Shown here: piece by piece, positions 1 through 63,555 of the stretch
How the letters are laid out: each line of letters begins with the position of its first letter
Numbering within the stretch: position 1 is the stretch's first letter
Assembly (NCBI GenBank): GCA_010672585.1
Contig: JAAHGF010000036.1
Span: forward strand, 1 to 63,555
From: Okeania sp. SIO1I7
GTDB taxonomy: Bacteria > Cyanobacteriota > Cyanobacteriia > Cyanobacteriales > Microcoleaceae
DNA length: 63,555 nt
Reading direction: 5' to 3'
The notes under the pieces: model-generated
Seen by the model: the letters and a program-made list of their open reading frames with translations, nothing else
Database searches by the model: none
Told to the model about the DNA's origin: nothing
Translations under genes and position numbers: made by a program

Positions 1-380
1 CGTTAATGCCTGTGGATGAGTAACCGCCGACGGCCTCACTTGTTTGCGCAGCATTCCGCAGGAAAGCAGGAAGTAAACATCAATTTGTCGCATCGATGTG
101 ACTCTTTGTATCAGTTTTATGAAGCAGTCCGTAGTTAACTTTCCTGGCGGGAAGTCCCGCGCTCTCCCGCAGGGGAGCGGAGGGATGGGAAAGCCAGGGC
201 CAGGATTCGGATACCTTCATAAGCTAAACGTTCACAAGCCCTTGACAAGCTAGCTACATTTTGTTATTCTCCAGTTCAAAACAGGGGGAGGACATCACCT
301 CTGTCTAAACAGCGGTCAGGGTTTCCCAGACTGAAGAATCCCGCGTTGTCCCGTAAGGGCAACGTCGGGAGTATGTCAAG
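1..380 (+). mobile_element. IS200/IS605-type right-end remnant: tnpB tail and omegaRNA-like 3' region
   Basis: The first ~130 bases still translate, across stops and frame changes, into a TnpB-like C-terminal tail (VNACG, then EVNINLSHRC). They are followed by a GC-rich stem (cccgcgctctcccgcagggg, about 150-170) and a terminal hairpin ending in cgtcgggagtatgtca at about 365-379. The same terminal hairpin with GAGTATGTCA is found at the right ends near 11700 and 41030 in this window. In IS200/IS605 elements this 3' region encodes the guide (omega) RNA of TnpB. The rest of the element lies outside the window. The tail near 42-67 also contains the short gcgcagcattccgcaggaaa repeat. Assignment rests on internal comparison plus family knowledge. 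Confidence 0.6.
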
Positions 381-392
381 AGACAGAATTAA

Positions 393-538
393 TATCATGT
401 CCGGATAATTAGTGATAAAAAAACTTTCTCCTTCTCCTCCTCTTTCTTCTTCTTTATTTCCCTCCTGGGAGGGGCTAGGGGTGGGTTGACTCCTGAAGAC
501 TCCATCATTTATTTATAACTGTTCAACCGGACATGATA
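393..538. repeat. MITE-like element, TCATGTCCGG terminal repeats, TA target
   Basis: Inverted ends TCATGTCCGG (395-404) and CCGGACATGA (527-536) are each bordered by TA (393-394, 537-538), the target expected for IS630/Tc1-type elements. The interior is pyrimidine-rich followed by a gggaggggctaggggtgggt block and encodes nothing I recognise. A second complete copy lies at 2986-3257. Half copies or single ends are at 711-722, 6150-6180, 6262-6275, 6428-6443 and 17881-17893. Confidence 0.75.
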
Positions 539-687
539 TAATTCATCGATTTCAATTCCCTCATTAATACTCAATCTGGCGATCGCTCTATTTTTTGACT
601 ACAAAGGTAAGGCGTGAAGCAGCTATGCTGAAAGGTTAAGGGGCTACAAAAAAGTACCTTGATTCGGTGGACTTGGTATCATCGAAC

Positions 688-901
688 GGCGTTGGTGAAA
701 AGAGGTATGATATCATGTCCGGAGCAGAGTGCCATAGAACTCTGTTCCGCGCTCCGCGACCAAAAAACTTTCTCCTTCTACTCCTCTTTCTTCTTCTTTC
801 TTCCCCTCCTGGGAAGGGCTAGGGGTGGGTTGACTCCTGAGGACTGACTCCTGAGGACTGGGTAATTAAGATTAATATCATACACGCGCTTCACCAACGC
901 C
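688..901. repeat. MITE-like element, GGCGTTGGTGAA terminal repeats, 8-bp TSD
   Basis: Terminal inverted repeats GGCGTTGGTGAA (688-699) and TTCACCAACGCC (890-901) are flanked by a perfect 8-bp direct repeat CATCGAAC (680-687 and 902-909), a clear target-site duplication. The left end runs directly into a TCATGTCCGG end (from 713), so two element families are nested or chimeric. A 62-codon open frame across 659-847 is composed of this repeat and is not a gene. A second copy with its own TSD is at 6040-6306. Apart from this element and the one at 393-538, nothing is recognisable in 381-1052. Confidence 0.85.
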
Positions 902-1052
902 CATCGAACTATAACAATTGGCTAATTTTTTTTGTCTATTGCTTATACAGCCTTTTCCCAAGCTTTTTGATCTTGTCTCCTACCTTGTCCAAAAATCCGA
1001 TGAAATGATAGATTATATTAATATTTAATTAAGAAATATTAATATCAATTCT

Positions 1053-2576
1053 ATGTCCTCTAAAAAAACTAGACAAAAATCAAAAATTGTGGTATTAGGT
1101 GCTGGTATTGGTGGCCTAACAGCAGGAGCATTACTGGCCCACAAAGGCTATCAAGTCCACATATTCGACCAAGCGATCATTCCTGGTGGCTGTGCTTCTA
1201 CCTTTAAACGACGCGGTTTCACTTTCGATGTTGGTGCAACTCAAGTAGCAGGTTTAGAAACAGGTGGTATTCATCACCGGATTTTCTCTGAGTTGGATAT
1301 CGACATTCCGAACGCCACCAACTGTGACCCTGCCTGTGCCGTATTTCTACCAGGAGAGACTCAACCTATTAATGTTTGGCGCGACCCCAAAAAATGGCAA
1401 CAAGAGAGACTTCAGCAGTTTCCCGGTAGCGAAGCTTTTTGGCAACTAATGACAAAATTATTTGAGGTAAGTTGGAAGTTTCAAGGGCGAGACCCAGTTT
1501 TACCACCGCGCAATATTTGGGATATGTGGCAGTTAGCAAAAGCAGTAGGTCTGGATACTTTGATTACAGTGCCATTTACTTTGATGACGGTAGCAGATGC
1601 GTTACGGTTGTATGGTTTGAATGATAATCTACGGTTGAAAACATTTCTGGATTTACAACTGAAACTTTACTCTCAAGTAGGTACAGAAGAAACAGCTCTA
1701 CTTTATGCTGCTACCGCTTTAGCTGTTTCTCAAGCTCCCCAGGGTTTGTATCATCTTCAGGGAAGTATGCAGGTGTTAAGCGATCGCCTGGTTGCAGCTT
1801 TAGAAAGAGACGGAGGACAACTCTTCATGGGTCATACTGTCGAACAGATATGTATAGATAAGGGTAAAGCTACTGGTGTCAAAGTCAAAAATCAAAAAAC
1901 TGGAGAAACTTGGGTAGAAACTGCCGATCATATTGTGGCTAATGTCACTGTGCAAAACTTAGTGAAGTTAGTGGAAGATGAAAATCAGACCTCACACCCA
2001 ATGCCAGGTTACAAAAATCGAGTGAATAAACTCCCTTCACCATCGGGTGCGTTTGTGATTTATTTGGGAGTAGATGAAAGTGCTATTCCAGCAAACTGTC
2101 CGCCTCATTTGCAGTTTTTCTACAATTATGACGGTCCTATTGGAGAAAATAATTCTTTGTTTGTATCAGTGAGTCATCCTGGAGACGGTCGCGCTCCCAC
2201 AGGTAAAGCAACAATTACAGCTTCAAGTTTTACCGATACTCAGATTTGGAGACATTGCCAAGATTATCAGGGTTTGAAGCAGCAATATACTCAGGAAGCG
2301 ATCGCTCGTTTGAGTGAATATTTTTATTTAAAACCTGAAACAATAGTTCATCAAGAAGCGGCGACACCTCGTACTTTTGTTAAATTTACAGCACGGGAGG
2401 AAGGTGTTGTAGGTGGTGTTGGTCAGCGTCTTTCAACTTTCGGACCTTTTGGATTTGCCAATCGTACTCCCATTCAGGATTTATGGTTGGTAGGAGATTC
2501 TACTCATCCGGGAGAGGGTACGGCAGGAGTGTCTTATTCAGCATTGACTGTGGTGCGACAGATTGAATACTTGTAA
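1053..2576 (+). CDS. crtD: FAD-dependent carotenoid desaturase, CrtD type (C-3',4' desaturase)
   Basis: This 507-residue flavoprotein of the phytoene-desaturase superfamily opens with a Rossmann dinucleotide-binding motif, VVLGAGIGGLTAG, at about residues 13-25. It has the family IPGGCAS/F..GATQ stretch after it and ends with the FAD-binding C-terminal signature LVGDSTHPGEGTAGVSYSAL. Family members remove hydrogens from or isomerise membrane carotenoids. The N-terminal wording and length fit the cyanobacterial CrtD group (myxol glycoside/myxoxanthophyll synthesis) better than CrtH isomerase, but CrtH or CrtO-like activity cannot be excluded by eye. HIP1 sites lie inside the gene. No strong Shine-Dalgarno is seen upstream. 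The gene stands alone between repeat-rich gaps. Confidence 0.8.
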   Translation: MSSKKTRQKSKIVVLGAGIGGLTAGALLAHKGYQVHIFDQAIIPGGCASTFKRRGFTFDVGATQVAGLETGGIHHRIFSELDIDIPNATNCDPACAVFLPGETQPINVWRDPKKWQQERLQQFPGSEAFWQLMTKLFEVSWKFQGRDPVLPPRNIWDMWQLAKAVGLDTLITVPFTLMTVADALRLYGLNDNLRLKTFLDLQLKLYSQVGTEETALLYAATALAVSQAPQGLYHLQGSMQVLSDRLVAALERDGGQLFMGHTVEQICIDKGKATGVKVKNQKTGETWVETADHIVANVTVQNLVKLVEDENQTSHPMPGYKNRVNKLPSPSGAFVIYLGVDESAIPANCPPHLQFFYNYDGPIGENNSLFVSVSHPGDGRAPTGKATITASSFTDTQIWRHCQDYQGLKQQYTQEAIARLSEYFYLKPETIVHQEAATPRTFVKFTAREEGVVGGVGQRLSTFGPFGFANRTPIQDLWLVGDSTHPGEGTAGVSYSALTVVRQIEYL

Positions 2577-3382
2577 AATCCAAGATAGCGAGTGGGGGAG
2601 TGGGGGAGTGGGGGAGATTAAATATTGAAGTAATTAGGGTTTGCTGAAAAATTGGTTGGTGGGGGTAGGACACACCGGACGCACCAGACGCACCAGACGC
2701 ACCAGACGCGAAGGGGAGTAAGAATCTTGTCTGCTCAAAATCCTAACTTTTTGAGCATAAAGAGCTGAAAACCAGGCACTTTTTCAAGACCTAAAAAGGC
2801 TAAAATCTTTATCTGTCAATGCTTTAATATTTAATCAGCAAGCCCTAATTATAGAATTATCAACATATACTATATAACCGGATTCTATATAATATCATCA
2901 GGACTTACGCACCAAGTGCCTTATGTAGTAGGGGCGAATGCCATTCGCCCTCTACGGATAGCATATTGTCTAAGAATTTGCGTAATATCATGTCCGGATA
3001 ATAGCGTGATGAAAAAACTTATCATGAGTGCTTACAGCGCTTTTGCTCATTGATCAACCACATCTTCACACATCAAACCTTGTAGGGACGTTCCATGGAA
3101 CGTCTGTGGTCTACCGTGCAGGAAAACTGCTGTAAACAGTAAATCTTTCTATTTTCCCTACTCCCCTACTCCCCTACTCCCCGTAGGGACGTTGCATGCA
3201 ACGTCCCTACCCCGCTCCCCTACTATCTTAATAATAAGTATTCAACCGGACATGATATAAGTCCCGATCGTGTCTGGTTGAATACTTATAAATAAACTAC
3301 AGAGGAGTCAGGAGTCAGGAGGGAAGAATAACGCAAGATTTTTCCTTCTTCCTTCTTCTGCTATAACAAACGTCTATCAAGT
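2577..3382. other. Intergenic region of repeats and palindromes
   Basis: No gene is visible. The region holds a short ggggagtg tandem (about 2592-2616), the AGGGTTTGC element (2636-2846), a ggggcgaatg/cattcgccc palindrome (2931-2950), the TCATGTCCGG element (2986-3257) with two perfect palindromes inside it (3087-3104 centred on ccatgg; 3183-3210 centred on tgcatgca), and a shared gaataacgcaagattttt/ccttcttcc block (about 3328-3365) also seen near 27325, 34250 and 63255. Confidence 0.7.
2636..2846. repeat. AGGGTTTGC-family element, 4-bp AATT TSD
   Basis: The left end AGGGTTTGCTGA (2636-2647) pairs with the right end TCAGCAAGCCCT (2835-2846). Both sides carry AATT (2632-2635 and 2847-2850). 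The right half holds the conserved family core (a Tttttgagc block, then ccaggcactttttcaag and ctttatctgtcaatg). Other copies begin or end at 11016, 26134-26749, 30652, 46597-46831, 56966-57255, 60645 and 62871-63140. Confidence 0.8.
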
Positions 3383-5761
3383 CTATGCAAGGAAATGAAC
3401 GCTACTGATATTATTGCCGCTCAATTCACTAAAAAACTCTTCAAATGTACCTGATGTTGAAGAACCCAGAGTATTTGGATTAAAGATAAATACATCTCTG
3501 CTTTTACCCGATACATCAGTTACAGCAAAGTTGCCAGTTGTAGACATAAGTAGTTGCTCTCCATTAATACCGATAGCATCAATGTCTTCACTACCCTTAG
3601 TCAGCTCTACATCGCTACCGTCGAATTCAAGAGACCAAGTTCCACTGGTGTTACTGCCTAATGTATCAGAATTGAAACGCAGTATATCTTCATCTTTACC
3701 GCTAACTCCTGATACAGAAATGCCCCCTCGAGTGGAAATTAGAAGGTCTCCAGTAAGAGGATCGACACTCAGACCATCAATATCTTCACCACCTTTAGTT
3801 AAGCCAACATCTGAACCATCGAAGTATAACTCAAAAGATCCGCTACTGTTGTCTCCAGGTGATGTGGGAGTGAATTTAACAATATCAGAGTCATCTACTA
3901 CATTTTCAATGCCATTGATATTTCTAGGTCTCTCAAAAGAAAACAGTATTTCATTATTATCAAGCACTTCAAAGGCATCAATCCTAAAACCGTTAAGACC
4001 AACATCTGAACCATCAAAGAACTTACTGAAACTCTGGTCAGCTAGATTATACTCAACGATGTCTTCTCGTCTGAAACTAACTCCACCTAGAGTTTGGTTG
4101 TTTTTTAGGCTAAACAGTAAAGATTCTGTTTCGGGAGTTGGTAGCTCAGGTTCGGGAGTTGGTGGCTCAGGTTCGGGAGTTGGTAGCTCAGGTTCGGGAG
4201 TTGGTAGCTCAGGTTCGGGAGTTGGTAGCTCAGGTTCGGGAGTTGGTAGCTCAGGTTCGGGAGTTGGTAGCTCAGGTTCGGGAGTTGGTGGCTCAGGTTC
4301 GGGAGTTGGTGGCTCAGGTTCGGGAGCTGGTGACTGAGGTTCCTGTACTTCATAAGCACCGATATCTACCGTACCATTGATAATGCGATCGAATCCCTGC
4401 CCCCTTTGGTCGAACGTTAATCCAGTTGCACCTCCGTTGTCTCCTGCATCAATAGCAATACTATCGGGGAGTAAGGCGTGGGTTTCAGTGGAACCGCCGT
4501 TATTTTGTAGGGGACCCAAACCAGGATCGCCTGATAAAAATGGATTGTAATGGCCGTCTTCAATCAGGTTGTTGAGGTTAGTGTCGATCTTGTTACTATT
4601 CAGGACGGCATCGCGACCAGTGCTGTTGGCAATAATGGTATTGGTAAGGTTTGTCGTCCCTCCACTAAATAAACCACCTCCAAGTCCATCAGCAGAATTA
4701 CCAGAAATAGTGGAATTGGTAATTGTTGCGATACCAGAACTACTGAAAATACCTCCACCGTCAGCGCTCTTACCCGCAGTACTGTTATAAGAAATAGTAG
4801 AGTTAACAACGGTTAAATTACCATTTTTACTGTAAACTCCGCCACCATCTGTTTTATCCAGGCCAACTGCTGAATTACCTGAGACAGTTGAATTGGAAAT
4901 TTCTAGATCGCCATTGCGACTAAAAATACCGCCCCCATCAGCAGACCCGTACTCACTGGTCATGAATGTGGAATTATTAGCTATGGTTGAGTTTGCGATT
5001 GTCGTATTACCGTGGCGATTATAAATCCCACCACCGCTACCAAAGGCAGTTCCTTCAAGAGTATTGCCAGAGATAGTAGAATTAGTAACCGTTATGTCAC
5101 TATGCCAACTGTAAATCGCACCACCATCACTTAGACCACCAGTGACTTTATTACCGGAAATAGTGCTATCGACAACGTTGAGCTGACCATACCGGATAGA
5201 CACACCACCACCGTCAGGATCGTCACCAAAATTTTCTTCAAATTGGGGATTTCCATCGGCTAATTGTCCCTGAACTTCATTGTTAATAATATCCGTGTTG
5301 ATGATAGTTAAATTACTATCGTGGCTGTCAATTCCCCCACCATCAACTAATATGTCATATTGACCCTCGATGCCAATTGAGGTATTGCCAGAGATGATAC
5401 TGTTTTGAACGGTCAGATTCTCTGAGGTGAAAATTCCACCACCACCACCTATGGGATTACCTCCAGTAATGGTCAAGCCATCTATGAACACATTTATCAG
5501 GTCGTCACTGTCGTTATCGATGTTAAAGACTCGAAAGCCATTCTCTTGTGCATCCACTGTCAGCAGATTTGCACCTAATCCATTGATGGTGAGAGAATCG
5601 GTGATGGATAATTCTCCACTGGTAAGTCTGATTGTCATTCCTGTGAGGGAACTATCAAAGGTAATGATATCGGCATCCGGCATCGCATTTGCCATGGCAA
5701 TAGCATCTCGCAGACTGCCATTACCCGCATCCATGGTGTTGGTTACATTAAAAGTTGCCAT
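3383..5761 (-). CDS. Large right-handed beta-helix repeat protein with PEPELPT linker and FDGSDV repeats
   Basis: This 792-residue protein is probably exported. Residues 1-60 match the opening often seen in adhesin/choice-of-anchor-type proteins (FNVTNTMDAGNGSLRDAI). Residues about 70-440 are parallel beta-helix repeats with recurrent N-S-T-I-S-G-N rungs and GGGI turns. About 470-545 is a proline/glutamate linker of roughly ten PEPELPT-like units. The C-terminal ~230 residues form three units, each with a FDGSDV motif and a D-I-(V/L)-x-F segment, resembling beta-propeller blades. No classical signal peptide is visible. It is a tandem paralog of 6344-7915, with near-identical 5' DNA. A cell-surface or secreted role is inferred. 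Confidence 0.75.
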   Translation of the reverse strand: MATFNVTNTMDAGNGSLRDAIAMANAMPDADIITFDSSLTGMTIRLTSGELSITDSLTINGLGANLLTVDAQENGFRVFNIDNDSDDLINVFIDGLTITGGNPIGGGGGIFTSENLTVQNSIISGNTSIGIEGQYDILVDGGGIDSHDSNLTIINTDIINNEVQGQLADGNPQFEENFGDDPDGGGVSIRYGQLNVVDSTISGNKVTGGLSDGGAIYSWHSDITVTNSTISGNTLEGTAFGSGGGIYNRHGNTTIANSTIANNSTFMTSEYGSADGGGIFSRNGDLEISNSTVSGNSAVGLDKTDGGGVYSKNGNLTVVNSTISYNSTAGKSADGGGIFSSSGIATITNSTISGNSADGLGGGLFSGGTTNLTNTIIANSTGRDAVLNSNKIDTNLNNLIEDGHYNPFLSGDPGLGPLQNNGGSTETHALLPDSIAIDAGDNGGATGLTFDQRGQGFDRIINGTVDIGAYEVQEPQSPAPEPEPPTPEPEPPTPEPELPTPEPELPTPEPELPTPEPELPTPEPELPTPEPEPPTPEPELPTPETESLLFSLKNNQTLGGVSFRREDIVEYNLADQSFSKFFDGSDVGLNGFRIDAFEVLDNNEILFSFERPRNINGIENVVDDSDIVKFTPTSPGDNSSGSFELYFDGSDVGLTKGGEDIDGLSVDPLTGDLLISTRGGISVSGVSGKDEDILRFNSDTLGSNTSGTWSLEFDGSDVELTKGSEDIDAIGINGEQLLMSTTGNFAVTDVSGKSRDVFIFNPNTLGSSTSGTFEEFFSELSGNNISSVHFLA
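4125..4335 (-). repeat. 21-bp in-frame tandem repeat coding PEPELPT units
   Basis: About ten direct copies of a 21-bp unit (plus strand ggttcgggagttggtagctca) lie back to back, differing only by single-base changes that alternate L and P. They code the Pro/Glu linker of the beta-helix protein. There are no spacers, so this is not a CRISPR array. Copy number could vary by slippage. The repeat is absent from the paralog at 6344-7915. Confidence 0.95.
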
Positions 5762-6343
5762 AAAATTAGAATCTCTTGTTTATTTTGTTTAACTTTATTT
5801 AAATTTTGGGCTTTGTTGGATAAAAACACTAGAAACCTTATTTTTACAAAACTTATAGTTAATTTAAAATCTTGCATAGCACAGCAAGAGATAAGAGATA
5901 TCTATGTAACAAAGCTGTAAATTTAATATAGTATAAACCCGATTGCTTTTCACTAATTTGTGAGTAGCTTTACAGAATCTTCATAATACATAGATTTTTA
6001 TCCATAAAAATACGGAACGGAGATGTCTATTGATTTAGTGGCGTTGGTGAAGCGCGTGTATGATATTAATCTTAATTATTGAGGAGTCAGGAGGGAAGAA
6101 AGAAGAATAAAGAGGAATATAAGGAGAAAGTTTTTTGTTCGCGCTCTTATCCAGACATGATATCATATCATGTCCGGTAGCATCGGTCTTGTATAGTAAA
6201 TAGGCAACAGGCAAGAAAAACACTTAAATTTCCTGTAGATATCCACGCTAACTTTTACACAAACGATACCAACGGACATGATATCATACCTCTTTTAACC
6301 AACGCCGATTTAGTTACTCCTAAAATGTTGCGCAACTGGTTTA
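5762..6343. other. Spacer between the duplicated beta-helix genes
   Basis: The gap is AT-rich with no gene. It carries the second GGCGTTGGTGAA element (6040-6306), which contains back-to-back TCATGTCCGG ends around 6150-6180. The 5' leaders of the two beta-helix genes (tctcttgtttattttg... and tctcctgtttattttg...) are also duplicated. Confidence 0.7.
6040..6306. repeat. MITE-like element, GGCGTTGGTGAA family, 8-bp TSD
   Basis: The left end GGCGTTGGTGAA (6040-6051) and right end TTAACCAACGCC (6295-6306) are flanked by perfect 8-bp repeats GATTTAGT (6032-6039 and 6307-6314). Both borders of this element run into TATGATAT/TCATGTCCGG sequence as in the copy at 688-901. Interiors of the two copies differ in length (267 versus 214 bp). 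No protein is coded. Confidence 0.85.
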
Positions 6344-7915
6344 CTAACTGCTGCTACTGTAGTTTACCTTTCTGAAAACGGCTATAAGTAAAAATGCTAC
6401 AAAAAAAAGACTGAAAATCATGCCTGATATCAAGTCCGGATAATTAGGACTCAACAATAAAGATTGAGAATAGGGAGTTGGTGGCTGGTGTTGCTGTACT
6501 TCATAAGCACCGATATCTACGGTACCATTACCAATGCGATCGAATCCCTGCCCCCGTTGGTCGGACGTTAATCCAGTTGCACCTCTGTTATCCCCTGCAT
6601 CAATAGCAATACTACCGGGGAGTAAGGCATGAGTTTCAGTGAAACCACCGTTATCTTGTAGGGGACCTAAACCAGGATCGCCTGATAAAAATGGATTGTA
6701 ATGGCCGTCTTCAATCAAATTGTTGAGGTTAGTGTCGATCTTGCTATTATTCAGGACGGCATCGCGACCAGTGCTGTTGGCAATGATGGTATTGGTAAGG
6801 TTTGTCCTCCCTTCACTAAATAAGCCACCTCCACGTCCATCAGCAGAATTACCATAAATGGTAGAATTGGTAATCGTTGCGATACCAGTACTACTAAAAA
6901 TACCTCCACCATCCGCGCTATTACCTGCTGTACTGTTATAAGAAATAGTAGAGTTAACAACGGTTAAATCGCCTTTTTTACTGTAAACTCCGCCACCATC
7001 TGTTTTATCTAGACCAACTGCTGAATTACCTGAGACCGTTGAATTGGTAATTTCTAGATCGCCATTGCGACTAAAAATACCGCCTCCATCAGCAGACCCA
7101 TACTCACTGGTCATTAATGTCGAATTATCAGCAATGGTTGAGTTTGTGATTGTCGTATTACCGTGGCGGTTATAAATCCCACCACCGCTACCAAAGGCAG
7201 TTCCTTCAAGAGTATTGCCAGAAATAGTAGAATTAGTAATCGTTATGTCACTATACAAACTGTTAATCCCACCACCATCACTCGTACCACCGGTGACTTT
7301 ATTACCGGAAATAGTGCTATCAACAACGTTGAGCTGACCATTGAAGATGGAAACACCACCACCGTCAGGATCGTCACCAAAATTATTTGGATGTTGGGGG
7401 TTTCCGTAGGTTAATTGTCCCTTAACTTCATTGTTAATAATATCTGTGTTGATGATAGTTAAATTACTAGCGTAGCTTTCAATTCCGCCACCATCAAAGA
7501 ATTTTTCAAATTGGTCTTCGATACTGATTGAGGTATTGCCGAAGATGATACTGTCTTTAACGGTGAGATTTTCGGAGGTGGAAATTCCACCACCACCACC
7601 ACCTATGGGGTTGCCTCCAGTAATTGTTAAGCCATCTATGAATACATCAATTATACTGTCACTGTCATTATCAATATTGAAGACTCGAAAGCCATTCTCT
7701 TGTGCATCCACTGTCAGCAGATTTGCACCTAATCCATTGATGGTGAGAGAATCGGTGATGGATAATTCTCCACTGGTAAGTCTGATTGTCATTCCTGTGA
7801 GGGAACTATCAAAGGTAATGATATCGGCATCCGGCATCGCATTTGCCATGGCAATAGCATCTCGCAGACTGCCATTACCCGCATCCATGGTGTTGGTTAC
7901 ATTAAAAGTTGCCAT
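6344..7915 (-). CDS. Beta-helix repeat protein paralog with a repeat-derived C-terminus
   Basis: This 523-residue paralog shares with its neighbour (3383-5761) the N-terminus, the helix rungs (NSTISGN, GGGIYNRHGN) and the GTVDIGAYEVQ end of the helix. It lacks the Pro/Glu linker and FDGSDV units. After QHQPPTPYSQ the frame enters repeat DNA: the SPNYPDLISG stretch is coded by a TCATGTCCGG-type end (6428-6443). It then gives a hydrophobic segment (MIFSLFFVAFLLIAVF) and a tail from a tagtttacctttctga...ggctata repeat end (about 6350-6388). I infer a duplicated gene truncated and re-ended by insertions, possibly now membrane-anchored. A functional tail is uncertain. Confidence 0.7.
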   Translation of the reverse strand: MATFNVTNTMDAGNGSLRDAIAMANAMPDADIITFDSSLTGMTIRLTSGELSITDSLTINGLGANLLTVDAQENGFRVFNIDNDSDSIIDVFIDGLTITGGNPIGGGGGGISTSENLTVKDSIIFGNTSISIEDQFEKFFDGGGIESYASNLTIINTDIINNEVKGQLTYGNPQHPNNFGDDPDGGGVSIFNGQLNVVDSTISGNKVTGGTSDGGGINSLYSDITITNSTISGNTLEGTAFGSGGGIYNRHGNTTITNSTIADNSTLMTSEYGSADGGGIFSRNGDLEITNSTVSGNSAVGLDKTDGGGVYSKKGDLTVVNSTISYNSTAGNSADGGGIFSSTGIATITNSTIYGNSADGRGGGLFSEGRTNLTNTIIANSTGRDAVLNNSKIDTNLNNLIEDGHYNPFLSGDPGLGPLQDNGGFTETHALLPGSIAIDAGDNRGATGLTSDQRGQGFDRIGNGTVDIGAYEVQQHQPPTPYSQSLLLSPNYPDLISGMIFSLFFVAFLLIAVFRKVNYSSSS

Positions 7916-8845
7916 AATACGAGAATCTCCTGTTTATTTTGCCTAACTCGATCTTGATTTAGAGCTTTGTTGGATAACAATACCATAGATTAATGAAGTC
8001 AGAAGTCAGAAGCGAGTGTGTAATTCTGAGGTCCCCTACGGGGCGCCTACTGTGCGGAAGTAATTCCGCACACAGCCCCTCCAGAATGTAAGACACACTT
8101 CATTTCAGTCAGAAGTTATTTTTGTAAAGGGGATGCGTGAGCAACTCTCCAAAAATATTACGCCTTAAAAGGCGGGGTTTTAAACCCATATTATTTTGAT
8201 AATTAACAATAACTAGCGTGCTAATTATCAAAAAAGTTATTCAGTTTGATAAATTTTAACTTTGCCACTAATTTAACTAGATTTATCAAAGTATCTGACT
8301 ATACTAACGTAAGCATTCAGCTATCAGCTATCAGTTATGATTTATTAGCTCATTATCACATCGAAGGAGGAATTAGTCTTCAAAGATGATTAAAACTTAT
8401 GTTTGTGCAGCATTCGGTAGGAAATGAAATTGGTCATTAGCTAATTTTAGTAAGTTAAGTAGTTGTGCAAAATAAATTTCCTAGTTGAGAGAGAGAACAG
8501 AGAATAGGTTCAATAATGAATAATGAATAATGAATAATGAATAATTACCTCTCCTTGAAAAGAAGAGGATTGACTCAAAAGAAAATTTTTATTTATTATC
8601 CCCTTAAAAGGGGAGGCTTTAAACCACATTTTTTCGGTAATAGGGAGAAATAATTGATGATTTATGGATAAGATTGGAGATGTATAATAAAAGATGTAAT
8701 TGATTTTGCATAAGCACTTATTACGTTCAAAAGCTGAATGCTTACATACTAACTATTTATTAAAAAAGTAGACTTTACAAAGGTTAAACACTATCTTACA
8801 ATCAATATTAATTTGAACAAATATCAAAATATACCTTAATTAACT
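7916..8845. other. Repeat-filled gap upstream of ppk
   Basis: No gene is seen. About 7995-8095 is a gcgagtgtgtaattctgaggt... block with a reverse-oriented relative at 61018-61075. About 8103-8205 is a gtcagaagttatttttgtaa...ggggttttaaaccca block repeated at 27211-27303, with a small CGCCTTAAAAGGCG hairpin. 8309-8745 is a GTAAGCATTCAGC element. The AT-rich stretch 8746-8845 probably holds the ppk promoter, but I cannot point to a box. Confidence 0.65.
8309..8745. repeat. GTAAGCATTCAGC-family element with 8-bp TSD, carrying a nested repeat
   Basis: The left end GTAAGCATTCAGC (8309-8321) and right end GCTGAATGCTTAC (8733-8745) are flanked by perfect ATACTAAC repeats (8301-8308 and 8746-8753). 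Inside lies a second repeat (about 8518-8645) made of gaataat tandems, a ccccttaaaagggg hairpin and a tcggtaa end, which belongs to a separate interspersed family seen at 47318-47446 and 55580-55714. Confidence 0.85.
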
Positions 8846-11017
8846 ATGTCCAAAAACAAAAAAAATACGACAGAAAGTGCAGAAACTAAGGCAGAAAAAA
8901 ATTTTAGCGATCCACAATACTACTTTAACAGAGAATTTAGTTGGTTAGAGTTTAACCGTAGAGTTTTATCTGAGGGTTTAGACCCCCGTACTCCCTTATT
9001 AGAGCGTTTAAAGTTTTTAGGGATTTTTAGTTCTAACTTAGATGAATATTTTATGGTCAGGGTAGCAATTCTGAAAAAACAAATAGAAGCTGAAGTAAAT
9101 AAATTAACTCCAGACGGTCGTACTCCCCAAACACAACTTGATGGGATTAATCAAAGACTATTACCAATGGTTTCTTTGCAACATCAATTCTTTGAGCAAA
9201 CCTTACGACCAGAGTTAGTAAAAAATGGCATTCATATCCTCAATTATATAGACTTAAATCAAAAACAAAAAACATACTTACAAAACTATTTTGAAGAACA
9301 TATATTTCCTGTACTAACACCTTTAGCTATTGATGCTAGTCACCCTTTTCCCTATCTATCTAATCTCAGTTTAAACTTAGCAGTCATGCTGAAAAATCCA
9401 GAAACTCAGGAAGATTTATTAGCCAGAATCAAAGTTCCCAAAATACTACCTCGGTTTTTGCCCTTACCAGAAAAATTACAGGTGCAAGAAAAGAATAAAA
9501 CTGTAAATTGGATGGGAGTGCCTCTCGAACAAGTCATTGCTCATAATTTGGGTGTTCTGTTTCCTGGTATGGATATCCAGGAGTATCACCTATTTCGGAT
9601 TACTCGTGATGCCGATCTATCAGTGCAAGAAGATGAAGGCGATGACTTGCTATTGGCGATCGAAAAAGAACTAAGAAAACGCCGTATTGGTGGTACCGTA
9701 GTGAGAATGGAAATTAATTCAACAATGCCGAGTACATTAAAAAACATATTAATGGAAAAGTTGGAGCTGTCAGAAAAAGATATATACACAGTAGATGGAT
9801 TACTTGATTTAAAAGATTTAATGTCATTCCTAGGGTTGCCATTGCCAAAACTCAAAGATCCAAATTGGGCATCTACTGTCCCTCAACGGTTGCGACATCA
9901 TGACGATCGCATCGCAACTTCTGACCAGAATAAGAATAATGGCATAGACTTTTTTTCAGTCATTCGCCAGAAAGATTTATTGGTACATCATCCATATCAC
10001 TCTTTTACAAATACGGTACAAAGTTTCATTACTCAAGCTGCCCACGATCCTAATGTGTTGGCAATTAAGATGACTCTCTACCGCACTTCTGGAGATTCAC
10101 CTATTATCAATGCTTTGATTGCTGGTGCAGAAAATGGCAAACAAGTAGCAGCATTGGTGGAATTGAAAGCAAGATTTGATGAAGAAAATAATATTCAGTG
10201 GGCGCGGAAGCTAGAACAATCTGGCGTTCACGTTGTTTATGGTTTAGCAGGTCTGAAGACTCATACTAAAATTGTGATGGTGGTGCGTCAGGAAGAAGGT
10301 CATATCCGTCGCTATGTTCATATTGGTACTGGTAACTATAATCCTAAGACTGCTAAACTTTATACCGATTTGGGTTTGTTGAGTTGTTGCCCAGAGTTAG
10401 GAGCAGATTTAACAGATTTGTTTAATTTCTTGACGGGATATTCACGTCAGCAGTCTTACCGGAAGTTGTTGGTGGCACCTGTAAATATGCGCGATCGCTT
10501 TATTAAGCTAATTAATCGTGAAATTGAGAATTGTAAAAATGGAGAAACAGGTCGCATTGTTGCTAAGATGAATTCTTTGGTGGACTCGAAAATAATTGCT
10601 AAGTTATACGAAGCTTCTCAAGCAGGGGTGAAAATTGATTTGATTGTTCGAGGTATTTGCTGTTTGCGTCCTGGTTTAGAGGGTGTAAGTAAAAATATTA
10701 AGGTAGTAAGTATTATTGGGCGTTATTTAGAACATTCTCGTATTTTCTACTTCTATAATAATGCTCAAGAGGAGTTATATATTGGTTCTGCTGACTGGAT
10801 GCCTCGCAATCTTGACCGTCGGGTAGAAGCTATTACGCCTGTTGAAGATCCTGATTTAACTAAAGAGTTGCAAGAGATTATGGGTATTCTGTTATCTGAC
10901 AACCGTCAAGCTTGGGATTTACAATCAGATGGTCAGTATATTCAACGTCGCCCTGTTGAAAATTCTCCAGAGTTGGGTTCTCATAAAATTTTGATGGAAA
11001 CGGCAGTGAGTAATTAG
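8846..11017 (+). CDS. ppk1: Polyphosphate kinase 1
   Basis: The enzyme reversibly transfers the ATP gamma-phosphate to growing polyphosphate, usually at the cytoplasmic membrane. All four PPK1 regions are visible in 723 residues: N domain (YFNREFSWLEFNRRVL, about 26-41; SSNLDEYFMVR), head domain, and two phospholipase-D-like C domains. The phosphorylated histidine is His473 in GLKTHTK, the second catalytic histidine His630 in YLEHSR, and the ARFDEENNI and HIGTGNYNPKTA blocks are intact. The stop codon TAG (11015-11017) is formed by the flanking T plus the first two bases of an AGGGTTTGC element, so the extreme C-terminus may be altered by the insertion. Confidence 0.97.
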   Translation: MSKNKKNTTESAETKAEKNFSDPQYYFNREFSWLEFNRRVLSEGLDPRTPLLERLKFLGIFSSNLDEYFMVRVAILKKQIEAEVNKLTPDGRTPQTQLDGINQRLLPMVSLQHQFFEQTLRPELVKNGIHILNYIDLNQKQKTYLQNYFEEHIFPVLTPLAIDASHPFPYLSNLSLNLAVMLKNPETQEDLLARIKVPKILPRFLPLPEKLQVQEKNKTVNWMGVPLEQVIAHNLGVLFPGMDIQEYHLFRITRDADLSVQEDEGDDLLLAIEKELRKRRIGGTVVRMEINSTMPSTLKNILMEKLELSEKDIYTVDGLLDLKDLMSFLGLPLPKLKDPNWASTVPQRLRHHDDRIATSDQNKNNGIDFFSVIRQKDLLVHHPYHSFTNTVQSFITQAAHDPNVLAIKMTLYRTSGDSPIINALIAGAENGKQVAALVELKARFDEENNIQWARKLEQSGVHVVYGLAGLKTHTKIVMVVRQEEGHIRRYVHIGTGNYNPKTAKLYTDLGLLSCCPELGADLTDLFNFLTGYSRQQSYRKLLVAPVNMRDRFIKLINREIENCKNGETGRIVAKMNSLVDSKIIAKLYEASQAGVKIDLIVRGICCLRPGLEGVSKNIKVVSIIGRYLEHSRIFYFYNNAQEELYIGSADWMPRNLDRRVEAITPVEDPDLTKELQEIMGILLSDNRQAWDLQSDGQYIQRRPVENSPELGSHKILMETAVSN

Positions 11018-11727
11018 GGTTTGCGCTCAAAAGTCTTATGGGTGAGGGTAGGAGACAACCCACCCCTAATCCCTCTGGTGGAGGGGAAGACAACCCACCC
11101 GCGGGCTACTCCCAGGAGGGGGAGACAGGAGGCAACCCACCCCAAACCCCTCCCAGGAGGGGAGAAATGGGAATGATCGAGGAGGTAGGAGTAACTATTG
11201 TCAATTTGGGATTTTTCTGCCCAACTATGAGCCTAAAATATTAACACGCATGAGCATCAATAGCTGAAAATCAGGCAATTTTTCAAGGCCCCAAAAAGGC
11301 ATTTACCTTTATCTGTAAATACTTTTAGCTAAATCGCTCTTGAGCCTCACGCCATAATCTGTGATTTGGCGACCAGATGAATCGGCGGTAAATTAATGGG
11401 AGGAGATGTCCCATTAATTTACAAATTTTTATGTTATCATCAAACTATGCTGGTTTGAGCTAATCGCCGCCAGTAATGAACCATGAAAATTTAATAGGAT
11501 ATGGGGTTGTTGGCCCGAATTCCTAGTCAACTGTGGGAAAACGTAAAATCTTATTGCGGAACTAGGTGAGCAGTTTTTTATGTGCAAAAAGAGCGGTGGG
11601 GCATCTCGTTCTTAAAGCTCGTGGAGTCTGACGGGATACCGGGACTGTGAAACGAGAAGCCCACACTATACCGTCAGGTTAGTGTGGGAGTATGTCACAA
11701 ACACTCTTATTTACTCTGATCCCTTGA
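11018..11727. other. Gap with AGGGTTTGC element and orphan IS605-type right end
   Basis: 11016 to about 11340 is an AGGGTTTGC-family copy whose right end has decayed (gcaagccct is missing). It contains three cacccctaaacccctcc-type G/C-rich blocks. A perfect 14-bp stem with a 7-base loop lies at 11388-11422. 11470-11700 is the orphan right-end/omegaRNA-like segment listed separately. No protein-coding gene is supported. Confidence 0.65.
11470..11700 (+). ncRNA. Orphan omegaRNA-like right end of an IS200/IS605 element (no tnpB)
   Basis: The segment ends in a cccacacta/tagtgtggg hairpin followed by GAGTATGTCAC (11661-11698), the hallmark of IS605 right ends. It is alignable by eye with 33895-34170: both carry gaaccatgaaaa, then tatgg(g/a)gtt, ctagtcaac, gaactag(g/a)tgag, gcggtggg and ctgtgaaac(g)aga(a)agccc in the same order and spacing. 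No tnpB or tnpA is next to it. In related elements this region is the guide RNA. Whether it is still transcribed is unknown. It sits just downstream of adhE, convergent with it. Confidence 0.6.
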
Positions 11728-14358
11728 CTACAAAGCGTTTAGAACGCCTGTCACCCCGTGAGGAGAAGTAGCCAAGTCACCATGATAAGCATTGGTCAAC
11801 AACTGCTTAATATCGCTAATCAAAGGATAACGAGGATTTGAACCTGTACATTGGTCATCAAAAGCTTGGTCTGCTAAATCATCCAACTTAGCAAAAAATT
11901 CAGCTTCACTCACAGAGACCACATCTTTAATTGCCTTGGGAATACCCACCTGACTTTTCAGTTCTTCAATAGCAGCAATTAACAAATCTACTTTTTCATC
12001 TTCAGTTTTTCCACCCAATAGCAAATAATCAGCAATTTGAGAATAACGCCATTTAGCATTAGGATATTTATACTGGGAGAATGTTGCTTGTTTGAACGGC
12101 GCATTGGTAGAGTTGTAACGAATAATATGAGAAATCATCAACGCATTTGCCAAACCGTGGGGAATATGAAAAATAGCTCCTAACTGGTGAGCGATGGAAT
12201 GGCAAACACCCAAAAAACTGTTAGCAAAAGCCATACCTGCAATTGTTGCAGCGTAGTGCATTTTTTCTCGTGCTTTGGGGTCATTAGCACCATTGTTATA
12301 AGCAGAAGGAAGATATCTAAAAATTAATCCAACAGATTTCAATGCCAGACCATTAGTATATTCAGAAGCTAGAACAGAAACATAAGCTTCCAACGCATGA
12401 GTCAAAGCATCTATTCCACCAAAAGCAGTCAGACTTTTCGGCATATTTAACACCAACTCTGGATCGACTATTGCCATACTGGGAGTCAAAGCATAATCTG
12501 CCAGAGGATATTTAATATTATTTCGGCGGTCAGTCACCACGGCAAAAGGTGTAACTTCTGAACCTGTACCGGAAGTCGTAGGTACTGCTACCAAAATAGC
12601 TTTTTCTCCCAAAGGTGGTAAATCATAAACCCGTTTGCGGATATCCATAAACCGCATTGCCAAACCTTCAAACTCAATTTCTGGATGCTCGTACATCAAC
12701 CACATAATTTTGGCAGCATCCATAGGCGAACCACCACCGATAGCAATAATCACATCAGGATTAAATTTCCGCATCATATCCAAACCCCGGTTGACAGTGT
12801 CCAGGGAAGGGTCAGGTTCTACATCATAAAAGATGTCATATTTAATTTCAACTTCATCCAGCACATTTTCTAAAGCGCGAGTCATGCCGAGTTCGTAGAT
12901 GGGTTTGTCAGTGACAATGAATGCTCGTTGTTTACCTGCCAATTCTCGCATGGCAGTAGGTAAAGCACCATATTTAAAGTAAATTTTTGGTGGAACGCGG
13001 AACCACAACATATTTTCTCGACGTTCTGCCACTGTCTTTATATTTAGCAAATGGTGGGGTTCGACATTTTCGCTAACAGAGTTACCACCCCATGTTCCAC
13101 AACCCAGAGTTAAGGAAGGGTCAAGGCGGAAATTATAGATGTCGCCGATCGCTCCTTGGGAAGAAGGGGTATTAATTAGAACCCTGGCTGTTTCGACTGT
13201 ATCTTCAAATCGTTTGATATGATCTGTATTGGCAGGAGAAGTATATAGAGCTGCTGTATGTCCACGTCCACCAAATTCTACTAAACTTTCGGCTTTGTCT
13301 ACAGCTTCTTCAAAGGTATTTGCCCGATACATTGCCAAGATAGGGGAAAGTTTTTCGTGGGCAAATGGTTCTTCTTGATTAATATTTTCTACTTCACCAA
13401 TAATTACTCTGGTATTTTCTGGAATGGAGAAACCTGCCATTTCGGCAATTTTTTGCACAGGTTGACCGACAATTTCTGCATTCAACCGTCCGTTGACTAT
13501 AATTTTGCTCCTCAGTTTATCTTTTTGTTCTGGAGTTAAGAAATGAGCGCCTCGGTCGATAAATTCTTGTCTGACTGTATCATAAACACTATCAACTACA
13601 ACTACTGATTGTTCGCTGGCACAAATCATCCCATTGTCGAAGGTTTTACTGAGGATAATTGAAGAGACTGCCATTTTTATCTCGGCAGTTTCGTCAATCA
13701 AAGCTGGAGTATTACCAGCACCGACTCCCAAGGATGGATTACCTGAGGAGTAGGCAGCTTTAACCATTCCCGGTCCACCAGTAGCTAGAATCAGCTTAAT
13801 ATCTGGATGCTGCATCAGTTGTTGAGATAGGGGAACTGTTGGTTCGTCTATCCAACCTATTATTTGTTCTGGTGCCCCTGCTGCAACGGCTGCTTCTAGA
13901 ACTACTTTAGCTGCTTCACAGGTGCATTTTTTGGCTCTGGGGTGAGGAGAAAATATAATTGCGTTACGAGTTTTGAGACTTATTAATGATTTAAAAATTG
14001 CTGTTGATGTGGGATTAGTTGTGGGAACTATCCCGGCAAGAATTCCTACTGGTTCGGCGATTTTTTGAAAGCCAAAAGATTTGTCTTCTGCGATAACTCC
14101 ACAGGTTTTTTCGCCTTTATATTTGTTATAGATTATTTCTGAGGCAAAGTGATTTTTGATTACTTTGTCTTCTACTAATCCCATGCCTGTTTCTGTGGCT
14201 GCCATTTTTGCTAGGGGAATTCTAGCTGCGTTGGCTGCTAGGGCGGCTTTTTTGAATATGTAGTCTACTTGTTCTTGAGTATAAGTGGCGTATTTTTCTT
14301 GAGCTTGTTTTACTCTTTTTATCAGTTCTTCAAGTTCTTGCTCGTTTGTTACTTTCAT
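11728..14358 (-). CDS. adhE: Bifunctional acetaldehyde-CoA / alcohol dehydrogenase
   Basis: The protein has 876 residues with an N-terminal aldehyde dehydrogenase (about 1-440) and a C-terminal iron-type alcohol dehydrogenase (about 450-870), the standard AdhE architecture. It reduces acetyl-CoA to ethanol via acetaldehyde during fermentation. The catalytic thiol is Cys246 in FDNGMICASEQ. The ADH part shows GGGSPMDAAK, TTSGTGSEVTPF and the metal-binding CHSIAHQLGA...HIPHGLANAL histidines. A good Shine-Dalgarno (AAGGAGAG on the minus strand) precedes the chosen start. The gene is isolated, with a 1.2-kb upstream gap. A dark or anoxic fermentative role is inferred from the family. Confidence 0.96.
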   Translation of the reverse strand: MKVTNEQELEELIKRVKQAQEKYATYTQEQVDYIFKKAALAANAARIPLAKMAATETGMGLVEDKVIKNHFASEIIYNKYKGEKTCGVIAEDKSFGFQKIAEPVGILAGIVPTTNPTSTAIFKSLISLKTRNAIIFSPHPRAKKCTCEAAKVVLEAAVAAGAPEQIIGWIDEPTVPLSQQLMQHPDIKLILATGGPGMVKAAYSSGNPSLGVGAGNTPALIDETAEIKMAVSSIILSKTFDNGMICASEQSVVVVDSVYDTVRQEFIDRGAHFLTPEQKDKLRSKIIVNGRLNAEIVGQPVQKIAEMAGFSIPENTRVIIGEVENINQEEPFAHEKLSPILAMYRANTFEEAVDKAESLVEFGGRGHTAALYTSPANTDHIKRFEDTVETARVLINTPSSQGAIGDIYNFRLDPSLTLGCGTWGGNSVSENVEPHHLLNIKTVAERRENMLWFRVPPKIYFKYGALPTAMRELAGKQRAFIVTDKPIYELGMTRALENVLDEVEIKYDIFYDVEPDPSLDTVNRGLDMMRKFNPDVIIAIGGGSPMDAAKIMWLMYEHPEIEFEGLAMRFMDIRKRVYDLPPLGEKAILVAVPTTSGTGSEVTPFAVVTDRRNNIKYPLADYALTPSMAIVDPELVLNMPKSLTAFGGIDALTHALEAYVSVLASEYTNGLALKSVGLIFRYLPSAYNNGANDPKAREKMHYAATIAGMAFANSFLGVCHSIAHQLGAIFHIPHGLANALMISHIIRYNSTNAPFKQATFSQYKYPNAKWRYSQIADYLLLGGKTEDEKVDLLIAAIEELKSQVGIPKAIKDVVSVSEAEFFAKLDDLADQAFDDQCTGSNPRYPLISDIKQLLTNAYHGDLATSPHGVTGVLNAL

Positions 14359-15591
14359 ATTCTCTCCTTGCCCTAATTTGGGATTTTTCTGGGGCTGGTT
14401 TGATATCTGTTTTATTATAGTTCTGTTCTTTTTTTGTGGGGTTGACTTGAATTGTTTTCTCTATTTTTTTGTACTTTTTTTATAATTGATGACACATTTT
14501 TCTGTTGAAGATTTAATTAAGTTTAAATTAGTATTAAATTTCAGGTAACTATGATACTTTTATGTATTTGAAAAAATATCTTGATCGATAAAACAAACAA
14601 AATTTTATCAAAATATTACAGATGTTCAGTTAAGAGAGTCCGAAAAAATGTGTATAAATAAAATTTGTACAAAATACAATCTCTGTTTTAAATTTTAAAT
14701 ATGAGTCATCAAATTCGGTATAAATTTTACTTTGTATTTCGACGAATTTGCGTTTTTTCAGAGATTTGGTATACTGAAAAACAATGAGATGCTGCCAATG
14801 TTGTAGCTACTTTTAAAAATACTTAGGAATTAATAGGCTGAAACCTAAGTATTTTCGTTCCTGAGATAGGAATAAAGTAGTAATTGAGTGCTGTGCCATC
14901 GCTTCAATATATAACTATTTGTTGGAACCAATAATTTGTCCATTTTGACAGAATGAAAATTTTGTGGTATTCGAGTCTTTAGATATTCTTACTCTTGACT
15001 AAAACGAATTTTAGGATCGGCGAAATTTTGAGATTCTCATAAAAGATAAGCATTCAAAAATTAATAATTAATAATTAATATGATAGTTTTTTAATTGCGG
15101 TTTAATAGCACCTCTGTAGTTCTGAGATTTTTGGCTATTTGCTCTTTCTAATTGTTTTTCAGACTTTGCTATTAGGTCGCTATAGATGTTCAAATTAATC
15201 AGAAATCAAATGTTAATTATCAGTATTTTTTTATTATTTTGAAGTGCAAAATGTGGATTTATAGATTTTATTATATTGATGCAGCAAATTCCAAGTATAT
15301 GAAGTTATGAAGTACAGATATTAACAATTAAATATTTGTAGTGCGAGCATCTTGCTTGCTATGGGTGTATTTCACAAAATAAGAAGCTAGCTGACCGCTG
15401 AATGCTTACTTGAATTTCTCCCCTACTCTATATTTACCGAATAATTAATAATTAAATAATTAAATAATTCGCACCTTGAAGCCTCCCCTTTTAAGGGGGA
15501 AAAAAAGTAATATTTCCTTATTTTCAATCAAGAACGGTTTTAACCAGAGGTAATTATCAATTATCCATTATCCATTATCAATTAATGAAAT
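14359..15591. other. AT-rich gap upstream of adhE with hairpin and decayed repeats
   Basis: No gene is visible. A perfect 11-bp stem (14817-14827 with 14844-14854, aaatacttagg) with a 16-base loop lies about 460 bases upstream of adhE. A right end of the GTAAGCATTCAGC family (gaccgctgaatgcttac, about 15396-15412) has no matching left end. 15436-15588 is a repeat of the ttaccgaataatt / aaccagaggtaattatc family carrying a cctccccttttaaggggg block. Confidence 0.6.
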
Positions 15592-16446
15592 TTACTCTTG
15601 ACTGAAATTACTTTTAGGATAATTAAAATTATCTTTAGCAAAAGCTTGTTTAACTCGTCTCACTAAATCAGTTTTGTAAACATATTCATCCCTAGCATCT
15701 ATAGGATAAGACTTTAACTTATATTGAGTTCCCCAAGGTTTTTCCTCAACTAATACAGTAATTGGAAGTTTTAATTGAGTGTACTTACTGGTATAAGCAG
15801 CCAGATGTAAAATTTTAATAACCAGTTCAGAATCGACTCCATGAGCCAAATAAAAATCAGTTGTGACTTGAGCTTCTAAAGCACCATTATTAGCATTAGA
15901 TATCGGCTCATTCCAAATTTTGTTATGGGGAATAAATATCAGATTATCTTCAACAGTTTGTAAACGTATTCCTCGCAAATCATAAGTAATAATTTCGCCA
16001 TAATTTTCTCCAATTTGAACTCTATCTCCTACTCGATAAGGAGTTTCAAATAGAGCGACTACTCCAGCAATTAGAGAACTAACATAATCTTTAAAAGCAA
16101 AACCTAAAGCTACAGCAATTGTTCCAGTTATAGCTAATAAATTTTCAGTCGAAAGTTGCAAGAACAAACTCAATATATATATTGTGGAAGTCAATAAAAT
16201 TAAGGCTTGTAAAAAAGGCTCTGATTGTTTCGCTGCAGCTCGAAATCTTAAAGGAACTCTTTCTGATAACCACTTACTCAAAAATTTAACACTAATAAGA
16301 AATCCATAAGCAAGAGCTAAAGCAATTACTGTTTGTAGAATAGTCCGAAGATTTATATCTTTGATACCTATTCCATTTAATCCTGGCGCTACTGTAAGTA
16401 GATGAAAATGAAAAAAGAATGTTAACCCTAAATACTTTAAAATCAT
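15592..16446 (-). CDS. MscS-family mechanosensitive channel
   Basis: This 284-residue MscS-like protein has N-terminal membrane segments (about 33-52 and 78-97). The pore-lining helix and MscS signature (AITGTIAVALGFAFKDYVSS, AGVVALFETPYRVGDRVQI) are followed by a beta domain (GEIITYDLRGIRLQTVEDNL, FIPHNKIWNEPISN) and a C-terminal alpha/beta region ending with basic residues. Such channels release solutes on hypo-osmotic shock. The gene is bracketed by AT-rich repeats (15436-15588 and 16521-16637) and lies 211 bases after an unrecognised gene on the same strand. It is the first of four MscS-like genes in the window. Confidence 0.88.
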   Translation of the reverse strand: MILKYLGLTFFFHFHLLTVAPGLNGIGIKDINLRTILQTVIALALAYGFLISVKFLSKWLSERVPLRFRAAAKQSEPFLQALILLTSTIYILSLFLQLSTENLLAITGTIAVALGFAFKDYVSSLIAGVVALFETPYRVGDRVQIGENYGEIITYDLRGIRLQTVEDNLIFIPHNKIWNEPISNANNGALEAQVTTDFYLAHGVDSELVIKILHLAAYTSKYTQLKLPITVLVEEKPWGTQYKLKSYPIDARDEYVYKTDLVRRVKQAFAKDNFNYPKSNFSQE

Positions 16447-16520
16447 TATACCTATTGCAAAAAATTTAATTAAATCAATTCAAGATATGAAATAAGCAAT
16501 TTAATTTCCCCATTCCCTAT

Positions 16521-16637
16521 TTCATTAATTGATAATTGATAATGGATAATTGATAATTACCTCATATTCAATCAATAATGGCTTTAACCAGAGGTAATTA
16601 TTAATTATTCATTATTCATTATTCATTATTCATTATT
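16521..16637. repeat. AT-rich interspersed repeat with short tandem ends
   Basis: Starts with ttaattgataattgataat/ggataattgataat-type tandems, continues with a cattcaatca...ggctttaaccagaggtaa core and ends in cattattcattatt tandems. Related copies lie at 15436-15588, 26297-26604, 46836-47128 and 48996-49133. Confidence 0.7.
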
Positions 16638-16657
16638 CCCTGACTTCTGCAAGAAGT

Positions 16658-17806
16658 CTATTCTATTAAATCAGTAATAAAGTTATATTTTTTTAAATGC
16701 TTACGCAGCTTTGGATAATATGCAGGATGAATACTAAAAAGATTATTCAAACGTTGAATTACCTCCATGCGTAATAATTGTTGAATTTGGAATTGAATTC
16801 TACTTTCAGATTCTCCCAAACTCAAGGCAAGGTTAGATAAATTAATTTCTTTGTGCAAAAGCATAGAAAATAAAAGATAGCGATCGCTACTGCTTAATTC
16901 TGGTAAATCTAATGATTTAATTTGATGATACTCTACTAAAATATTCTCTTTTTCTGTTTCTTGAGAATCAAGATTTTCCGTATTTATCATACTCAAAGAT
17001 TTTAGCCATAATTGAGAAGCTGCTGAACTTAAACCTTGAGAAGTATGGGATAAATAATCAAAATGTTCTTGCATTTTAGCAACTTGTTTTTCTTCATCTA
17101 GGTCATTTTTTTGAAACTCCATCTTAGTAAATACAGGAGTTAGCCATTCCATAAGTTCTTCTCCTGTAATAGTCGGTAATAATAGAGTTTTTTCAAAGTA
17201 AGAATTAATATTATAAATATAGTCAAGATACTGCCACGTTAAAGAATTACAACCAATTAACCAAAATCGAGAATGATCTTGAAAGATTCTATTTCTTAAA
17301 AACTCAATTCCATCCAAACCATGTATATGTCGTAGAAAGCAAAATTCCAAACAAGGAATAACTATTAATTCCTGAAATTTGCCAGAATTACAATCGACAT
17401 CTAACTTTGCAGACAAACCTAAATCATTTTGTAATTTGGAGACAATTTTCAGGAAATATTTAGGTCTATTTGACCAGGATAATAATTTTATATCTCTGAT
17501 ATTTTCATGACTCCAATTAACTAAAGCTGTCTGGATAATTTGAGATAAAGGTTCTATAGAACTGCTCAAAATTACCAGTTCATTTGCTTCTGGATTTTCT
17601 TGCCATTGGCATAATGCTTCTTCTAAAGTAGATTGCAAAATTTTGACATATTTAGGATGACAAGGCAAAGCCTGAATTTGTTGATTTAAACCATAAATAA
17701 CATTTTTTGGGAGTTCATCAAGTTCATTCTCAGTTTCCTGGAATGGAACTTTTATAAACAGAGATTTTAATCGATCAAAGATTTGCATGATTTTATTAGT
17801 ATTCAC
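16658..17806 (-). CDS. Unrecognised protein with AAA-like core and C-terminal winged-helix-like region
   Basis: I do not recognise this 382-residue cytoplasmic protein. No Walker A (GxxxxGK) is present. The middle (about 180-225) has FWLIGCNSLTWQYLDY and LPTITGEELMEWL, which resemble sensor-type segments of AAA/STAND ATPases, suggesting a degenerate ATPase fold. Residues about 305-380 (SSDRYLLFSMLLHKE, LALSLGESESRIQFQIQQLL) look like a helical or winged-helix DNA-binding region. It is followed on the same strand by an MscS gene after 211 bases, so co-transcription is possible. A role linked to the channel is only a guess from position. Confidence 0.65.
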   Translation of the reverse strand: MNTNKIMQIFDRLKSLFIKVPFQETENELDELPKNVIYGLNQQIQALPCHPKYVKILQSTLEEALCQWQENPEANELVILSSSIEPLSQIIQTALVNWSHENIRDIKLLSWSNRPKYFLKIVSKLQNDLGLSAKLDVDCNSGKFQELIVIPCLEFCFLRHIHGLDGIEFLRNRIFQDHSRFWLIGCNSLTWQYLDYIYNINSYFEKTLLLPTITGEELMEWLTPVFTKMEFQKNDLDEEKQVAKMQEHFDYLSHTSQGLSSAASQLWLKSLSMINTENLDSQETEKENILVEYHQIKSLDLPELSSSDRYLLFSMLLHKEINLSNLALSLGESESRIQFQIQQLLRMEVIQRLNNLFSIHPAYYPKLRKHLKKYNFITDLIE

Positions 17807-19266
17807 ATCGGAGTTTTTATAGCAGGGAACAGGGAACCCTTAATAGGGAACAGTATAAAAAAACCCTGTCTATTGCTATATATCATGTCCGTTTAACAGC
17901 TATCAAGAAATAATATCTGAGAAAGTCATGTATTTGAAGGTCAGATTAATAGTGAATATAATTTTAGCTTGCATTTGATAAATTAAGTTGAAAAGCTAGA
18001 AAAAGAAACAGTATTAAGTAAATGGGCATACATAAACGTTTCCTAGGTCATGCTATGCAAAAAAACTAAGAATCTGAAAATGAAGCCAGAATGCAGTTTT
18101 CAAAGTTTTGAATTTCCATCGCTATTTTACGGATAATTAAACCTACCTACTTAGTAATGGAAAATGTTTCGATTTACCAGAATAAAAAACTCTGTAATCA
18201 GCAAACAAAATAGAGTGAAAAAGGAGAAAATAAATAATAATATTTTTGCCCACTTACTCACCACAATTAAATCAAATATAAATATTGTGGATATTTATCA
18301 AATATAAATGATTAGAACCTTCAGCTTATGAAAGTTATATAGCAATTCCCAAAAAGAGTGAGGTACAAAACTCTAAGCTTTAGGCAACTGCTCCGGAAGG
18401 CAATAGTGAAGTAAAGACAAGAGTGTAGCTTACTAGCCTGAGAAACGCTATACCAATTTCCTAAAGTCAGACTACACATAACTTGACACCTTAGTTTTCA
18501 AGCTTGATAGATACTTTTACAAGTGTTATTTGAGTTTATGAAATTGGTATTATTTAAACTTAGTAAAAGAAGTTTTGATTAATTTGGGTTCAAAATATAC
18601 AATTAATTTTATGTAGGTACTTATACCAATTCCCATGCATTAGTGCTATACTTGGGCGATACTTCAGTTGTCAACTAATCATCACAAACAAAATTATTTT
18701 TTTGCTAATTTAAGCTCAGTTAATATTAATTGTTCTTATGTTTACTTCTCCCCCACTCACCCACTTCCCCTCCTGGGAGGGGGAGGGGCGAGGGGTGGGT
18801 CCCCTACTCAACAAAATGTAGAAAAGTTTTTGATAAATGGTATTACCTCAGTAAATATTATTATGAAGATTTTTCGAGATTTTGTAAAAGATATTCTACC
18901 CGAAGACCAGAACCAAAGTGCAGCGACGTTTATATAGGTATTTTTAATTTCTTTATTATTGCTTCATATGTTTGTTTCTCTTTTTTTAGTTGGGTAATAT
19001 AGCATGTTTTATACGCTTATCGCTTATCCGCTTTTGTTTATCGTGGTATTTCTATGATTATTGCTGGTGGCTTAACTCTAAGAGTAGAAGCAACTAAAAC
19101 GAAGGTATAAATACCAGAATCTCAGCTTTCATCTCAACCGAATTAATCTCGAGTTGCTTTGACAGAAAGCTTACAAACTTCTACTTTTTTACCCAACTAT
19201 TGAGCCTAGTCAACTTTTTTTATGGTAATTTTAATTTATACACTACTAATGACTTATTAAGTAAAT
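17807..19266. other. 1.4-kb gap with repeat fragments
   Basis: I find no supported gene. Single ends are visible: tatatcatgtccg (17880), cctacctactta of the AGTAGGTAGG family (18146-18157), and a copy of the agcaattcccaaaaagag repeat (18342-18453) whose reverse relative is at 50868-50982. 18744-18810 is a G/C-rich palindromic cctcctgggagg/ggggtgggt block. Two ~90-codon frames across 18668-19002 span this repeat and have no recognisable motif, so I do not call them. Confidence 0.6.
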
Positions 19267-20166
19267 ATGCCTTTTCATAAGAAAAAATGGATAGAATTAG
19301 TGTTGACATTAAAAGGTTCTGTCATACCTGGAGTTTGGCAACGGGTAGTAGTTGCAATGACTTTTTCTTTAATAGTTACTATTATTTATCAGAGTGGACT
19401 TATTTGGATTCATCAACCAATTTTAGCTAGCTTAATCCCAGGTGTTGTTTTAGGTTTGTTATTAGTTTTTAGAACAAATACATCTTATGATAAATTCTGG
19501 GAAGGGCGAAAACTGATTGGGGGAATAATAATTTCAGGTCGGTCTTTATCAAGACAAATGTGGGTAAATATTCCGGAGAAAACTCCAGCAGATACAGAGG
19601 AGAAGAAGGCAGCAGTTTTACTTTTAGCTGGTTTTCTGATGGCAACAAAATTACATTTAAGAAATGAAAGTATCGATCAGCAACTTCAGTCAATTATTAG
19701 CAAGAATCAATATTTAGAATTGAAAGAGATTCATCATAGACCCCTGAGAATAGCTAAATGGATTGGAGATTATTTCCGAAAAATCTATGACCTTAATTAT
19801 ATAGACAGTATTCAGTTATCTACTTATAATCAAATTTTAGATTTAATGGTAAAAGATGAAACTAGCTGCGAAAGAATTGTAAATACACCTATTCCTTTAG
19901 CTTATGCAATTCACTTAAAACATTTATTATTTTTGTATTGTTTTGCTCTACCTTTTCAATTAGTAGCTGAGTTATCTTGGATAACTATTCCTGCTACAGG
20001 AGTAATTAGCTTTGCTTTATTAGGAATTGAAGCAATAGGACTAGAGATAGAAAATCCTTTTGGTTACGATCCTAATGATTTACCTTTAGATAATATGTGT
20101 AATCGACTTTTGTGGGATGTTGAGGAGTTAATGAGTTCTGATTCTCGAAAGGAATATGACTGTTGA
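19267..20166 (+). CDS. Bestrophin-family (UPF0187) membrane protein
   Basis: The 299-residue protein has the bestrophin-like layout: an N-terminal membrane segment (about 25-46), the family motif LGLLLVFRTNTSYDKFWEGRK-like stretch (about 62-83), a helical middle, and two C-terminal hydrophobic segments (LLFLYCFALPFQLVAEL; TGVISFALLGIEAIGLEIENPFG). Prokaryotic homologs form pentameric ion channels, anion or cation selective depending on the member. No strong ribosome site precedes the ATG. It stands alone in an AT-rich gap; ion selectivity cannot be read from sequence. Confidence 0.88.
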   Translation: MPFHKKKWIELVLTLKGSVIPGVWQRVVVAMTFSLIVTIIYQSGLIWIHQPILASLIPGVVLGLLLVFRTNTSYDKFWEGRKLIGGIIISGRSLSRQMWVNIPEKTPADTEEKKAAVLLLAGFLMATKLHLRNESIDQQLQSIISKNQYLELKEIHHRPLRIAKWIGDYFRKIYDLNYIDSIQLSTYNQILDLMVKDETSCERIVNTPIPLAYAIHLKHLLFLYCFALPFQLVAELSWITIPATGVISFALLGIEAIGLEIENPFGYDPNDLPLDNMCNRLLWDVEELMSSDSRKEYDC

Positions 20167-20722
20167 ATAAATATAGAGAAGACTTTCTCGTATTGAAAGC
20201 TGTGAACAGAAAATTAAATGTTTGATACAACGAAGAAAGTTGTAACTGGTAGTTTCAGATAGTTAAGAGAGTTTTTAGTCTAAAAAAATGACATGGGAGC
20301 TTTTAAAACTAATATGCCAACCCTATACTTTCCTCAAATTATCAAATCACTAAAAGTCACAGATGAAGTTTGTAGAAAATGATTATCTTAGTCATATAAA
20401 TTGAATCCCAATAAATATCAAAATTTTAGGAAAGTAACTAAAAACAGTTAGCTATTAAGATGTAGAAATAATTTTTCTGACATCAAGTATAAAAACTGTA
20501 ATCAACACCACAATTTATTATCTCCCATAAAAATTTAATATTTTAATTAGATTTTGAGATAGATAGAATACTCAACAAAATTTTAACCCAGATTCCGCAG
20601 GACAAAATGTAGTATGTAACAGCTAGAAAATTTGAGTAAGTATTTAGACTTAATCAAAAAAATCTTGAACTGTTCATTTGTAATATCATTCTCAAGAAGA
20701 AAGTGAGGAAAAAGGGTAAAAA
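20167..20722. other. AT-rich gap without recognised content
   Basis: About 550 bases between the bestrophin gene and the IS1634-like remnant. I see no open frame with a family motif, no strong terminator and no complete member of the window's repeat families. The last 100 bases probably belong to the IS element's left side. Confidence 0.5.
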
Positions 20723-21474
20723 ATGTCAGTAGAAGTAAGTAATTTAGACCACTTAGGATTAGTAGCAGGAATCATTGATGAAATAGGGATAGAAAAGAAG
20801 ATAAATAAGTTGATTGGAGAAGACAAGAGTGAAAAAGTAACAGCAGGTCAGGTAGTTAAAGGAATACTCTTGAATGGGTTAGGATTAGTCTCCTCCCCAT
20901 TGTATTTATTTAACAGATTTTTTCTTTGGAATTGCCATAGAACATTTAATTGGACTAGGAGTGAAAGCTGAGTATTTTAATGATGATAAATTGGGTAGAG
21001 TATTAGACCAACTGTATCAAAAAGGATTAAGTGAAATTTTGATGTCTTTGGTGCTGAAAACAGTGAAAATGTATCAACTAGAAATAGATACAGTGTAAGC
21101 ATTCAGCCGTCAGCTATCAGCTATCAGCTATTGCTTTTATCACTCACTAAAAGCAATATTTAATTAAGCTAGAAAAATCTGACTAAAAGTCAGTTCCAAA
21201 GTCTATATTCATTTAAAACTTTTCCTTAAGCACAAGGTATTATTGCTGATAGCTGATGGCTAATAGCTGAATGCTTACGATACAGTTAATATAGATTCAA
21301 GTTCATTTCATGTTCATGGAGATTATCAACTAGGAGGTAATAAAACTTCCGAAGAACAAGAGTCAAAAGTTGTCAAAATTACTTATGGATATTCCAGAGA
21401 TAGACGACAGGATTTAAAACAATTTCTCCTGGACTTAATCTGTACTGGACATGGAGATGTACCATTAGGTTTCT
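20723..21474 (+). pseudogene. IS1634-family (DUF4277) transposase remnant, split by a small element
   Basis: The opening LDHLGLVAGIIDEIGIEKKI, followed by AGQVVKGILLNGLGLVS and PLYLF, matches the DUF4277 N-terminus of IS1634-type transposases. The frame breaks near 20920 and continues as EHLIGLGVKAEYFNDDKLGRVLDQLY. A 184-bp GTAAGCATTCAGC element then interrupts it at 21095-21278, after which DSSSFHVHGDYQLGG and ITYGYSRDRRQDLKQF follow. The sequence stops at about residue 220 of an expected ~550, without the catalytic C-terminal part. The copy is therefore dead by frameshift, insertion and truncation. Confidence 0.85.
21095..21278. repeat. GTAAGCATTCAGC-family element inserted in IS1634 remnant, 8-bp TSD
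   Basis: Ends GTAAGCATTCAGC (21095-21107) and GCTGAATGCTTAC (21266-21278) are flanked by perfect GATACAGT duplications (21087-21094 and 21279-21286). Removing the element and one duplication rejoins the transposase reading frame, giving direct proof of insertion. Subterminal direct repeats cagctat / tagctga occur at both ends. Confidence 0.93.
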
Positions 21475-21707
21475 GAGTGCGTAAAGACGGAGCAAAAAAG
21501 CTTGTGGAGATGGTAATAGCGGGGGTGCAACTTAACTTATTTGATTTGTCATCTAGCCCGAGAATCTGTGATACAAGAATATCTCGTTATAATCTTTGAT
21601 TTAACGGTGAGAGTGTCAACAAAAAATACCCCCTTGATCGTAGAATAAACTTTAAGCTGGTGTTTGATGCCAGCAATTTTTTTGATTAATATTTTCTAGG
21701 TTTAGCT

Positions 21708-23222
21708 ATGCCACTTTCAAGAGCTAGCGGTATTCTACTGCACCCTACTTCCTTCCCAAGTCGCTTTGGAATTGGTGACTTAGGTAACGAAGCATACAAT
21801 TTTGTCAACTTTTTAACAGACAGCGGACAGCAAATTTGGCAAATTCTACCACTAGGACCGACAGGTTTTGGTAATTCTCCCTATCTAGCTTATTCGGCAA
21901 TGGCAGGAAACCCTCTGCTAATTAGTCCAGATAAATTACAAGACCAGGAGTTACTCAGTGAGGAAGACTTATCTAATTTGCCAGAATTTCCAAATGACCG
22001 AGTAGATTTTGATTTAGTCAGAGAATTCAAACGCTCTTTACTACAAAAAGCCTACGATAATTTTAAAACAAAAGAATCCGAAGAAAAACAAGCATTCTAT
22101 GATTTTTGTGCCAGTAAAGCTTTTTGGTTAGATGATTATGCTTTTTATATGGCCCTAAAAGAAGCCCACCAAGGAGCTAGTTGGCATACCTGGGATCAAG
22201 AAATTGCCCGTCGTCAACCAGCAGCATTAGAAGAATGGCAGCAACGCTTGGCCGATGAAATTCAGTACCATAAATTCGTTCAATTTGAGTTTTTCCAACA
22301 ATGGGATGAGCTGAAAAATTATGCCAATGAGCAAGGAATAAAAATCTTTGGCGACATTCCTATATATGTTGCCCACGATAGTGCTGATGTTTGGGCACAT
22401 CCAGAAATATTCTGTCTAGATGCAGAAACAGGTGAAGCATCTCTGATGGCAGGTGTCCCCCCAGATTATTTTAGTGAGACTGGTCAACTATGGGGAAATC
22501 CAGTTTATCAATGGGATATATTAGAACAGGAAGATTTTTTGTGGTGGGTCCAACGTATTCAATCAATGCTTAATAAAGTGGATTTGATTAGAATTGACCA
22601 CTTTCGTGGTTTGAAAGCTTATTGGGCAGTACCACAAGGTGAAACTACAGCCATAAATGGTGAATGGGTCGAGGCACCAGGTGAAGCTTTTTTTGAAACT
22701 ATTAATCAAAAGTTAGGCTCTGTGCCAATCATTGCTGAGGATTTAGGGTTGATTACTTCTGATGTCGAAGAATTGCGCGATAAGTTTGAACTTCCTGGTA
22801 TGAAAATTCTGCATTTTGCTTTTGACTCAGGTCCTGAAAATCCCTATTTACCTTACAACTATGCTTCTCCTAATTGGGTTGTTTATACTGGCACTCACGA
22901 TAATAATACTACTGTGGGCTGGTTTAATAATCGTTCTCCTGAGGAACAGGAACGAGTTACTCGTTTTCTGGGTTGTACTTGTGGTAATGGAATTCATTGG
23001 GATTTAATTCGTTTGGCCATGTCTTCGGTGGCTTCTATGGCAATTTTTCCCCTACAAGATATTTTCGGATTTGGAGAAGAAACTATGATGAATCAACCTG
23101 GAGTTGCTGAAGGAAATTGGAGTTGGCGTTACCAACCAGAAATATTAACTCTAGAGGTAAGCGATCGCCTTAGGGAAGTCACAGAAATTTATGGTCGTGA
23201 GCCACAAAATGAGGATTCATAG
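21708..23222 (+). CDS. malQ: 4-alpha-glucanotransferase (amylomaltase)
   Basis: This GH77 enzyme of 504 residues transfers alpha-1,4-glucan segments in glycogen/maltodextrin metabolism. The family landmarks are complete: ILPLGPTGFGNSPYLAYSA (46-64), FGDIPIYVAHDSADVW, catalytic nucleophile Asp297 in RIDHFRG, acid/base Glu344 in IIAEDLG, and transition-state Asp398 in GTHDNNT. The start ATG gives MPLSRASGILLHPTSFPS, the typical cyanobacterial N-terminus. It ends three bases before the convergent rodZ-like gene, leaving no room for a separate terminator. Confidence 0.97.
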   Translation: MPLSRASGILLHPTSFPSRFGIGDLGNEAYNFVNFLTDSGQQIWQILPLGPTGFGNSPYLAYSAMAGNPLLISPDKLQDQELLSEEDLSNLPEFPNDRVDFDLVREFKRSLLQKAYDNFKTKESEEKQAFYDFCASKAFWLDDYAFYMALKEAHQGASWHTWDQEIARRQPAALEEWQQRLADEIQYHKFVQFEFFQQWDELKNYANEQGIKIFGDIPIYVAHDSADVWAHPEIFCLDAETGEASLMAGVPPDYFSETGQLWGNPVYQWDILEQEDFLWWVQRIQSMLNKVDLIRIDHFRGLKAYWAVPQGETTAINGEWVEAPGEAFFETINQKLGSVPIIAEDLGLITSDVEELRDKFELPGMKILHFAFDSGPENPYLPYNYASPNWVVYTGTHDNNTTVGWFNNRSPEEQERVTRFLGCTCGNGIHWDLIRLAMSSVASMAIFPLQDIFGFGEETMMNQPGVAEGNWSWRYQPEILTLEVSDRLREVTEIYGREPQNEDS

Positions 23223-23225
23223 TGT

Positions 23226-24125
23226 TTAATTTTTAGTATTGCTGGACTGGGAAATTTTAGTATCAGTAGGAGTAAAAACAACTTCTTTTACTTCTCCTGT
23301 TTTTCCCAGTCGCATCGTTTGTCCATTATTAATAGGTATGAATATTCCTCCAGCGTTTCCTGCAAAGAAAACTAATTGTTCTTGAGCTTCCCAAGTCTTT
23401 TGAGTTCCCTGCACTAAAGTCCCTTCAAATGCTATTTGTCCATCTACTTTTATTGACACCCAGGAGTCTTCTTTGACAATTACACTCACTGCTAAAGATT
23501 GTTTTTTATTTTGTTTTTCTAACTTTGCTATTGTAATTTTTTCTGTAGATTTTTCCTCAGTTTTAATATTACCTGAAGATGCCTGAGCTAAATTACTGTG
23601 ATTTTTTTCTTTTCTATAATTATTAATTTCAGATTTTTTCCCTAGTATAAGGGAGCTACTCATTACACGGGGCAACAAACTAACTGACAATAAAACAATT
23701 AATACATATAAGAAATAGAGATGATGTGGTCGTAACTGAGGCATTGATAGATTGAGGAGAGATTTTTTGTTGGTTTCTTGAGTTTTTTCAGTCGGAAACA
23801 AGTTTGCTAATTGTTCTCCATTTAATCCCATAGCATCTGCATATCGCTTGATTAAACCTTGAATGTAAACAGGCTCAGGTAGCTTTTCTAAATTACCTTC
23901 TTCTATAGCTTCTAGCAGATTAATTCTAATCATTGTTACTATGGCCACTCTTTCTAAACAAATAGAATGTTTCTCTCGAAATCTTTTTAATTTATATCCT
24001 ATATCTATTAATGTTTGGTTTTGTTTTTCTTCAAAAGACAGCTCTTTTTCTTGATGAAAACGTTTTTTAAATGGTAAGACAAAGAAACTGTTTTTGATAT
24101 TTTTTATTGCTGTCAAATTTACCAT
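23226..24125 (-). CDS. RodZ-like protein: HTH_25, one membrane segment, DUF4115
   Basis: This 299-residue protein has the RodZ layout. An N-terminal helix-turn-helix (about 40-110, LKRFREKHSICLERVAIVTMI...LEAIEEGNLEKLPEPVYIQGLIKRYA-type block) is followed by one membrane segment (about 135-152, YFLYVLIVLLSVSLLPRVM) and a C-terminal beta domain of the DUF4115 type (WVSIKVDGQIAFEGTL, G..MRLGKTGEV). RodZ links MreB to cell shape, and short cyanobacterial homologs are common. The polar insert between membrane and DUF4115 is Ser/Lys-rich. Convergent with malQ. Confidence 0.85.
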   Translation of the reverse strand: MVNLTAIKNIKNSFFVLPFKKRFHQEKELSFEEKQNQTLIDIGYKLKRFREKHSICLERVAIVTMIRINLLEAIEEGNLEKLPEPVYIQGLIKRYADAMGLNGEQLANLFPTEKTQETNKKSLLNLSMPQLRPHHLYFLYVLIVLLSVSLLPRVMSSSLILGKKSEINNYRKEKNHSNLAQASSGNIKTEEKSTEKITIAKLEKQNKKQSLAVSVIVKEDSWVSIKVDGQIAFEGTLVQGTQKTWEAQEQLVFFAGNAGGIFIPINNGQTMRLGKTGEVKEVVFTPTDTKISQSSNTKN

Positions 24126-24394
24126 TGATTTAATTTATAGAAACTATTACTTTTGTTATTATGAGAGTGATCCTGATAGGATAATAATTAATTTATTGAT
24201 ATCAATAATATTCTTGATTACCTGTAATTAATTTAATCATTAATTTTCATTTTAGAACTCCTAAATATATTGCTCATACAATTTTTTCAAAAGTTGTAGA
24301 CCAGATATATTGTGATAAAATCAGCAAGATTTATCTAGAAAAAAGTTTGACTTATTATACCCACTTAACTCAAACTCTTAAAACTCTCTAAGTT

Positions 24395-25162
24395 TTAGCT
24401 TGATTGAGAACTTTTATTGATTTGGTCGTACAAAAAGTTAATTTCAAAATCTTTTAGAGGTCGGTAATGACCACTAGGCAAAGCAGACTCTCCAGGTACC
24501 TGCAACTGGATTTGGCCAATTGCAGTACGGTGTAGTTTCACAACAGGATGTCCTAATTTTTCTGCAACTCTACGAATTTGCCGATTTCTACCTTCAGAGA
24601 TAACCACTTCTAAAAGAGTTTGAGAATTATTACTTTCCTCTAGAACTTTAACCCGAGCAGGTAAAGTTTTTTTACCAGATAAGATAATACCCTGACGCCA
24701 CAATTTTAATGTTAATTCTTGGGGATGACCTTCTACCCATACTTGATAAGTTTTGGGAAGACAATGTTTGGGATGGGTCAAACAATATGTGACTCGACCA
24801 TCATTTGTGAGGAGTAATGCTCCTGTAGAATCTGCATCTAAGCGTCCTACTGGATGAATCCCCTTCCCATTTCTTAGTTCTGAACTTAGAATATCTAGAA
24901 CCTTACTACGTCTACTAGGTTCCGAACAAGTGGAAATTACCCCCATCGGTTTATTGAGCAATAAATATATAGATTTAGGACGGTTTTCTGGTTGGAGGGG
25001 CAAACCATCAACTTCAATGCGGTCCAATTCCGGATTAGCTTTTTCACCTAATGGGATAACTATACTATTGACCTTTACTCGTCCAGCTATAATCATTTGT
25101 TCGGCTTGACGTCGAGAGGCTATTCCCCACTGAGATAATATTTTTTGTACTCTTTCAGCCAT
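24395..25162 (-). CDS. rluB: RsuA/RluB-family rRNA pseudouridine synthase
   Basis: The protein has 255 residues. The N-terminal S4 RNA-binding domain (MAERVQKILSQWGIASRRQA, about 1-60) is joined to a pseudouridine synthase domain with LLLNKPMGVISTC, the catalytic Asp109 in GRLDADSTGALLLTNDG, and the C-terminal EGRNRQIRRVAEKLGHPV block. RluB/RsuA-type enzymes isomerise a specific uridine in 23S or 16S rRNA. Sequence alone cannot separate the two; cyanobacterial copies of this form are usually called RluB-like. It lies 269 AT-rich bases downstream (on the minus strand) of nothing obvious and is probably transcribed alone. Confidence 0.9.
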   Translation of the reverse strand: MAERVQKILSQWGIASRRQAEQMIIAGRVKVNSIVIPLGEKANPELDRIEVDGLPLQPENRPKSIYLLLNKPMGVISTCSEPSRRSKVLDILSSELRNGKGIHPVGRLDADSTGALLLTNDGRVTYCLTHPKHCLPKTYQVWVEGHPQELTLKLWRQGIILSGKKTLPARVKVLEESNNSQTLLEVVISEGRNRQIRRVAEKLGHPVVKLHRTAIGQIQLQVPGESALPSGHYRPLKDFEINFLYDQINKSSQSS

Positions 25163-25522
25163 ACTTTTCAGTTCATTACTTTTGTCAATTCAGATTATTA
25201 GTCAATATATAGCAGTTCTATTTGAATCGTAAATTTTTGGTATAGGTAGGTTGTACAGATAGAAATTAGGAATGATTTATGAGATATTTAAGAACAATTA
25301 AGACCGATAAAAATCCTTTGATATTCTGACTCCTGACTTCTAATTACCACTAAAATATTACAACTGAAATATGATTGCTATATTAGGTGGAAAGTAGAAG
25401 ATAAAATCAACACATCATTTTTTTTACAACCTCTACAATAAGTGTTATATTGTTCTGAATTTATAATAAAAGCAACATATATTTTTTAGCATTTTAATTT
25501 TTAGATATAAACAGAAAATTAG
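25163..25522. other. Leader/intergenic region of rluB-type gene
   Basis: AT-rich, with no gene. A gactcctgacttctaattacc fragment (about 25328) of the window's common gactcctgac repeat is the only recognisable item. Confidence 0.5.
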
Positions 25523-26133
25523 ATGTTTAAAGGAGCAACTGAAGAACAAATAGACCAGTTAAAGTTTGACAGAGTTCATAGTTTCTGGCAATAGAAAAAA
25601 TTATAGTGGCTCAAGTTAATTCCCTCAAGTGAGAAATAGAGGTAAATTTATAATTTTGAACGATTGAGAGTTTTCTATCTCTCAATTAATCAAACTATTT
25701 GGAGTCAGCAAAATAACTTTTGACAATTGGTTAAACCCATGGGACAATTGAACAGGAAGAGGCATAAAAGCTACAGCATTCTTGGCAAGAAAAAGTTTCA
25801 ACATTCAAGAGGGAAAAGGGGAAAAGGAAGTAGGGGAGTTAGGAAGTAGGGGAGTGAGGGAGCATTTTTCTCCTATTCTATTTCTGAATTTCCTGACTTC
25901 ACCACAGAATGAGTTCTGAGGACTTACTCCGACTGCTAAAAGCACATACTGCCTGCAAATATACCAAATAGTTTCTATAGACTTGAGGACTTTTTTTGCC
26001 TGATTTTTGTCTAAGTCCAACTAAGCTTACTGTAGTTTTCATTGATCGAGCATTAATTCATACTAGCCACAGTTTGATAGAAAAGCTAGAAGAATAGGAA
26101 CAAAAAAATTCAAGATATTTTGGCTACCTAATT
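25523..26133 (+). pseudogene. IS630-family transposase remnant
   Basis: Broken frames resemble an IS630-type transposase. A helix-turn-helix-like LSISQLIKLFGVSKITFDNWL stretch (about 25677-25735) lies before FLARKSFN. After a repeat-rich interruption (about 25810-25990), TVVFIDRALIHTSHSLIEKLEE appears (about 26032-26095), matching the conserved DDE segment IDNASIHTS of IS630. Several stops are present. The right side is cut by an AGGGTTTGC element at 26134. Identification is by remembered family consensus, not by search. Confidence 0.5.
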
Positions 26134-26749
26134 AGGGTTTGCTGAAAAAGTCTTTTTTCTGGGGTAGGAGACAACCCACCCCTCGCCCCTCCCCCTCCCA
26201 ACCCACCCCTAACCCCTCCCAGGAGGGGAGGGGAAGACAGGAGACAGGAGACAGGAGAAATGGGAATGAGCGAGGAAGCAGGAGTAAGAATTTTCATTAA
26301 TTGATAATTGATAATGGATAATTGATAATTACAAGAAGGTTAAAACCGTTACGGAATTGAATATCAGGAAATATTATTTCTTCTCTTGGTCGATGGTCGG
26401 ACAGCTCCGAGACCTCGCCATCCCACCCAACGGGTGCGCTCCGAAGAGAGAACTCCGTTCCGCTGACGCGAAACGCGACAGCGTTGCGTTACGCCAGTTT
26501 TGCGAAGCAAAAGCAAACGACCGCTTTTTTCCCCTTAAAAGGGGAGGCTTCAAAGCGCGAATTATTTAATTATTAACTATTAATTATTAATTATTAATTA
26601 TTCGGTAATAATGATTTTCATGCCCAACTATACGCCTAAAATACGCTCCTTTTTGAGCGTTTTAGACGTGATACCAGGTACTTTTTAAAGGCAAAAAAAA
26701 TGCTAAAGTATTTATATGTCAATGCTTTTAGATTTAATCAGCAAGCCCT
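26134..26749. repeat. AGGGTTTGC-family element with nested AT-rich repeat, AATT TSD
   Basis: Ends AGGGTTTGCTGA (from 26134) and TCAGCAAGCCCT (to 26749) are flanked by AATT on both sides (26130-26133, 26750-26753). The element is much longer than its siblings because a second repeat (26297-26604, gataat tandems to tattcggtaa) is inserted inside. A 70-codon open frame at 26357-26569 is repeat sequence, not a gene. Confidence 0.8.
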
Positions 26750-27368
26750 AATTACTCACCAATGCAAAACTTAATCGAAATTTGATGGAAATTTATTAAA
26801 GATAAATGAATTAAAATTAATGTTTATGAGGGTTGTTATTGCTTACTTATAGCGGTTTTCATTAACATAGAATACACAACTATTTATGCAACTTGTTAAG
26901 CTTGAGATATATCTATAATTTTTACTGTAGTTTACTTTTGTGAAAGTCGCTATAAGTACTCGAAAAAAAATTAGAAATTTAGGCAAAAAAATATGAAATT
27001 GATTTTGTTTAGGTACTTAAAATGAATGAATTGTATAATTCTGTTTAGCCTCGCATTAAATTTGTATAAGCTCAAATAAATATCAAAGCTTCTCTAGAAA
27101 GATATAATTTTTCAATCCAAATTCCTGGTATAGCAGTTGAAGGAAAGGCTAGGACATTTAACGAAGTCAGAAGTCAGAAGTCAACCCACCCCTAACCCCT
27201 CCCAGGAGGGGAAGTCAGAAGTTATTTTTGTAACGGGGATTTGAGCAACTCTCCAAAAATATTGCGCCTTAAAAGGCGGGGTTTTAGACCCATATTATTT
27301 TGATAAAAAGCTTAACAGCCAGACAACGCCATATTTTTCCTTCTTCCTTCTTACTTCTGCTATAAAAT
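26750..27368. other. Gap with two small repeats upstream of DUF2993 gene
   Basis: 26848-26954 has inverted ends tatagcggttttc and gaaagtcgctata; a relative of its right half forms the tail of the gene at 6344-7915. 27181-27210 is a cacccctaacccctcccagg block. 27211-27303 repeats the block at 8103-8205, including the CGCCTTAAAAGGCG hairpin. 27304-27365 shares the cagacaacgccatatttttccttcttcc motif with 34255 and 63255. Confidence 0.6.
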
Positions 27369-28217
27369 ATGCTAGTTTATATATTCTCCTTCTCTGGAAG
27401 TAATTATAAAACTGACTATACTAACTTAATGGTGTCTTTGATGAATAAAAATTTACCAGAAGTAAATCAAATTTCTGATTCTGATGTTGCTATTGAAAGT
27501 CAAGATGAAATATCAACTCCAAGAAAGAGTAGGATTGTTAGTAGATTTTTATCCCCTGCATTGAAATTTTGGTTAAAATCTCAACTAGAACAGGTAGAAC
27601 AATTAAAAGTTTTGATTGAAGGTGGCGATCGTCAAATTATTACAGGTAAAATTCCGCAGGTTTCTGTTGCTGCTTCTAATGTAGTTTTTCGAGGATTGAA
27701 TTTAACTGAGGTAGATTTATCTGCAACTGGAATTAAGATTAATATTGGTCAAGTTATCAAGGGTAAACCATTAAAAATTTTAGAATCTTTTCCTTTCTTT
27801 GGTAAGCTTAAATTACTACAATCTGACTTTAATGCTAGTTTACAATCTCCCCTCTTAGCTCAGGCGATCGTTGAATTTTTAACTCCATTATTACCGTCAG
27901 ATTTTTTAGAACAGCTAAAACAACCAATTAATTTGTATGACCAGAAAGCTGAATTTTTTACAGACAGGATAAATTTATTTGCTAATTTTTTGTCTACATC
28001 AGATGAAAAGATTTCTTTGACTCTGCATACTGATTTGAAGCTTGCTAGTAGCTCTGAACTGTTGTTAGACAATCTAGAGATTCAGATTTTGCCAAAGCCT
28101 AGTTATGACTTTTCCAATAAAATCAAAATTGACTTAGGTTCCGATGTTGAACTAAAAGAATTAATATTAAATTCTGGTCAACTTAGTTGCCAAGGTCGCT
28201 TAACAGTTAATCCATAA
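27369..28217 (+). CDS. DUF2993 (LmeA-family) protein
   Basis: The coding frame gives up to 282 residues. ATG codons at 27429 and 27441 are alternative and more typical starts (MVSLMNKN.. or MNKNLPEV), and the first 20 residues may be untranslated. The body matches the cyanobacterial DUF2993 pattern: LKSQLEQVEQLKVLIEGGDRQ, IPQVSVAASNVVFRGL, DLSATGIKINIGQV. Family members are thought to bind phospholipids or lipids, and mycobacterial LmeA acts in lipomannan elongation. The function here is unknown. It is convergent with cdsA, 18 bases away. Confidence 0.8.
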   Translation: MLVYIFSFSGSNYKTDYTNLMVSLMNKNLPEVNQISDSDVAIESQDEISTPRKSRIVSRFLSPALKFWLKSQLEQVEQLKVLIEGGDRQIITGKIPQVSVAASNVVFRGLNLTEVDLSATGIKINIGQVIKGKPLKILESFPFFGKLKLLQSDFNASLQSPLLAQAIVEFLTPLLPSDFLEQLKQPINLYDQKAEFFTDRINLFANFLSTSDEKISLTLHTDLKLASSSELLLDNLEIQILPKPSYDFSNKIKIDLGSDVELKELILNSGQLSCQGRLTVNP

Positions 28218-28235
28218 CTTCAACGATACTAAATT

Positions 28236-29114
28236 CTAAGTATTGAGAAGTGGTAAAAGTAAAGTGAAAAAATAATATATGAGGGGTGCAGTAAAAACAT
28301 AACTATCCGTGCGGTCAAGAATCCCTCCGTGTCCAGGAATTAGTTGTCCAGAATCTTTCACACCTGCATCTCGTTTCATCATCGATTCAGTCAAATCTCC
28401 AAGTAGACTAGCAATACCTACTACTAAACCCAAAGCAGCACCTGTCCAAGGCAAACCAGGCCAACCTAAGTACCAAGAACCTACTGTCGCGACGACCATA
28501 CTACCCATAACTCCAAACACTGCCCCCTCCACAGTTTTTTTGGGGCTTATTTCTGAAAGTCTAATTCGGCCAAAGAATTTTCCCACAAAATAAGCACCAA
28601 TATCAGCAGCCCATATGCAGCAAAAACCAAGTAGAGTAAATGTTAAACTCGGAGGCCAACTCAAAGGGTCTATCCATGAAATATCCCAGTAACTTCCTAG
28701 TGGAATTGTGTGAGGTGTCTGTAACTGAGCTTCTAGTCCAACTCTGAGTCTAATCCAATAACTCGGTAGATATCCACCATAAAATAGACCTAAAATTGAT
28801 GATGCTATGTCAGCGATCGTAGCTAATTTTGGCTGAAATAGTAGATAAAAACAAATTAGAGTTCCTGCTAATGTAAATATAGCATCTACTAAATTAGGAG
28901 CTAGAGCAGCTACTACCAACATAACTTGACTTAATGCTAGGGTGGTTTTGGCTGCTGGTGCAATACCTTTGGTGCGTGCTAGTTGAAAATATTCTTGTTG
29001 GCCCAGGTAAACGATCGCTCCCATGCCTACTGTAAACCACCATCCCCCGAAAATAATCATTCCCAAAGCAACAGCGATCGCCACTAATCCACTAATAATA
29101 CGAGACCAAGACAT
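28236..29114 (-). CDS. cdsA: Phosphatidate cytidylyltransferase
   Basis: This integral membrane enzyme makes CDP-diacylglycerol from phosphatidate and CTP for phospholipid synthesis. Multiple hydrophobic helices span the 292 residues. The C-terminal CDS signature is present (LLGDLTESMMKRDAGVKDSG...PGHGGILDRTDS), with SPKKTVEGA before it. An upstream in-frame ATG at 29165 would add 17 residues. I prefer the start at 29114 because MSWSRIISGLVAIA is the usual cyanobacterial beginning. HIP1 sites are within. Confidence 0.94.
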   Translation of the reverse strand: MSWSRIISGLVAIAVALGMIIFGGWWFTVGMGAIVYLGQQEYFQLARTKGIAPAAKTTLALSQVMLVVAALAPNLVDAIFTLAGTLICFYLLFQPKLATIADIASSILGLFYGGYLPSYWIRLRVGLEAQLQTPHTIPLGSYWDISWIDPLSWPPSLTFTLLGFCCIWAADIGAYFVGKFFGRIRLSEISPKKTVEGAVFGVMGSMVVATVGSWYLGWPGLPWTGAALGLVVGIASLLGDLTESMMKRDAGVKDSGQLIPGHGGILDRTDSYVFTAPLIYYFFTLLLPLLNT

Positions 29115-29295
29115 AATATATACAAATTCAGATAAAATAAATGATAGGTTAAGTTTTTGCTCCAATAATGCAGCGTTAAATGTTCTAGTAATTTAATATC
29201 TAATTATTATAGACATTTAATTCACTGATAACTATTACTTAATTTATAAATTTATATATTTCTATGTATTGTATAATTTAAGATTAGAGTAAAAT

Positions 29296-29898
29296 TCAGT
29301 CTATTTTCTCACCACTAAGGATAAATATGGGATTAATTGCTGCAAAAGTCTGATGTATACCTCTTGTCTCTAAACGATTAAGTGCCGGTTGAACTACTTC
29401 TACGTTGCGAACTTGTAAATCAGCAAAACTTTCAGAAATAGCATAAAGACTTTCTAGATTAGCAGCAGTGGCGATGACTCGGCCTTGGGGTAACAATCTT
29501 TTCCAAACTTCTTGGAGTATGGCCTTGATGTGACGACCTCCCTCTATACAGACACGACTCGGCGCTTCGGTTAAACTATCTAGACATTCAGGAGCACTAC
29601 CCTCGACTACTGTGACATTCTCTACTCCGAAGCGATCGCAATTTCTCCGAATTAAATTTGCTACTTCTTCATCCCTTTCTACAGCAATAATTCGGCCTTG
29701 AGGACATATTAGACCTGTTTCGACGGGAATAGTTCCTGTTCCTGCCCCAATATCCCAAACAATAGAGTCTGATTGTAATCGTAAATAAGATATTAACAGT
29801 AAGCGGACTTCTCGCTTACTCATGGGAATGCCAGGCAAACGTTCAAATAGGTCATCGGAGATACCTGGAGTAACATAAGGCCAAAGTGGAGAAGACAT
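29296..29898 (-). CDS. cbiT: Precorrin-6Y C15-methyltransferase, decarboxylating subunit CbiT
   Basis: The 200-residue class I SAM methyltransferase has the motif WDIGAGTGTIPVE (about 48-60) and the family N-terminus PYVTPGISDDLFERLPGIPMSKREVR-type stretch that marks CbiT. It methylates C15 and decarboxylates the corrin intermediate in cobalamin (or pseudocobalamin) synthesis. The acidic VERDEE motif that follows binds the SAM ribose. No other cob/cbi gene is in the window, as is common in cyanobacteria where the pathway is scattered. Same strand as cdsA with a 180-base gap. Confidence 0.9.
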   Translation of the reverse strand: MSSPLWPYVTPGISDDLFERLPGIPMSKREVRLLLISYLRLQSDSIVWDIGAGTGTIPVETGLICPQGRIIAVERDEEVANLIRRNCDRFGVENVTVVEGSAPECLDSLTEAPSRVCIEGGRHIKAILQEVWKRLLPQGRVIATAANLESLYAISESFADLQVRNVEVVQPALNRLETRGIHQTFAAINPIFILSGEKID

Positions 29899-29924
29899 AT
29901 ATTAGTTTATCTAAATGTTGGCAT

Positions 29925-30267
29925 TTATACCCGCGCTCTCCGCAGATCGGGAGCGGAGGGATGGGAATGCCAATCAATGTTGTGCTTTTACACAGAATAT
30001 GTTAGAATTTCAACCTAGAATTAGCAAGCAGTAAATGGTTGAAAAAGCTTACAAGTTTAGTTTCTATCCTACTCCAGAGCAGGAAAACCTGTTTAGGAGT
30101 ACTTTAGGCTGTGTTCGATTGATCTACAACAAAGCTTTAGCTACTAGAACTCAAGCTTGGTATGAAAATAAAGAGCGAGTAGGGTATAAGCAAACTTCTG
30201 CTATGCTGATTCACTGGAAAAAGCAGGAAGATTTAGATTTCCTCACAGAAGTCAGTAGCGTCCCATT
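29925..30267 (+). pseudogene. IS605-type left end and truncated tnpB 5' fragment
   Basis: A left end with the hairpin gttggcatttatacccgcgctctcc...gggagcgg (about 29918-29960) precedes a TnpB N-terminus at 30035: MVEKAYKFSFYPTPEQENLF, TLGCVRLIYNKALATRTQAW, about 78 codons. It breaks off at the codons for VSSVPL where an AT-rich repeat (ttaccgaataattaataatt) starts at 30267. It is closely similar to the tnpB at 39749, so a 3' truncation rather than a short gene is the right reading. Confidence 0.85.
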
Positions 30268-30716
30268 ACCGAATAATTAATAATTAATAATTAATAATTA
30301 AGTAATTCGCACTTTGAAGCCTCCCCTTTTAAGGGGAAAAAAAGCGGTCGTAGCGGAGCTTCCCGTAGGGTGGGATAGCTTAGTGATAAAAAAAACTTTC
30401 TTCTTCTTCTCCTATTCTTCCTCTTCCTTCTTCTTTCTTCCCTCCTGAGGAAGTCGTTCCCCTCCTGGGAGGGGAGAAATGGGAATGAGGGAGGAGGTAG
30501 GAGTTAAGAATTGTCTCTCAATTTTTCTGCCACAATCATCCCAAAATACTAGCTTTATGCAGCTCTTGCCACCAAAAAGCTAGTACTTTTTTCAACTCTA
30601 GAACGCTAAAACCAATATCAGTCAATACTTTTAGAATTAATCAGTAAGCCCTAATTAAAATCATAACCCTAGATAGATCAGAGTATGTTCAATCAATCTG
30701 ATACTGTTAATCAACC
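30268..30716. other. Repeat block between tnpB fragment and secreted-protein gene
   Basis: Contains the left part of an AT-rich repeat (30267-30345, with the cctccccttttaagggg block), G/C-rich cctgggagggg sequence, and the right half of an AGGGTTTGC-family element ending TCAGTAAGCCCT at 30652, followed by AATT. The left end of that element is missing, so these repeats have recombined. No gene. Confidence 0.65.
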
Positions 30717-31931
30717 TTATTCTGCTGATATCTCTTCCACAGCAACAATTGGTGATGTATTATCAGTGTGATAAATTAAAGCTGTTCCATTCTCTACCTT
30801 AGATCCTGCTGCATATTGAAAAGATGAAACATCTGCTGTGAAGGGGTGATTAGCAATTTGCGAACCTCTAGCTGTACCAGTGAGACTAGCTCCAATTATA
30901 CTCATTGTACTTCCCATCTCTTCTAGTGCAGAGTTGATGTTGTTGTTATAGGAGCTGAAGCTTGACCACTCTCCCACAAACAAAACTGTACCTCCATGAT
31001 TTAGTAAGCCACCAATTTCTGACAATTCACCAGATTGGAAACTGTTATTAGGAAGGATGCTAATAAATAAGTCAACTCCAGTCAACGCACCAGTATTTAG
31101 AGGAGTAGTTATGAATTTAGAGCTTGCTCCCAAATTCTTGTAGAAATTGCTAAGGGCAATACCTTGGTTAGCATGAGAGGCAGATCCAGAATTAAATCCT
31201 TGTTTGATCACAACACTATCTCCACTACCTAAAATGTTAGTGAAGAACTGTTTGTTACCTGGAACAATAGTATAGTTAGAAGTCCCTAAAGCATAATTAA
31301 TGACGTTTGAATCGCCAGAAACTATAATATTTCCTTTCTCGGGGGAACATTCAGGGGAATTTGCCACTACACTAACTGCATCAAGGTAACTACCCTGATC
31401 GTCAGGTGTTTCATTGAGATTATCAAAGCTCAGGGTAGTATTAGTGCTATTGGCTTCAAGGCAATAGTCATGAACCTGCCAGTCATTATTAGATAGACCT
31501 TCACCACTTTCATCCAGAGCAACGACCAATTCATTTTGCCAATACACATTCAGTTTGTTATCTAAAACACCAGGGGCGGGGGAAAATGCAAAACTGAGTT
31601 TATAGGTCTGACCTTCTTGAGTAGGAAGATCCTGAGAAATTCTAGTTAGTCCATTCAAAAAAAATGTTGTGCCATCAAGTTCTATAAATTGTTCCCCATC
31701 ATAGGCATCTGCTGTAAATGGATGACGCATTTCAACTGCGAAACTTTCGGATATATCCCAACCTGGAATTGGGTTTTCAAAGGATACATATTCGACAACT
31801 GGTTCTTCAAAGCTGCCATTAACTACTAAGTTTGTCTCGGCAGCGATCGCCTTTGATGGACTTATGTTCAAGCAGGTCAATGCCACTAGCACTGACATTA
31901 CCCAAACGACGATGCGACGGTAATTAGTCAT
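30717..31931 (-). CDS. Secreted protein with DUF642-like domain
   Basis: I start at 31931 (MTNYRRIVVWVMSVLVALT), which gives a clear signal peptide ending near SKAIA-AE and has AGGAGA nine bases upstream. An in-frame ATG at 31985 is less likely. The mature N-terminal half (NLVVNGSFEEP, PGWDISESFAVEMRH, YDGEQFIELDG) matches the DUF642/galactose-binding-like fold seen in exported proteins. The C-terminal half (about 220-400) has GVDLFISILPNN and HGGTVLFVGEWSSF, resembling a GATase-like or DUF4350-like alpha/beta domain. The ribosome site overlaps the stop of the upstream decarboxylase gene, suggesting translational coupling. Function unknown. Confidence 0.75.
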   Translation of the reverse strand: MTNYRRIVVWVMSVLVALTCLNISPSKAIAAETNLVVNGSFEEPVVEYVSFENPIPGWDISESFAVEMRHPFTADAYDGEQFIELDGTTFFLNGLTRISQDLPTQEGQTYKLSFAFSPAPGVLDNKLNVYWQNELVVALDESGEGLSNNDWQVHDYCLEANSTNTTLSFDNLNETPDDQGSYLDAVSVVANSPECSPEKGNIIVSGDSNVINYALGTSNYTIVPGNKQFFTNILGSGDSVVIKQGFNSGSASHANQGIALSNFYKNLGASSKFITTPLNTGALTGVDLFISILPNNSFQSGELSEIGGLLNHGGTVLFVGEWSSFSSYNNNINSALEEMGSTMSIIGASLTGTARGSQIANHPFTADVSSFQYAAGSKVENGTALIYHTDNTSPIVAVEEISAE

Positions 31932-31944
31932 TTTGACAATTCTC

Positions 31945-33627
31945 CTAATATCTACACACTTTAATCGTTTTGAGAGTAAGGTCACTACACCCAGTTATTA
32001 TCCCACCCAATGCTCGGACTTGTTCAAGTATTTTCAAATGCTGTTGCGCAATAATTTCACCAGGTATTAATACTGGAATACCTGGTGGATAGGGACAAAT
32101 AAGTTCAGCACTGATACAACCTAAAGATTTTTCTATGGGTAAATAATCTTTTTGGGCAAAGAAGGCATCTCTGGGAGATAAAGGCATTGAGGAATCAATT
32201 AAATAATCGTCAATTTCTGTCTTAAAGTCAGTTAGCTGGTTAAATTTATTTCTACAATTTTGCTCTGCTAAATTTACTAGAGCATCTATTAATTGATCGA
32301 TATCTGCCTTTGTATTTCCCAGAGAAATAATGAATGTCAGACTTTTGAAACTTGGTAACTCACAGGTAACACCTAATTTCTGATGCAAAATTTCATCAGC
32401 TTCATACCCACTCAACCCAATATCAGAGACTTTTATTGTTAATCTGGTTTGGTCAAGAGCAACAAATCCAGAATTGATCGGGAAAGGCAGAGGGCAGGAG
32501 GCAGAAGGCAGAAGGGAATTGTTCCTCCTGTCCTCTGGGTATAAAACTCCATCGTCTATAGGATACCTATAATTGGTTGAGGTTTTATACCCCATCCCAT
32601 TGTTCCTTCTGCCTTTGATCGAGAAAGGTAATTTTTTCCCCTCATTATTAGTTAATAAGTCTGAATTTCCTGGTGAGCTAGTCAAGCTTCTTATTTCTTT
32701 ATCAAATACTGAAAAATTTGGCAGTTGACTAATTCTATTTCTAGCATCCCTAGCTAATTCTAAAGTCTGACTCATTAGTTCTTGACCAAACAAGGCCATT
32801 TGTTGGCGGGCAGCATCAAGAGATGCCAAAAGTAAATAATTTGGACTACTAGACTGTAGCATTTGTAAAGCTTGGCTAAGTCGGTAGGAGTCTATGCGCT
32901 TACTCCCAAGGTGCAACATTGAAGCCTGAGTCATTGCCCCCAATACTTTATGAATGGATTGTACTGTTAAATCTGCTCCACCGACTAATGCTGGAATTGG
33001 TAATTCTGGATGAAAAGCAAAATGTGGACCGTGAGCTTCATCTACTAATAAGGGAATATTATATTTGTGGACTTCTTGGGCGATCGCTGCAATATCTCCA
33101 CAAACACCATGATAGGTAGGATAAATTACCATTACTGCTTTGGCGTCTGGATGTTTTGCTAAGGTTTGGGCAATAGATTCAGGGGTGATGCTTAGAGCAA
33201 TATCCCAATCTGAGTCATATTCTGGATGGATAAAAATGGGAATTGCTCCAGAAATAATTAGCCCTGAGACTACTGACTGATGAATATTCCGAGGCAAAAT
33301 AATTTTATCCCCATTCCCACAAGTAGCAATAATTCCAGCGATAATTCCAGTAGTTGAACCGTTGACTAAAAATTTGGTTTGTAATGCTCCAAAAGTTTCT
33401 GCGGCTAATTCTTGAGCTTCTTTAATTACACTTTCTGGAGCAAATAAGTTATCCAATTCTGGTAATTCTGGTAAGTCTGCTAGAAATACTTTTTTACCTA
33501 ATAAGTCATTAAGTGGTTGTGGAATGCCTTTTCCTTGTTTGTGTCCTGGTGCGTAGAAAGGAGCATGAGATTTTTGGGTAAGATTTTTGAGAGTTTGAAT
33601 TATTGGTGCTTTGGTTTGGTCGAGCAT
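31945..33627 (-). CDS. Orn/Lys/Arg decarboxylase-family PLP enzyme with repeat-derived insert
   Basis: This 560-residue group III PLP decarboxylase-like protein has the HAPFYAPGHKQGKG start, SxTTG (NGSTTGIIAGI), LLVDEAHGPHFAFH and the Schiff-base Lys227 in QSIHKVLGAMTQ. The C-terminal domain (SPRDAFFA, PYPPGIPVLIPGE) is present. These enzymes make polyamines or cadaverine, and cyanobacterial copies are usually annotated arginine or lysine decarboxylase; specificity cannot be read here. Residues about 332-386 are low-complexity and coded by a palindromic repeat inserted in frame (about 32478-32628), absent from the family as I remember it. It may still fold as a surface loop. Confidence 0.85.
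   Translation of the reverse strand: MLDQTKAPIIQTLKNLTQKSHAPFYAPGHKQGKGIPQPLNDLLGKKVFLADLPELPELDNLFAPESVIKEAQELAAETFGALQTKFLVNGSTTGIIAGIIATCGNGDKIILPRNIHQSVVSGLIISGAIPIFIHPEYDSDWDIALSITPESIAQTLAKHPDAKAVMVIYPTYHGVCGDIAAIAQEVHKYNIPLLVDEAHGPHFAFHPELPIPALVGGADLTVQSIHKVLGAMTQASMLHLGSKRIDSYRLSQALQMLQSSSPNYLLLASLDAARQQMALFGQELMSQTLELARDARNRISQLPNFSVFDKEIRSLTSSPGNSDLLTNNEGKKLPFSIKGRRNNGMGYKTSTNYRYPIDDGVLYPEDRRNNSLLPSASCPLPFPINSGFVALDQTRLTIKVSDIGLSGYEADEILHQKLGVTCELPSFKSLTFIISLGNTKADIDQLIDALVNLAEQNCRNKFNQLTDFKTEIDDYLIDSSMPLSPRDAFFAQKDYLPIEKSLGCISAELICPYPPGIPVLIPGEIIAQQHLKILEQVRALGGIITGCSDLTLKTIKVCRY
32478..32628. repeat. Palindromic repeat inserted in frame within decarboxylase gene
   Basis: The insert has an inner perfect 11-bp inverted repeat gggtataaaac (32537-32547) / gttttataccc (32582-32592), and outer arms ggcagaagg (about 32507) / ccttctgcc (about 32606). 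It is bordered by near-identical gatcgggaaaggcag (32477-32491) and gatcgagaaaggtaa (32618-32632) sequences that could be a target duplication. It codes residues such as GYKTSTNYRYPIDDG without a stop. Confidence 0.7.
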
Positions 33628-34482
33628 TGTAACTTTTCTATACTTTCGGAGCTTTGATTAATTTTCCTGTAAAGGTAGCTACGAAACTTTCTATCTCTGC
33701 GTCAATAATATTGAATAGCGAATTAGAAGAAATAAGCAATAGGGAAATAAGGTTATCTTCAATCCAACTTTGATGTCGGCAAGGGGTCTCCCGTTATATG
33801 AATGTTAACGGGAGGGGAATTGCAGACCAACAAATAAACTGCGCAGCGTCCACTTATTTCTTGCATCGTGTACTTTTTTGTGTTACTCTAATTATATCAG
33901 GAGTAGCGGTAGTACGCACCTGAGAGAACCATGAAAACAACATAGAGTATGGAGTTCAATTCAGAAGTTCTAGTCAACCCGTGAAAAGGTAAAATTCTTG
34001 AGGGAACTAGATGAGTACAGAATTGTTTAGTACAAAAAGGCGGTGGGTCTCATCGCCTCTGTCTGCCGAGGGTTAAGTGGTTGCACTCCCTGTGAAACAG
34101 AAAGCCCGCGTCCGTGAGGTTGGGAAGCCTACATCATAATCTTTGATTTGATGCAGGAGAACGTCACATATTTCAGTCTCTGATTAGACATCTCCAATAA
34201 TAAAAAATATAGCATTTGAAGCAAATGACGCAGATATATCAAAAGCTTAAAACTCAGACAACGTAATACTTGTCCTTTTTTCTTCTTCCTTCTGCGATAA
34301 AATCAATTATCGAAGAGAAGTCTTGAACCTATCCCACTAATAATATTTTTGCTAAAAACCCTAAATATTTTGATAGTTAAAAACGAAAAATAAAGCTTTT
34401 AAAACACATTTTACTTAAACAAATAAACTTGTTAAAAATAGTGGGATAGGTTCTTCTATTCTTTCCCCCTACTCCCTACTCC
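33628..34482. other. Gap with orphan IS605-type right end and tandem cccctactcc
   Basis: 33787-33825 has an inverted repeat ctcccgtt/aacgggag. 33895-34170 is the orphan omegaRNA-like segment listed separately. 34240-34305 holds the aaactcagacaacgtaat/ccttcttcc block seen elsewhere. 34463-34505 is an actccctactccct-type tandem running into the ParB-like gene's 3' end. No gene. Confidence 0.6.
33895..34170 (+). ncRNA. Second orphan omegaRNA-like IS605 right end
   Basis: Ordered blocks shared with 11470-11700: gaaccatgaaaa (33928), tatggagtt, ctagtcaac, ggaactagatgag, aggcggtgggtctc, ctgtgaaacagaaagccc. It terminates in a catcataatc...gatgcagg stem followed by GTCACA (34160-34168). There is no transposase beside it. 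The sequences have diverged substantially outside the blocks, so this is an old copy or a separately maintained RNA. It is convergent with the ParB-like gene. Confidence 0.55.
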
Positions 34483-35292
34483 CTACTCCCTACTCCCTAC
34501 TCCCTCTTTTCTTAAGTAAAATATTTCTTTTAAAGCATTAATTTTTGCTTTCCCAATTCCACACTTTAATTTTGTAATTGGTTCTAAACTTTTCCAATTT
34601 TGACGTGGAGCTTCAGCAATACGTTCTGTTGCTTTTGTTAATTCAACTTGTTTAAGTTGACTATTTGGCTTTTCGATTAAATATTGAAGTGCTGCTTGAA
34701 TTTCATCTTTTGTAGCAGTAGAAAGATTTACTTTTTCTGGTTCAGGTATTGGTTGGGGAGTCAGATAAAATACTTCTTTTAAAGCATTGACTTTAGCTGT
34801 TGTAATTCCACACTTTAATTTTGTAATAGGTTTAAAATCTTTCCAATATTGACGTGGTGCTTCATCAATACGATTTGTGGCTACTGCTAGTTTCACTCCT
34901 TTAAGTTGACTGTCTAGTTTTTCAATTAAGTATTGAAGTGCTATTTTAATTTCGTCTCTTGTGGCGGTGGAAAGATTTATTTGTGGTATTTGTTCCCCAG
35001 ACAAAATCTTGCTAATTTTTTCAGTTTCTTCACTTTCATCAGCAATAACACACCAAACTTTTTCTAAACCAGCAGCTTCAGCTACAGCAAAAATAAAGGA
35101 GTTACCAATTACTTCATACTTATCCTCTTCAACTTCTTTCACAATTACAGGTACCCAGTTTCGCCCCCCACTTTCACTGAGAAATTTTGCCGTTGCTGAA
35201 ATTAGAAATTCTGGCGCATCTATTCCATCCCCCGGTTCAATTTCATCAATATATAGATGTATTAACTTACCAATATTACTCAAATTACTCAT
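34483..35292 (-). CDS. ParB-like N-domain protein with two HhH-like repeats
   Basis: The protein has 269 residues. The N-terminal ~90 residues fit the ParB/Srx nuclease-like fold (IDEIEPGDGIDAPEFL, VPVIVKEVEEDKYEVIGNS, AEAAGLEKVW). Two near-identical 72-residue repeats follow at 106-177 and 189-260, each starting (I/V)NLSTAT(R/K)DEI and ending KLKCGI..AK.NALKE(V/I)FYL, which resemble helix-hairpin-helix DNA-binding elements. A C-terminal partition-type HTH is absent, so it is not a canonical ParB. It lies downstream of a nuclease-like/ParA fusion and an HTH gene on the same strand. A DNA-segregation or defence-associated DNA-binding role is inferred. Confidence 0.75.
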   Translation of the reverse strand: MSNLSNIGKLIHLYIDEIEPGDGIDAPEFLISATAKFLSESGGRNWVPVIVKEVEEDKYEVIGNSFIFAVAEAAGLEKVWCVIADESEETEKISKILSGEQIPQINLSTATRDEIKIALQYLIEKLDSQLKGVKLAVATNRIDEAPRQYWKDFKPITKLKCGITTAKVNALKEVFYLTPQPIPEPEKVNLSTATKDEIQAALQYLIEKPNSQLKQVELTKATERIAEAPRQNWKSLEPITKLKCGIGKAKINALKEIFYLRKEGVGSRE

Positions 35293-35339
35293 TGTAAAAA
35301 ATACTCCTTAACCAAATCTATATAATATGTGCGAAAATC

Positions 35340-35685
35340 AAAGAATTAATCAATGACTTGATATTGCTCTTCTACCACTTTTTTCACAATGACAGGTATC
35401 CAGTTTTTACCATCTGTTTTATTCAGAAATTTTGCCGTTGCTGACATTAGAAATTCTGACGCATCTATTCCATCCCCCGGTTCAATTTCATCAATATTAG
35501 ATGTATTAACTTACCAATATTAAGTAGGTCGGTGTTGAAAATTATCGTTATGAAAAGGCAGGAGGCAGAGGGCAGAAGGGAAGAGAGTTTTTGGCAAATT
35601 TACTTTTCGTTACTAACTTGTTGTTTTTTTGAACCGTTCTACTTACTCAAATTACTCATTGTAGAAAATACTCCTTAACCAAATT
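35340..35685 (-). pseudogene. Partial duplicate of the ParB-like gene 5' part
   Basis: 35360-35520 and 35644-35685 match 35128-35280 and 35278-35325 of the intact ParB-like gene almost base for base (atttctgg/acgcatctattccatccc, aattactcattgta, aatactccttaacc). So the 5' 50 or so codons and the leader were duplicated in tandem. The copy is interrupted by an AGTAGG element (35523-35643) and has no open frame. It separates parA from the intact parB-like gene. Confidence 0.85.
35523..35643. repeat. AGTAGGTAGG-family MITE-like element in duplicated ParB-like fragment, TA target
   Basis: Ends AGTAGGTCGG (35523-35532) and CCGTTCTACT (35634-35643) are each bordered by TA (35521-35522 and 35644-35645). 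The intact paralog at about 35268-35290 reads accaatattactcaaatt without the element, so it is the empty site and proves insertion at a TA with TA duplication. Sister elements are at 50439-50562 and 52256-52344. Confidence 0.9.
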
Positions 35686-37038
35686 TATATAATATCCCTT
35701 AGCTATCTTATCTTTGTAAACAGCAGGTATATGAGAAAAAGCAGAATTTGCAATAGAAGCATAATTAGGAAGTTCAAATATATCTGTATTTTTGTTTGCT
35801 GCTGTATAGCGGGGATAAAAATATGGTCTAAGGGCAAATTGATGATTTGAATTTTCTTGAGCTTCTCTAATAAGTTTATTGATATAAGATTTAGCAACTT
35901 TCTTTTGAGCATCGGTCATTCTTTCACCGTTTAAGAAAATCGGTAGAGCTACAGGTCCGAAATCTTCATGTTTTCTTCTTGCTGCATCTTTTTTTCTTGC
36001 TTTTTGAACTGCTGGAATATATTCTTTAATAGCTATAGCTGCATTTTCTAGGGAAAATAAGTTGTTATGTTTTGCTGGAATTAACACTACATCTGCGGCA
36101 TAAACAGCACTAACACTAAATATTCGCCAGTTGGGAGGAGCATCAATGAAGATATAATCATAGCTATTTTTCAGTGTGTCTAATAATTTGCTTAATCTAT
36201 CAAAGGTAATTTTTTGCGCAACATCGTCCCAATCGCCAAGTTTTCCATGTACTGGAATTACATCAAAACCAAATGATTTTTTTGATTTTTTACTATTAAG
36301 TTTGTAGGGATAAATGACATCTGTGACATTAATATTTTTATCTACTAAACAATCATAAAAAGTAGGTGTACCTGGTTTTATTGCTAGAGAATTTGTCAGG
36401 TCTCTTTGATTAGGGTCAAAATCAACAATCAAAACTTTCTGATTATACAGAGATAAGGTTGCTGCTGTATTAACTGTAGTTGTTGTTTTTCCTACGCCAC
36501 CCTTATTGTTATAAACTGCTACTGTTAAAGCTTTTTGTGGTTTATCAATTTTTTCTTTAATTGATGTAGCGATTTTGATGATATTTTCTGGATTAATTTC
36601 CAAACAAACTGTCGCCGGATGAATAACTTTTCCATGCTTTCTGAATAATTGAATGTGATTAGCATTGGTAATTATTCCCCACTTAACTGTTTGACAGTTT
36701 TCTGCTAACAAATACCGTTTAATTTGCACAACTGTCTTTTTATATTGTGTCGAATCAGGAGTTAAATTAACATTCCGAGCTTTCAATTCTACGAGAATAT
36801 CTGGATTAGTCTTTGTTTGGGAAAATATATCATTTTCCGTACTATGACGGATAGCATAATCAACAGCATCAGTACCACTTCCTGTAGAAAAAGAAGGCAC
36901 CTGCTCATTTAGTTCAAAACCTAAAAACTTGAATAATTCAGAAGCAAAAATCTGATTAACTTGAGCTTCAGATGCGTCCTCCGGCAGATTTTTCACCAAA
37001 GCATCTACAAGGGCTTGATTTTTCACAGCACTATCCAT
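35656..37038 (-). CDS. PD-(D/E)XK nuclease-like domain fused to ParA-type ATPase
   Basis: The protein has 460 residues. Residues about 1-150 resemble type I restriction HsdR N-terminal / PD-(D/E)XK domains: FLGFELNEQVP, then NPDILVELKAR (candidate Asp80, Glu84, Lys86) and VVQIKRYLLAENCQTVKWGIITN. Residues about 170-450 are a ParA/MinD ATPase with deviant Walker A NNKGGVGKTT (177-186, Lys179 and Lys184), Walker A' DFDPN (206-210) and a YIFIDAPPN Walker B. ParA proteins partition DNA, and this fusion is unusual. The 3' end reaches the duplicated ParB-like fragment. Together with the HTH gene 90 bases upstream it looks like one transcript. Catalytic activity of the N-domain is inferred. Confidence 0.85.
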   Translation of the reverse strand: MDSAVKNQALVDALVKNLPEDASEAQVNQIFASELFKFLGFELNEQVPSFSTGSGTDAVDYAIRHSTENDIFSQTKTNPDILVELKARNVNLTPDSTQYKKTVVQIKRYLLAENCQTVKWGIITNANHIQLFRKHGKVIHPATVCLEINPENIIKIATSIKEKIDKPQKALTVAVYNNKGGVGKTTTTVNTAATLSLYNQKVLIVDFDPNQRDLTNSLAIKPGTPTFYDCLVDKNINVTDVIYPYKLNSKKSKKSFGFDVIPVHGKLGDWDDVAQKITFDRLSKLLDTLKNSYDYIFIDAPPNWRIFSVSAVYAADVVLIPAKHNNLFSLENAAIAIKEYIPAVQKARKKDAARRKHEDFGPVALPIFLNGERMTDAQKKVAKSYINKLIREAQENSNHQFALRPYFYPRYTAANKNTDIFELPNYASIANSAFSHIPAVYKDKIAKGYYINLVKEYFLQ

Positions 37039-37128
37039 CTGTCGTTAATTTTTTTGACTTTAACTATCAGCCTATCACGACAAGTATGGCAAAAAATCTC
37101 AATTTTATCTACTTACTTAACTTATCTA

Positions 37129-37623
37129 CTATATGTATTTATAAGCTCGATTAGCACTAACCGGATTAAAATTCGTATCTACAAATTGCACAGGACTAAA
37201 AGTATCAATCCACAAGTGAGCACCACATCCAGCCGGGTTGTGAGGTCGATAAACAATTCGACAAGGACCTTTGATTTCTAGTTGATAACCATAGTTATTG
37301 TGATTAGTCTGCTTCACAGAAACTACTGGTTTTATATCTTTTAGTGGGTTATTTGCATTGCGCTGAATTATGTGCTGATTAACATGAATCATTGTGGGTT
37401 TAGTACGCCTCCGCTTACACCAAATACCTTTCGGTCCTCTGGTACCAGGAGAAATTACAGGCATTTCATTATCTTCTGGCCCAGAAATGGGAATTTTCCA
37501 GAAGCCATTTTCTTTGTAAGCACCTTTGACCCTACCTTGAGCTAATAATACTCGCAAACGTTGAGCTGAAATACCTAGTAAATATGATGCTTCTCTAGTT
37601 CCGATAATTTTTTCTTTAGCCAT
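37129..37623 (-). CDS. Helix-turn-helix (excisionase/MerR-like) protein
   Basis: The 164-residue protein's N-terminus IGTREASYLLGISAQRLRVLLAQGRVKGAYKENG (quoted in part) is a HTH_17/excisionase-type winged-helix with a final WKIPISG strand. Residues 60-164 are basic in the first part (KGIWCKRRRTKPTMI) and then beta-rich (YQLEIKGPCRIVYRPHNPAGCG, AHLWIDTF), matching nothing I know. It is first in a putative operon with the nuclease-like/ParA fusion (90-base gap) and the ParB-like gene. It could regulate the cassette or bind its centromere-like site; both are guesses. Confidence 0.75.
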   Translation of the reverse strand: MAKEKIIGTREASYLLGISAQRLRVLLAQGRVKGAYKENGFWKIPISGPEDNEMPVISPGTRGPKGIWCKRRRTKPTMIHVNQHIIQRNANNPLKDIKPVVSVKQTNHNNYGYQLEIKGPCRIVYRPHNPAGCGAHLWIDTFSPVQFVDTNFNPVSANRAYKYI

Positions 37624-38012
37624 TGCACAATAGTTTTTATTTAATAACTTTGGAAAATCTAACGATCAACATTTTAAACAGTACTTAGCAATAAAAGTAA
37701 ATCATATTCAAAGACTCTTATGAACTATTCTTCACATTTCTTAAAATTAAGTTTTGAGCCAATTTTTTCAAAGACCAGCAAAATGTATTGATTTTATTGC
37801 GATCAAATCTAGCACTATAGTTATTTGTGGAATAAAAGGAAAGTCTATTTTTTAATTTTTAATTTTGATTAGGACTTAGCTAAGAAATCAAGATTCTTCT
37901 TTCATTCTGCTATCCTAACTAGATAAGGCAGTTGTATGGTAATTCGGATCTAAATACAAACTGTAATTTCTTGAACTTTTTACTTTTGATTTTTAATTTT
38001 TGACTTAAATTT
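37624..38012. other. Divergent promoter region between HTH gene and ychF
   Basis: 389 AT-rich bases between genes reading outward, expected to contain both promoters. I see no convincing -10/-35 pair, iteron or inverted-repeat operator. Runs of tttttaattttt-type sequence lie before ychF. Confidence 0.5.
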
Positions 38013-39104
38013 ATGCTCAGAGCTGGAATTGTCGGACTACCCAACGTCGGAAAATCTACTTTATTTAATGCTTTGGTTGCTAATGCTAAGGCGGAAGCTG
38101 CTAACTTCCCATTTTGCACAATTGAACCCAATGTTGGTGTGGTCTCGGTGCCAGACGAGCGGTTAAATGTGCTGACTAAAATTTCTAATTCTGCTCAAAC
38201 TGTTCCTACTAGAATTGAGTTTGTTGATATTGCTGGTTTGGTTAAAGGTGCTAGTAAAGGAGAGGGATTAGGGAATCAATTTTTGTCTAATATTCGAGAG
38301 GTTGATGCTATTGTTCAGGTAGTCCGTTGTTTTGATAGTGAGGATATTATTCATGTTTCTGGTTCTGTCGATCCAGTGCGAGATATTGAGGTAATTAATT
38401 TAGAATTGGCTTTGTCCGATTTAGCTCAAGTTGAACGCCGAATTGAACGGACTAAAAAACAAGCTCGTACCAGTAAAGAAGCTCAGGTAGAGTTGGAAGT
38501 TTTGACAAAATTAGAGGGGATTTTAAATGAAGGTAAGTCGGTGAGAATGGCTGACTTAAATGAAGATGAATTTCTGTTAATTAAGCCCTTGAATTTGTTA
38601 ACTTCTAAGCCGATAATTTATGCTGCTAATGTGTCTGAGGATGACTTAGCTAGTGGAAATGGTTGGGTTGAAAAAGTCCGCAATATTGCTGCGGTGGAAA
38701 ATGCTCAAGTTGTGATAATTTCAGCTCAGGTAGAATCAGAATTAATTGAGTTACCGGAGGAGGAAAGAGCTGATTATTTAGAATCTTTAGGAGTAGAAGA
38801 AGGTGGGTTGAAATCTCTGATTAAGGCGACTTATGAATTGTTGGGATTGCGTACTTATTTTACTACTGGAGAGAAAGAAACTAAGGCTTGGACGATTCAA
38901 GCTGGAATGTTAGCTCCTCAAGCTGCTGGTGTAATTCATACTGATTTTGAGCGGGGTTTTATTCGAGCAGAAACAATTGCCTATAATGATTTAGTAGCTA
39001 CTGGTTCAATGACTGCTGCTAAAGAAAAGGGTCTGATGAGGAGTGAAGGTAAAGATTATGTTGTGAAGGAAGGAGATGTTTTGCTCTTCCGATTTAATGT
39101 TTAG
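38013..39104 (+). CDS. ychF: Redox-regulated ATPase YchF
   Basis: The Obg-family P-loop NTPase of 363 residues prefers ATP. It has G1 GLPNVGKST (8-16), G3 DIAGLVKGASKGEGLG, a coiled-coil insert, and a C-terminal TGS domain (TYFTTGEKETKAWTI, FIRAETIAYNDLV, MRSEGKDYVVKEGDVLLFRF). It associates with ribosomes and stress responses in other bacteria. The length and order are full. It is followed by a small membrane-protein gene 26 bases downstream with AGGAGA, probably co-transcribed. Confidence 0.97.
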   Translation: MLRAGIVGLPNVGKSTLFNALVANAKAEAANFPFCTIEPNVGVVSVPDERLNVLTKISNSAQTVPTRIEFVDIAGLVKGASKGEGLGNQFLSNIREVDAIVQVVRCFDSEDIIHVSGSVDPVRDIEVINLELALSDLAQVERRIERTKKQARTSKEAQVELEVLTKLEGILNEGKSVRMADLNEDEFLLIKPLNLLTSKPIIYAANVSEDDLASGNGWVEKVRNIAAVENAQVVIISAQVESELIELPEEERADYLESLGVEEGGLKSLIKATYELLGLRTYFTTGEKETKAWTIQAGMLAPQAAGVIHTDFERGFIRAETIAYNDLVATGSMTAAKEKGLMRSEGKDYVVKEGDVLLFRFNV

Positions 39105-39130
39105 ATTTCTATTAATTTCAGGAGAAAAAA

Positions 39131-39493
39131 ATGAGTATTTTGCAACTTTTAGTTCTTTGGTTTGTTACTGCTGTTAGTTTGTTTATTATTTCTAAGCTGC
39201 CTACTGGAGTAGAAATTGATGATTTTAATATTGCGTTAATTTCTTCAGCAATATTTGGGCTTTTGAATGTATTTGTACGTCCTGTATTAGCAACTTTAGC
39301 TTTGCCAGTTAATATACTTCTTCCTGGTTTAGTTACTCTAATTGTTAATCTGATTATCTTTGGTTTAGCAGCTTGGCTAGTAAGTGGATTTCGACTACGT
39401 TGGGGATTTTGGAGTGCATTAATTGGTTCTTTAGGACTAACCTTTATTAACTCTTTTCTTTATGAGTTACTGAGCAAAGCAATAGTAAGTTAG
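39131..39493 (+). CDS. Small phage-holin-family (PF04020-type) membrane protein
   Basis: The 120-residue protein has four hydrophobic segments (about 3-21, 31-50, 53-76, 82-116) and the family motifs FIISKLPTGVEI, AIFGLLNVFVRPVLATLALPVNILLPGL and GFRLRWGFWSALIGS. It is widespread in bacteria with no established function; the name reflects resemblance, not lysis activity. Preceded by a good AGGAGA ribosome site 8 bases before ATG and 26 bases from ychF. Confidence 0.85.
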   Translation: MSILQLLVLWFVTAVSLFIISKLPTGVEIDDFNIALISSAIFGLLNVFVRPVLATLALPVNILLPGLVTLIVNLIIFGLAAWLVSGFRLRWGFWSALIGSLGLTFINSFLYELLSKAIVS

Positions 39494-39748
39494 GCAGTAG
39501 TTAAATTATCAATATTTGTGGGTAATTTTAGGTTTCTTGAAAATTGATATCTAATAAATTATCCACTTTTGATGTAGAGAAGTAGGGAGTAGGGAACTAC
39601 TAATTATCTCAACGTTGGCCCTTGACCCGCGCTCTCCCGCAGGGGAGCGTCGGGATGAATGCGAGCGCATTCCGGAGGAAAAACCAATCAACATTAGGGT
39701 CTTATAAATAATCTGTTAAAATGTTTTTGTTGAAAAATTTTGCAGTAG

Positions 39749-40919
39749 ATGGTTGAAAAAGCGTACAGATTTAGATTTTACCCAACTCTGGAGCAGGAAA
39801 GTCTGTTGCGGAGGACAATAGGTTGTGTGCGCCTAATCTACAATAAGGCTTTAGCTGCTAGAACTCAAGCTTGGTATGAAAGCAAAGAACAAGTAGGGTA
39901 TAAGCAAACTTCTGCTATGCTGACGAACTGGAAAAAACAGGAAGATTTAGATTTCCTCACAGAAGTTAGCAGTGTTCCATTACAGCAAGGCTTAAGACAT
40001 CTACAAACAGCTTTTCCTGCGGAATGCTGCGCAAACACTAACTTCTTTAGTGGACGTGCCAAATATCCCAACTTTAAGAAAAAGCGCGCCGGGTGGTAGT
40101 GCAGAATTTACGCTCGTCCGCATTTAAGTGGAAAGATGGTCAAGTCTACCTAGCCAAATGTGCTGAACCATTACCTATCAGATGGAGTAGGCAACTTCCA
40201 CAAGACTGTGTACCAAGTACAATTACAGTGAAACTTGAACCCTCTGGCAGATGGTCAGTGTCCCTGAGAGTCAATGACCCTAGAGATTTAAAGCTGAACC
40301 CAGTAACCAAACAAGTTGGTATTGACGCGCGGAATTACCAGTTTAGTTACTACCAGTGATGGAGAAAAAATTGCCAACCCAAAGAACCTCAACAAGTTAC
40401 ACAAAAAACTGAGGTTAGCGGGGAAGTCTCTAAAGAGAAAAACCAAGGGGTCTAATAACTATCAAAAGGCCAGGCTGAAAGTAGCCAGGATACACACCAA
40501 GATTAAAGATTCAAGACTTGACTATACCCATAAGCGTGCCTACTCAATTAATCAGAGAAAACCAAACGATAGTAGTTGAGGACTTGGCAGTAAAAAATAT
40601 GGTCAAGAATCATAACCCACCCCCATCCCCTCCCGGGAGGGGAGCAAGAGGGGTGGGTAGTGATGCCAACTGGGGAGAGTTAGTGAGGCAATTAGAATAC
40701 AAAGCAGAATGGTACGGTCGTCAACTAATTAAAATTGACAGATATTTCCCTAGTTCTAAGCGTTGCTCTAATTGTGGTCATGTAGTGGAAAAATTACCTC
40801 TAAATATTAGAGAGTGGGATTGTCCAGAGTGTGCAGCTCACCACGATCGCGACATAAACGCTTCGATCAACATTTTGGCTGCGGGAGGAGCAGTCTCAGT
40901 CTGTGGAGCGCGCTTTTAG
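39749..40919 (+). pseudogene. tnpB: tnpB (RNA-guided nuclease-type) pseudogene
   Basis: Four segments in three frames reconstruct a TnpB: MVEKAYRFRFYPTLEQESLL; FKWKDGQVYLAKCAEPLPI with the RuvC-I region KQVGIDA (break at about 40330); SLVTTSDGEKIANPKNL; and IVVEDLAVKNM (RuvC-II Glu), the zinc ribbon CSNCGHVV...CPEC and the RuvC-III Asp in HDRDINASINILAA. At least three frameshifts inactivate it. PAECCAN (40016-40036) is a 21-base in-frame insertion of the gcgcagcattccgcagg repeat, and residues PPPSPPGRGARGV (about 40615-40655) come from a G/C-rich palindrome. Confidence 0.9.
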
Positions 40920-41030
40920 ACCATCTGGGAGTAAGTCTCGGAAGGCAGGTGCTAAGAAACAGAAAGCCCCTAACACTGATGCTAAGGAATCCCGCGCTGT
41001 CACGCAAGTGCAGCGTCGGGAGGATGTCAA
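40920..41030 (+). ncRNA. Putative omegaRNA 3' region / right end of tnpB element
   Basis: Directly follows the tnpB stop. It contains aggtgctaagaaacagaaagccc (quoted in part), then the terminal stem and GATGTCA end shared with the other right ends. By analogy with IS605 elements it would be the scaffold of the TnpB guide RNA, with the guide lying just outside at 41031 onward. Transcription is not shown. Confidence 0.55.
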
Positions 41031-41035
41031 ATCTA

Positions 41036-41924
41036 AGTTTCATATCTAAGCGTTACCTGGGGTACATTAATATATAGACAGAGTTTGAATTCCCCAACCA
41101 CGATTATCAATTCCATTATTCTGGGTATTAGTTTTATTTCTGAGGGTTTGAACGAGTTTGATTTTATAGTAAAAACCTAATTATATTGAGCCTAGCTTCT
41201 CAAAGTAGATTTATAATTCTTCTCTGTTCTCCATTTCTTCACTTCATCAATAACAATAATCGATACAAGACAGATTTGGTATAACAAAACCCCTAAATTT
41301 ACAATATTTTTAAAGTAGATAAAGTACAAAATGATCGGGTCTTTCGGGAATCAGGAAAGGAACAGATATTATCATCTTTTTTGCCTCAGCATGGAGTAGA
41401 TAACTTACAGCAGTTATCGAGTTGATAAGGTACAAAGTTTATTGCTCTAGGGAACAACGGAGGAGAGAATACAGAAATAAATAGGGGTTGGTGAATAAAG
41501 CTAAAAAAAAGTCAGGATAGCTAAGGCTTAAGAGTTTTTTATATTCAGTTTATCTCTAAGTTTATAGCTCTTATTGGCATCAATTTACTGAAATTTTCTG
41601 CTGAAGCGGAGCAAAACGCCATCTCTCGACCGCTTTTTATCCCCTTAAAAGGGGAGACTTTAGACCACAATTTTTCGGTAAAAATATCTTTGAATTTATG
41701 GAATAGGGAATTATTAACATGAAATAGGGGTAAAAATTTCATAGTTTTTATATGTCCTTAGATTTTTTACAAATCATTTGGGATTGCTATAGTTAATGAA
41801 AAAGGTAATTTCTACAATATTCGGAACTTTTTCTATAGTGCTATAACAGATATATTGATTATATTTTAATTTTTCATTTCAGGGTTAGTCGTACAAGCTA
41901 TTAGTAAATTTATCCAAAAATAAA
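41036..41924. other. Gap with AT-rich repeat fragment upstream of cyclase gene
   Basis: No gene supported. 41615-41690 is a fragment of the ccccttaaaaggggag/ttttcggtaa repeat. Elsewhere the sequence is unremarkable and AT-rich. The 65-codon frame on the minus strand at 41545-41742 covers that repeat and is rejected. Confidence 0.55.
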
Positions 41925-43343
41925 TTGTATATGTTTATTAAGATTTCCGGACTATTTTGTTTTTTTAGAGCGCGTTTATCTCGAAAAATAGTATTATGGA
42001 TATTTGCCAGTATTTTAGTAATTGAGGCTGTAATTTTAATTCCATCTTATAAGCGTCGGGAGGATGAACTTCTTCACCAACTAGAAGATGTTTCTGGAGC
42101 GATTTTTAATTCTATTGTCCGCTTGACTCAAACGACTATGAAGTCTGATGGTATGTTTCAGGCAAAAGTCAAAACATTGACGCAAGACTCTGTAGTTTTG
42201 GGAGTTACAATTTATGATTCTCAGGGAAAGTTAATAGAAACTATTGGTGAAGCTCCCAATATAGAGTTTGATGAGTTAAAAAACAAAGATATTTTGCGTG
42301 TTAGAAGTCGAGATGGTAAACGATATGATGTGGCATTGTCAGCAGATTATTTAGGAATCAATTACACATTAATTGCTCGTCACAATGCTTCTAGTATTCA
42401 GCCAAAGTTATATGCTTTTATTGGTAGAATTGCTGTGCTTGTAATTGTCATATCTCTTTTCGTTACTTTGGTGACAATGCTAGTTCTAGGAGTGTGTTTA
42501 ATTTCTCCAATTTTGAGGTTAAGGGATGATTTAATTGCTGCTGGGGAAGCCTTAAGTAAAAATGGTAATGGGGTGAATTTTTATTCTCTTTCTGTTCAAC
42601 GACAAGATGAATTAGGAGAGGTAATGGTGGCTTTTAATCAAATGTTTAATCGAGTTTCTAGAGAAATTGAGAAACGTAAGCAAGCAGAAAAAGTATTATC
42701 TGCTGAACAAAAAAAATCGGAACGATTGTTGTTAAATATTTTGCCTAAACCTATTGCCGAAAAATTAAAGGAAGAACAGGAAAATATTGCTGAAAGTTTT
42801 GCAGAAGTAACTATTTTGTTTGCTGACTTAGTAGGTTTTACTCAGTTATCAGAAAATATTCCTCCTACACAGTTAGTTAATTTACTTAATGAAATATTTT
42901 CTTGTTTTGATGAGTTAACCGATCGATATTGTTTGGAAAAAATTAAAACTATTGGAGATGCTTATATGGTAGTTGGAGGTTTACCAAATCCAAGACAAGA
43001 TCATGCTGAGGCAATTGCTGAAATGGCTCTGGATATGCAGAAGGCAATTGCTGATTTTAATCAAAAAAATAAGATGGAGCTTAGTATTAGAATTGGCATT
43101 AATACTGGTCCGGTTATTGCTGGTGTTATTGGTAGGAAAAAATTTATTTATGACCTTTGGGGTGATGCTGTTAATACTGCAAGTCGAATGGAATCTCATG
43201 GTGTACCTAATGCTATTCAAGTAACAGAAAAAACTTCTAATTATTTAAAAGAAAAATATACATTAAACCCTAGGGGTACTATTATGATTAAGGGTAAAGG
43301 AAGGATGAATACATATTTTTTAATTGATAGAAATAATCGCTGA
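41925..43343 (+). CDS. Membrane-anchored class III adenylate cyclase with HAMP domain
   Basis: The protein has 472 residues: membrane segment about 20-40 (IVLWIFASILVIEAVILI), an extracytoplasmic region to about 160, second segment about 165-192 (IGRIAVLVIVISLFVTLV), HAMP about 193-250, coiled coil, and a class III cyclase domain about 280-465. The metal-binding aspartates are in ILFADLVGFT and TIGDAYMVVGG. The Lys of EKIKTIGD and the Asp of YDLWGDAVNTASR correspond to the adenine-selecting Lys/Asp pair, so ATP is the predicted substrate. The sensory region shows no named domain by eye. It resembles cyanobacterial CyaG/CyaA-like receptors. Confidence 0.9.
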   Translation: MYMFIKISGLFCFFRARLSRKIVLWIFASILVIEAVILIPSYKRREDELLHQLEDVSGAIFNSIVRLTQTTMKSDGMFQAKVKTLTQDSVVLGVTIYDSQGKLIETIGEAPNIEFDELKNKDILRVRSRDGKRYDVALSADYLGINYTLIARHNASSIQPKLYAFIGRIAVLVIVISLFVTLVTMLVLGVCLISPILRLRDDLIAAGEALSKNGNGVNFYSLSVQRQDELGEVMVAFNQMFNRVSREIEKRKQAEKVLSAEQKKSERLLLNILPKPIAEKLKEEQENIAESFAEVTILFADLVGFTQLSENIPPTQLVNLLNEIFSCFDELTDRYCLEKIKTIGDAYMVVGGLPNPRQDHAEAIAEMALDMQKAIADFNQKNKMELSIRIGINTGPVIAGVIGRKKFIYDLWGDAVNTASRMESHGVPNAIQVTEKTSNYLKEKYTLNPRGTIMIKGKGRMNTYFLIDRNNR

Positions 43344-43623
43344 TCAATTTAACACTACATCTGGCGTTCGCGGAACGTAGCATTACCCGTATCGTTCAAT
43401 TTTTTGGTTATGAAGGTAAGGTAGTGAGAGTTGAAGGGTTAGAAGGGAGATGTAAAAAAGTACCTTTTGTTAATATGAATTAAACTATCAGAGCAGACCG
43501 CAAAAAGCTATTGAGATAGAATAGAGCTTATGATAATATTGAAAGTCAAATGATAACTACTGAGGTGGCTAACTAGAAAAAGTTATCTGCTATAAAATTA
43601 CTAGACTACCAGAGGAAAATAGG

Positions 43624-43827
43624 ATGGAAAATACTGTAAATTGTGCAGAAGATTGTGTTAATGGATGTGTTTTGGGTGATAAATGCCCGAATAAGGAATA
43701 TGTAAAAGAAACATCAAAGTTTATTGATGATACTCCCTTAGATAAAATGTTGGAAATAGCTGAAGAAGCAGTTAAGAAGAAAAGAATGGCTCCTCCTAAA
43801 TGGGTAATTCCTGAATTTCCTGAGTAA
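43624..43827 (+). CDS. Small Cys-rich conserved protein
   Basis: This 67-residue protein has four N-terminal cysteines (Cys7, 11, 15 and 21; C-x3-C-x3-C-x5-C), then an acidic/amphipathic helix (SKFIDDTPLDKMLEIAEEAVKKK) and a PPKWVIPEFPE tail. The tail reads like a conserved signature rather than a random frame, and a GAGGAAAATAGG ribosome-like sequence precedes the ATG. I think homologs exist in other cyanobacteria, but the function is unknown. The cysteines could bind zinc or an iron-sulfur cluster. It is a single gene 280 bases after the cyclase. Confidence 0.7.
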   Translation: MENTVNCAEDCVNGCVLGDKCPNKEYVKETSKFIDDTPLDKMLEIAEEAVKKKRMAPPKWVIPEFPE

Positions 43828-43936
43828 AAATAATATGAAATTAAAAGCGTTAGTGTTCCGCACTTCCAGCACTATCGCTAACTTTTTAATTAATTTAATT
43901 AATAAATAATATAATTTAGGCGATCGCTATCTTTTC

Positions 43937-43962
43937 GTAAGCATTTCCTGCGGAATTATTAC
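43937..43962. repeat. 26-bp mini-insertion with 8-bp TSD
   Basis: The sequence starts GTAAGCATTTCCTGC and ends GAATTATTAC. It is flanked by perfect 8-bp direct repeats ATCTTTTC (43929-43936 and 43963-43970). The unit is essentially one element end joined to the other with a 4-6 base centre, and nearly palindromic. Confidence 0.9.
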
Positions 43963-44188
43963 ATCTTTTCAGACTAAATATTCTTTCTTGGTAAATCACT
44001 TGAATCAAGTTTTTCAAGCTAGATATGAACAAGTTTTAAAAGAGTTAAAATCAGTGAATGATACACTTTTTCAATCTCGATTAAACTTAAATTTAAACAG
44101 ACAAGGGATGTAGATATTCCAGTAATATGGGTGATACATTCGAGTTTACTAATATCATATTTAAAGACATTCAATTCTTTGATTAAAG

Positions 44189-44214
44189 GTAAGAATTCCG
44201 TAGGAAATGCTTAC
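44189..44214. repeat. Second 26-bp mini-insertion with 8-bp TSD
   Basis: The sequence starts GTAAGAATTCCGTAGG and ends AAATGCTTAC, flanked by perfect 8-bp repeats GATTAAAG (44181-44188 and 44215-44222). It has the same size and target-duplication length as the one at 43937-43962, in the opposite orientation, but at a different target. Confidence 0.92.
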
Positions 44215-44366
44215 GATTAAAGAGGATTTAGTGATTATTTATATAAGTAGCTTATGATCAAGGAATTTAGTATCAATCAACATTTTTAAATTTTTTAGAG
44301 TATAATGAAAATCTAACTAAGAGATAAAAATTAAATCAAATTCAGAAAATAATTTTCAAAGAAAGA

Positions 44367-45470
44367 TTGTTTATGATCGAAACTATTCAAATTCCTGAAC
44401 AAATAGTAATAGATATTAGTACAATCCTGCAAATACTTGCCATCGTAGTCATAGGAATACTAACAATTATAGGAATTCGCAAACTGCCTGAATTAATGGA
44501 GAGGATTATATCTACAGAAATTTCCGAAGCATATAAAATTATCATATCTCCAAATAGATCGCTAATTGGAGTAGTAATTGCCATAGCCATATCTGAGATA
44601 ACTCTTCTGGTTGTTACACCATATTCCCAGATATCTATTATAGAAATTACTCTCAGTTTAATCTTAACTATTACTACTACTTGGTTAGGTTTTCAATTTG
44701 CTAAACAATTTTTTGATGTTTATCTAATAGAAGCAGCATTTAGAACTGGTCAGAAAGCTAATAGCGACTTATTTATAGTAGGTAAATTTATTACTAATTT
44801 TATAATTATTGTATTAGCTATTATCATTTTTGCTCAAACTCATCAAGTTAATGTATTTGGTATTATTGCAAGTCTTGGAGTAGGGGGTATAGCAGTTGCT
44901 TTTGCTGCCCAAAATACTTTAAGTCAATTACTCGGTGGTATCGTACTTTATGTAGATAGACCTTTTGTAGTAGATGATTATATTGGTCTCCCAGATGGTA
45001 CTTTTGGTAGAGTAGAATCAATTGGTTTACGCTCTACTAAAATTCGTTCTTCTGGTAAAGGTACATTAATTATTATTCCTAATAATTCTCTGACACAGGT
45101 TAATATTGAAAACTTTACCGCAGCCAAGAAAGTTATGTCTATTTTATACTTAACTTTTTATCGTCAAGTAGATATTGAAGAACAAGCATTAATACGGCAA
45201 GTTATCTTAGCAAGTACAATGGATATATTTGGCATCGAGCCTCGCAATACTGATATTACTTTTAAAGATTCACAAAGTTCTACTTCTCAAGATATAACTC
45301 AAGCCCAGATTACATTTTTTATTTTAGGTTCTGGTAAAGTATCTATGGATTTGCGTCGTCAAATGTTGGATAATGCTAGTCAAAGAATTACTTTGAAACT
45401 TAAAGAATATGGTATTGCTTTTGCTATTGAGCAACCTAGTATCTATGTTGATTCACCAATTACAGTTTAA
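44367..45470 (+). CDS. MscS-family mechanosensitive channel (tandem copy 1)
   Basis: The frame opens at TTG (44367), but ATG at 44373 (MIETIQIPEQIV) is the more likely start, giving 365 residues. There are four hydrophobic segments. The pore/MscS core is VFGIIASLGVGGIAVAFAAQNTLSQLLGG (quoted in part), then YVDRPFVVDDYIGLPDGTFGRVESIGLRSTKI and IIIPNNSLTQVNIENFTAAKKV. A C-terminal alpha/beta domain ends YVDSPITV. It is followed after six bases by a paralog, so the two form an operon; heteromeric channels are possible. Confidence 0.9.
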   Translation: MFMIETIQIPEQIVIDISTILQILAIVVIGILTIIGIRKLPELMERIISTEISEAYKIIISPNRSLIGVVIAIAISEITLLVVTPYSQISIIEITLSLILTITTTWLGFQFAKQFFDVYLIEAAFRTGQKANSDLFIVGKFITNFIIIVLAIIIFAQTHQVNVFGIIASLGVGGIAVAFAAQNTLSQLLGGIVLYVDRPFVVDDYIGLPDGTFGRVESIGLRSTKIRSSGKGTLIIIPNNSLTQVNIENFTAAKKVMSILYLTFYRQVDIEEQALIRQVILASTMDIFGIEPRNTDITFKDSQSSTSQDITQAQITFFILGSGKVSMDLRRQMLDNASQRITLKLKEYGIAFAIEQPSIYVDSPITV

Positions 45471-45476
45471 TTTTCT

Positions 45477-46598
45477 ATGTTTTTCTCAAATATAATTGAC
45501 AAGGTAAATCAGCTATATATTTTTTTGGAAGGTTCTAACATTCCTCACTATCTAATTTTTTTTATATTTGCCCTGGGAGCATTATTTATAGGAAAATATA
45601 CCCCAGGGATAGTACAACTAACGATTAATAGATTTATGCCGAATTTAGGCAAAGAAATTACTAATAACTTTATTATTCCACTTACAAAACCTTTCCAAGT
45701 TGCAGGAACATTTATATTAATTTCTCTATCCTCAGTTTGGTTGGAAGAGTATCAAACATTATACAGTTTCTTTAATCCTTTAATCGTTCTTGCTGTAGTT
45801 ATTGGCATTGCTTGGTTAGCTTCCCGTTTATTTCAGCAGTTACTCAGGATATATGGCATTGAAATTATTCGTAAATCTGGCTTAGAAGCTGATGAATTGC
45901 TGTTAGTATTTGAGACAATAGTAAATGTAGCAATCGGATTTATTGCTGCAATAGGTTATGCTCAAAGTCAAAAATTTCCATTGACAGGTTTGTTAGCTGG
46001 AGTATCTATTGGTGGTGTTGCTATTAGTTTTGCTGCTTCCAAAACTTTGGAGCAATTATTTGGTACTGTTGTATTGTATTTAGACCGTCCTTTTATTCCT
46101 GGAGATTATATTCGTTGCTCATTAGGAGAAGGCGAGATGTATGGCAGAGTAGAATCTATTGGTTTGCGCTCTACAAAAATCAGGAAAGCCGCCACGGGTA
46201 CACTATATATTGTTCCTAATAACCAATTAGCCAATGCAGGAATTGAGAATATTACCCGTGGTAAAAAAGTGATGGTCTTATTATATTTAGACTTTACTAA
46301 AAAACTGATAGAACGAGAAAAAGCTCTAGTTCAGCAAGTAGTTAAAAATAGTACAGATTCAGTATTTGGCATTGACCCAGGAAGTACAAAAATAGCAGTA
46401 TTTGACCATGAACATACAGATAAATGTCGGGCTAGAATAACTTTTTTTATTCTCGGTTCTAGTGAAAATTCTATCCAATTAAGAAAGCGACTTTTGGAAG
46501 TTGCTAATCAAACTATTTCTAAGGAACTAAAAAAGTTTGGCATTGAATTTTATCTACAAGAACCAAATATTTATGTAGATTCCCCAATTACTATGTAG
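45477..46598 (+). CDS. MscS-family mechanosensitive channel (tandem copy 2)
   Basis: This 373-residue paralog of the previous gene has the same order: hydrophobic segments, FPLTGLLAGVSIGGVAISFA pore helix, YLDRPFIPGDYI, GRVESIGLRSTKIRKAATGT, VPNNQLANAGIENITRGKKV. It ends YVDSPITM. Its TAG stop (46596-46598) consists of T plus the first two bases (AG) of an AGGGTTTGC element, so the original C-terminus may have been slightly longer (the paralog ends in ITV). Confidence 0.88.
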   Translation: MFFSNIIDKVNQLYIFLEGSNIPHYLIFFIFALGALFIGKYTPGIVQLTINRFMPNLGKEITNNFIIPLTKPFQVAGTFILISLSSVWLEEYQTLYSFFNPLIVLAVVIGIAWLASRLFQQLLRIYGIEIIRKSGLEADELLLVFETIVNVAIGFIAAIGYAQSQKFPLTGLLAGVSIGGVAISFAASKTLEQLFGTVVLYLDRPFIPGDYIRCSLGEGEMYGRVESIGLRSTKIRKAATGTLYIVPNNQLANAGIENITRGKKVMVLLYLDFTKKLIEREKALVQQVVKNSTDSVFGIDPGSTKIAVFDHEHTDKCRARITFFILGSSENSIQLRKRLLEVANQTISKELKKFGIEFYLQEPNIYVDSPITM

Positions 46599-46831
46599 GG
46601 TTTGCGCTTCACTAGTCTTATGGGTGAGGGTAGGAGACAGGAGACAGGAGAAATGGGTACGTAGCGAGGAGGTAGGAGTAACAATTGTAAGAATGATTTT
46701 TCTGCCCAACTATGCGCCTAAAATATTAACTTTTTGAGCATCAATACTCTGAAAACCAGGCACTTTTTAAAGACCCCAAAAAAGCACTTACCTTTATCTG
46801 CAAATATTTTTAGATCTAATCAGCAAGCCCT
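46597..46831. repeat. AGGGTTTGC-family element at a stop codon
   Basis: Left end AGGGTTTGCGCT (46597) and right end TCAGCAAGCCCT (to 46831) with the family core ccaggcactttttaaag. The 4-bp flanks (atgt/attt) do not match, unlike the other copies, so the junction may have been altered. It sits across the stop of the second MscS gene. Confidence 0.75.
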
Positions 46832-47582
46832 ATTTCATTAATGGATAATTGATAATGGATAATTGATAATGGATAATTACCTCTCCCTTTTAAGGAGAGG
46901 ATTGACGCTTAAGGAAAAGATTTATTCTCTTGGTCGATGGTCGGACAGCGAGGAAACCTCGCCATCCCACCCTACGGGAAGCTGCGCTAACGACCGCTGT
47001 CTTGGTTGATTGGATATGGCGAGGGGACCTCGCCATCCCTCGACCGCTTTTTTCCCCTTTCAAGGGGAGGCTTCAAGGCGCGAATTATCTAATTATTTAA
47101 TTGTTTAATTATTAATTATTTCGGTAATACTAGGCGTTATAAATGTTTGCTACGAATAGCTAGGAGTTACAAGTCAGGAGTAATAGTATCTAACTTTTTC
47201 TTCAGGCAAGGCTTAATTTTTAGTCAAAGAGATGTGATGGGTAAAGTCTTTCAATAACTATTATTATTTGTAACATTCTTTTTTCTTGCTTGGTATAATC
47301 TAGCTAAAACTACTTTACCGAAAAATTGTGGTTTAAAGCCTCCCCTTTTAAGGGGATAATAAATAAAAATTTTCTTTTGAGTCAATCCTCTTCTTTTCAA
47401 GGAGAGGTAATTATTCATTATTCATTATTCATTATTCATTATTGAACTATAGCTTTGTTTACAGCACCTCCCAATGTAGCAGTTGTGAAAAATTTGAGTG
47501 TATTTATTTGTGGATTATATCTGCCATCTAACATCAATACCGACACACCAAAAATTCACAACTTAAAATAGGAATAATTTTT
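46599..47582. other. Gap filled by three repeat families
   Basis: After the AGGGTTTGC element comes an AT-rich repeat (46836-47128) with gataatggataatt tandems, a cgaccgcttttttcccc block and a ttattattaattattt end. Then comes a ttgctacgaatagctagga...tttgtaacattcttttttcttg block (47145-47296, related to 59053-59215 and 62470-62668). A ttaccgaaaaattg...cattattcattatt repeat (47318-47446) follows. No gene. Confidence 0.65.
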
Positions 47583-48533
47583 TCAAACTAACCCAAATAT
47601 ATCGCCAATAAACCATCCATAGAATAGGAAAAATATTAATCCTTCCCAACGAGTTACTTGTTTATCTTGAGTGACAAAAAAGAACATAATTGTTCCTGCT
47701 AATAAAACCAATAACCCGCCACCAATAACATCTTCAGGAATTACTAAATTGCCTGTTAATCTTGGTATTCCCATTACTACTAATGAGTTAAAAATATTAG
47801 AACCTAAGACATTTCCTACGGCAATTTCTGGGTTCCCTTTTTTAGCAGCAGAAATGGTAACTATTAACTCTGGCAATGAGGTACCAAGGGCAACTGCACT
47901 TAAAGCAATTAATTCTTTAGCAATATTGAGTATCTCAGAAATTTTAGTAACTGATTCAATTGTATAGGTTGCCCCCAAAAAGACAAATAATGAACTAGTA
48001 ATCACAATGACTATTTGTTTGAGAGGTAAAGTTTTCTTTGAGTTTCTATCTCCATTTCTTTCTGAACCTTGTTCTTCCTTTCCGCTACTAATAGTGTATA
48101 AAACATAGATAACATATCCCAAAATACAAATAATAGCTTCATTTGTAGAAAAATTATTATCTAAAACTGTTAAACCTAATAAAAAAGCTGAACCAACAAA
48201 TAGTGGTAAATCTACATTAATTAGTTCATATTGTATCCTTAAAGGACTGCTGATCAATGATGCAGTACCAATAATCAAGAAAATATTAGCAATATTGGAA
48301 CCAACGACATTACCAAAAACAATTTCAGAGGAGTTTTGGTATACAGCGATAATAGATGATACTAATTCTGGTAGAGAAGTTCCTACAGATACTATAGTTA
48401 CCCCAACTAAAAAAGGAGAAATTCCTAAAGATATACCTATTTTTTCTGCTGCATCTGTAAAGAAGTCAGAAGCTTTAATCAGAGTGAATAAGCTGACTAT
48501 AAATATTACGCTCCAGAAAATTAAGTCTTGCAT
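47583..48533 (-). CDS. Na+/Ca2+ exchanger (CaCA) family protein, YrbG-like
   Basis: The 316-residue membrane protein has about ten hydrophobic helices and the two inverted alpha repeats that define the family: GTSLPELVSSIIAVYQNSSEIVFGNVVGSNIANI (quoted in part) and GTSLPELIVTISAAKKGNPEIAVGNVLGSNIFN (in part). Both acidic residues and both GxSLPE motifs are intact. It exchanges cations across the membrane, most likely Ca2+ (or K+) against Na+ or H+; direction and ion are not readable. Single gene. Confidence 0.9.
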   Translation of the reverse strand: MQDLIFWSVIFIVSLFTLIKASDFFTDAAEKIGISLGISPFLVGVTIVSVGTSLPELVSSIIAVYQNSSEIVFGNVVGSNIANIFLIIGTASLISSPLRIQYELINVDLPLFVGSAFLLGLTVLDNNFSTNEAIICILGYVIYVLYTISSGKEEQGSERNGDRNSKKTLPLKQIVIVITSSLFVFLGATYTIESVTKISEILNIAKELIALSAVALGTSLPELIVTISAAKKGNPEIAVGNVLGSNIFNSLVVMGIPRLTGNLVIPEDVIGGGLLVLLAGTIMFFFVTQDKQVTRWEGLIFFLFYGWFIGDIFGLV

Positions 48534-48599
48534 TAGTTTATTCTTTCCATTTACATATATTTGTCGCTAATCCAAATTGAAGTTTTAGTGAGTATATTT

Positions 48600-48995
48600 G
48601 TAAGCATTTCCTGCGGAATGCTGCGCAAACAGCCGTCAGCTATCAGCTATCAGCTATATGTTTTTTATCTTGATTTAAACCCTATATTAAGGGTTCTTAT
48701 TAAGCCAGAATCCAGTCATAATTAAATCTGACAAAAGCAGGTTCCTTTGACCTTAAAGCCTATATTAATTTAAACAGTTCCGTAAACATTCAGCTAGCCT
48801 TCTGTGGTCGGAACTGCGTTATCAGCTTCATTCCCTTAAATTGTATGAGTTGAAAATTCAAAACAAGTCTTTCTTGTGCTTAAATTTATAGGTAAAAATG
48901 TAGTACAAGTTAAACGAATTTTTATTTCATTCATCCAAAAGCTGTTTGCGCAGCATCACCTAGGAATAGCTGACCGCTAATAGCTAAATGCTTAC
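48600..48995. repeat. GTAAGCATT-family element, longer form
   Basis: Left end GTAAGCATTTCCTGCGG...CAGC (48600-48638) carries the 22-base gcgcagcattccgcagg insert within the end, followed by tcagctatcagctat tandems. Right end gaccgctaatagctaaatgcttac (48972-48995). The flanks do not show a clean 8-bp duplication, and the right border abuts an AT-rich repeat (48996-49133), so the junction may have been overwritten. Both occupy the whole gap 48534-49129. Confidence 0.7.
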
Positions 48996-49129
48996 TAAAT
49001 AATTAATAATTAAATAATTCTGGTTTAAAGCCTCCCCTTTTAAGGAGAAAAAATAAATAATATTTCCTGATATTCAATTCCGTAACGGTTTTAACCAGAG
49101 GTAATTATCAATTATCAACTATCAATTAA

Positions 49130-50374
49130 TTAAGTATGTTTAATATAGAAGTTGACATATCTTCCATGATCGAACGCTTTAACAGTTTGATAATTGACTG
49201 CTGCTAAAAATTTCCTAAAATCCTTGATATGATTTTTGGCAATTTCAACTAACATATCAGGTCTATAGCTAGATATCAAATTTTTTGCTCCTTCCAACAC
49301 ATCTATTTCTTTCCCCTGTACATCCATTTTAATGAAGTCTACTTTTTCAGTAATTATTTCATCTAAAGGAACAACTACTAATTCTTGACCATTGATAATG
49401 TTATCGTCAATTTCTGTCAAACATAAATCTTTAGCTGGATGTTCTTTGATGAAAGATTTACCACTATTTTTACCAAGAGCATAGCCTAATTTAGACAAGT
49501 CAATATTGCTGACTTGATTAATTGAAATATGTCTTTTTAAAGCTGCAATAATTTCTGGATGAAACTCTATGGGAATAACTTTTGCTGCCTGGATAAATTT
49601 GGCAAAGTAGACTAAATGATTCCCTGTATTTGCTCCAATATCAACTATAACTGGATTTGATGATTTGAGGTTTTGTCTAATAAATTCTAGCTCGGCTAAT
49701 TCATAAAAACTTCCACCTATATTAGCAATTTCTACGGCTAGATTTTTTCCTGTTATTTCAAATTTTATGGGGGTGTTTTGATAATTGAATGAAACTAGAT
49801 TGTCTCCTTTGAGTAACTTATCAACTAAAGTCAACCAAACTTTAGCTACTTGATAATTAGGATTAATTTCTAATGCTTGGCTGAATTCTGATTTAGCTTC
49901 CAAAAGTTTATCTTGTCTAATTAGTAAATTACCGATCGCTTGATGAGCTTGAAAACTTTTGGGTGATATTTCTAAGGCACGATGAAAGTAATTTCGTGCT
50001 TCATCAAATTTGCCTTGTTGAACTAGACTATTACCAATATTTCCATAACATTCTAGGGCAGAATTTGGTTTGATTTCTGCTAATTTTTGCCAGTATATAA
50101 TAGCTTCATCTAATTTGTTTAATTCTTGTGTAATTTTTGCTAAGAGATAAAGTAGAGATATATTGTTTGGATCTATGGAAAATGCATATTTATAAAATTG
50201 ACTTGCCTCATCTAGTTTGCCCTGGTTTTGCTCTATTAAACCTAAGTTGATTAGGGTGGGTACATGATTACTATCAGACTTGAGTATGTCAATATATATT
50301 GACTCTGCTTCTTTTAACTTTCCTTCTTTTTGCAGATTTATAGCTTTTTGGAAATCTTGATTTATGTCTGTCAT
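49130..50374 (-). CDS. TPR-repeat protein with FkbM methyltransferase domain
   Basis: The protein has 414 residues. The N-terminal half (about 1-185) contains tetratricopeptide repeats (KEAESIYIDILKSDSNHVP, LDEASQFYKYAFSIDPNNI, FDEARNYFHRALEISPKS and so on). About 215-405 is an FkbM-family SAM methyltransferase (VIVDIGANTGNHLVYFAK, VIPIEFHPEIIAAL, VDFIKMDVQGKEIDVLEGA). Such fusions are common in cyanobacteria, often near glycosyltransferases, and may methylate sugars or polysaccharides. The substrate is unknown. No other cell-surface gene adjoins it, and it is transcribed alone. Confidence 0.9.
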   Translation of the reverse strand: MTDINQDFQKAINLQKEGKLKEAESIYIDILKSDSNHVPTLINLGLIEQNQGKLDEASQFYKYAFSIDPNNISLLYLLAKITQELNKLDEAIIYWQKLAEIKPNSALECYGNIGNSLVQQGKFDEARNYFHRALEISPKSFQAHQAIGNLLIRQDKLLEAKSEFSQALEINPNYQVAKVWLTLVDKLLKGDNLVSFNYQNTPIKFEITGKNLAVEIANIGGSFYELAELEFIRQNLKSSNPVIVDIGANTGNHLVYFAKFIQAAKVIPIEFHPEIIAALKRHISINQVSNIDLSKLGYALGKNSGKSFIKEHPAKDLCLTEIDDNIINGQELVVVPLDEIITEKVDFIKMDVQGKEIDVLEGAKNLISSYRPDMLVEIAKNHIKDFRKFLAAVNYQTVKAFDHGRYVNFYIKHT

Positions 50375-50438
50375 TGTTAGTTTTTATGATAATTTATAAC
50401 TTAATAACTTAATATATAAACAGTTTTTACTGCTACTA

Positions 50439-50562
50439 AGTAGGTAGGTGCGAATAAACGTCACTACTTAACGAAATGTGCACCTCATATCCTTGAGATT
50501 GCTTCCTTGCACTCCGCTCCAATCGCTTCGGAGGTAGTTGTAAATTTTCTCACCTACCTACT
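50439..50562. repeat. AGTAGGTAGG-family MITE-like element, TA target
   Basis: Ends AGTAGGTAGGTG (50439-50450) and CACCTACCTACT (50551-50562) form a 12-bp perfect inverted repeat, each bordered by TA (50437-50438, 50563-50564). No coding content. Confidence 0.88.
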
Positions 50563-50631
50563 TATAGTGTATCTATAAAATCAAAAATATAAACCTTAAT
50601 TGAGAATGGAAAAAATTCACACTCTGCACCT

Positions 50632-50839
50632 AAATTACATTGCTATCTAGAAATCTATCAATACTGGGTACTCTTTAGTAATAGCTTTGCTCTAGTAAAT
50701 ACTACTTTAAAATTTATTTTTATAGATACCATTCAAAATTACATTGCTATCTAGAAATCTATCAATACTGGGTAATCTTTAGTAATAGCTTTGCTCTAGT
50801 AAATACTACTTTAAAATTTATTTTTATAGATACCATTCA
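50632..50839. repeat. Tandem duplication of 104 bp (two copies)
   Basis: 50632-50735 is repeated at 50736-50839 with only single-base differences (for example ggtactc versus ggtaatc). The unit holds no gene and starts aaattacattgctatctaga. Recent duplication by slippage or recombination is inferred. Confidence 0.93.
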
Positions 50840-51049
50840 AAGTAAAAGAGTATTAATATCTAATCCTATAGCCTTTCTCAGGCTAGCGAGGTACTTTTAT
50901 CTTTCTTCCCTGTTGCCAGATGAGCTGTTGCCTAAAGCCTAGAATTTTGTACCTTACTCTTTTTGGGAATTGCTATATCTACTTTAGATAATCAATATTG
51001 TTGAAACTCCTAGGGATAAATATGCCAATTATTAAGCTCAATAAATTTG

Positions 51050-51265
51050 TCAGGAAAACCCACATCAAATTTAACCATTAATAGCAGAGCCAAAGATGCC
51101 TAAGCCTTTGTCAAGAGTCAACTCATTCAGCTTACTTTTTAATCCAATATTTGCTGCACATTGCAGTCAGCATTAATCAATTTATCTGGCTTAACTTTGT
51201 ACAAACCATGTTTGATTCTTTTACCTCTAAAGCTATGTTCAGTTGGATTATCAGCATTATAAATT
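51050..51265 (-). pseudogene. TnpB C-terminal remnant
   Basis: On the minus strand the frame reads HSFRGKRIKHGLYKVK, then PDKLINADCNVQQIL with stops. This matches the conserved kRi.RGLyk..g.liNADvNgs.NIl region of TnpB (OrfB) proteins, with the RuvC-III Asp replaced in context. No start or end is recognisable. Identified from family memory and broken by stops. Confidence 0.5.
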
Positions 51266-51581
51266 ACGATGAGTATTCTTAATCGGGACTTTGATATTTT
51301 TGAGGGCGAAAATTACTGAAAACCAGACAGGGCAAGAGAAATACATCAAAAGGCTAAAAATGTATCTTTGCGTAACATGACTCAGTAAAACCTAGATATA
51401 TCAAGAAATAAGCTAATTAGACCTTAAACTTTTGCTATATAAACTTTTGAATATATTTTTCAAATGTTTTTGACTAAAGTCCCATTATATGGTAGTTCTT
51501 TAACATTACTGTAATGTGTGCTTATATTTCTAGCCCAAAAACTGGGTAAATTATACAACTATTGGTCGAATATGTAAATAA

Positions 51582-52217
51582 TTAATAAATCTTTTCCAAT
51601 TGACGAAAATCACGTTCTACCTCAGACCAAAGAGCACGATTGTGGGGGTCTGTTTTGAGTGCTTTCTTTAAATAGTTTCTAGCTTTATCCAGTTGCCTTT
51701 CTCCAATTAGGTGACGTGCCCAACGTTGATAGGCGATCGCTTGCCATTGTCGTACTTCCCAATCTTGAGGCATTCTTTGAGCCAAACCTTCTACTAGAGC
51801 GATCGCTCGAGGATATCTTTTATATTTTAATAATTGCTGTAAATGTAAATAATAATTTTGCTTAAGTTGTTTTTCTGCTTGTGATAAGTGGGATTGACTT
51901 TTATATTGATTCTGTTTACGAGTTACTTTAACTTTTGTTGGCTTTGAGGGTGAAGTTTGTGGAGATTTAGTTTCTGGTTTTGAATTATTTTTTGTTGGTT
52001 TGACAGTAGAATTGTATGGTAATTCTGTTTGAGAAGGAGCAATTTTCAGCAAGATTTTATAAGCTTCTGTAACTGCAATAAATTTATCTTTAGCCTGGCG
52101 GTCGGGGTTAACGTCTGGATGATATAGCCGTGCTAGTCGTCGATAAGAAGCCTTAACTTCTCCTAAACTAGCTCCTATATTTAACTCTAATTGTCGATAA
52201 TAATCTGCTATATCCAT
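51582..52217 (-). CDS. J-domain protein with TPR-like C-terminus
   Basis: The protein has 211 residues. The N-terminal J domain (about 4-62) has YRRLARLYHPDVNPD with the HPD that stimulates Hsp70 ATPase. A Ser/Pro/Lys-rich linker follows, then a helical C-terminal region (about 120-205) with AIALVEGLAQRMPQDWEVRQWQAIAYQRWARH and LDKARNYLKKALKTDPHN (quoted in part), which resemble TPR. It is probably a cytoplasmic DnaK partner of a short cyanobacterial type. A second J-domain gene lies at 59648-60340. Confidence 0.85.
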   Translation of the reverse strand: MDIADYYRQLELNIGASLGEVKASYRRLARLYHPDVNPDRQAKDKFIAVTEAYKILLKIAPSQTELPYNSTVKPTKNNSKPETKSPQTSPSKPTKVKVTRKQNQYKSQSHLSQAEKQLKQNYYLHLQQLLKYKRYPRAIALVEGLAQRMPQDWEVRQWQAIAYQRWARHLIGERQLDKARNYLKKALKTDPHNRALWSEVERDFRQLEKIY

Positions 52218-52516
52218 ATCTTTATTTACAGATAATTAAAGTAGGGTGAATATTAAGTAGTTGCGTCAAATCAATTACACATTAATTTTGGGAATTCTCA
52301 AGAATTTAGACAAATTTTTGTTCAATCTATTTTGCCTACCTACTTAATTCACCCTACTGGAATGACATACCTAATTTTGTGCTTTAGATTATTGTGGTGG
52401 GGGCGGGTTAATCTTATTTGTTAAGGTTCATTAATTTAACGTGGAACTCGCCCCTACTATTCCAACATTTTAGGTATGTCACGCCACTACTAACTACTAA
52501 CTTTTAGCTATAGTTT
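52218..52516. other. Two back-to-back small elements between dnaJ-like and clpP
   Basis: 52256-52344 is an AGTAGG family element (TA borders at 52254-52255 and 52345-52346). It sits in the loop of a 12-bp perfect inverted repeat agtagggtgaat / attcaccctact (52240-52251 and 52347-52358). 52363-52481 has inverted ends TGACATACCTAA / TTAGGTATGTCA with a G/C-rich middle. Together they fill almost the whole gap. Confidence 0.75.
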
Positions 52517-53113
52517 TTAGTTTTGACGTTCATCAATTACTTGGTCAATTAGACCATACTCTTTTGCTTCTTCAGCAGACATAAAATAGTCTCGATCAGT
52601 ATCTTTTTCTATCTTTTCTAAAGATTGACCCGTGCATTCTACAAGCATATTATTTAACTGCGATCTAACACGCAAAATTTCCTTAGCTTCTATTTCAATA
52701 TCTGTTGCTTGGCCACGAGTACCACCCATTGGTTGGTGAATCATAATTCTAGAATTAGGTAAAGCTAGTCTTTTACCTTTCGTACCAGCAGCTAATAGAA
52801 AAGAACCCATAGAAGCAGCTAAACCTAAGCAGATAGTAATTACATCTGATTTGATGTACTTCATTGTATCGTATATGGCCAAACCTGCAGTTACAGAACC
52901 ACCAGGAGAGTTGATATAAAGATAAATGGGCTTATTTGGGTCATCAGAATCTAGATACAACATATAGGCCACGATTCTATTAGCTAGCCCATCTGTAACT
53001 TCTTGACCCAGAAAAATAATTCTTTCCTGACCGAGACGGGTGTAGATATCTATCCATCTCTCATACTGACTGCCAGGAAGACGATAAGGAACGCTAGGAA
53101 CACCTATAGGCAT
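52517..53113 (-). CDS. clpP: ATP-dependent Clp protease proteolytic subunit ClpP
   Basis: The 198-residue serine protease subunit forms a barrel with a Clp ATPase. Catalytic Ser101 is in GLAASMGS, His126 in MIHQPMGG and Asp175 in TDRDYF, so it is active. The N-terminal [16 protein letters not shown] is the cyanobacterial ClpP form. It follows clpR after 38 bases on the same strand, the standard cyanobacterial clpR-clpP pair. Confidence 0.97.
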
Positions 53114-53151
53114 AATTTTTTGACCTTTGATTTTTTGATTTTATTGAGAAC

Positions 53152-53841
53152 TTAAACAGCAGCGGGTAGTGGTTTTGGTAGTTCTTTTCTACTTGCTAAA
53201 ACTTGGTCTATCAGACCATATTCTTTAGCTATTTCGGGTGTCATATAGAGCATTCTATCTGTATCTTTAGCAATCTTTTCTATTGATTGACCCGTATTTT
53301 TAGAAAGAATATTTAAAAAAGTTGTCTTATTAGCTAAAACTTCTTTTGCTCTAATTGAAATATCTGTTGCTTGACCTCTAGCTCCTGTTTTAGCTTGATT
53401 AAGAACTATGGTAGCATGAGGTAAACTTGCTCTATATCCTTTTGTTCCTGCCGACAAAATCATTGCTGCTGTACCCATAGCTTGACCAATACATATTGTA
53501 TGAATTGGTGGTTTAACGTAACTCATGGTGTCACAAATAGCAAATGCTTCTGTTTCAAAACCAATTGCGTCTCCTGTATACCAAGAAGTACCAGTAGAAT
53601 TGATATAAAAATAAATTGGTTTTTCTGGATTATCAAATTGTAGATAAAGTAGTTGAGCAATAATTAACTGGGTAACATCAATACCTACATTTCTTTTTAC
53701 TTCATCTGATGAAAATAGTGGTAACCCTAAATAAACGATTCGTTCTTTTAACATTAAAGATTCTAAATCGGGGGGTGGTGTCCGAAAAGAGGTGTCTCCG
53801 TAGTAACTCCCTGCTTGAACTGCTTTTATTTGTGAGTTCAT
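53152..53841 (-). CDS. clpR: ClpR, catalytically inactive ClpP homolog
   Basis: The protein has 229 residues with the ClpP fold, but the positions equivalent to Ser101, His126 and Asp175 of the neighbouring ClpP are Gly123 (IGQAMGTAA), Asn148 (VLNQAKTG) and Met197, so it cannot hydrolyse peptides. In cyanobacteria ClpR assembles with ClpP3-type subunits into a mixed ring. It is transcribed just ahead of clpP. Confidence 0.95.
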   Translation of the reverse strand: MNSQIKAVQAGSYYGDTSFRTPPPDLESLMLKERIVYLGLPLFSSDEVKRNVGIDVTQLIIAQLLYLQFDNPEKPIYFYINSTGTSWYTGDAIGFETEAFAICDTMSYVKPPIHTICIGQAMGTAAMILSAGTKGYRASLPHATIVLNQAKTGARGQATDISIRAKEVLANKTTFLNILSKNTGQSIEKIAKDTDRMLYMTPEIAKEYGLIDQVLASRKELPKPLPAAV

Positions 53842-54215
53842 TAGATAATTCCTAACAATGATTGTACTATCTTTAAATTATGTTAGCGTGTTGTAGAGTT
53901 ATTGTAGCGGGTATAATTGATATTAGTCATGGTCTTATAATTCAGTTATAATATTCTGAAATATTAGTAACAAAAATAAGTTTTTTTGTCTAGGTGTGGA
54001 TCTTACTATAATTATTTGGCAAAAATGGCGTATTTACCATTAATTATATTAGTTTAGTAATATAGTTAGCAGAAATTGGGTTTCTTGTCTAGATATAAAT
54101 TCCCTCGTCATTAACTTTATTAAGAAACCTAATTTTTATGTATTCATATCGAAATTTTTCCCTATATTTGTGGAGATACTCTTAAATAAGTAGTAGTAAA
54201 ATTTCTAGTATATTT
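53842..54215. other. Divergent region with inverted repeat between clpR and VWA gene
   Basis: AT-rich and divergent. An inverted repeat aaattgggtttctt (54073-54086) / aagaaacctaattt (54122-54135), one mismatch, may be a small element or a leader hairpin of the VWA gene. No gene. Confidence 0.55.
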
Positions 54216-55454
54216 ATGAAAGTTAATCTACATTCGGTTCTTAACGATACCAATATTGATGCCACTCAATCTTCATCTCAACGTCAACTGGCCATATCTA
54301 TTTCGGCTCTAGCTGATGAGCTAGAAAGAACTGTACCACTAAACCTATGTTTGATTTTAGACCATAGTGGTTCTATGGAAGGAAGACCACTGGAAACTGT
54401 CAAACAAGCAGCAGGACAACTTGTAGATAAATTGAAGGAGGGCGATCGCCTTTCAATTGTGGCTTTTGACCATAGAGCTAAGGTGATTGTTTCTAATCAA
54501 ATTATTAATGACCCTGGTAGTATTAAGCGCGAGATTAATAAATTAAGATCCTCTGGTGGTACAGCTATTGATGAGGGTTTGAAGTTAGGAATAGAAGAGT
54601 TAGATAAAGGCCAAAAAGATTCTATTTCCCAGGCTTTTATATTAACTGATGGGGAAAATGAACATGGGGATAATGACCGTTGTCTCAAATTAGCAAAGTT
54701 GGCTACTGATTATAGTATGACTCTAAATTCCCTGGGGTTTGGTGATGATTGGAATCAAGATATTCTGGAAAAAATAGCTGATGCAGGTGGGGGGACTCTT
54801 GCTTATATTCAACGTCCAGAACAGGCAATAGAGGAATTTGGTAGACTGTTTAATCGGATTCAATCTGTGGGACTTACTAATTCTTATTTGCGATTATCTT
54901 TGATGCCTAGAGTTAGATTAGCAGAACTTAAACCTATTGCACAAGTAGCACCAGATACTATTGAATTGCCTGTACAAAAAGAGAATGACCGTTTTATGGT
55001 CAGACTGGGAGATTTAATGAAAGATGTAGAAAGGGTGGTTCTAGTTAATCTTTATATTGGACAATTACCTGAAGGAAAACAGGCGATCGCTCAATTACAA
55101 ATTCGTTATGATGACCCTGCTCAAAGTAAGGAAGATTTACTTTCTGAACCTATATTAGTTGAAGCTAATGTTATGCAAAAATATCAGCCTCAAATTAATC
55201 CTGAAGTACAAAATCATATTTTAGCTTTAGCAAAATATAGGCAAACTCAAATAGCTGAAACAAAACTTCAGCAAGGCGATCGTTCGGGTGCTGCTACGAT
55301 GTTACAAACGGCTGCTAAAACAGCATTACAAATGGGAGATACAGGGGCTGCAACTGTTTTACAAACCAGTGCTACTCGTTTACAAGATGGAGAAGAACTT
55401 TCTGAAGCAGAGAGGAAAAAAACTAGAATTGTTTCTAAAACAATTTTAAAGTAA
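54216..55454 (+). CDS. von Willebrand factor type A domain protein
   Basis: The 412-residue protein has a MIDAS-type vWA domain at about 44-215: DHSGS (49-53), the Thr of SSGGTAIDEG and the Asp of ILTDGENEHGDND complete the metal site. The rest is beta-rich (about 220-330) with a helical C-terminus of repeated LQ..DR.GAATMLQTAAKTALQ segments. No signal peptide or membrane helix, so it is cytoplasmic. Roles of such proteins range from complex assembly to surface adhesion; no partner gene is adjacent. Confidence 0.88.
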   Translation: MKVNLHSVLNDTNIDATQSSSQRQLAISISALADELERTVPLNLCLILDHSGSMEGRPLETVKQAAGQLVDKLKEGDRLSIVAFDHRAKVIVSNQIINDPGSIKREINKLRSSGGTAIDEGLKLGIEELDKGQKDSISQAFILTDGENEHGDNDRCLKLAKLATDYSMTLNSLGFGDDWNQDILEKIADAGGGTLAYIQRPEQAIEEFGRLFNRIQSVGLTNSYLRLSLMPRVRLAELKPIAQVAPDTIELPVQKENDRFMVRLGDLMKDVERVVLVNLYIGQLPEGKQAIAQLQIRYDDPAQSKEDLLSEPILVEANVMQKYQPQINPEVQNHILALAKYRQTQIAETKLQQGDRSGAATMLQTAAKTALQMGDTGAATVLQTSATRLQDGEELSEAERKKTRIVSKTILK

Positions 55455-55483
55455 TTGAAATTAAAGGATACTTTTTTATTAGT

Positions 55484-55510
55484 TTAGCCAGGTGATTTTT
55501 TCCTGGCTAA
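55484..55510 (+). terminator. Hairpin after VWA gene (possible terminator)
   Basis: A perfect 9-bp stem ttagccagg (55484-55492) / cctggctaa (55502-55510) with a T-rich loop lies 30 bases after the VWA stop. A downstream U-run is weak (tacttaag), so termination is likely but not certain. Confidence 0.5.
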
Positions 55511-56452
55511 TACTTAAGTTTTATCTATAGCACCAGGTCTTTTAGTATTTGACAGTAAATTTGGGTTGTAAGGGAACAGTTCAAGAATTTAGAATTTAGA
55601 ATTTAGAATTTAGAATTTAGAATTACCTCTCCTTGAAAAATTGACTAATAATGAAAATTTTTATTTATTATCTCCTTAAAAGGGGAGACTTTAAACCACA
55701 ATTTTTCGGTAAAAGAGGAATGTCAAGAGCATATTTGCGTAGCGCTTATAGGTAACTAGAGCTTAATATCAATTTAAATAATGCCACAAATACTCTGAAG
55801 CGGTCAAAGTACTTTTCAAAGATGTTGATGAGACTAAAAATCAACTCTCCCTATTATTACTAAGAAATTAAAAGAGCTACGGTATAGAAAAAGACAGATA
55901 ATAAATATTAGACATCTGTTGATCATCAAAAATCAAATCAATTATCGCGTAAAAATAATCAATTCTTTTCCCTTACTCCCTACTCCCTACTCCCTCTTTT
56001 CCGGAGAGGTCTATTAAAAAAAAATAGTTAAGCCATACATTCCAAATTCCTATTTATGTATGTCATCAATCCGATGGCTATCCTAGAAATTTGTAGCAAA
56101 CTTTTTGCTATAATATCGAATCCGGTTATCATAGGTCTTTTATTTTTATAGCCTAACTCCTTGATATAACCTGGATATAATATAGATTTAGTCGATATTT
56201 AAAAAAGGGTTTTAAAAACAGGATTTGCTATAATATATTGTCAAAGAACTAAAGACAAAGAAAAATCTGGATGGAAAAAAGAAAAAATTCATCAATATTT
56301 AAAACTCTCGTTCCTGTTTTAAGCTCAGTTTAAAAGCCTTAAATTTTTAATAACTTATTGATGCTATTTCAATGGTTTAATATAAGCGGGGAATTAAAAA
56401 AAATGTTCTTGTTTTTTCTTCCTTTATATTACAGAAGATCTACCTTAACGAG

Positions 56453-56659
56453 GTAAGTATTTCCTACGGAATGCTGCGCAAACAGCCGTCAGCTATCAGC
56501 TATTGATTTTAGTTTGAGATAAAAGCTTTACTGATTTAGTCAGAATTAAATCTTACTACAAAAACTGGCTTTCAAGTCTATATTTATTTGAACCCCCTCC
56601 TTTTGCTGAGAGCTGGCTGCTAATAACTGTTTGCACAGCATTCTGCAGGAAATGCTTAC
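56453..56659. repeat. GTAAGCATT-family element, near-perfect TSD
   Basis: Left end GTAAGTATTTCCTACGG... (56453) with the gcgcagcattccgtagg insert and tcagctat tandems; right end ...GGAAATGCTTAC (to 56659). The 8-bp flanks TTAACGAG (56445-56452) and TTAACTAG (56660-56667) differ at one base, consistent with an old target duplication. Confidence 0.82.
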
Positions 56660-56965
56660 TTAACTAGGGTAGATAAGTGAAATATGAACTTAATTGATAG
56701 AAAATCATTAAAACCATATTATTACTACTTGGTATAGTTCACGAATATAAGGTAGTTGATTGGTATTTTTAAATTTATTTGATAGAGAATTTTTCATAGT
56801 ATAAAATATACATACATAAAAAAAATCTACAAGATTTTCCAAGAAGTGTGAAGTGGATTAAACTTTTCCAAATTTACTGTTCCATACAACCTCAAATTTT
56901 CTACTTCATCCAAACTAAAAATACTATACTCTATTCTTGTGTTTACTCCTATATAACTATTATTT

Positions 56966-57255
56966 AGGGTTTGCTGAATAAAGCTTTTTGCTAGGGTTAG
57001 GAGACAGGATACAGAAGACAGGAGACAACCCACCCCTAGCCCCTCCCCCTCCCAGGAGGGGAGGGGAAGACAGGAGGAATGGGAATGAGCGAGGAGGTAG
57101 GAGCGGGCATTTTGTTCCTCAATTTTTCTGTCCGAAGGTTTGCCTTTTATGCTAACTTTTTGAGGGTTTTAGACTAAAACAAGCGCATTTCTTGGGAATT
57201 AAATAAGGCTCAAATCTTTACCTTTCAATGGTTTTAGGATTAATCAGCAAGCCTT
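56966..57255. repeat. AGGGTTTGC-family element, ATTT TSD
   Basis: Left AGGGTTTGCTGA (56966) and right TCAGCAAGCCTT (to 57255), flanked by ATTT (56962-56965 and 57256-57259). Carries the cacccctagcccctcccc block and the family core. Its different 4-bp flank from AATT supports a real duplication rather than a longer terminal repeat. Confidence 0.8.
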
Positions 57256-57456
57256 ATTTACTAAATTCCAATCAAACCATTGGAATAATAATTAAAAATT
57301 TTGATTCACTTAATTTTCTAGAATTGATTTATATAGATGAAATACTAAAAACTACTCTGGTCTCCGTTCTCCAAAACCCGAGATATATATACTTATATAA
57401 AGCAGCCAACTGCTATAAATTTTTAATCTAAAAGTAAAAATAGTTTTACAACAAGT

Positions 57457-58956
57457 ATGAATTGGTTTTTTTTACAAGGGAAACAATGGTTTCAAAACTT
57501 ATCTAGAGCATTAACAACTCCACTTTTTTATATTGGAGATAATCATCTTTCTATAAGCGCTATTGTCAGACTAATTCTATTAGCTGTAGCAGTTTTAATT
57601 ATTGCTCGTACTATTGGAGAAGGAATCAAGAGATTACTACTAACTCGTATGGGTTTAGACCGAGGTAATCGAGAAGCGATCGCCTCAGTTATTATCTATA
57701 TACTCGCCACTTTAGGGATTTTAATTGTTTTACAAAGAGCTGGTATAGATCTGAGAACTATTACAGTTTTAGCAGGAGTTTTAGGTATTGGAATTGGCTT
57801 TGGATTACAAAATCTTGCTAGTAACTTTATTAGTGGTTTAACACTTTTATTTGAACAACCTATTAAGGTAGGAGATTTTATAGAAGTAGACAGTTTATTA
57901 GGAACAGTAGAAAATATTTCTATTAGGTCTACAATTGTGCGTACTCTTGACGGCATATTTGTAATTGTACCTAATATAAAATTTGTAGAAAATAATATTA
58001 TTAACTGGAGTTATAAAGATCCTAAAAGTCGTCTTCATATGCCAGTTGGAGTTGCTTATGGTAGTGATCCACTGTTAGTAACGGAAGCATTATTAGCTGC
58101 TGCTCGGGCAGAAACAAGTGTATTAAACCGTCCTTCTCCTAAAGTATGGTTTAAAGGTTTTGGTGATAGTTCTTTAGATTTTGAGTTATTAGTTTGGATT
58201 GACCATCCTCAAGATAGCGATATAATTCAAAGTTCTTTGAATTTTTTAATTGAGCATGAATTGACTCAGCAGGATATAGTTATTCCCTTTCCTCAGAGAG
58301 ATTTATGGTTAAAAAATCCACAAGATTTGAGTACCTTATTTAACAATAGTATTGTTACTAATACTAGCGAAAGTAAAGTTTTTTCCCAAAATGGTGTTTC
58401 TTCTGAGCAAAAACAGAGTAGTATTCAACCTAAAACTAAAAAATCAGCATTAACATCACCAAATAATTGGACTTTGCGAGACCTACTCAGAAGAGTCACT
58501 TATTTTGAAAGTCTTACAGATTTAAAACTCCGACAATTAATAGAATATGGTTATAGACAGTTATTTCCTCAAGGGCAAATTATATTTAGAGAAAATGATG
58601 TTGGAGATTCTTTTTACATTATTCTTTCTGGTGCTATTGAGGTAATTTCTGAAAAAACTGGTAAATATATTGCGACTCTTCACGAAGGAGAATTTTTTGG
58701 TGAAATGTCTTTGTTATTGGGTTCTCCTCGTACAGCTACAGTAAAAACTCTTGAAGATTCAATTTTATTTGTAATAGAACAACATGATTTGCAAAGATTA
58801 TTAGAAGAATCTCCTAGTTTAGCTATTGATATTTCTCAAAAGCTTTCTGAACGCCAACAAGCATTACAAGAATTAGGATTACTCGATCATATTTCTTCAG
58901 AAAATACTCCCTTTACTAGGATTAGAAATCGGATTCAAACTCTTTTTGGGATTTAA
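57457..58956 (+). CDS. MscS-family channel with C-terminal cyclic-nucleotide-binding domain
   Basis: The protein has 499 residues. Membrane segments lie at about 31-50 and 72-92; the MscS pore/beta core is ITVLAGVLGIGIGFGLQNLA, LLFEQPIKVGDFIEV and LGTVENISIRSTIVRT (about 105-175). A Ser/Lys-rich linker (about 290-335) leads to a cyclic-nucleotide-binding domain (about 355-470) with the phosphate-binding cassette FGEMSLLLGSPRTATV. This is the bCNG architecture described for bacterial MscS-cNMP fusions. The Arg of the cassette is present, so ligand binding is plausible. Transcribed alone. Cyclase at 41925 is a candidate cAMP source, by inference only. Confidence 0.92.
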   Translation: MNWFFLQGKQWFQNLSRALTTPLFYIGDNHLSISAIVRLILLAVAVLIIARTIGEGIKRLLLTRMGLDRGNREAIASVIIYILATLGILIVLQRAGIDLRTITVLAGVLGIGIGFGLQNLASNFISGLTLLFEQPIKVGDFIEVDSLLGTVENISIRSTIVRTLDGIFVIVPNIKFVENNIINWSYKDPKSRLHMPVGVAYGSDPLLVTEALLAAARAETSVLNRPSPKVWFKGFGDSSLDFELLVWIDHPQDSDIIQSSLNFLIEHELTQQDIVIPFPQRDLWLKNPQDLSTLFNNSIVTNTSESKVFSQNGVSSEQKQSSIQPKTKKSALTSPNNWTLRDLLRRVTYFESLTDLKLRQLIEYGYRQLFPQGQIIFRENDVGDSFYIILSGAIEVISEKTGKYIATLHEGEFFGEMSLLLGSPRTATVKTLEDSILFVIEQHDLQRLLEESPSLAIDISQKLSERQQALQELGLLDHISSENTPFTRIRNRIQTLFGI

Positions 58957-59647
58957 ATAAATAGGATTCAGGAGTCATTTCAGTTATCAGTTATCAGTTA
59001 CCAGTTATCAGTACTTCTGCCTGTTTGCGTAGCATTCCGTAGGAAAGTATTGGGATTGAAATATGGAAAGAATAGACATCTCCAAAAACTAACTTTTAGT
59101 CTATGAAATGGCAAAAACTTAGGAATTTATCTTTTTAGTCCAAGAGACATCTCCTGTAAAGGATTTTAATTGCCCTTATTATTCGTAACATTCTTTTTTC
59201 AAATTGGTATAATTCAGTAGTTAGTAGTTAGTAGTCAGGAGAAAGGAGAAAGGAAAAAGGAAGGATAAGAGTGAGAATTATCTAGGGAAATTTCGGCATT
59301 TTATGTCTACATTGAATGGAACTATAGAATGCGACAACTGTATAACCGAATTTCATATTAAATGGAAAAAGTAGACATTTCCATAGACTAACTTTTAGTC
59401 TATAAATGGCAAAAACTGGAGATAAATTTTCGTAATGCTTTACTATAATATCTAATGATTAACTTTAGTTGTGTCAAAAATATCTGATAATTAGAGAACG
59501 TTTAACTAAAGAAAAGTGATATTGAAGTCTAGTATTTATAGCAGTTTCTATCAAGATAAGGTAGTTATAATAAATATTTTATGATGTGTGGTAAATATTT
59601 ATAAAATTGATATGAATTTTCCACCCTATCCTCAAAAATAAATAAAG
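58957..59647. other. Gap with repeat fragments
   Basis: 58979-59010 is a cagttatcagttatcagtta tandem. 59022-59048 has gtttgcgtagcattccgtagg. 59053-59215 is the ttcgtaacattcttttttcaaattggta repeat (quoted in part) related to 47145-47296 and 62470-62668. 59217-59265 is a ttagtagtcagg/aaaggagaaagg tandem. 59340-59450 repeats the tagacat...aactaacttttagtctat motif of 59060-59120. No gene. Confidence 0.6.
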
Positions 59648-60340
59648 TTATAAAATACCATCTATTCCTGCTTGTGCTTCCTGGCGTAATCTAGAAGCAA
59701 TTCTAAATAGTTCCTGGCCTGTATGTAAATAAGAATCATCATAATTTAGAGTAAATAATTCTAAATCTTCTATTCCATCACTAACTTGATTTAAACAATA
59801 ATATAAATGAGCTGCTACTCCTGCAAAATTAGATGGATTTGGCTGAGAACTAAATAAATTATGAGCCTTTTTAAGCAAACGCCGACAAGTCTCTAAATAA
59901 TCTTGAAAAGATTCCATTAGTTGGTCGTCAAATGGATCTGCTGCTAAATAATCAATTTCCTTTTTTAGAGGTTTTAATATTTGAATCAGAATTTTGTTAA
60001 CTGGTTTGTAAACCTGATTTAACCATTTTTGTAGATGTTCGTCTGCATCATTACCTCTTTGATTTTTCTTCTGGTAATTTTGCTGAGTATTCGTATATTT
60101 CCGATCATGTTGATTAAATTCTCGATCATAAGATTTTCTACGTTGTGGATCGCCTAATACTTCATAAGCTTGATTAATGCTAATAATACGCTCATGGTCT
60201 GCTATTTCTGTATTAGCATCTGGGTGAAATAACTTAACTAAACGACGATAAGCTTGTTTAATTTGTCCCTGAGTTGCTGTGGGATTAACATTCAAAGTTT
60301 TGTAATAGTCACCAGTTACCATAGAAGTATTTCTACTCAA
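59648..60340 (-). CDS. J-domain protein
   Basis: The 230-residue protein has an N-terminal J domain (about 10-75) with YRRLVKLFHPDANTE and the HPD motif, DYYKTLNVNPTATQGQIKQA before it and AYEVLGDPQRRKSYD after. A charged Asn/Gln-rich linker leads to a helical C-terminal half (about 105-225) without G/F-rich or zinc-finger regions. It is probably a DnaK co-chaperone of specialised type. Unlike the J-domain gene at 51582, there is no TPR pattern. Transcribed alone. Confidence 0.85.
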   Translation of the reverse strand: MSRNTSMVTGDYYKTLNVNPTATQGQIKQAYRRLVKLFHPDANTEIADHERIISINQAYEVLGDPQRRKSYDREFNQHDRKYTNTQQNYQKKNQRGNDADEHLQKWLNQVYKPVNKILIQILKPLKKEIDYLAADPFDDQLMESFQDYLETCRRLLKKAHNLFSSQPNPSNFAGVAAHLYYCLNQVSDGIEDLELFTLNYDDSYLHTGQELFRIASRLRQEAQAGIDGIL

Positions 60341-61084
60341 TATTTACAATAGAATCTAATTTTGACATTTCCATTACTTATTTTATTCATTGTTACCAAT
60401 AATTTGCCAATGAAATAAGCAAACCTTTAAATTTATAATTGTAGATTAAATATTTTAGATTCTAGATAGCAATAGTGAGTAGAAAATTATATCAGGTATT
60501 TTAATTTCTCATAAATATGACTTTTGCTAAATGTTTAACTGGGATTAAATTTGACTTTCCCTAAGGTGGAGACTAATTATATTTTCTCATCACAATACTT
60601 AGTATTTGCAGAGCTTTAAATAATCTCAAATTAGTCAGGTACTTAGGGTTTGCTTATGGAAAGTCTTTTGGTAGGAGTAGGAGTCAGGAGTCAACCCACC
60701 CCTAACCCCTCCCAACCCACCCCTAACCCCTCCCAGGAGGGGAGGGGAAGTCAGAAGAAATGGGAATTATATGAGGAGGTAGTCGGAAAAATTGTAAGAG
60801 TGATTTTTATGCCATAATCGTCCCAAAATACTAGCTTTATGCAGCTCTTGCCACCAAAAAACTGACACTTTTTTCGACCAAAAAATGCTACAACCAATAT
60901 CAGTCAATACTTTATACGTAATTCCCACACTAAATATATCTAGTGTAGGATGGCAGAAATAACTAACCAGTTACAAAATCCTAAAAGCCTTACCAATCAA
61001 TAACTTTTGACTGTCTTGAGTGCGTCTTACATTCTGAGGGGACCTCAGAATTACACACTCGCTTTTGACTTCTGCGTAGCGACA
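60341..61084. other. Gap with AGGGTTTGC copy and repeat near cysK
   Basis: 60645 to about 60912 is an AGGGTTTGC element whose right end is decayed. It carries duplicated cacccctaacccctcccaacc blocks and the ctagctttatgcagctcttgcc core. 61018-61075 is the inverse of the 7995-8095 block and contains a ttctgagg/cctcagaa hairpin (61032-61050) just beyond the 3' end of cysK. No gene. Confidence 0.65.
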
Positions 61085-62047
61085 CTAGCTAACTGCTGTA
61101 GCTAGAGTTTGTTCTGGTTCCTGAAATAGTGGAGTACTTAAATAACGCTCCCCAAAACTAGGCTGAATCATTACTATTAATTTACCTTGATTTTCTGGTC
61201 GCTGACCTACTTTTATTGCTGCACAAAGAGCTGCTCCTGTAGAAATACCAGACAAAATACCTTCCTCTTTAGCTATACGACGACCATAACTAATTGCTTC
61301 ACTATCAGCAACCTGAACTACTTCATCTATAATATTGACATTAAGTACAGATGGGACAAAACCTGCTCCTATTCCCTGAATTTTATGAGGTCCAGGTTGT
61401 CCACCAGATAAGACTGGACTATTTGAAGGTTCCACAGCGATCGCTTGAAAATCAGACTTTCGTTGCTTAATAGTCTCTGCAATACCTGTAATAGTTCCAC
61501 CAGTACCAATACCTGCCACTAAAATATCTACTTGGCCATCTGTATCTTCCCATATTTCTAATGCTGTAGTCTGGCGATGAATTTGTGGATTAGCTGGGTT
61601 CTGGAACTGTTGTAACATATATGCGTTAGGTGTTGACTCAACTATCTCCTGGGCTTTTGTAATACAACCCTTCATACCTTCACTACCTGGGGTCAAAACC
61701 AGTTCTGCTCCATAAGCGCGTAACATAGAGCGACGCTCTAAACTCATCGTTTCTGGCATTGTTAAAATTAACTTGTAACCCCTAGCAGCAGCTACCATTG
61801 CCAGAGCAATACCTGTATTTCCAGATGTTGGTTCAACTAATACTGTTTGACCCGGTGTAATTAATCCCTCACGCTCTGCTGAATTAATCATATTAACACC
61901 GATACGGTCTTTGACAGAAGCAGCAGGGTTCATTCCCTCTAGCTTGACTACTATTCTGGCTACACAACCTTCTGCTTGAGGAATACGATTCAATTGTACT
62001 AGAGGTGTGCGACCTACTAATTCAGTAATATTATGAGCAATATGCAT
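61085..62047 (-). CDS. cysK: Cysteine synthase A
   Basis: The 320-residue PLP enzyme makes cysteine from O-acetylserine and sulfide. Schiff-base Lys46 is in SVKDRIG, the substrate loop [11 protein letters not shown] at 73-83, and the PLP-phosphate loop GTGGTITG near 175-184. The ending is that of bacterial CysK ([11 protein letters not shown]). The paralog CysM is less likely given the IQGIGAGF loop. Complete, single gene, HIP1 site inside. Confidence 0.96.
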
Positions 62048-63434
<1,387 letters not shown>

Positions 63435-63534
63435 TTCAATTTGGCAGTTGAAAGCCATCAGGCTTCAGCCGATGGATGAAAACAAATTGGAGATTTTAAT
63501 CTCCTGTATCCCAAAAATATGATATAATATATTC
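63435..63534 (+). mobile_element. IS200/IS605-type left end
   Basis: A hairpin ccatc-a-ggc ttca gcc-gatgg (63455-63475) followed by a second stem ggagatttt/aatctcc (about 63489-63504) resembles IS200/IS605 left ends in cyanobacteria. A tataat-like -10 lies at 63523-63528 before an ATG at 63535. The element body lies outside the window. Confidence 0.5.
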
Positions 63535-63555
63535 ATGGGAGTAAGAACAAGGTTT
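63535..63555 (+). CDS. Start of a truncated coding region (possibly a transposase)
   Basis: ATG at 63535 gives MGVRTRF before the window ends. Its position just after an IS605-like left end makes a TnpB or TnpA start plausible, but seven residues are too few to identify it. Confidence 0.35.

Follow-up and report, generated by a model that had tools for sequence, protein, structure and literature searches.

The locus described here raises the question of what a partition-type ATPase would do with a restriction-enzyme-type nuclease domain; to our knowledge, ParA ATPases are normally nuclease-free. It lies in a 63,555-nucleotide stretch of Okeania sp. SIO1I7 (contig JAAHGF010000036.1), referred to below as the window. 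A previous sequence-only reading had grouped three same-strand genes into one cassette. All three ORFs were found on the minus strand, but the module comprises only two of them. No Rfam match was found in the window. The features of the locus are as follows.

34483..35292, minus strand: ParB-like partner, 269 aa
35334..35695, minus strand: footprint of a tandem duplication, with a frame-broken first parB copy and a co-duplicated parA 3′ end
35656..37038, minus strand: ParA-type ATPase fusion with an N-terminal HsdR_N-type PD-(D/E)XK-like domain, 460 aa
37129..37623, minus strand: HTH_17-like gene, 164 aa (weak match, E 0.041), a neighbour only

We interpret the pair as a ParAB-type module of non-canonical form that serves partition or positioning and whose ParA bears a nuclease domain, probably an active one; we assign this reading a probability of roughly 0.55. 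Among the roles proposed earlier for the locus, DNA partition was the best supported.

The fusion is divided into a nuclease-like region (residues 1–165), a ParA/AAA_31 region (172–347) and a C-terminal extension (about 350–460). The HsdR-N-like character proposed for its N-terminus was upheld, since PF13588 (HSDR_N_2) scored 24.3 bits in the window protein, just below the 25-bit cut-off, and was matched in 48 of 51 aligned sequences at E ≤0.01 (best E 1.6e-8). Of the three catalytic candidates named earlier, E84 and K86 were each present in all 51 sequences, window included, whereas D80 was rejected, as its position is Asp in only 5 of 51; the likely catalytic Asp is instead D60 (50 sequences, with one N). 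E24 and Q105 were also invariant (51 each), and the complete set of E24, D60, E84, K86 and Q105 was kept in 50/51. The E, D and E-x-K residues were also found in 10 distant genome loci and in the plasmid proteins aligned, with Q105 absent in loci L146 and L147, and E-D-ExK persisted across subgroups down to about 27–35% identity. The E24, D60, E84, K86 pattern matches residues D151, E165, K167 and helix-1 E37 of EcoR124I HsdR, as reported in PMC2878639.

An AlphaFold model of the fusion (pLDDT 92.2, pTM 0.92) predicted the N-domain order helix-strand-strand-strand-helix-strand and placed E24, D60, E84/K86 and Q105 on those elements where they would be expected. In a PDB structure search with the fusion, the 50 matches listed were all ParA/MinD-superfamily chains, with none for the nuclease fold. 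When the N-domain was used in a profile search of the PDB, only chance-level matches were obtained. Motifs, Pfam matches and predicted secondary structure together identify the N-domain as a predicted HsdR_N-type PD-(D/E)XK fold, and the nuclease is probably active. We also considered that the domain might be a non-cutting platform for DNA binding or dimerisation, in which case the module would be a standard partition system whose accessory domain has been exchanged. P1/F-type ParA proteins carry a DNA-binding domain at the N-terminus, a position that the nuclease-like domain mirrors, and the single Asn at D60 also fits a platform; however, a non-catalytic platform would not need the catalytic set, and its near-complete retention, with E-D-ExK extending across subgroups, makes this alternative unlikely.

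The identity of the ATPase part was clear from PF13614 (AAA_31, E 4.6e-31), from a deviant Walker A motif (KGGVGKT) with its signature lysine, K179 and K184 both being found in 51/51 aligned sequences, and from a Foldseek search of the fusion model in which Soj/ParA ranked on top (E 9.5e-17) and McdA was also among the fold matches. In a phage collection, ParA matches spanned 28–35% of the query, within the ATPase part, and the ParB-like protein had no match. A viral structure library yielded a 456-aa phage 'ParA' (TM 0.41).

The partner was confirmed as a ParB-fold protein. PF02195 reached 17.4 bits in the window protein (cut-off 26.3) and was matched in 50/51 aligned sequences at E ≤0.05, and ParB CTPase domains came first in the Foldseek structure search, where ParB (best match, E 2.5e-6) and Noc led and PadC ranked 12th. 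A PDB profile search with the ParB-like alignment remained at chance level, with Noc (E 0.51) and Rho (E 1) among its matches. The divergent ParB-N fold covers about residues 1–100 and is followed by two HhH-like repeats (residues 105–177 and 188–260), which had been thought near-identical and share 53 of 73 residues. Most relatives also have a Rho_N domain, for which the window copy gave no match. The canonical ParB DNA-binding domain is missing, as originally noted: 51 members together matched 19 Pfam families, none of them a ParB-HTH. The canonical CTP-binding motif of ParB is GERR; in its place the window protein reads GNSF, in which N64 is invariant and G63 and F66 nearly so, and CTP binding is therefore doubtful.

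The N-domain was found in 69 of 243 genomes of the order and in 45 of 386 genomes in the phylum, a patchy distribution. A ParB-like gene lay within 3 kb of 65 of the 74 N-domain matches in the 243 genomes and was coupled to the fusion in 74 of 81 fetched loci; in 54 of 66 intact pairs the stop and start codons overlap by 4 bases (ATGA). The association had exceptions: outside the order, 4 of 11 genomes with the fusion have no ParB-like gene, and 23 of 87 ParB-like matches had no N-domain match within 3 kb, 9 of these being beside distant-subgroup fusions. The expectation of a conserved active site and a constant partner was thus mostly borne out, and the two genes form a module that is predicted to be translationally coupled. 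The HTH gene was tried as a third component and rejected; it adjoins the pair in 7/81 fetched loci, all in Okeania/Trichodesmium, and belongs to a dispersed, multicopy family, of which the genome containing the window has at least 14 further copies. We judge that it is not part of the module. What stands of the earlier interpretation is a nuclease-like/ParA fusion tightly coupled to a ParB-fold partner across cyanobacteria. A conserved larger neighbourhood was likewise rejected, as beyond the pair the first 45 recurring clusters reflected genus synteny or, by eye, common large families.

The tandem partial duplicate of parB noted previously is real: positions 35334–35497 are 82% identical to 35089–35252, and 35643–35695 are 96% identical to 35276–35328. 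The remnant of the first parB copy is frame-broken, with about 120 bp between its two matching stretches, and its start codon shares the ATGA at 35656–35659 with the parA stop; the parA 3′ end was co-duplicated along with parB. A search for a parS-like repeat near 37039–37128 had been suggested, and none was established there or farther upstream when inverted repeats and shared 10-mers were sought upstream of parA. No motif was shared upstream of the window genes, and some relatives had inverted repeats, the strong ones lying at −80 to 0 of parA in 4/68 real versus 0/204 shuffled stretches, but also at −160 to −80 in 3/68 and at −300 to −220 in 1/68.

The pair's ATPase was the only AAA_31 match on three mobile replicons: plasmid NZ_AP017567 (12.6 kb), pLBA (78 kb, with a terminase as well) and a virus contig of 58 kb. 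The pairs on NZ_AP017567 and pLBA belong to a distant subgroup; the close subgroup is represented by the virus contig alone, possibly a fragmentary sequence. The virus contig matched phrog_2, which we take to be a terminase marker; it was rejected as such because 13 of 14 control genomes matched it as well, making it uninformative. ParM and other ParA-type genes accompany the pair on two Nostoc plasmids, so it is not the sole partition candidate there.

These plasmids bear on a different reading, in which the module is a nuclease directed at invaders or serving incompatibility. Foreign or competing replicons would be recognised by the ParB-like protein, ParA with ATP would assemble there and the HsdR_N-type domain would destroy the DNA, chromosomal copies conferring immunity and plasmid copies fighting rival plasmids. 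Copies on plasmids already equipped with other Par systems fit this reading, as do the patchy distribution and the nuclease residues retained over deep divergence, whereas the three replicons on which the pair provides the only ParA count against it. Between the window and relatives L043 and L049, dS was 0.14–0.17 in the flanking ychF and decarboxylase genes and 0.43 and 0.45 in parA, with a peak versus L043 of 1.65 at ParA 236–295 and a value of 0.63 at ParB 1–60. This pattern indicates putative allelic replacement in 2 of 8 relatives with the locus at the same site (L043 and L049), which would suit an anti-invader role. So would the ω of 0.58 for ParA versus 0.17 for ParB (Fisher p 3e-6) among eight Microcystis-like sequences, but the fast Microcystis segment was not significantly above ω = 1 (p 0.31). 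The pair is under purifying selection. ParA 236–295 and ParB 1–60 showed no co-variation, which also counts against the anti-invader reading: their partial correlations were −0.04 and 0.02, and among 24 values none exceeded the 0.27 of ParA 296–350 with ParB 1–30.

Defence families were not enriched near the pair (37 families in 139 ORFs within 3.5 kb versus 71 in 137 at 5.5–10 kb), although this test is crude because families rather than ORFs were counted, with 25 families per set among the matches listed. No PADLOC 2023 model fitted both genes; PDC-M28B (E 4.4e-9) was matched by the ATPase part alone, and the partner matched only BovA (E 0.01). The earlier suggestion of an anti-invader island gained nothing from the neighbour test, and the position of the locus is stable in Okeania/Trichodesmium. 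We regard the anti-invader reading as tentative.

The partition or positioning reading would work as follows. The N-terminal place that the HsdR_N-type PD-(D/E)XK domain would occupy here is taken in large plasmid ParAs by a helix-turn-helix domain, and the partner would be a ParB without the canonical parS-binding HTH. ATP-bound ParA would load on DNA. The ParB-fold protein would bind cargo DNA with its HhH-like domains, joined in most relatives by Rho_N, and would promote the release of ParA, thereby moving or positioning the cargo replicon. Inside the ParA/ParB/cargo complex, the nuclease domain may nick or cut DNA. On plasmids and phage-plasmid-like elements the module would serve replicon partition, and the chromosomal copy in the window's Okeania-like genome would be a long-retained, probably domesticated version. 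Several observations weigh against this reading: no parS-like site was established, GNSF stands in place of GERR, the two Nostoc plasmids have other partition genes, two of the three replicons with the pair's ParA as their only one carry distant-subgroup pairs, and some fusions and ParB-like genes occur apart from each other. A doubtful extension is an 'armed' partition system, in which ParA would sort its own replicon and, via the nuclease domain and the divergent ParB, cut or nick competing or unpartnered replicons, with chromosomal cyanobacterial copies as the domesticated form. If so, partition and plasmid incompatibility or immunity would be one machine. A widespread cyanobacterial family with a restriction-enzyme-type active site on ParA and a motif-poor ParB would link DNA segregation to DNA cutting. 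The module offers a directly testable candidate mechanism for the sorting or policing of replicons by cyanobacteria, their plasmids and phage-plasmids.

Among known systems, McdAB carboxysome positioning likewise uses a cyanobacterial ParA-type ATPase. ParA/MinD ATPases position varied cargo, and the cargo of the chromosomal module might be a protein or a membrane instead of DNA, just as carboxysomes are the cargo of McdAB; the McdA fold match and the lack of any other conserved neighbour hinting at DNA cargo are compatible with this. However, McdA has no nuclease domain and McdB no ParB fold. The partner differs from McdB in its ParB fold and HhH-like domains, to which most relatives add Rho_N; the nuclease-like domain suggests DNA cargo, and copies exist on mobile replicons. 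We consider this alternative very unlikely.

We found no earlier description of a nuclease-like domain combined with ParA; no title on such a fusion was found among the literature matches listed, whose coverage mostly leaves out subscription papers. A PNAS 2025 survey of the ParB-CTPase fold (PMC12704722) likewise describes ParB-fold proteins with unusual further domains, reports DUF3850 fusions alone as consistently co-encoded with parA, and does not contain 'rho', 'SAP domain' or 'helix-hairpin' in the main text. As described there, it used PF02195 at the gathering cut-off, below which the window's partner scores, and such a survey would miss it.

Compared with type I ParABS (Soj/Spo0J; plasmid ParA/ParB), the module has no established parS, its ParA bears the HsdR_N-type domain, and its ParB_N falls under the Pfam cut-off and is accompanied by HhH-like repeats and Rho_N instead of a ParB-HTH match; the two share a KGGVGKT ParA with a ParB-CTPase-type-fold partner just downstream, stop and start mostly overlapping. 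Compared with the HsdR of type I restriction enzymes, the domain is fused to a ParA ATPase and not to an SF2 translocase, with no helicase family in the Pfam matches, and shares with the HsdR N-terminal nuclease domain (PF13588/PF04313) the E(helix 1)-D-ExK residues and the Q in the second core helix.

The genes considered here, with the repeat that lies beside them, are:

34325-34453, just downstream of the parB-like gene: MITE-like repeat of 129 bp with terminal inverted repeats
34483-35292, minus strand: ORF for the ParB-like protein, 269 aa
35656-37038, minus strand: ORF for the ParA fusion, 460 aa
37129-37623, minus strand: ORF for the HTH protein

Our best reading of the ParA fusion and its partner, held with a probability of about 0.55 from sequence comparison and structure prediction, is that they form a ParAB-type module for partition or positioning, its ParA bearing a predicted, probably active nuclease. 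The ParA/MinD ATPase spans residues 172-347 (PF13614, E 4.6e-31) with the deviant Walker A motif KGGVGKT, and the N-terminal part scores 24.3 bits against HSDR_N_2, for which the cut-off of 25 is exceeded by two plasmid homologues (25.5 bits). We aligned the window fusion with 50 of 69 script-listed full-length sequences chosen for variety; HSDR_N_2 was matched in 48 of the 51 (E <= 0.01; best 1.6e-8), E24, E84, K86 and Q105 were each kept in all, and D60 in 50, with N in the remaining one. The sequence-only reading had favoured D80 as a catalytic residue, a position that is Asp in just five of the 51, and the conserved Asp is D60. An AlphaFold model (pLDDT 92.2, pTM 0.92) gave the N-domain helices at 24-38 and 97-110 and strands at 46-51, 58-63, 81-85, 120-124 and 128-135, with E24 in helix 1, D60 in strand 2, E84 in strand 3, K86 just beyond strand 3 and Q105 in helix 2. 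For EcoR124I HsdR, the available portion of PMC2878639 gives the active site as D151, E165 and K167 and adds E37 of helix 1 as putative. When the N-domain was searched against the PDB as a profile, matches were at chance level only, and nuclease-fold structures were absent among the best 50 PDB structure matches listed for the fusion, all of them ParA/MinD-superfamily chains. Among the fetched relatives, the nearest came from Okeania hirsuta (99% over the N-domain) and from further Okeania and Trichodesmium genomes, so the window probably derives from an Okeania-like cyanobacterium.

The partner scored 17.4 bits against ParB_N, under the 26.3 cut-off; among 51 aligned partners (that of the window plus 50 taken from the 72 listed), ParB_N was found in 50 and Rho_N in 43 (E <= 0.05). 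The first matches to its predicted model (pLDDT 89.9, pTM 0.66) were ParB and Noc CTPase domains (E 2.5e-6). Canonical ParB carries GERR at the CTP-binding motif; the partner has GNSF at this site, so that CTP binding is doubtful. The window partner contains two HhH-like repeats, identical at 53 of 73 residues and encoded on a 249-base tandem repeat, while partners among the relatives listed mostly have a single HhH-like repeat, then a Rho_N-like end.

The two genes are closely coupled. Two protein scans supplied 81 loci, one viral and the others from genome contigs (80 kept of 131 relatives), and in 74 of the 81 the fusion was followed by a ParB-like ORF (>=60 aa). Four of the seven loci that lacked one reached the locus end or stopped <=0.7 kb from it, and the fusion ORFs of L091, L099 and L104 were just 126, 399 and 188 aa. 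In intact pairs (n=66; L041, L049 and L079 excluded as rearranged or partial; start codons script-chosen) an exact 4-base gene overlap occurred in 54. Within the 243 genomes of the order, the N-domain was found in 69 and a ParB-like match in 80, the latter lying <=3 kb from 65 of 74 N-domain hits; the partner was also present in the 29 best relatives of this search (L006-L034), whose sequences partly overlap the 81-locus set. Among the nine N-domain hits with no adjoining partner, some genes are split or shortened, as in genomes G158, G133 and G155, where ParB-like matches sit on different contigs; beside one 508-aa fusion ORF (G137:C2) a partner was looked for and not found. In the other direction, an adjoining N-domain hit was lacking for 23 of 87 ParB-like hits; nine of these adjoin fusions of a distant subgroup, and the others are fragments or unexplained. 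In the neighbour clusters listed, no further gene recurred other than through genus synteny or membership of a common large family.

The sequence-only reading had counted the HTH gene as a third member of the unit. We rejected it as a mere neighbour: the 7 loci (of 81) where it adjoins the pair are all from Okeania or Trichodesmium, and its relatives occur in 38 of 243 genomes, with at least 14 further copies in its own genome (9.48 Mb, 109 contigs). It is under purifying selection (dN/dS 0.14-0.24). HTH_17-like genes have many dispersed copies in some cyanobacterial genomes (e.g. G000, G084, G160 and G185), with 15 scored matches in several and, in one, as many as 45 first-look candidates; this multicopy family is perhaps linked to a mobile element.

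Across the phylum, the N-domain was found in 45 of 386 genomes. Eleven lie outside the order: seven have a ParB-like match, and the four without one are genomes of 2.5-3.3 Mb from a single family (L140-L143). By eye, the fusion in L140-L142 adjoins genes resembling rpsB and tsf. In two genomes of 1.7-1.8 Mb outside the order both genes are adjacent. The E, D and E-x-K residues were kept in ten distant genome loci and the aligned plasmid proteins, and Q105 was lost in L146 and L147. One locus (L110) lies on a 3.7-kb contig of a MAG named Tatlockia; since the remaining 79 genome loci have cyanobacterial titles, contamination is likely.

The pair also occurs on mobile elements. Close pairs were found on Nostoc sp. 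UHCC 0870 plasmids unnamed4 and unnamed9, alongside ParM and other ParA-type genes, and distant-subgroup pairs on a third Nostoc plasmid, two Pseudanabaena plasmids and Leptolyngbya boryana pLBA. The distant subgroup, which matches 13 of 243 genomes, keeps the same order of D, E-N-K, ParA and small ParB-like protein. The pair's ParA is the sole AAA_31 match on NZ_AP017567 (a 12.6-kb plasmid), pLBA (78 kb) and a 58-kb virus contig; four further plasmids each carry two or three such matches. We infer that pLBA is phage-plasmid-like because it encodes a terminase and two tyrosine recombinases. On the virus contig (L121, IMG/VR), which may be a fragment, phage-type repressors and an Erf-like annealing protein surround the pair, which suggests a temperate phage or phage-plasmid.

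In the window the first parB copy is frame-broken, its ATG overlapping the parA stop as ATGA (35656-35659) as in other lineages, and the intact parB sits after a copied parA 3' end; a segment running from the end of parA into the start of parB was therefore tandemly duplicated, which bears out the partial duplication proposed earlier. parB is also displaced or fragmented in Okeania hirsuta (L041, L042) and L049, and the simple overlap is retained in L043 and L045-L047. The MITE-like element has perfect 15-bp terminal inverted repeats (GAACCTATCCCACTA / TAGTGGGATAGGTTC) and 31 full or partial matches in its own genome, itself counted, at 80-100% identity. A CCCTACT heptanucleotide repeat (34467-34505; 5.6 copies, 100% match) provides the final codons and stop of the parB-like gene, and the translated ORF at 39749-40099 looks by eye like the start of a TnpB/OrfB-type transposase. 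Upstream of parA, inverted repeats start at about -43 to -52 in L050, L051, L054, L056, L057 and L076, and a TGTCCCCAAGTGGGCACA-like or GCCCAC..GTGGGC-like palindrome lies at about -55 to -70 in L083, L101, L106, L115 and L118; in both groups these are possible operators or centromeres.

Relative to its relatives, the window pair is under purifying selection (dN/dS 0.16-0.38 for ParA, 0.15-0.27 for ParB). Against L043 and L049, parA dS was 0.43 and 0.45 compared with 0.14-0.17 for the flanking ychF and decarboxylase genes, an excess not plain in the other six same-site relatives. Against L043, dS was 0.13 for ParA 1-90, 1.65 for ParA 236-295, 0.63 for ParB 1-60 and ~0.15 for ParB 61-183; against L049 all of ParA showed raised values (0.36-0.60), as did ParB 1-60 (0.60). 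This pattern is most simply explained if one contiguous stretch, reaching from parA into the parB start, was replaced. Among 21 pairs compared, L043-L049 and L045-L046 had their greatest dN in ParA 236-295, with ParB 61-183 much closer. In eight Microcystis-like sequences w was 0.58 for ParA versus 0.17 for ParB (Fisher p 3e-6), and ParA 236-295 outpaced the rest (62:13 versus 201:114, p 0.0015), with w not significantly >1 (p 0.31). No co-variation of ParA 236-295 with ParB 1-60 was seen across 47 pairs.

The chief competing reading, a role against invaders or in incompatibility, we regard as rather unlikely. At 56 loci we compared ORFs <=3.5 kb from the pair (139/276) with those 5.5-10 kb away (137/175); defence genes were not enriched near the pair, with 37 near versus 71 distant PADLOC families (E 1e-10; families counted, not ORFs). 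This crude test thus gave the anti-invader role no support. That one module combines this role with partition or positioning seems slightly less probable still. We found no title on a nuclease-ParA fusion in the literature searched. A 2025 survey of ParB-fold proteins, in its available portion, applied PF02195 at the gathering cut-off (PMC12704722), of which the window partner falls short, and DUF3850 fusions are the only ones for which it names a consistent co-encoding with parA.
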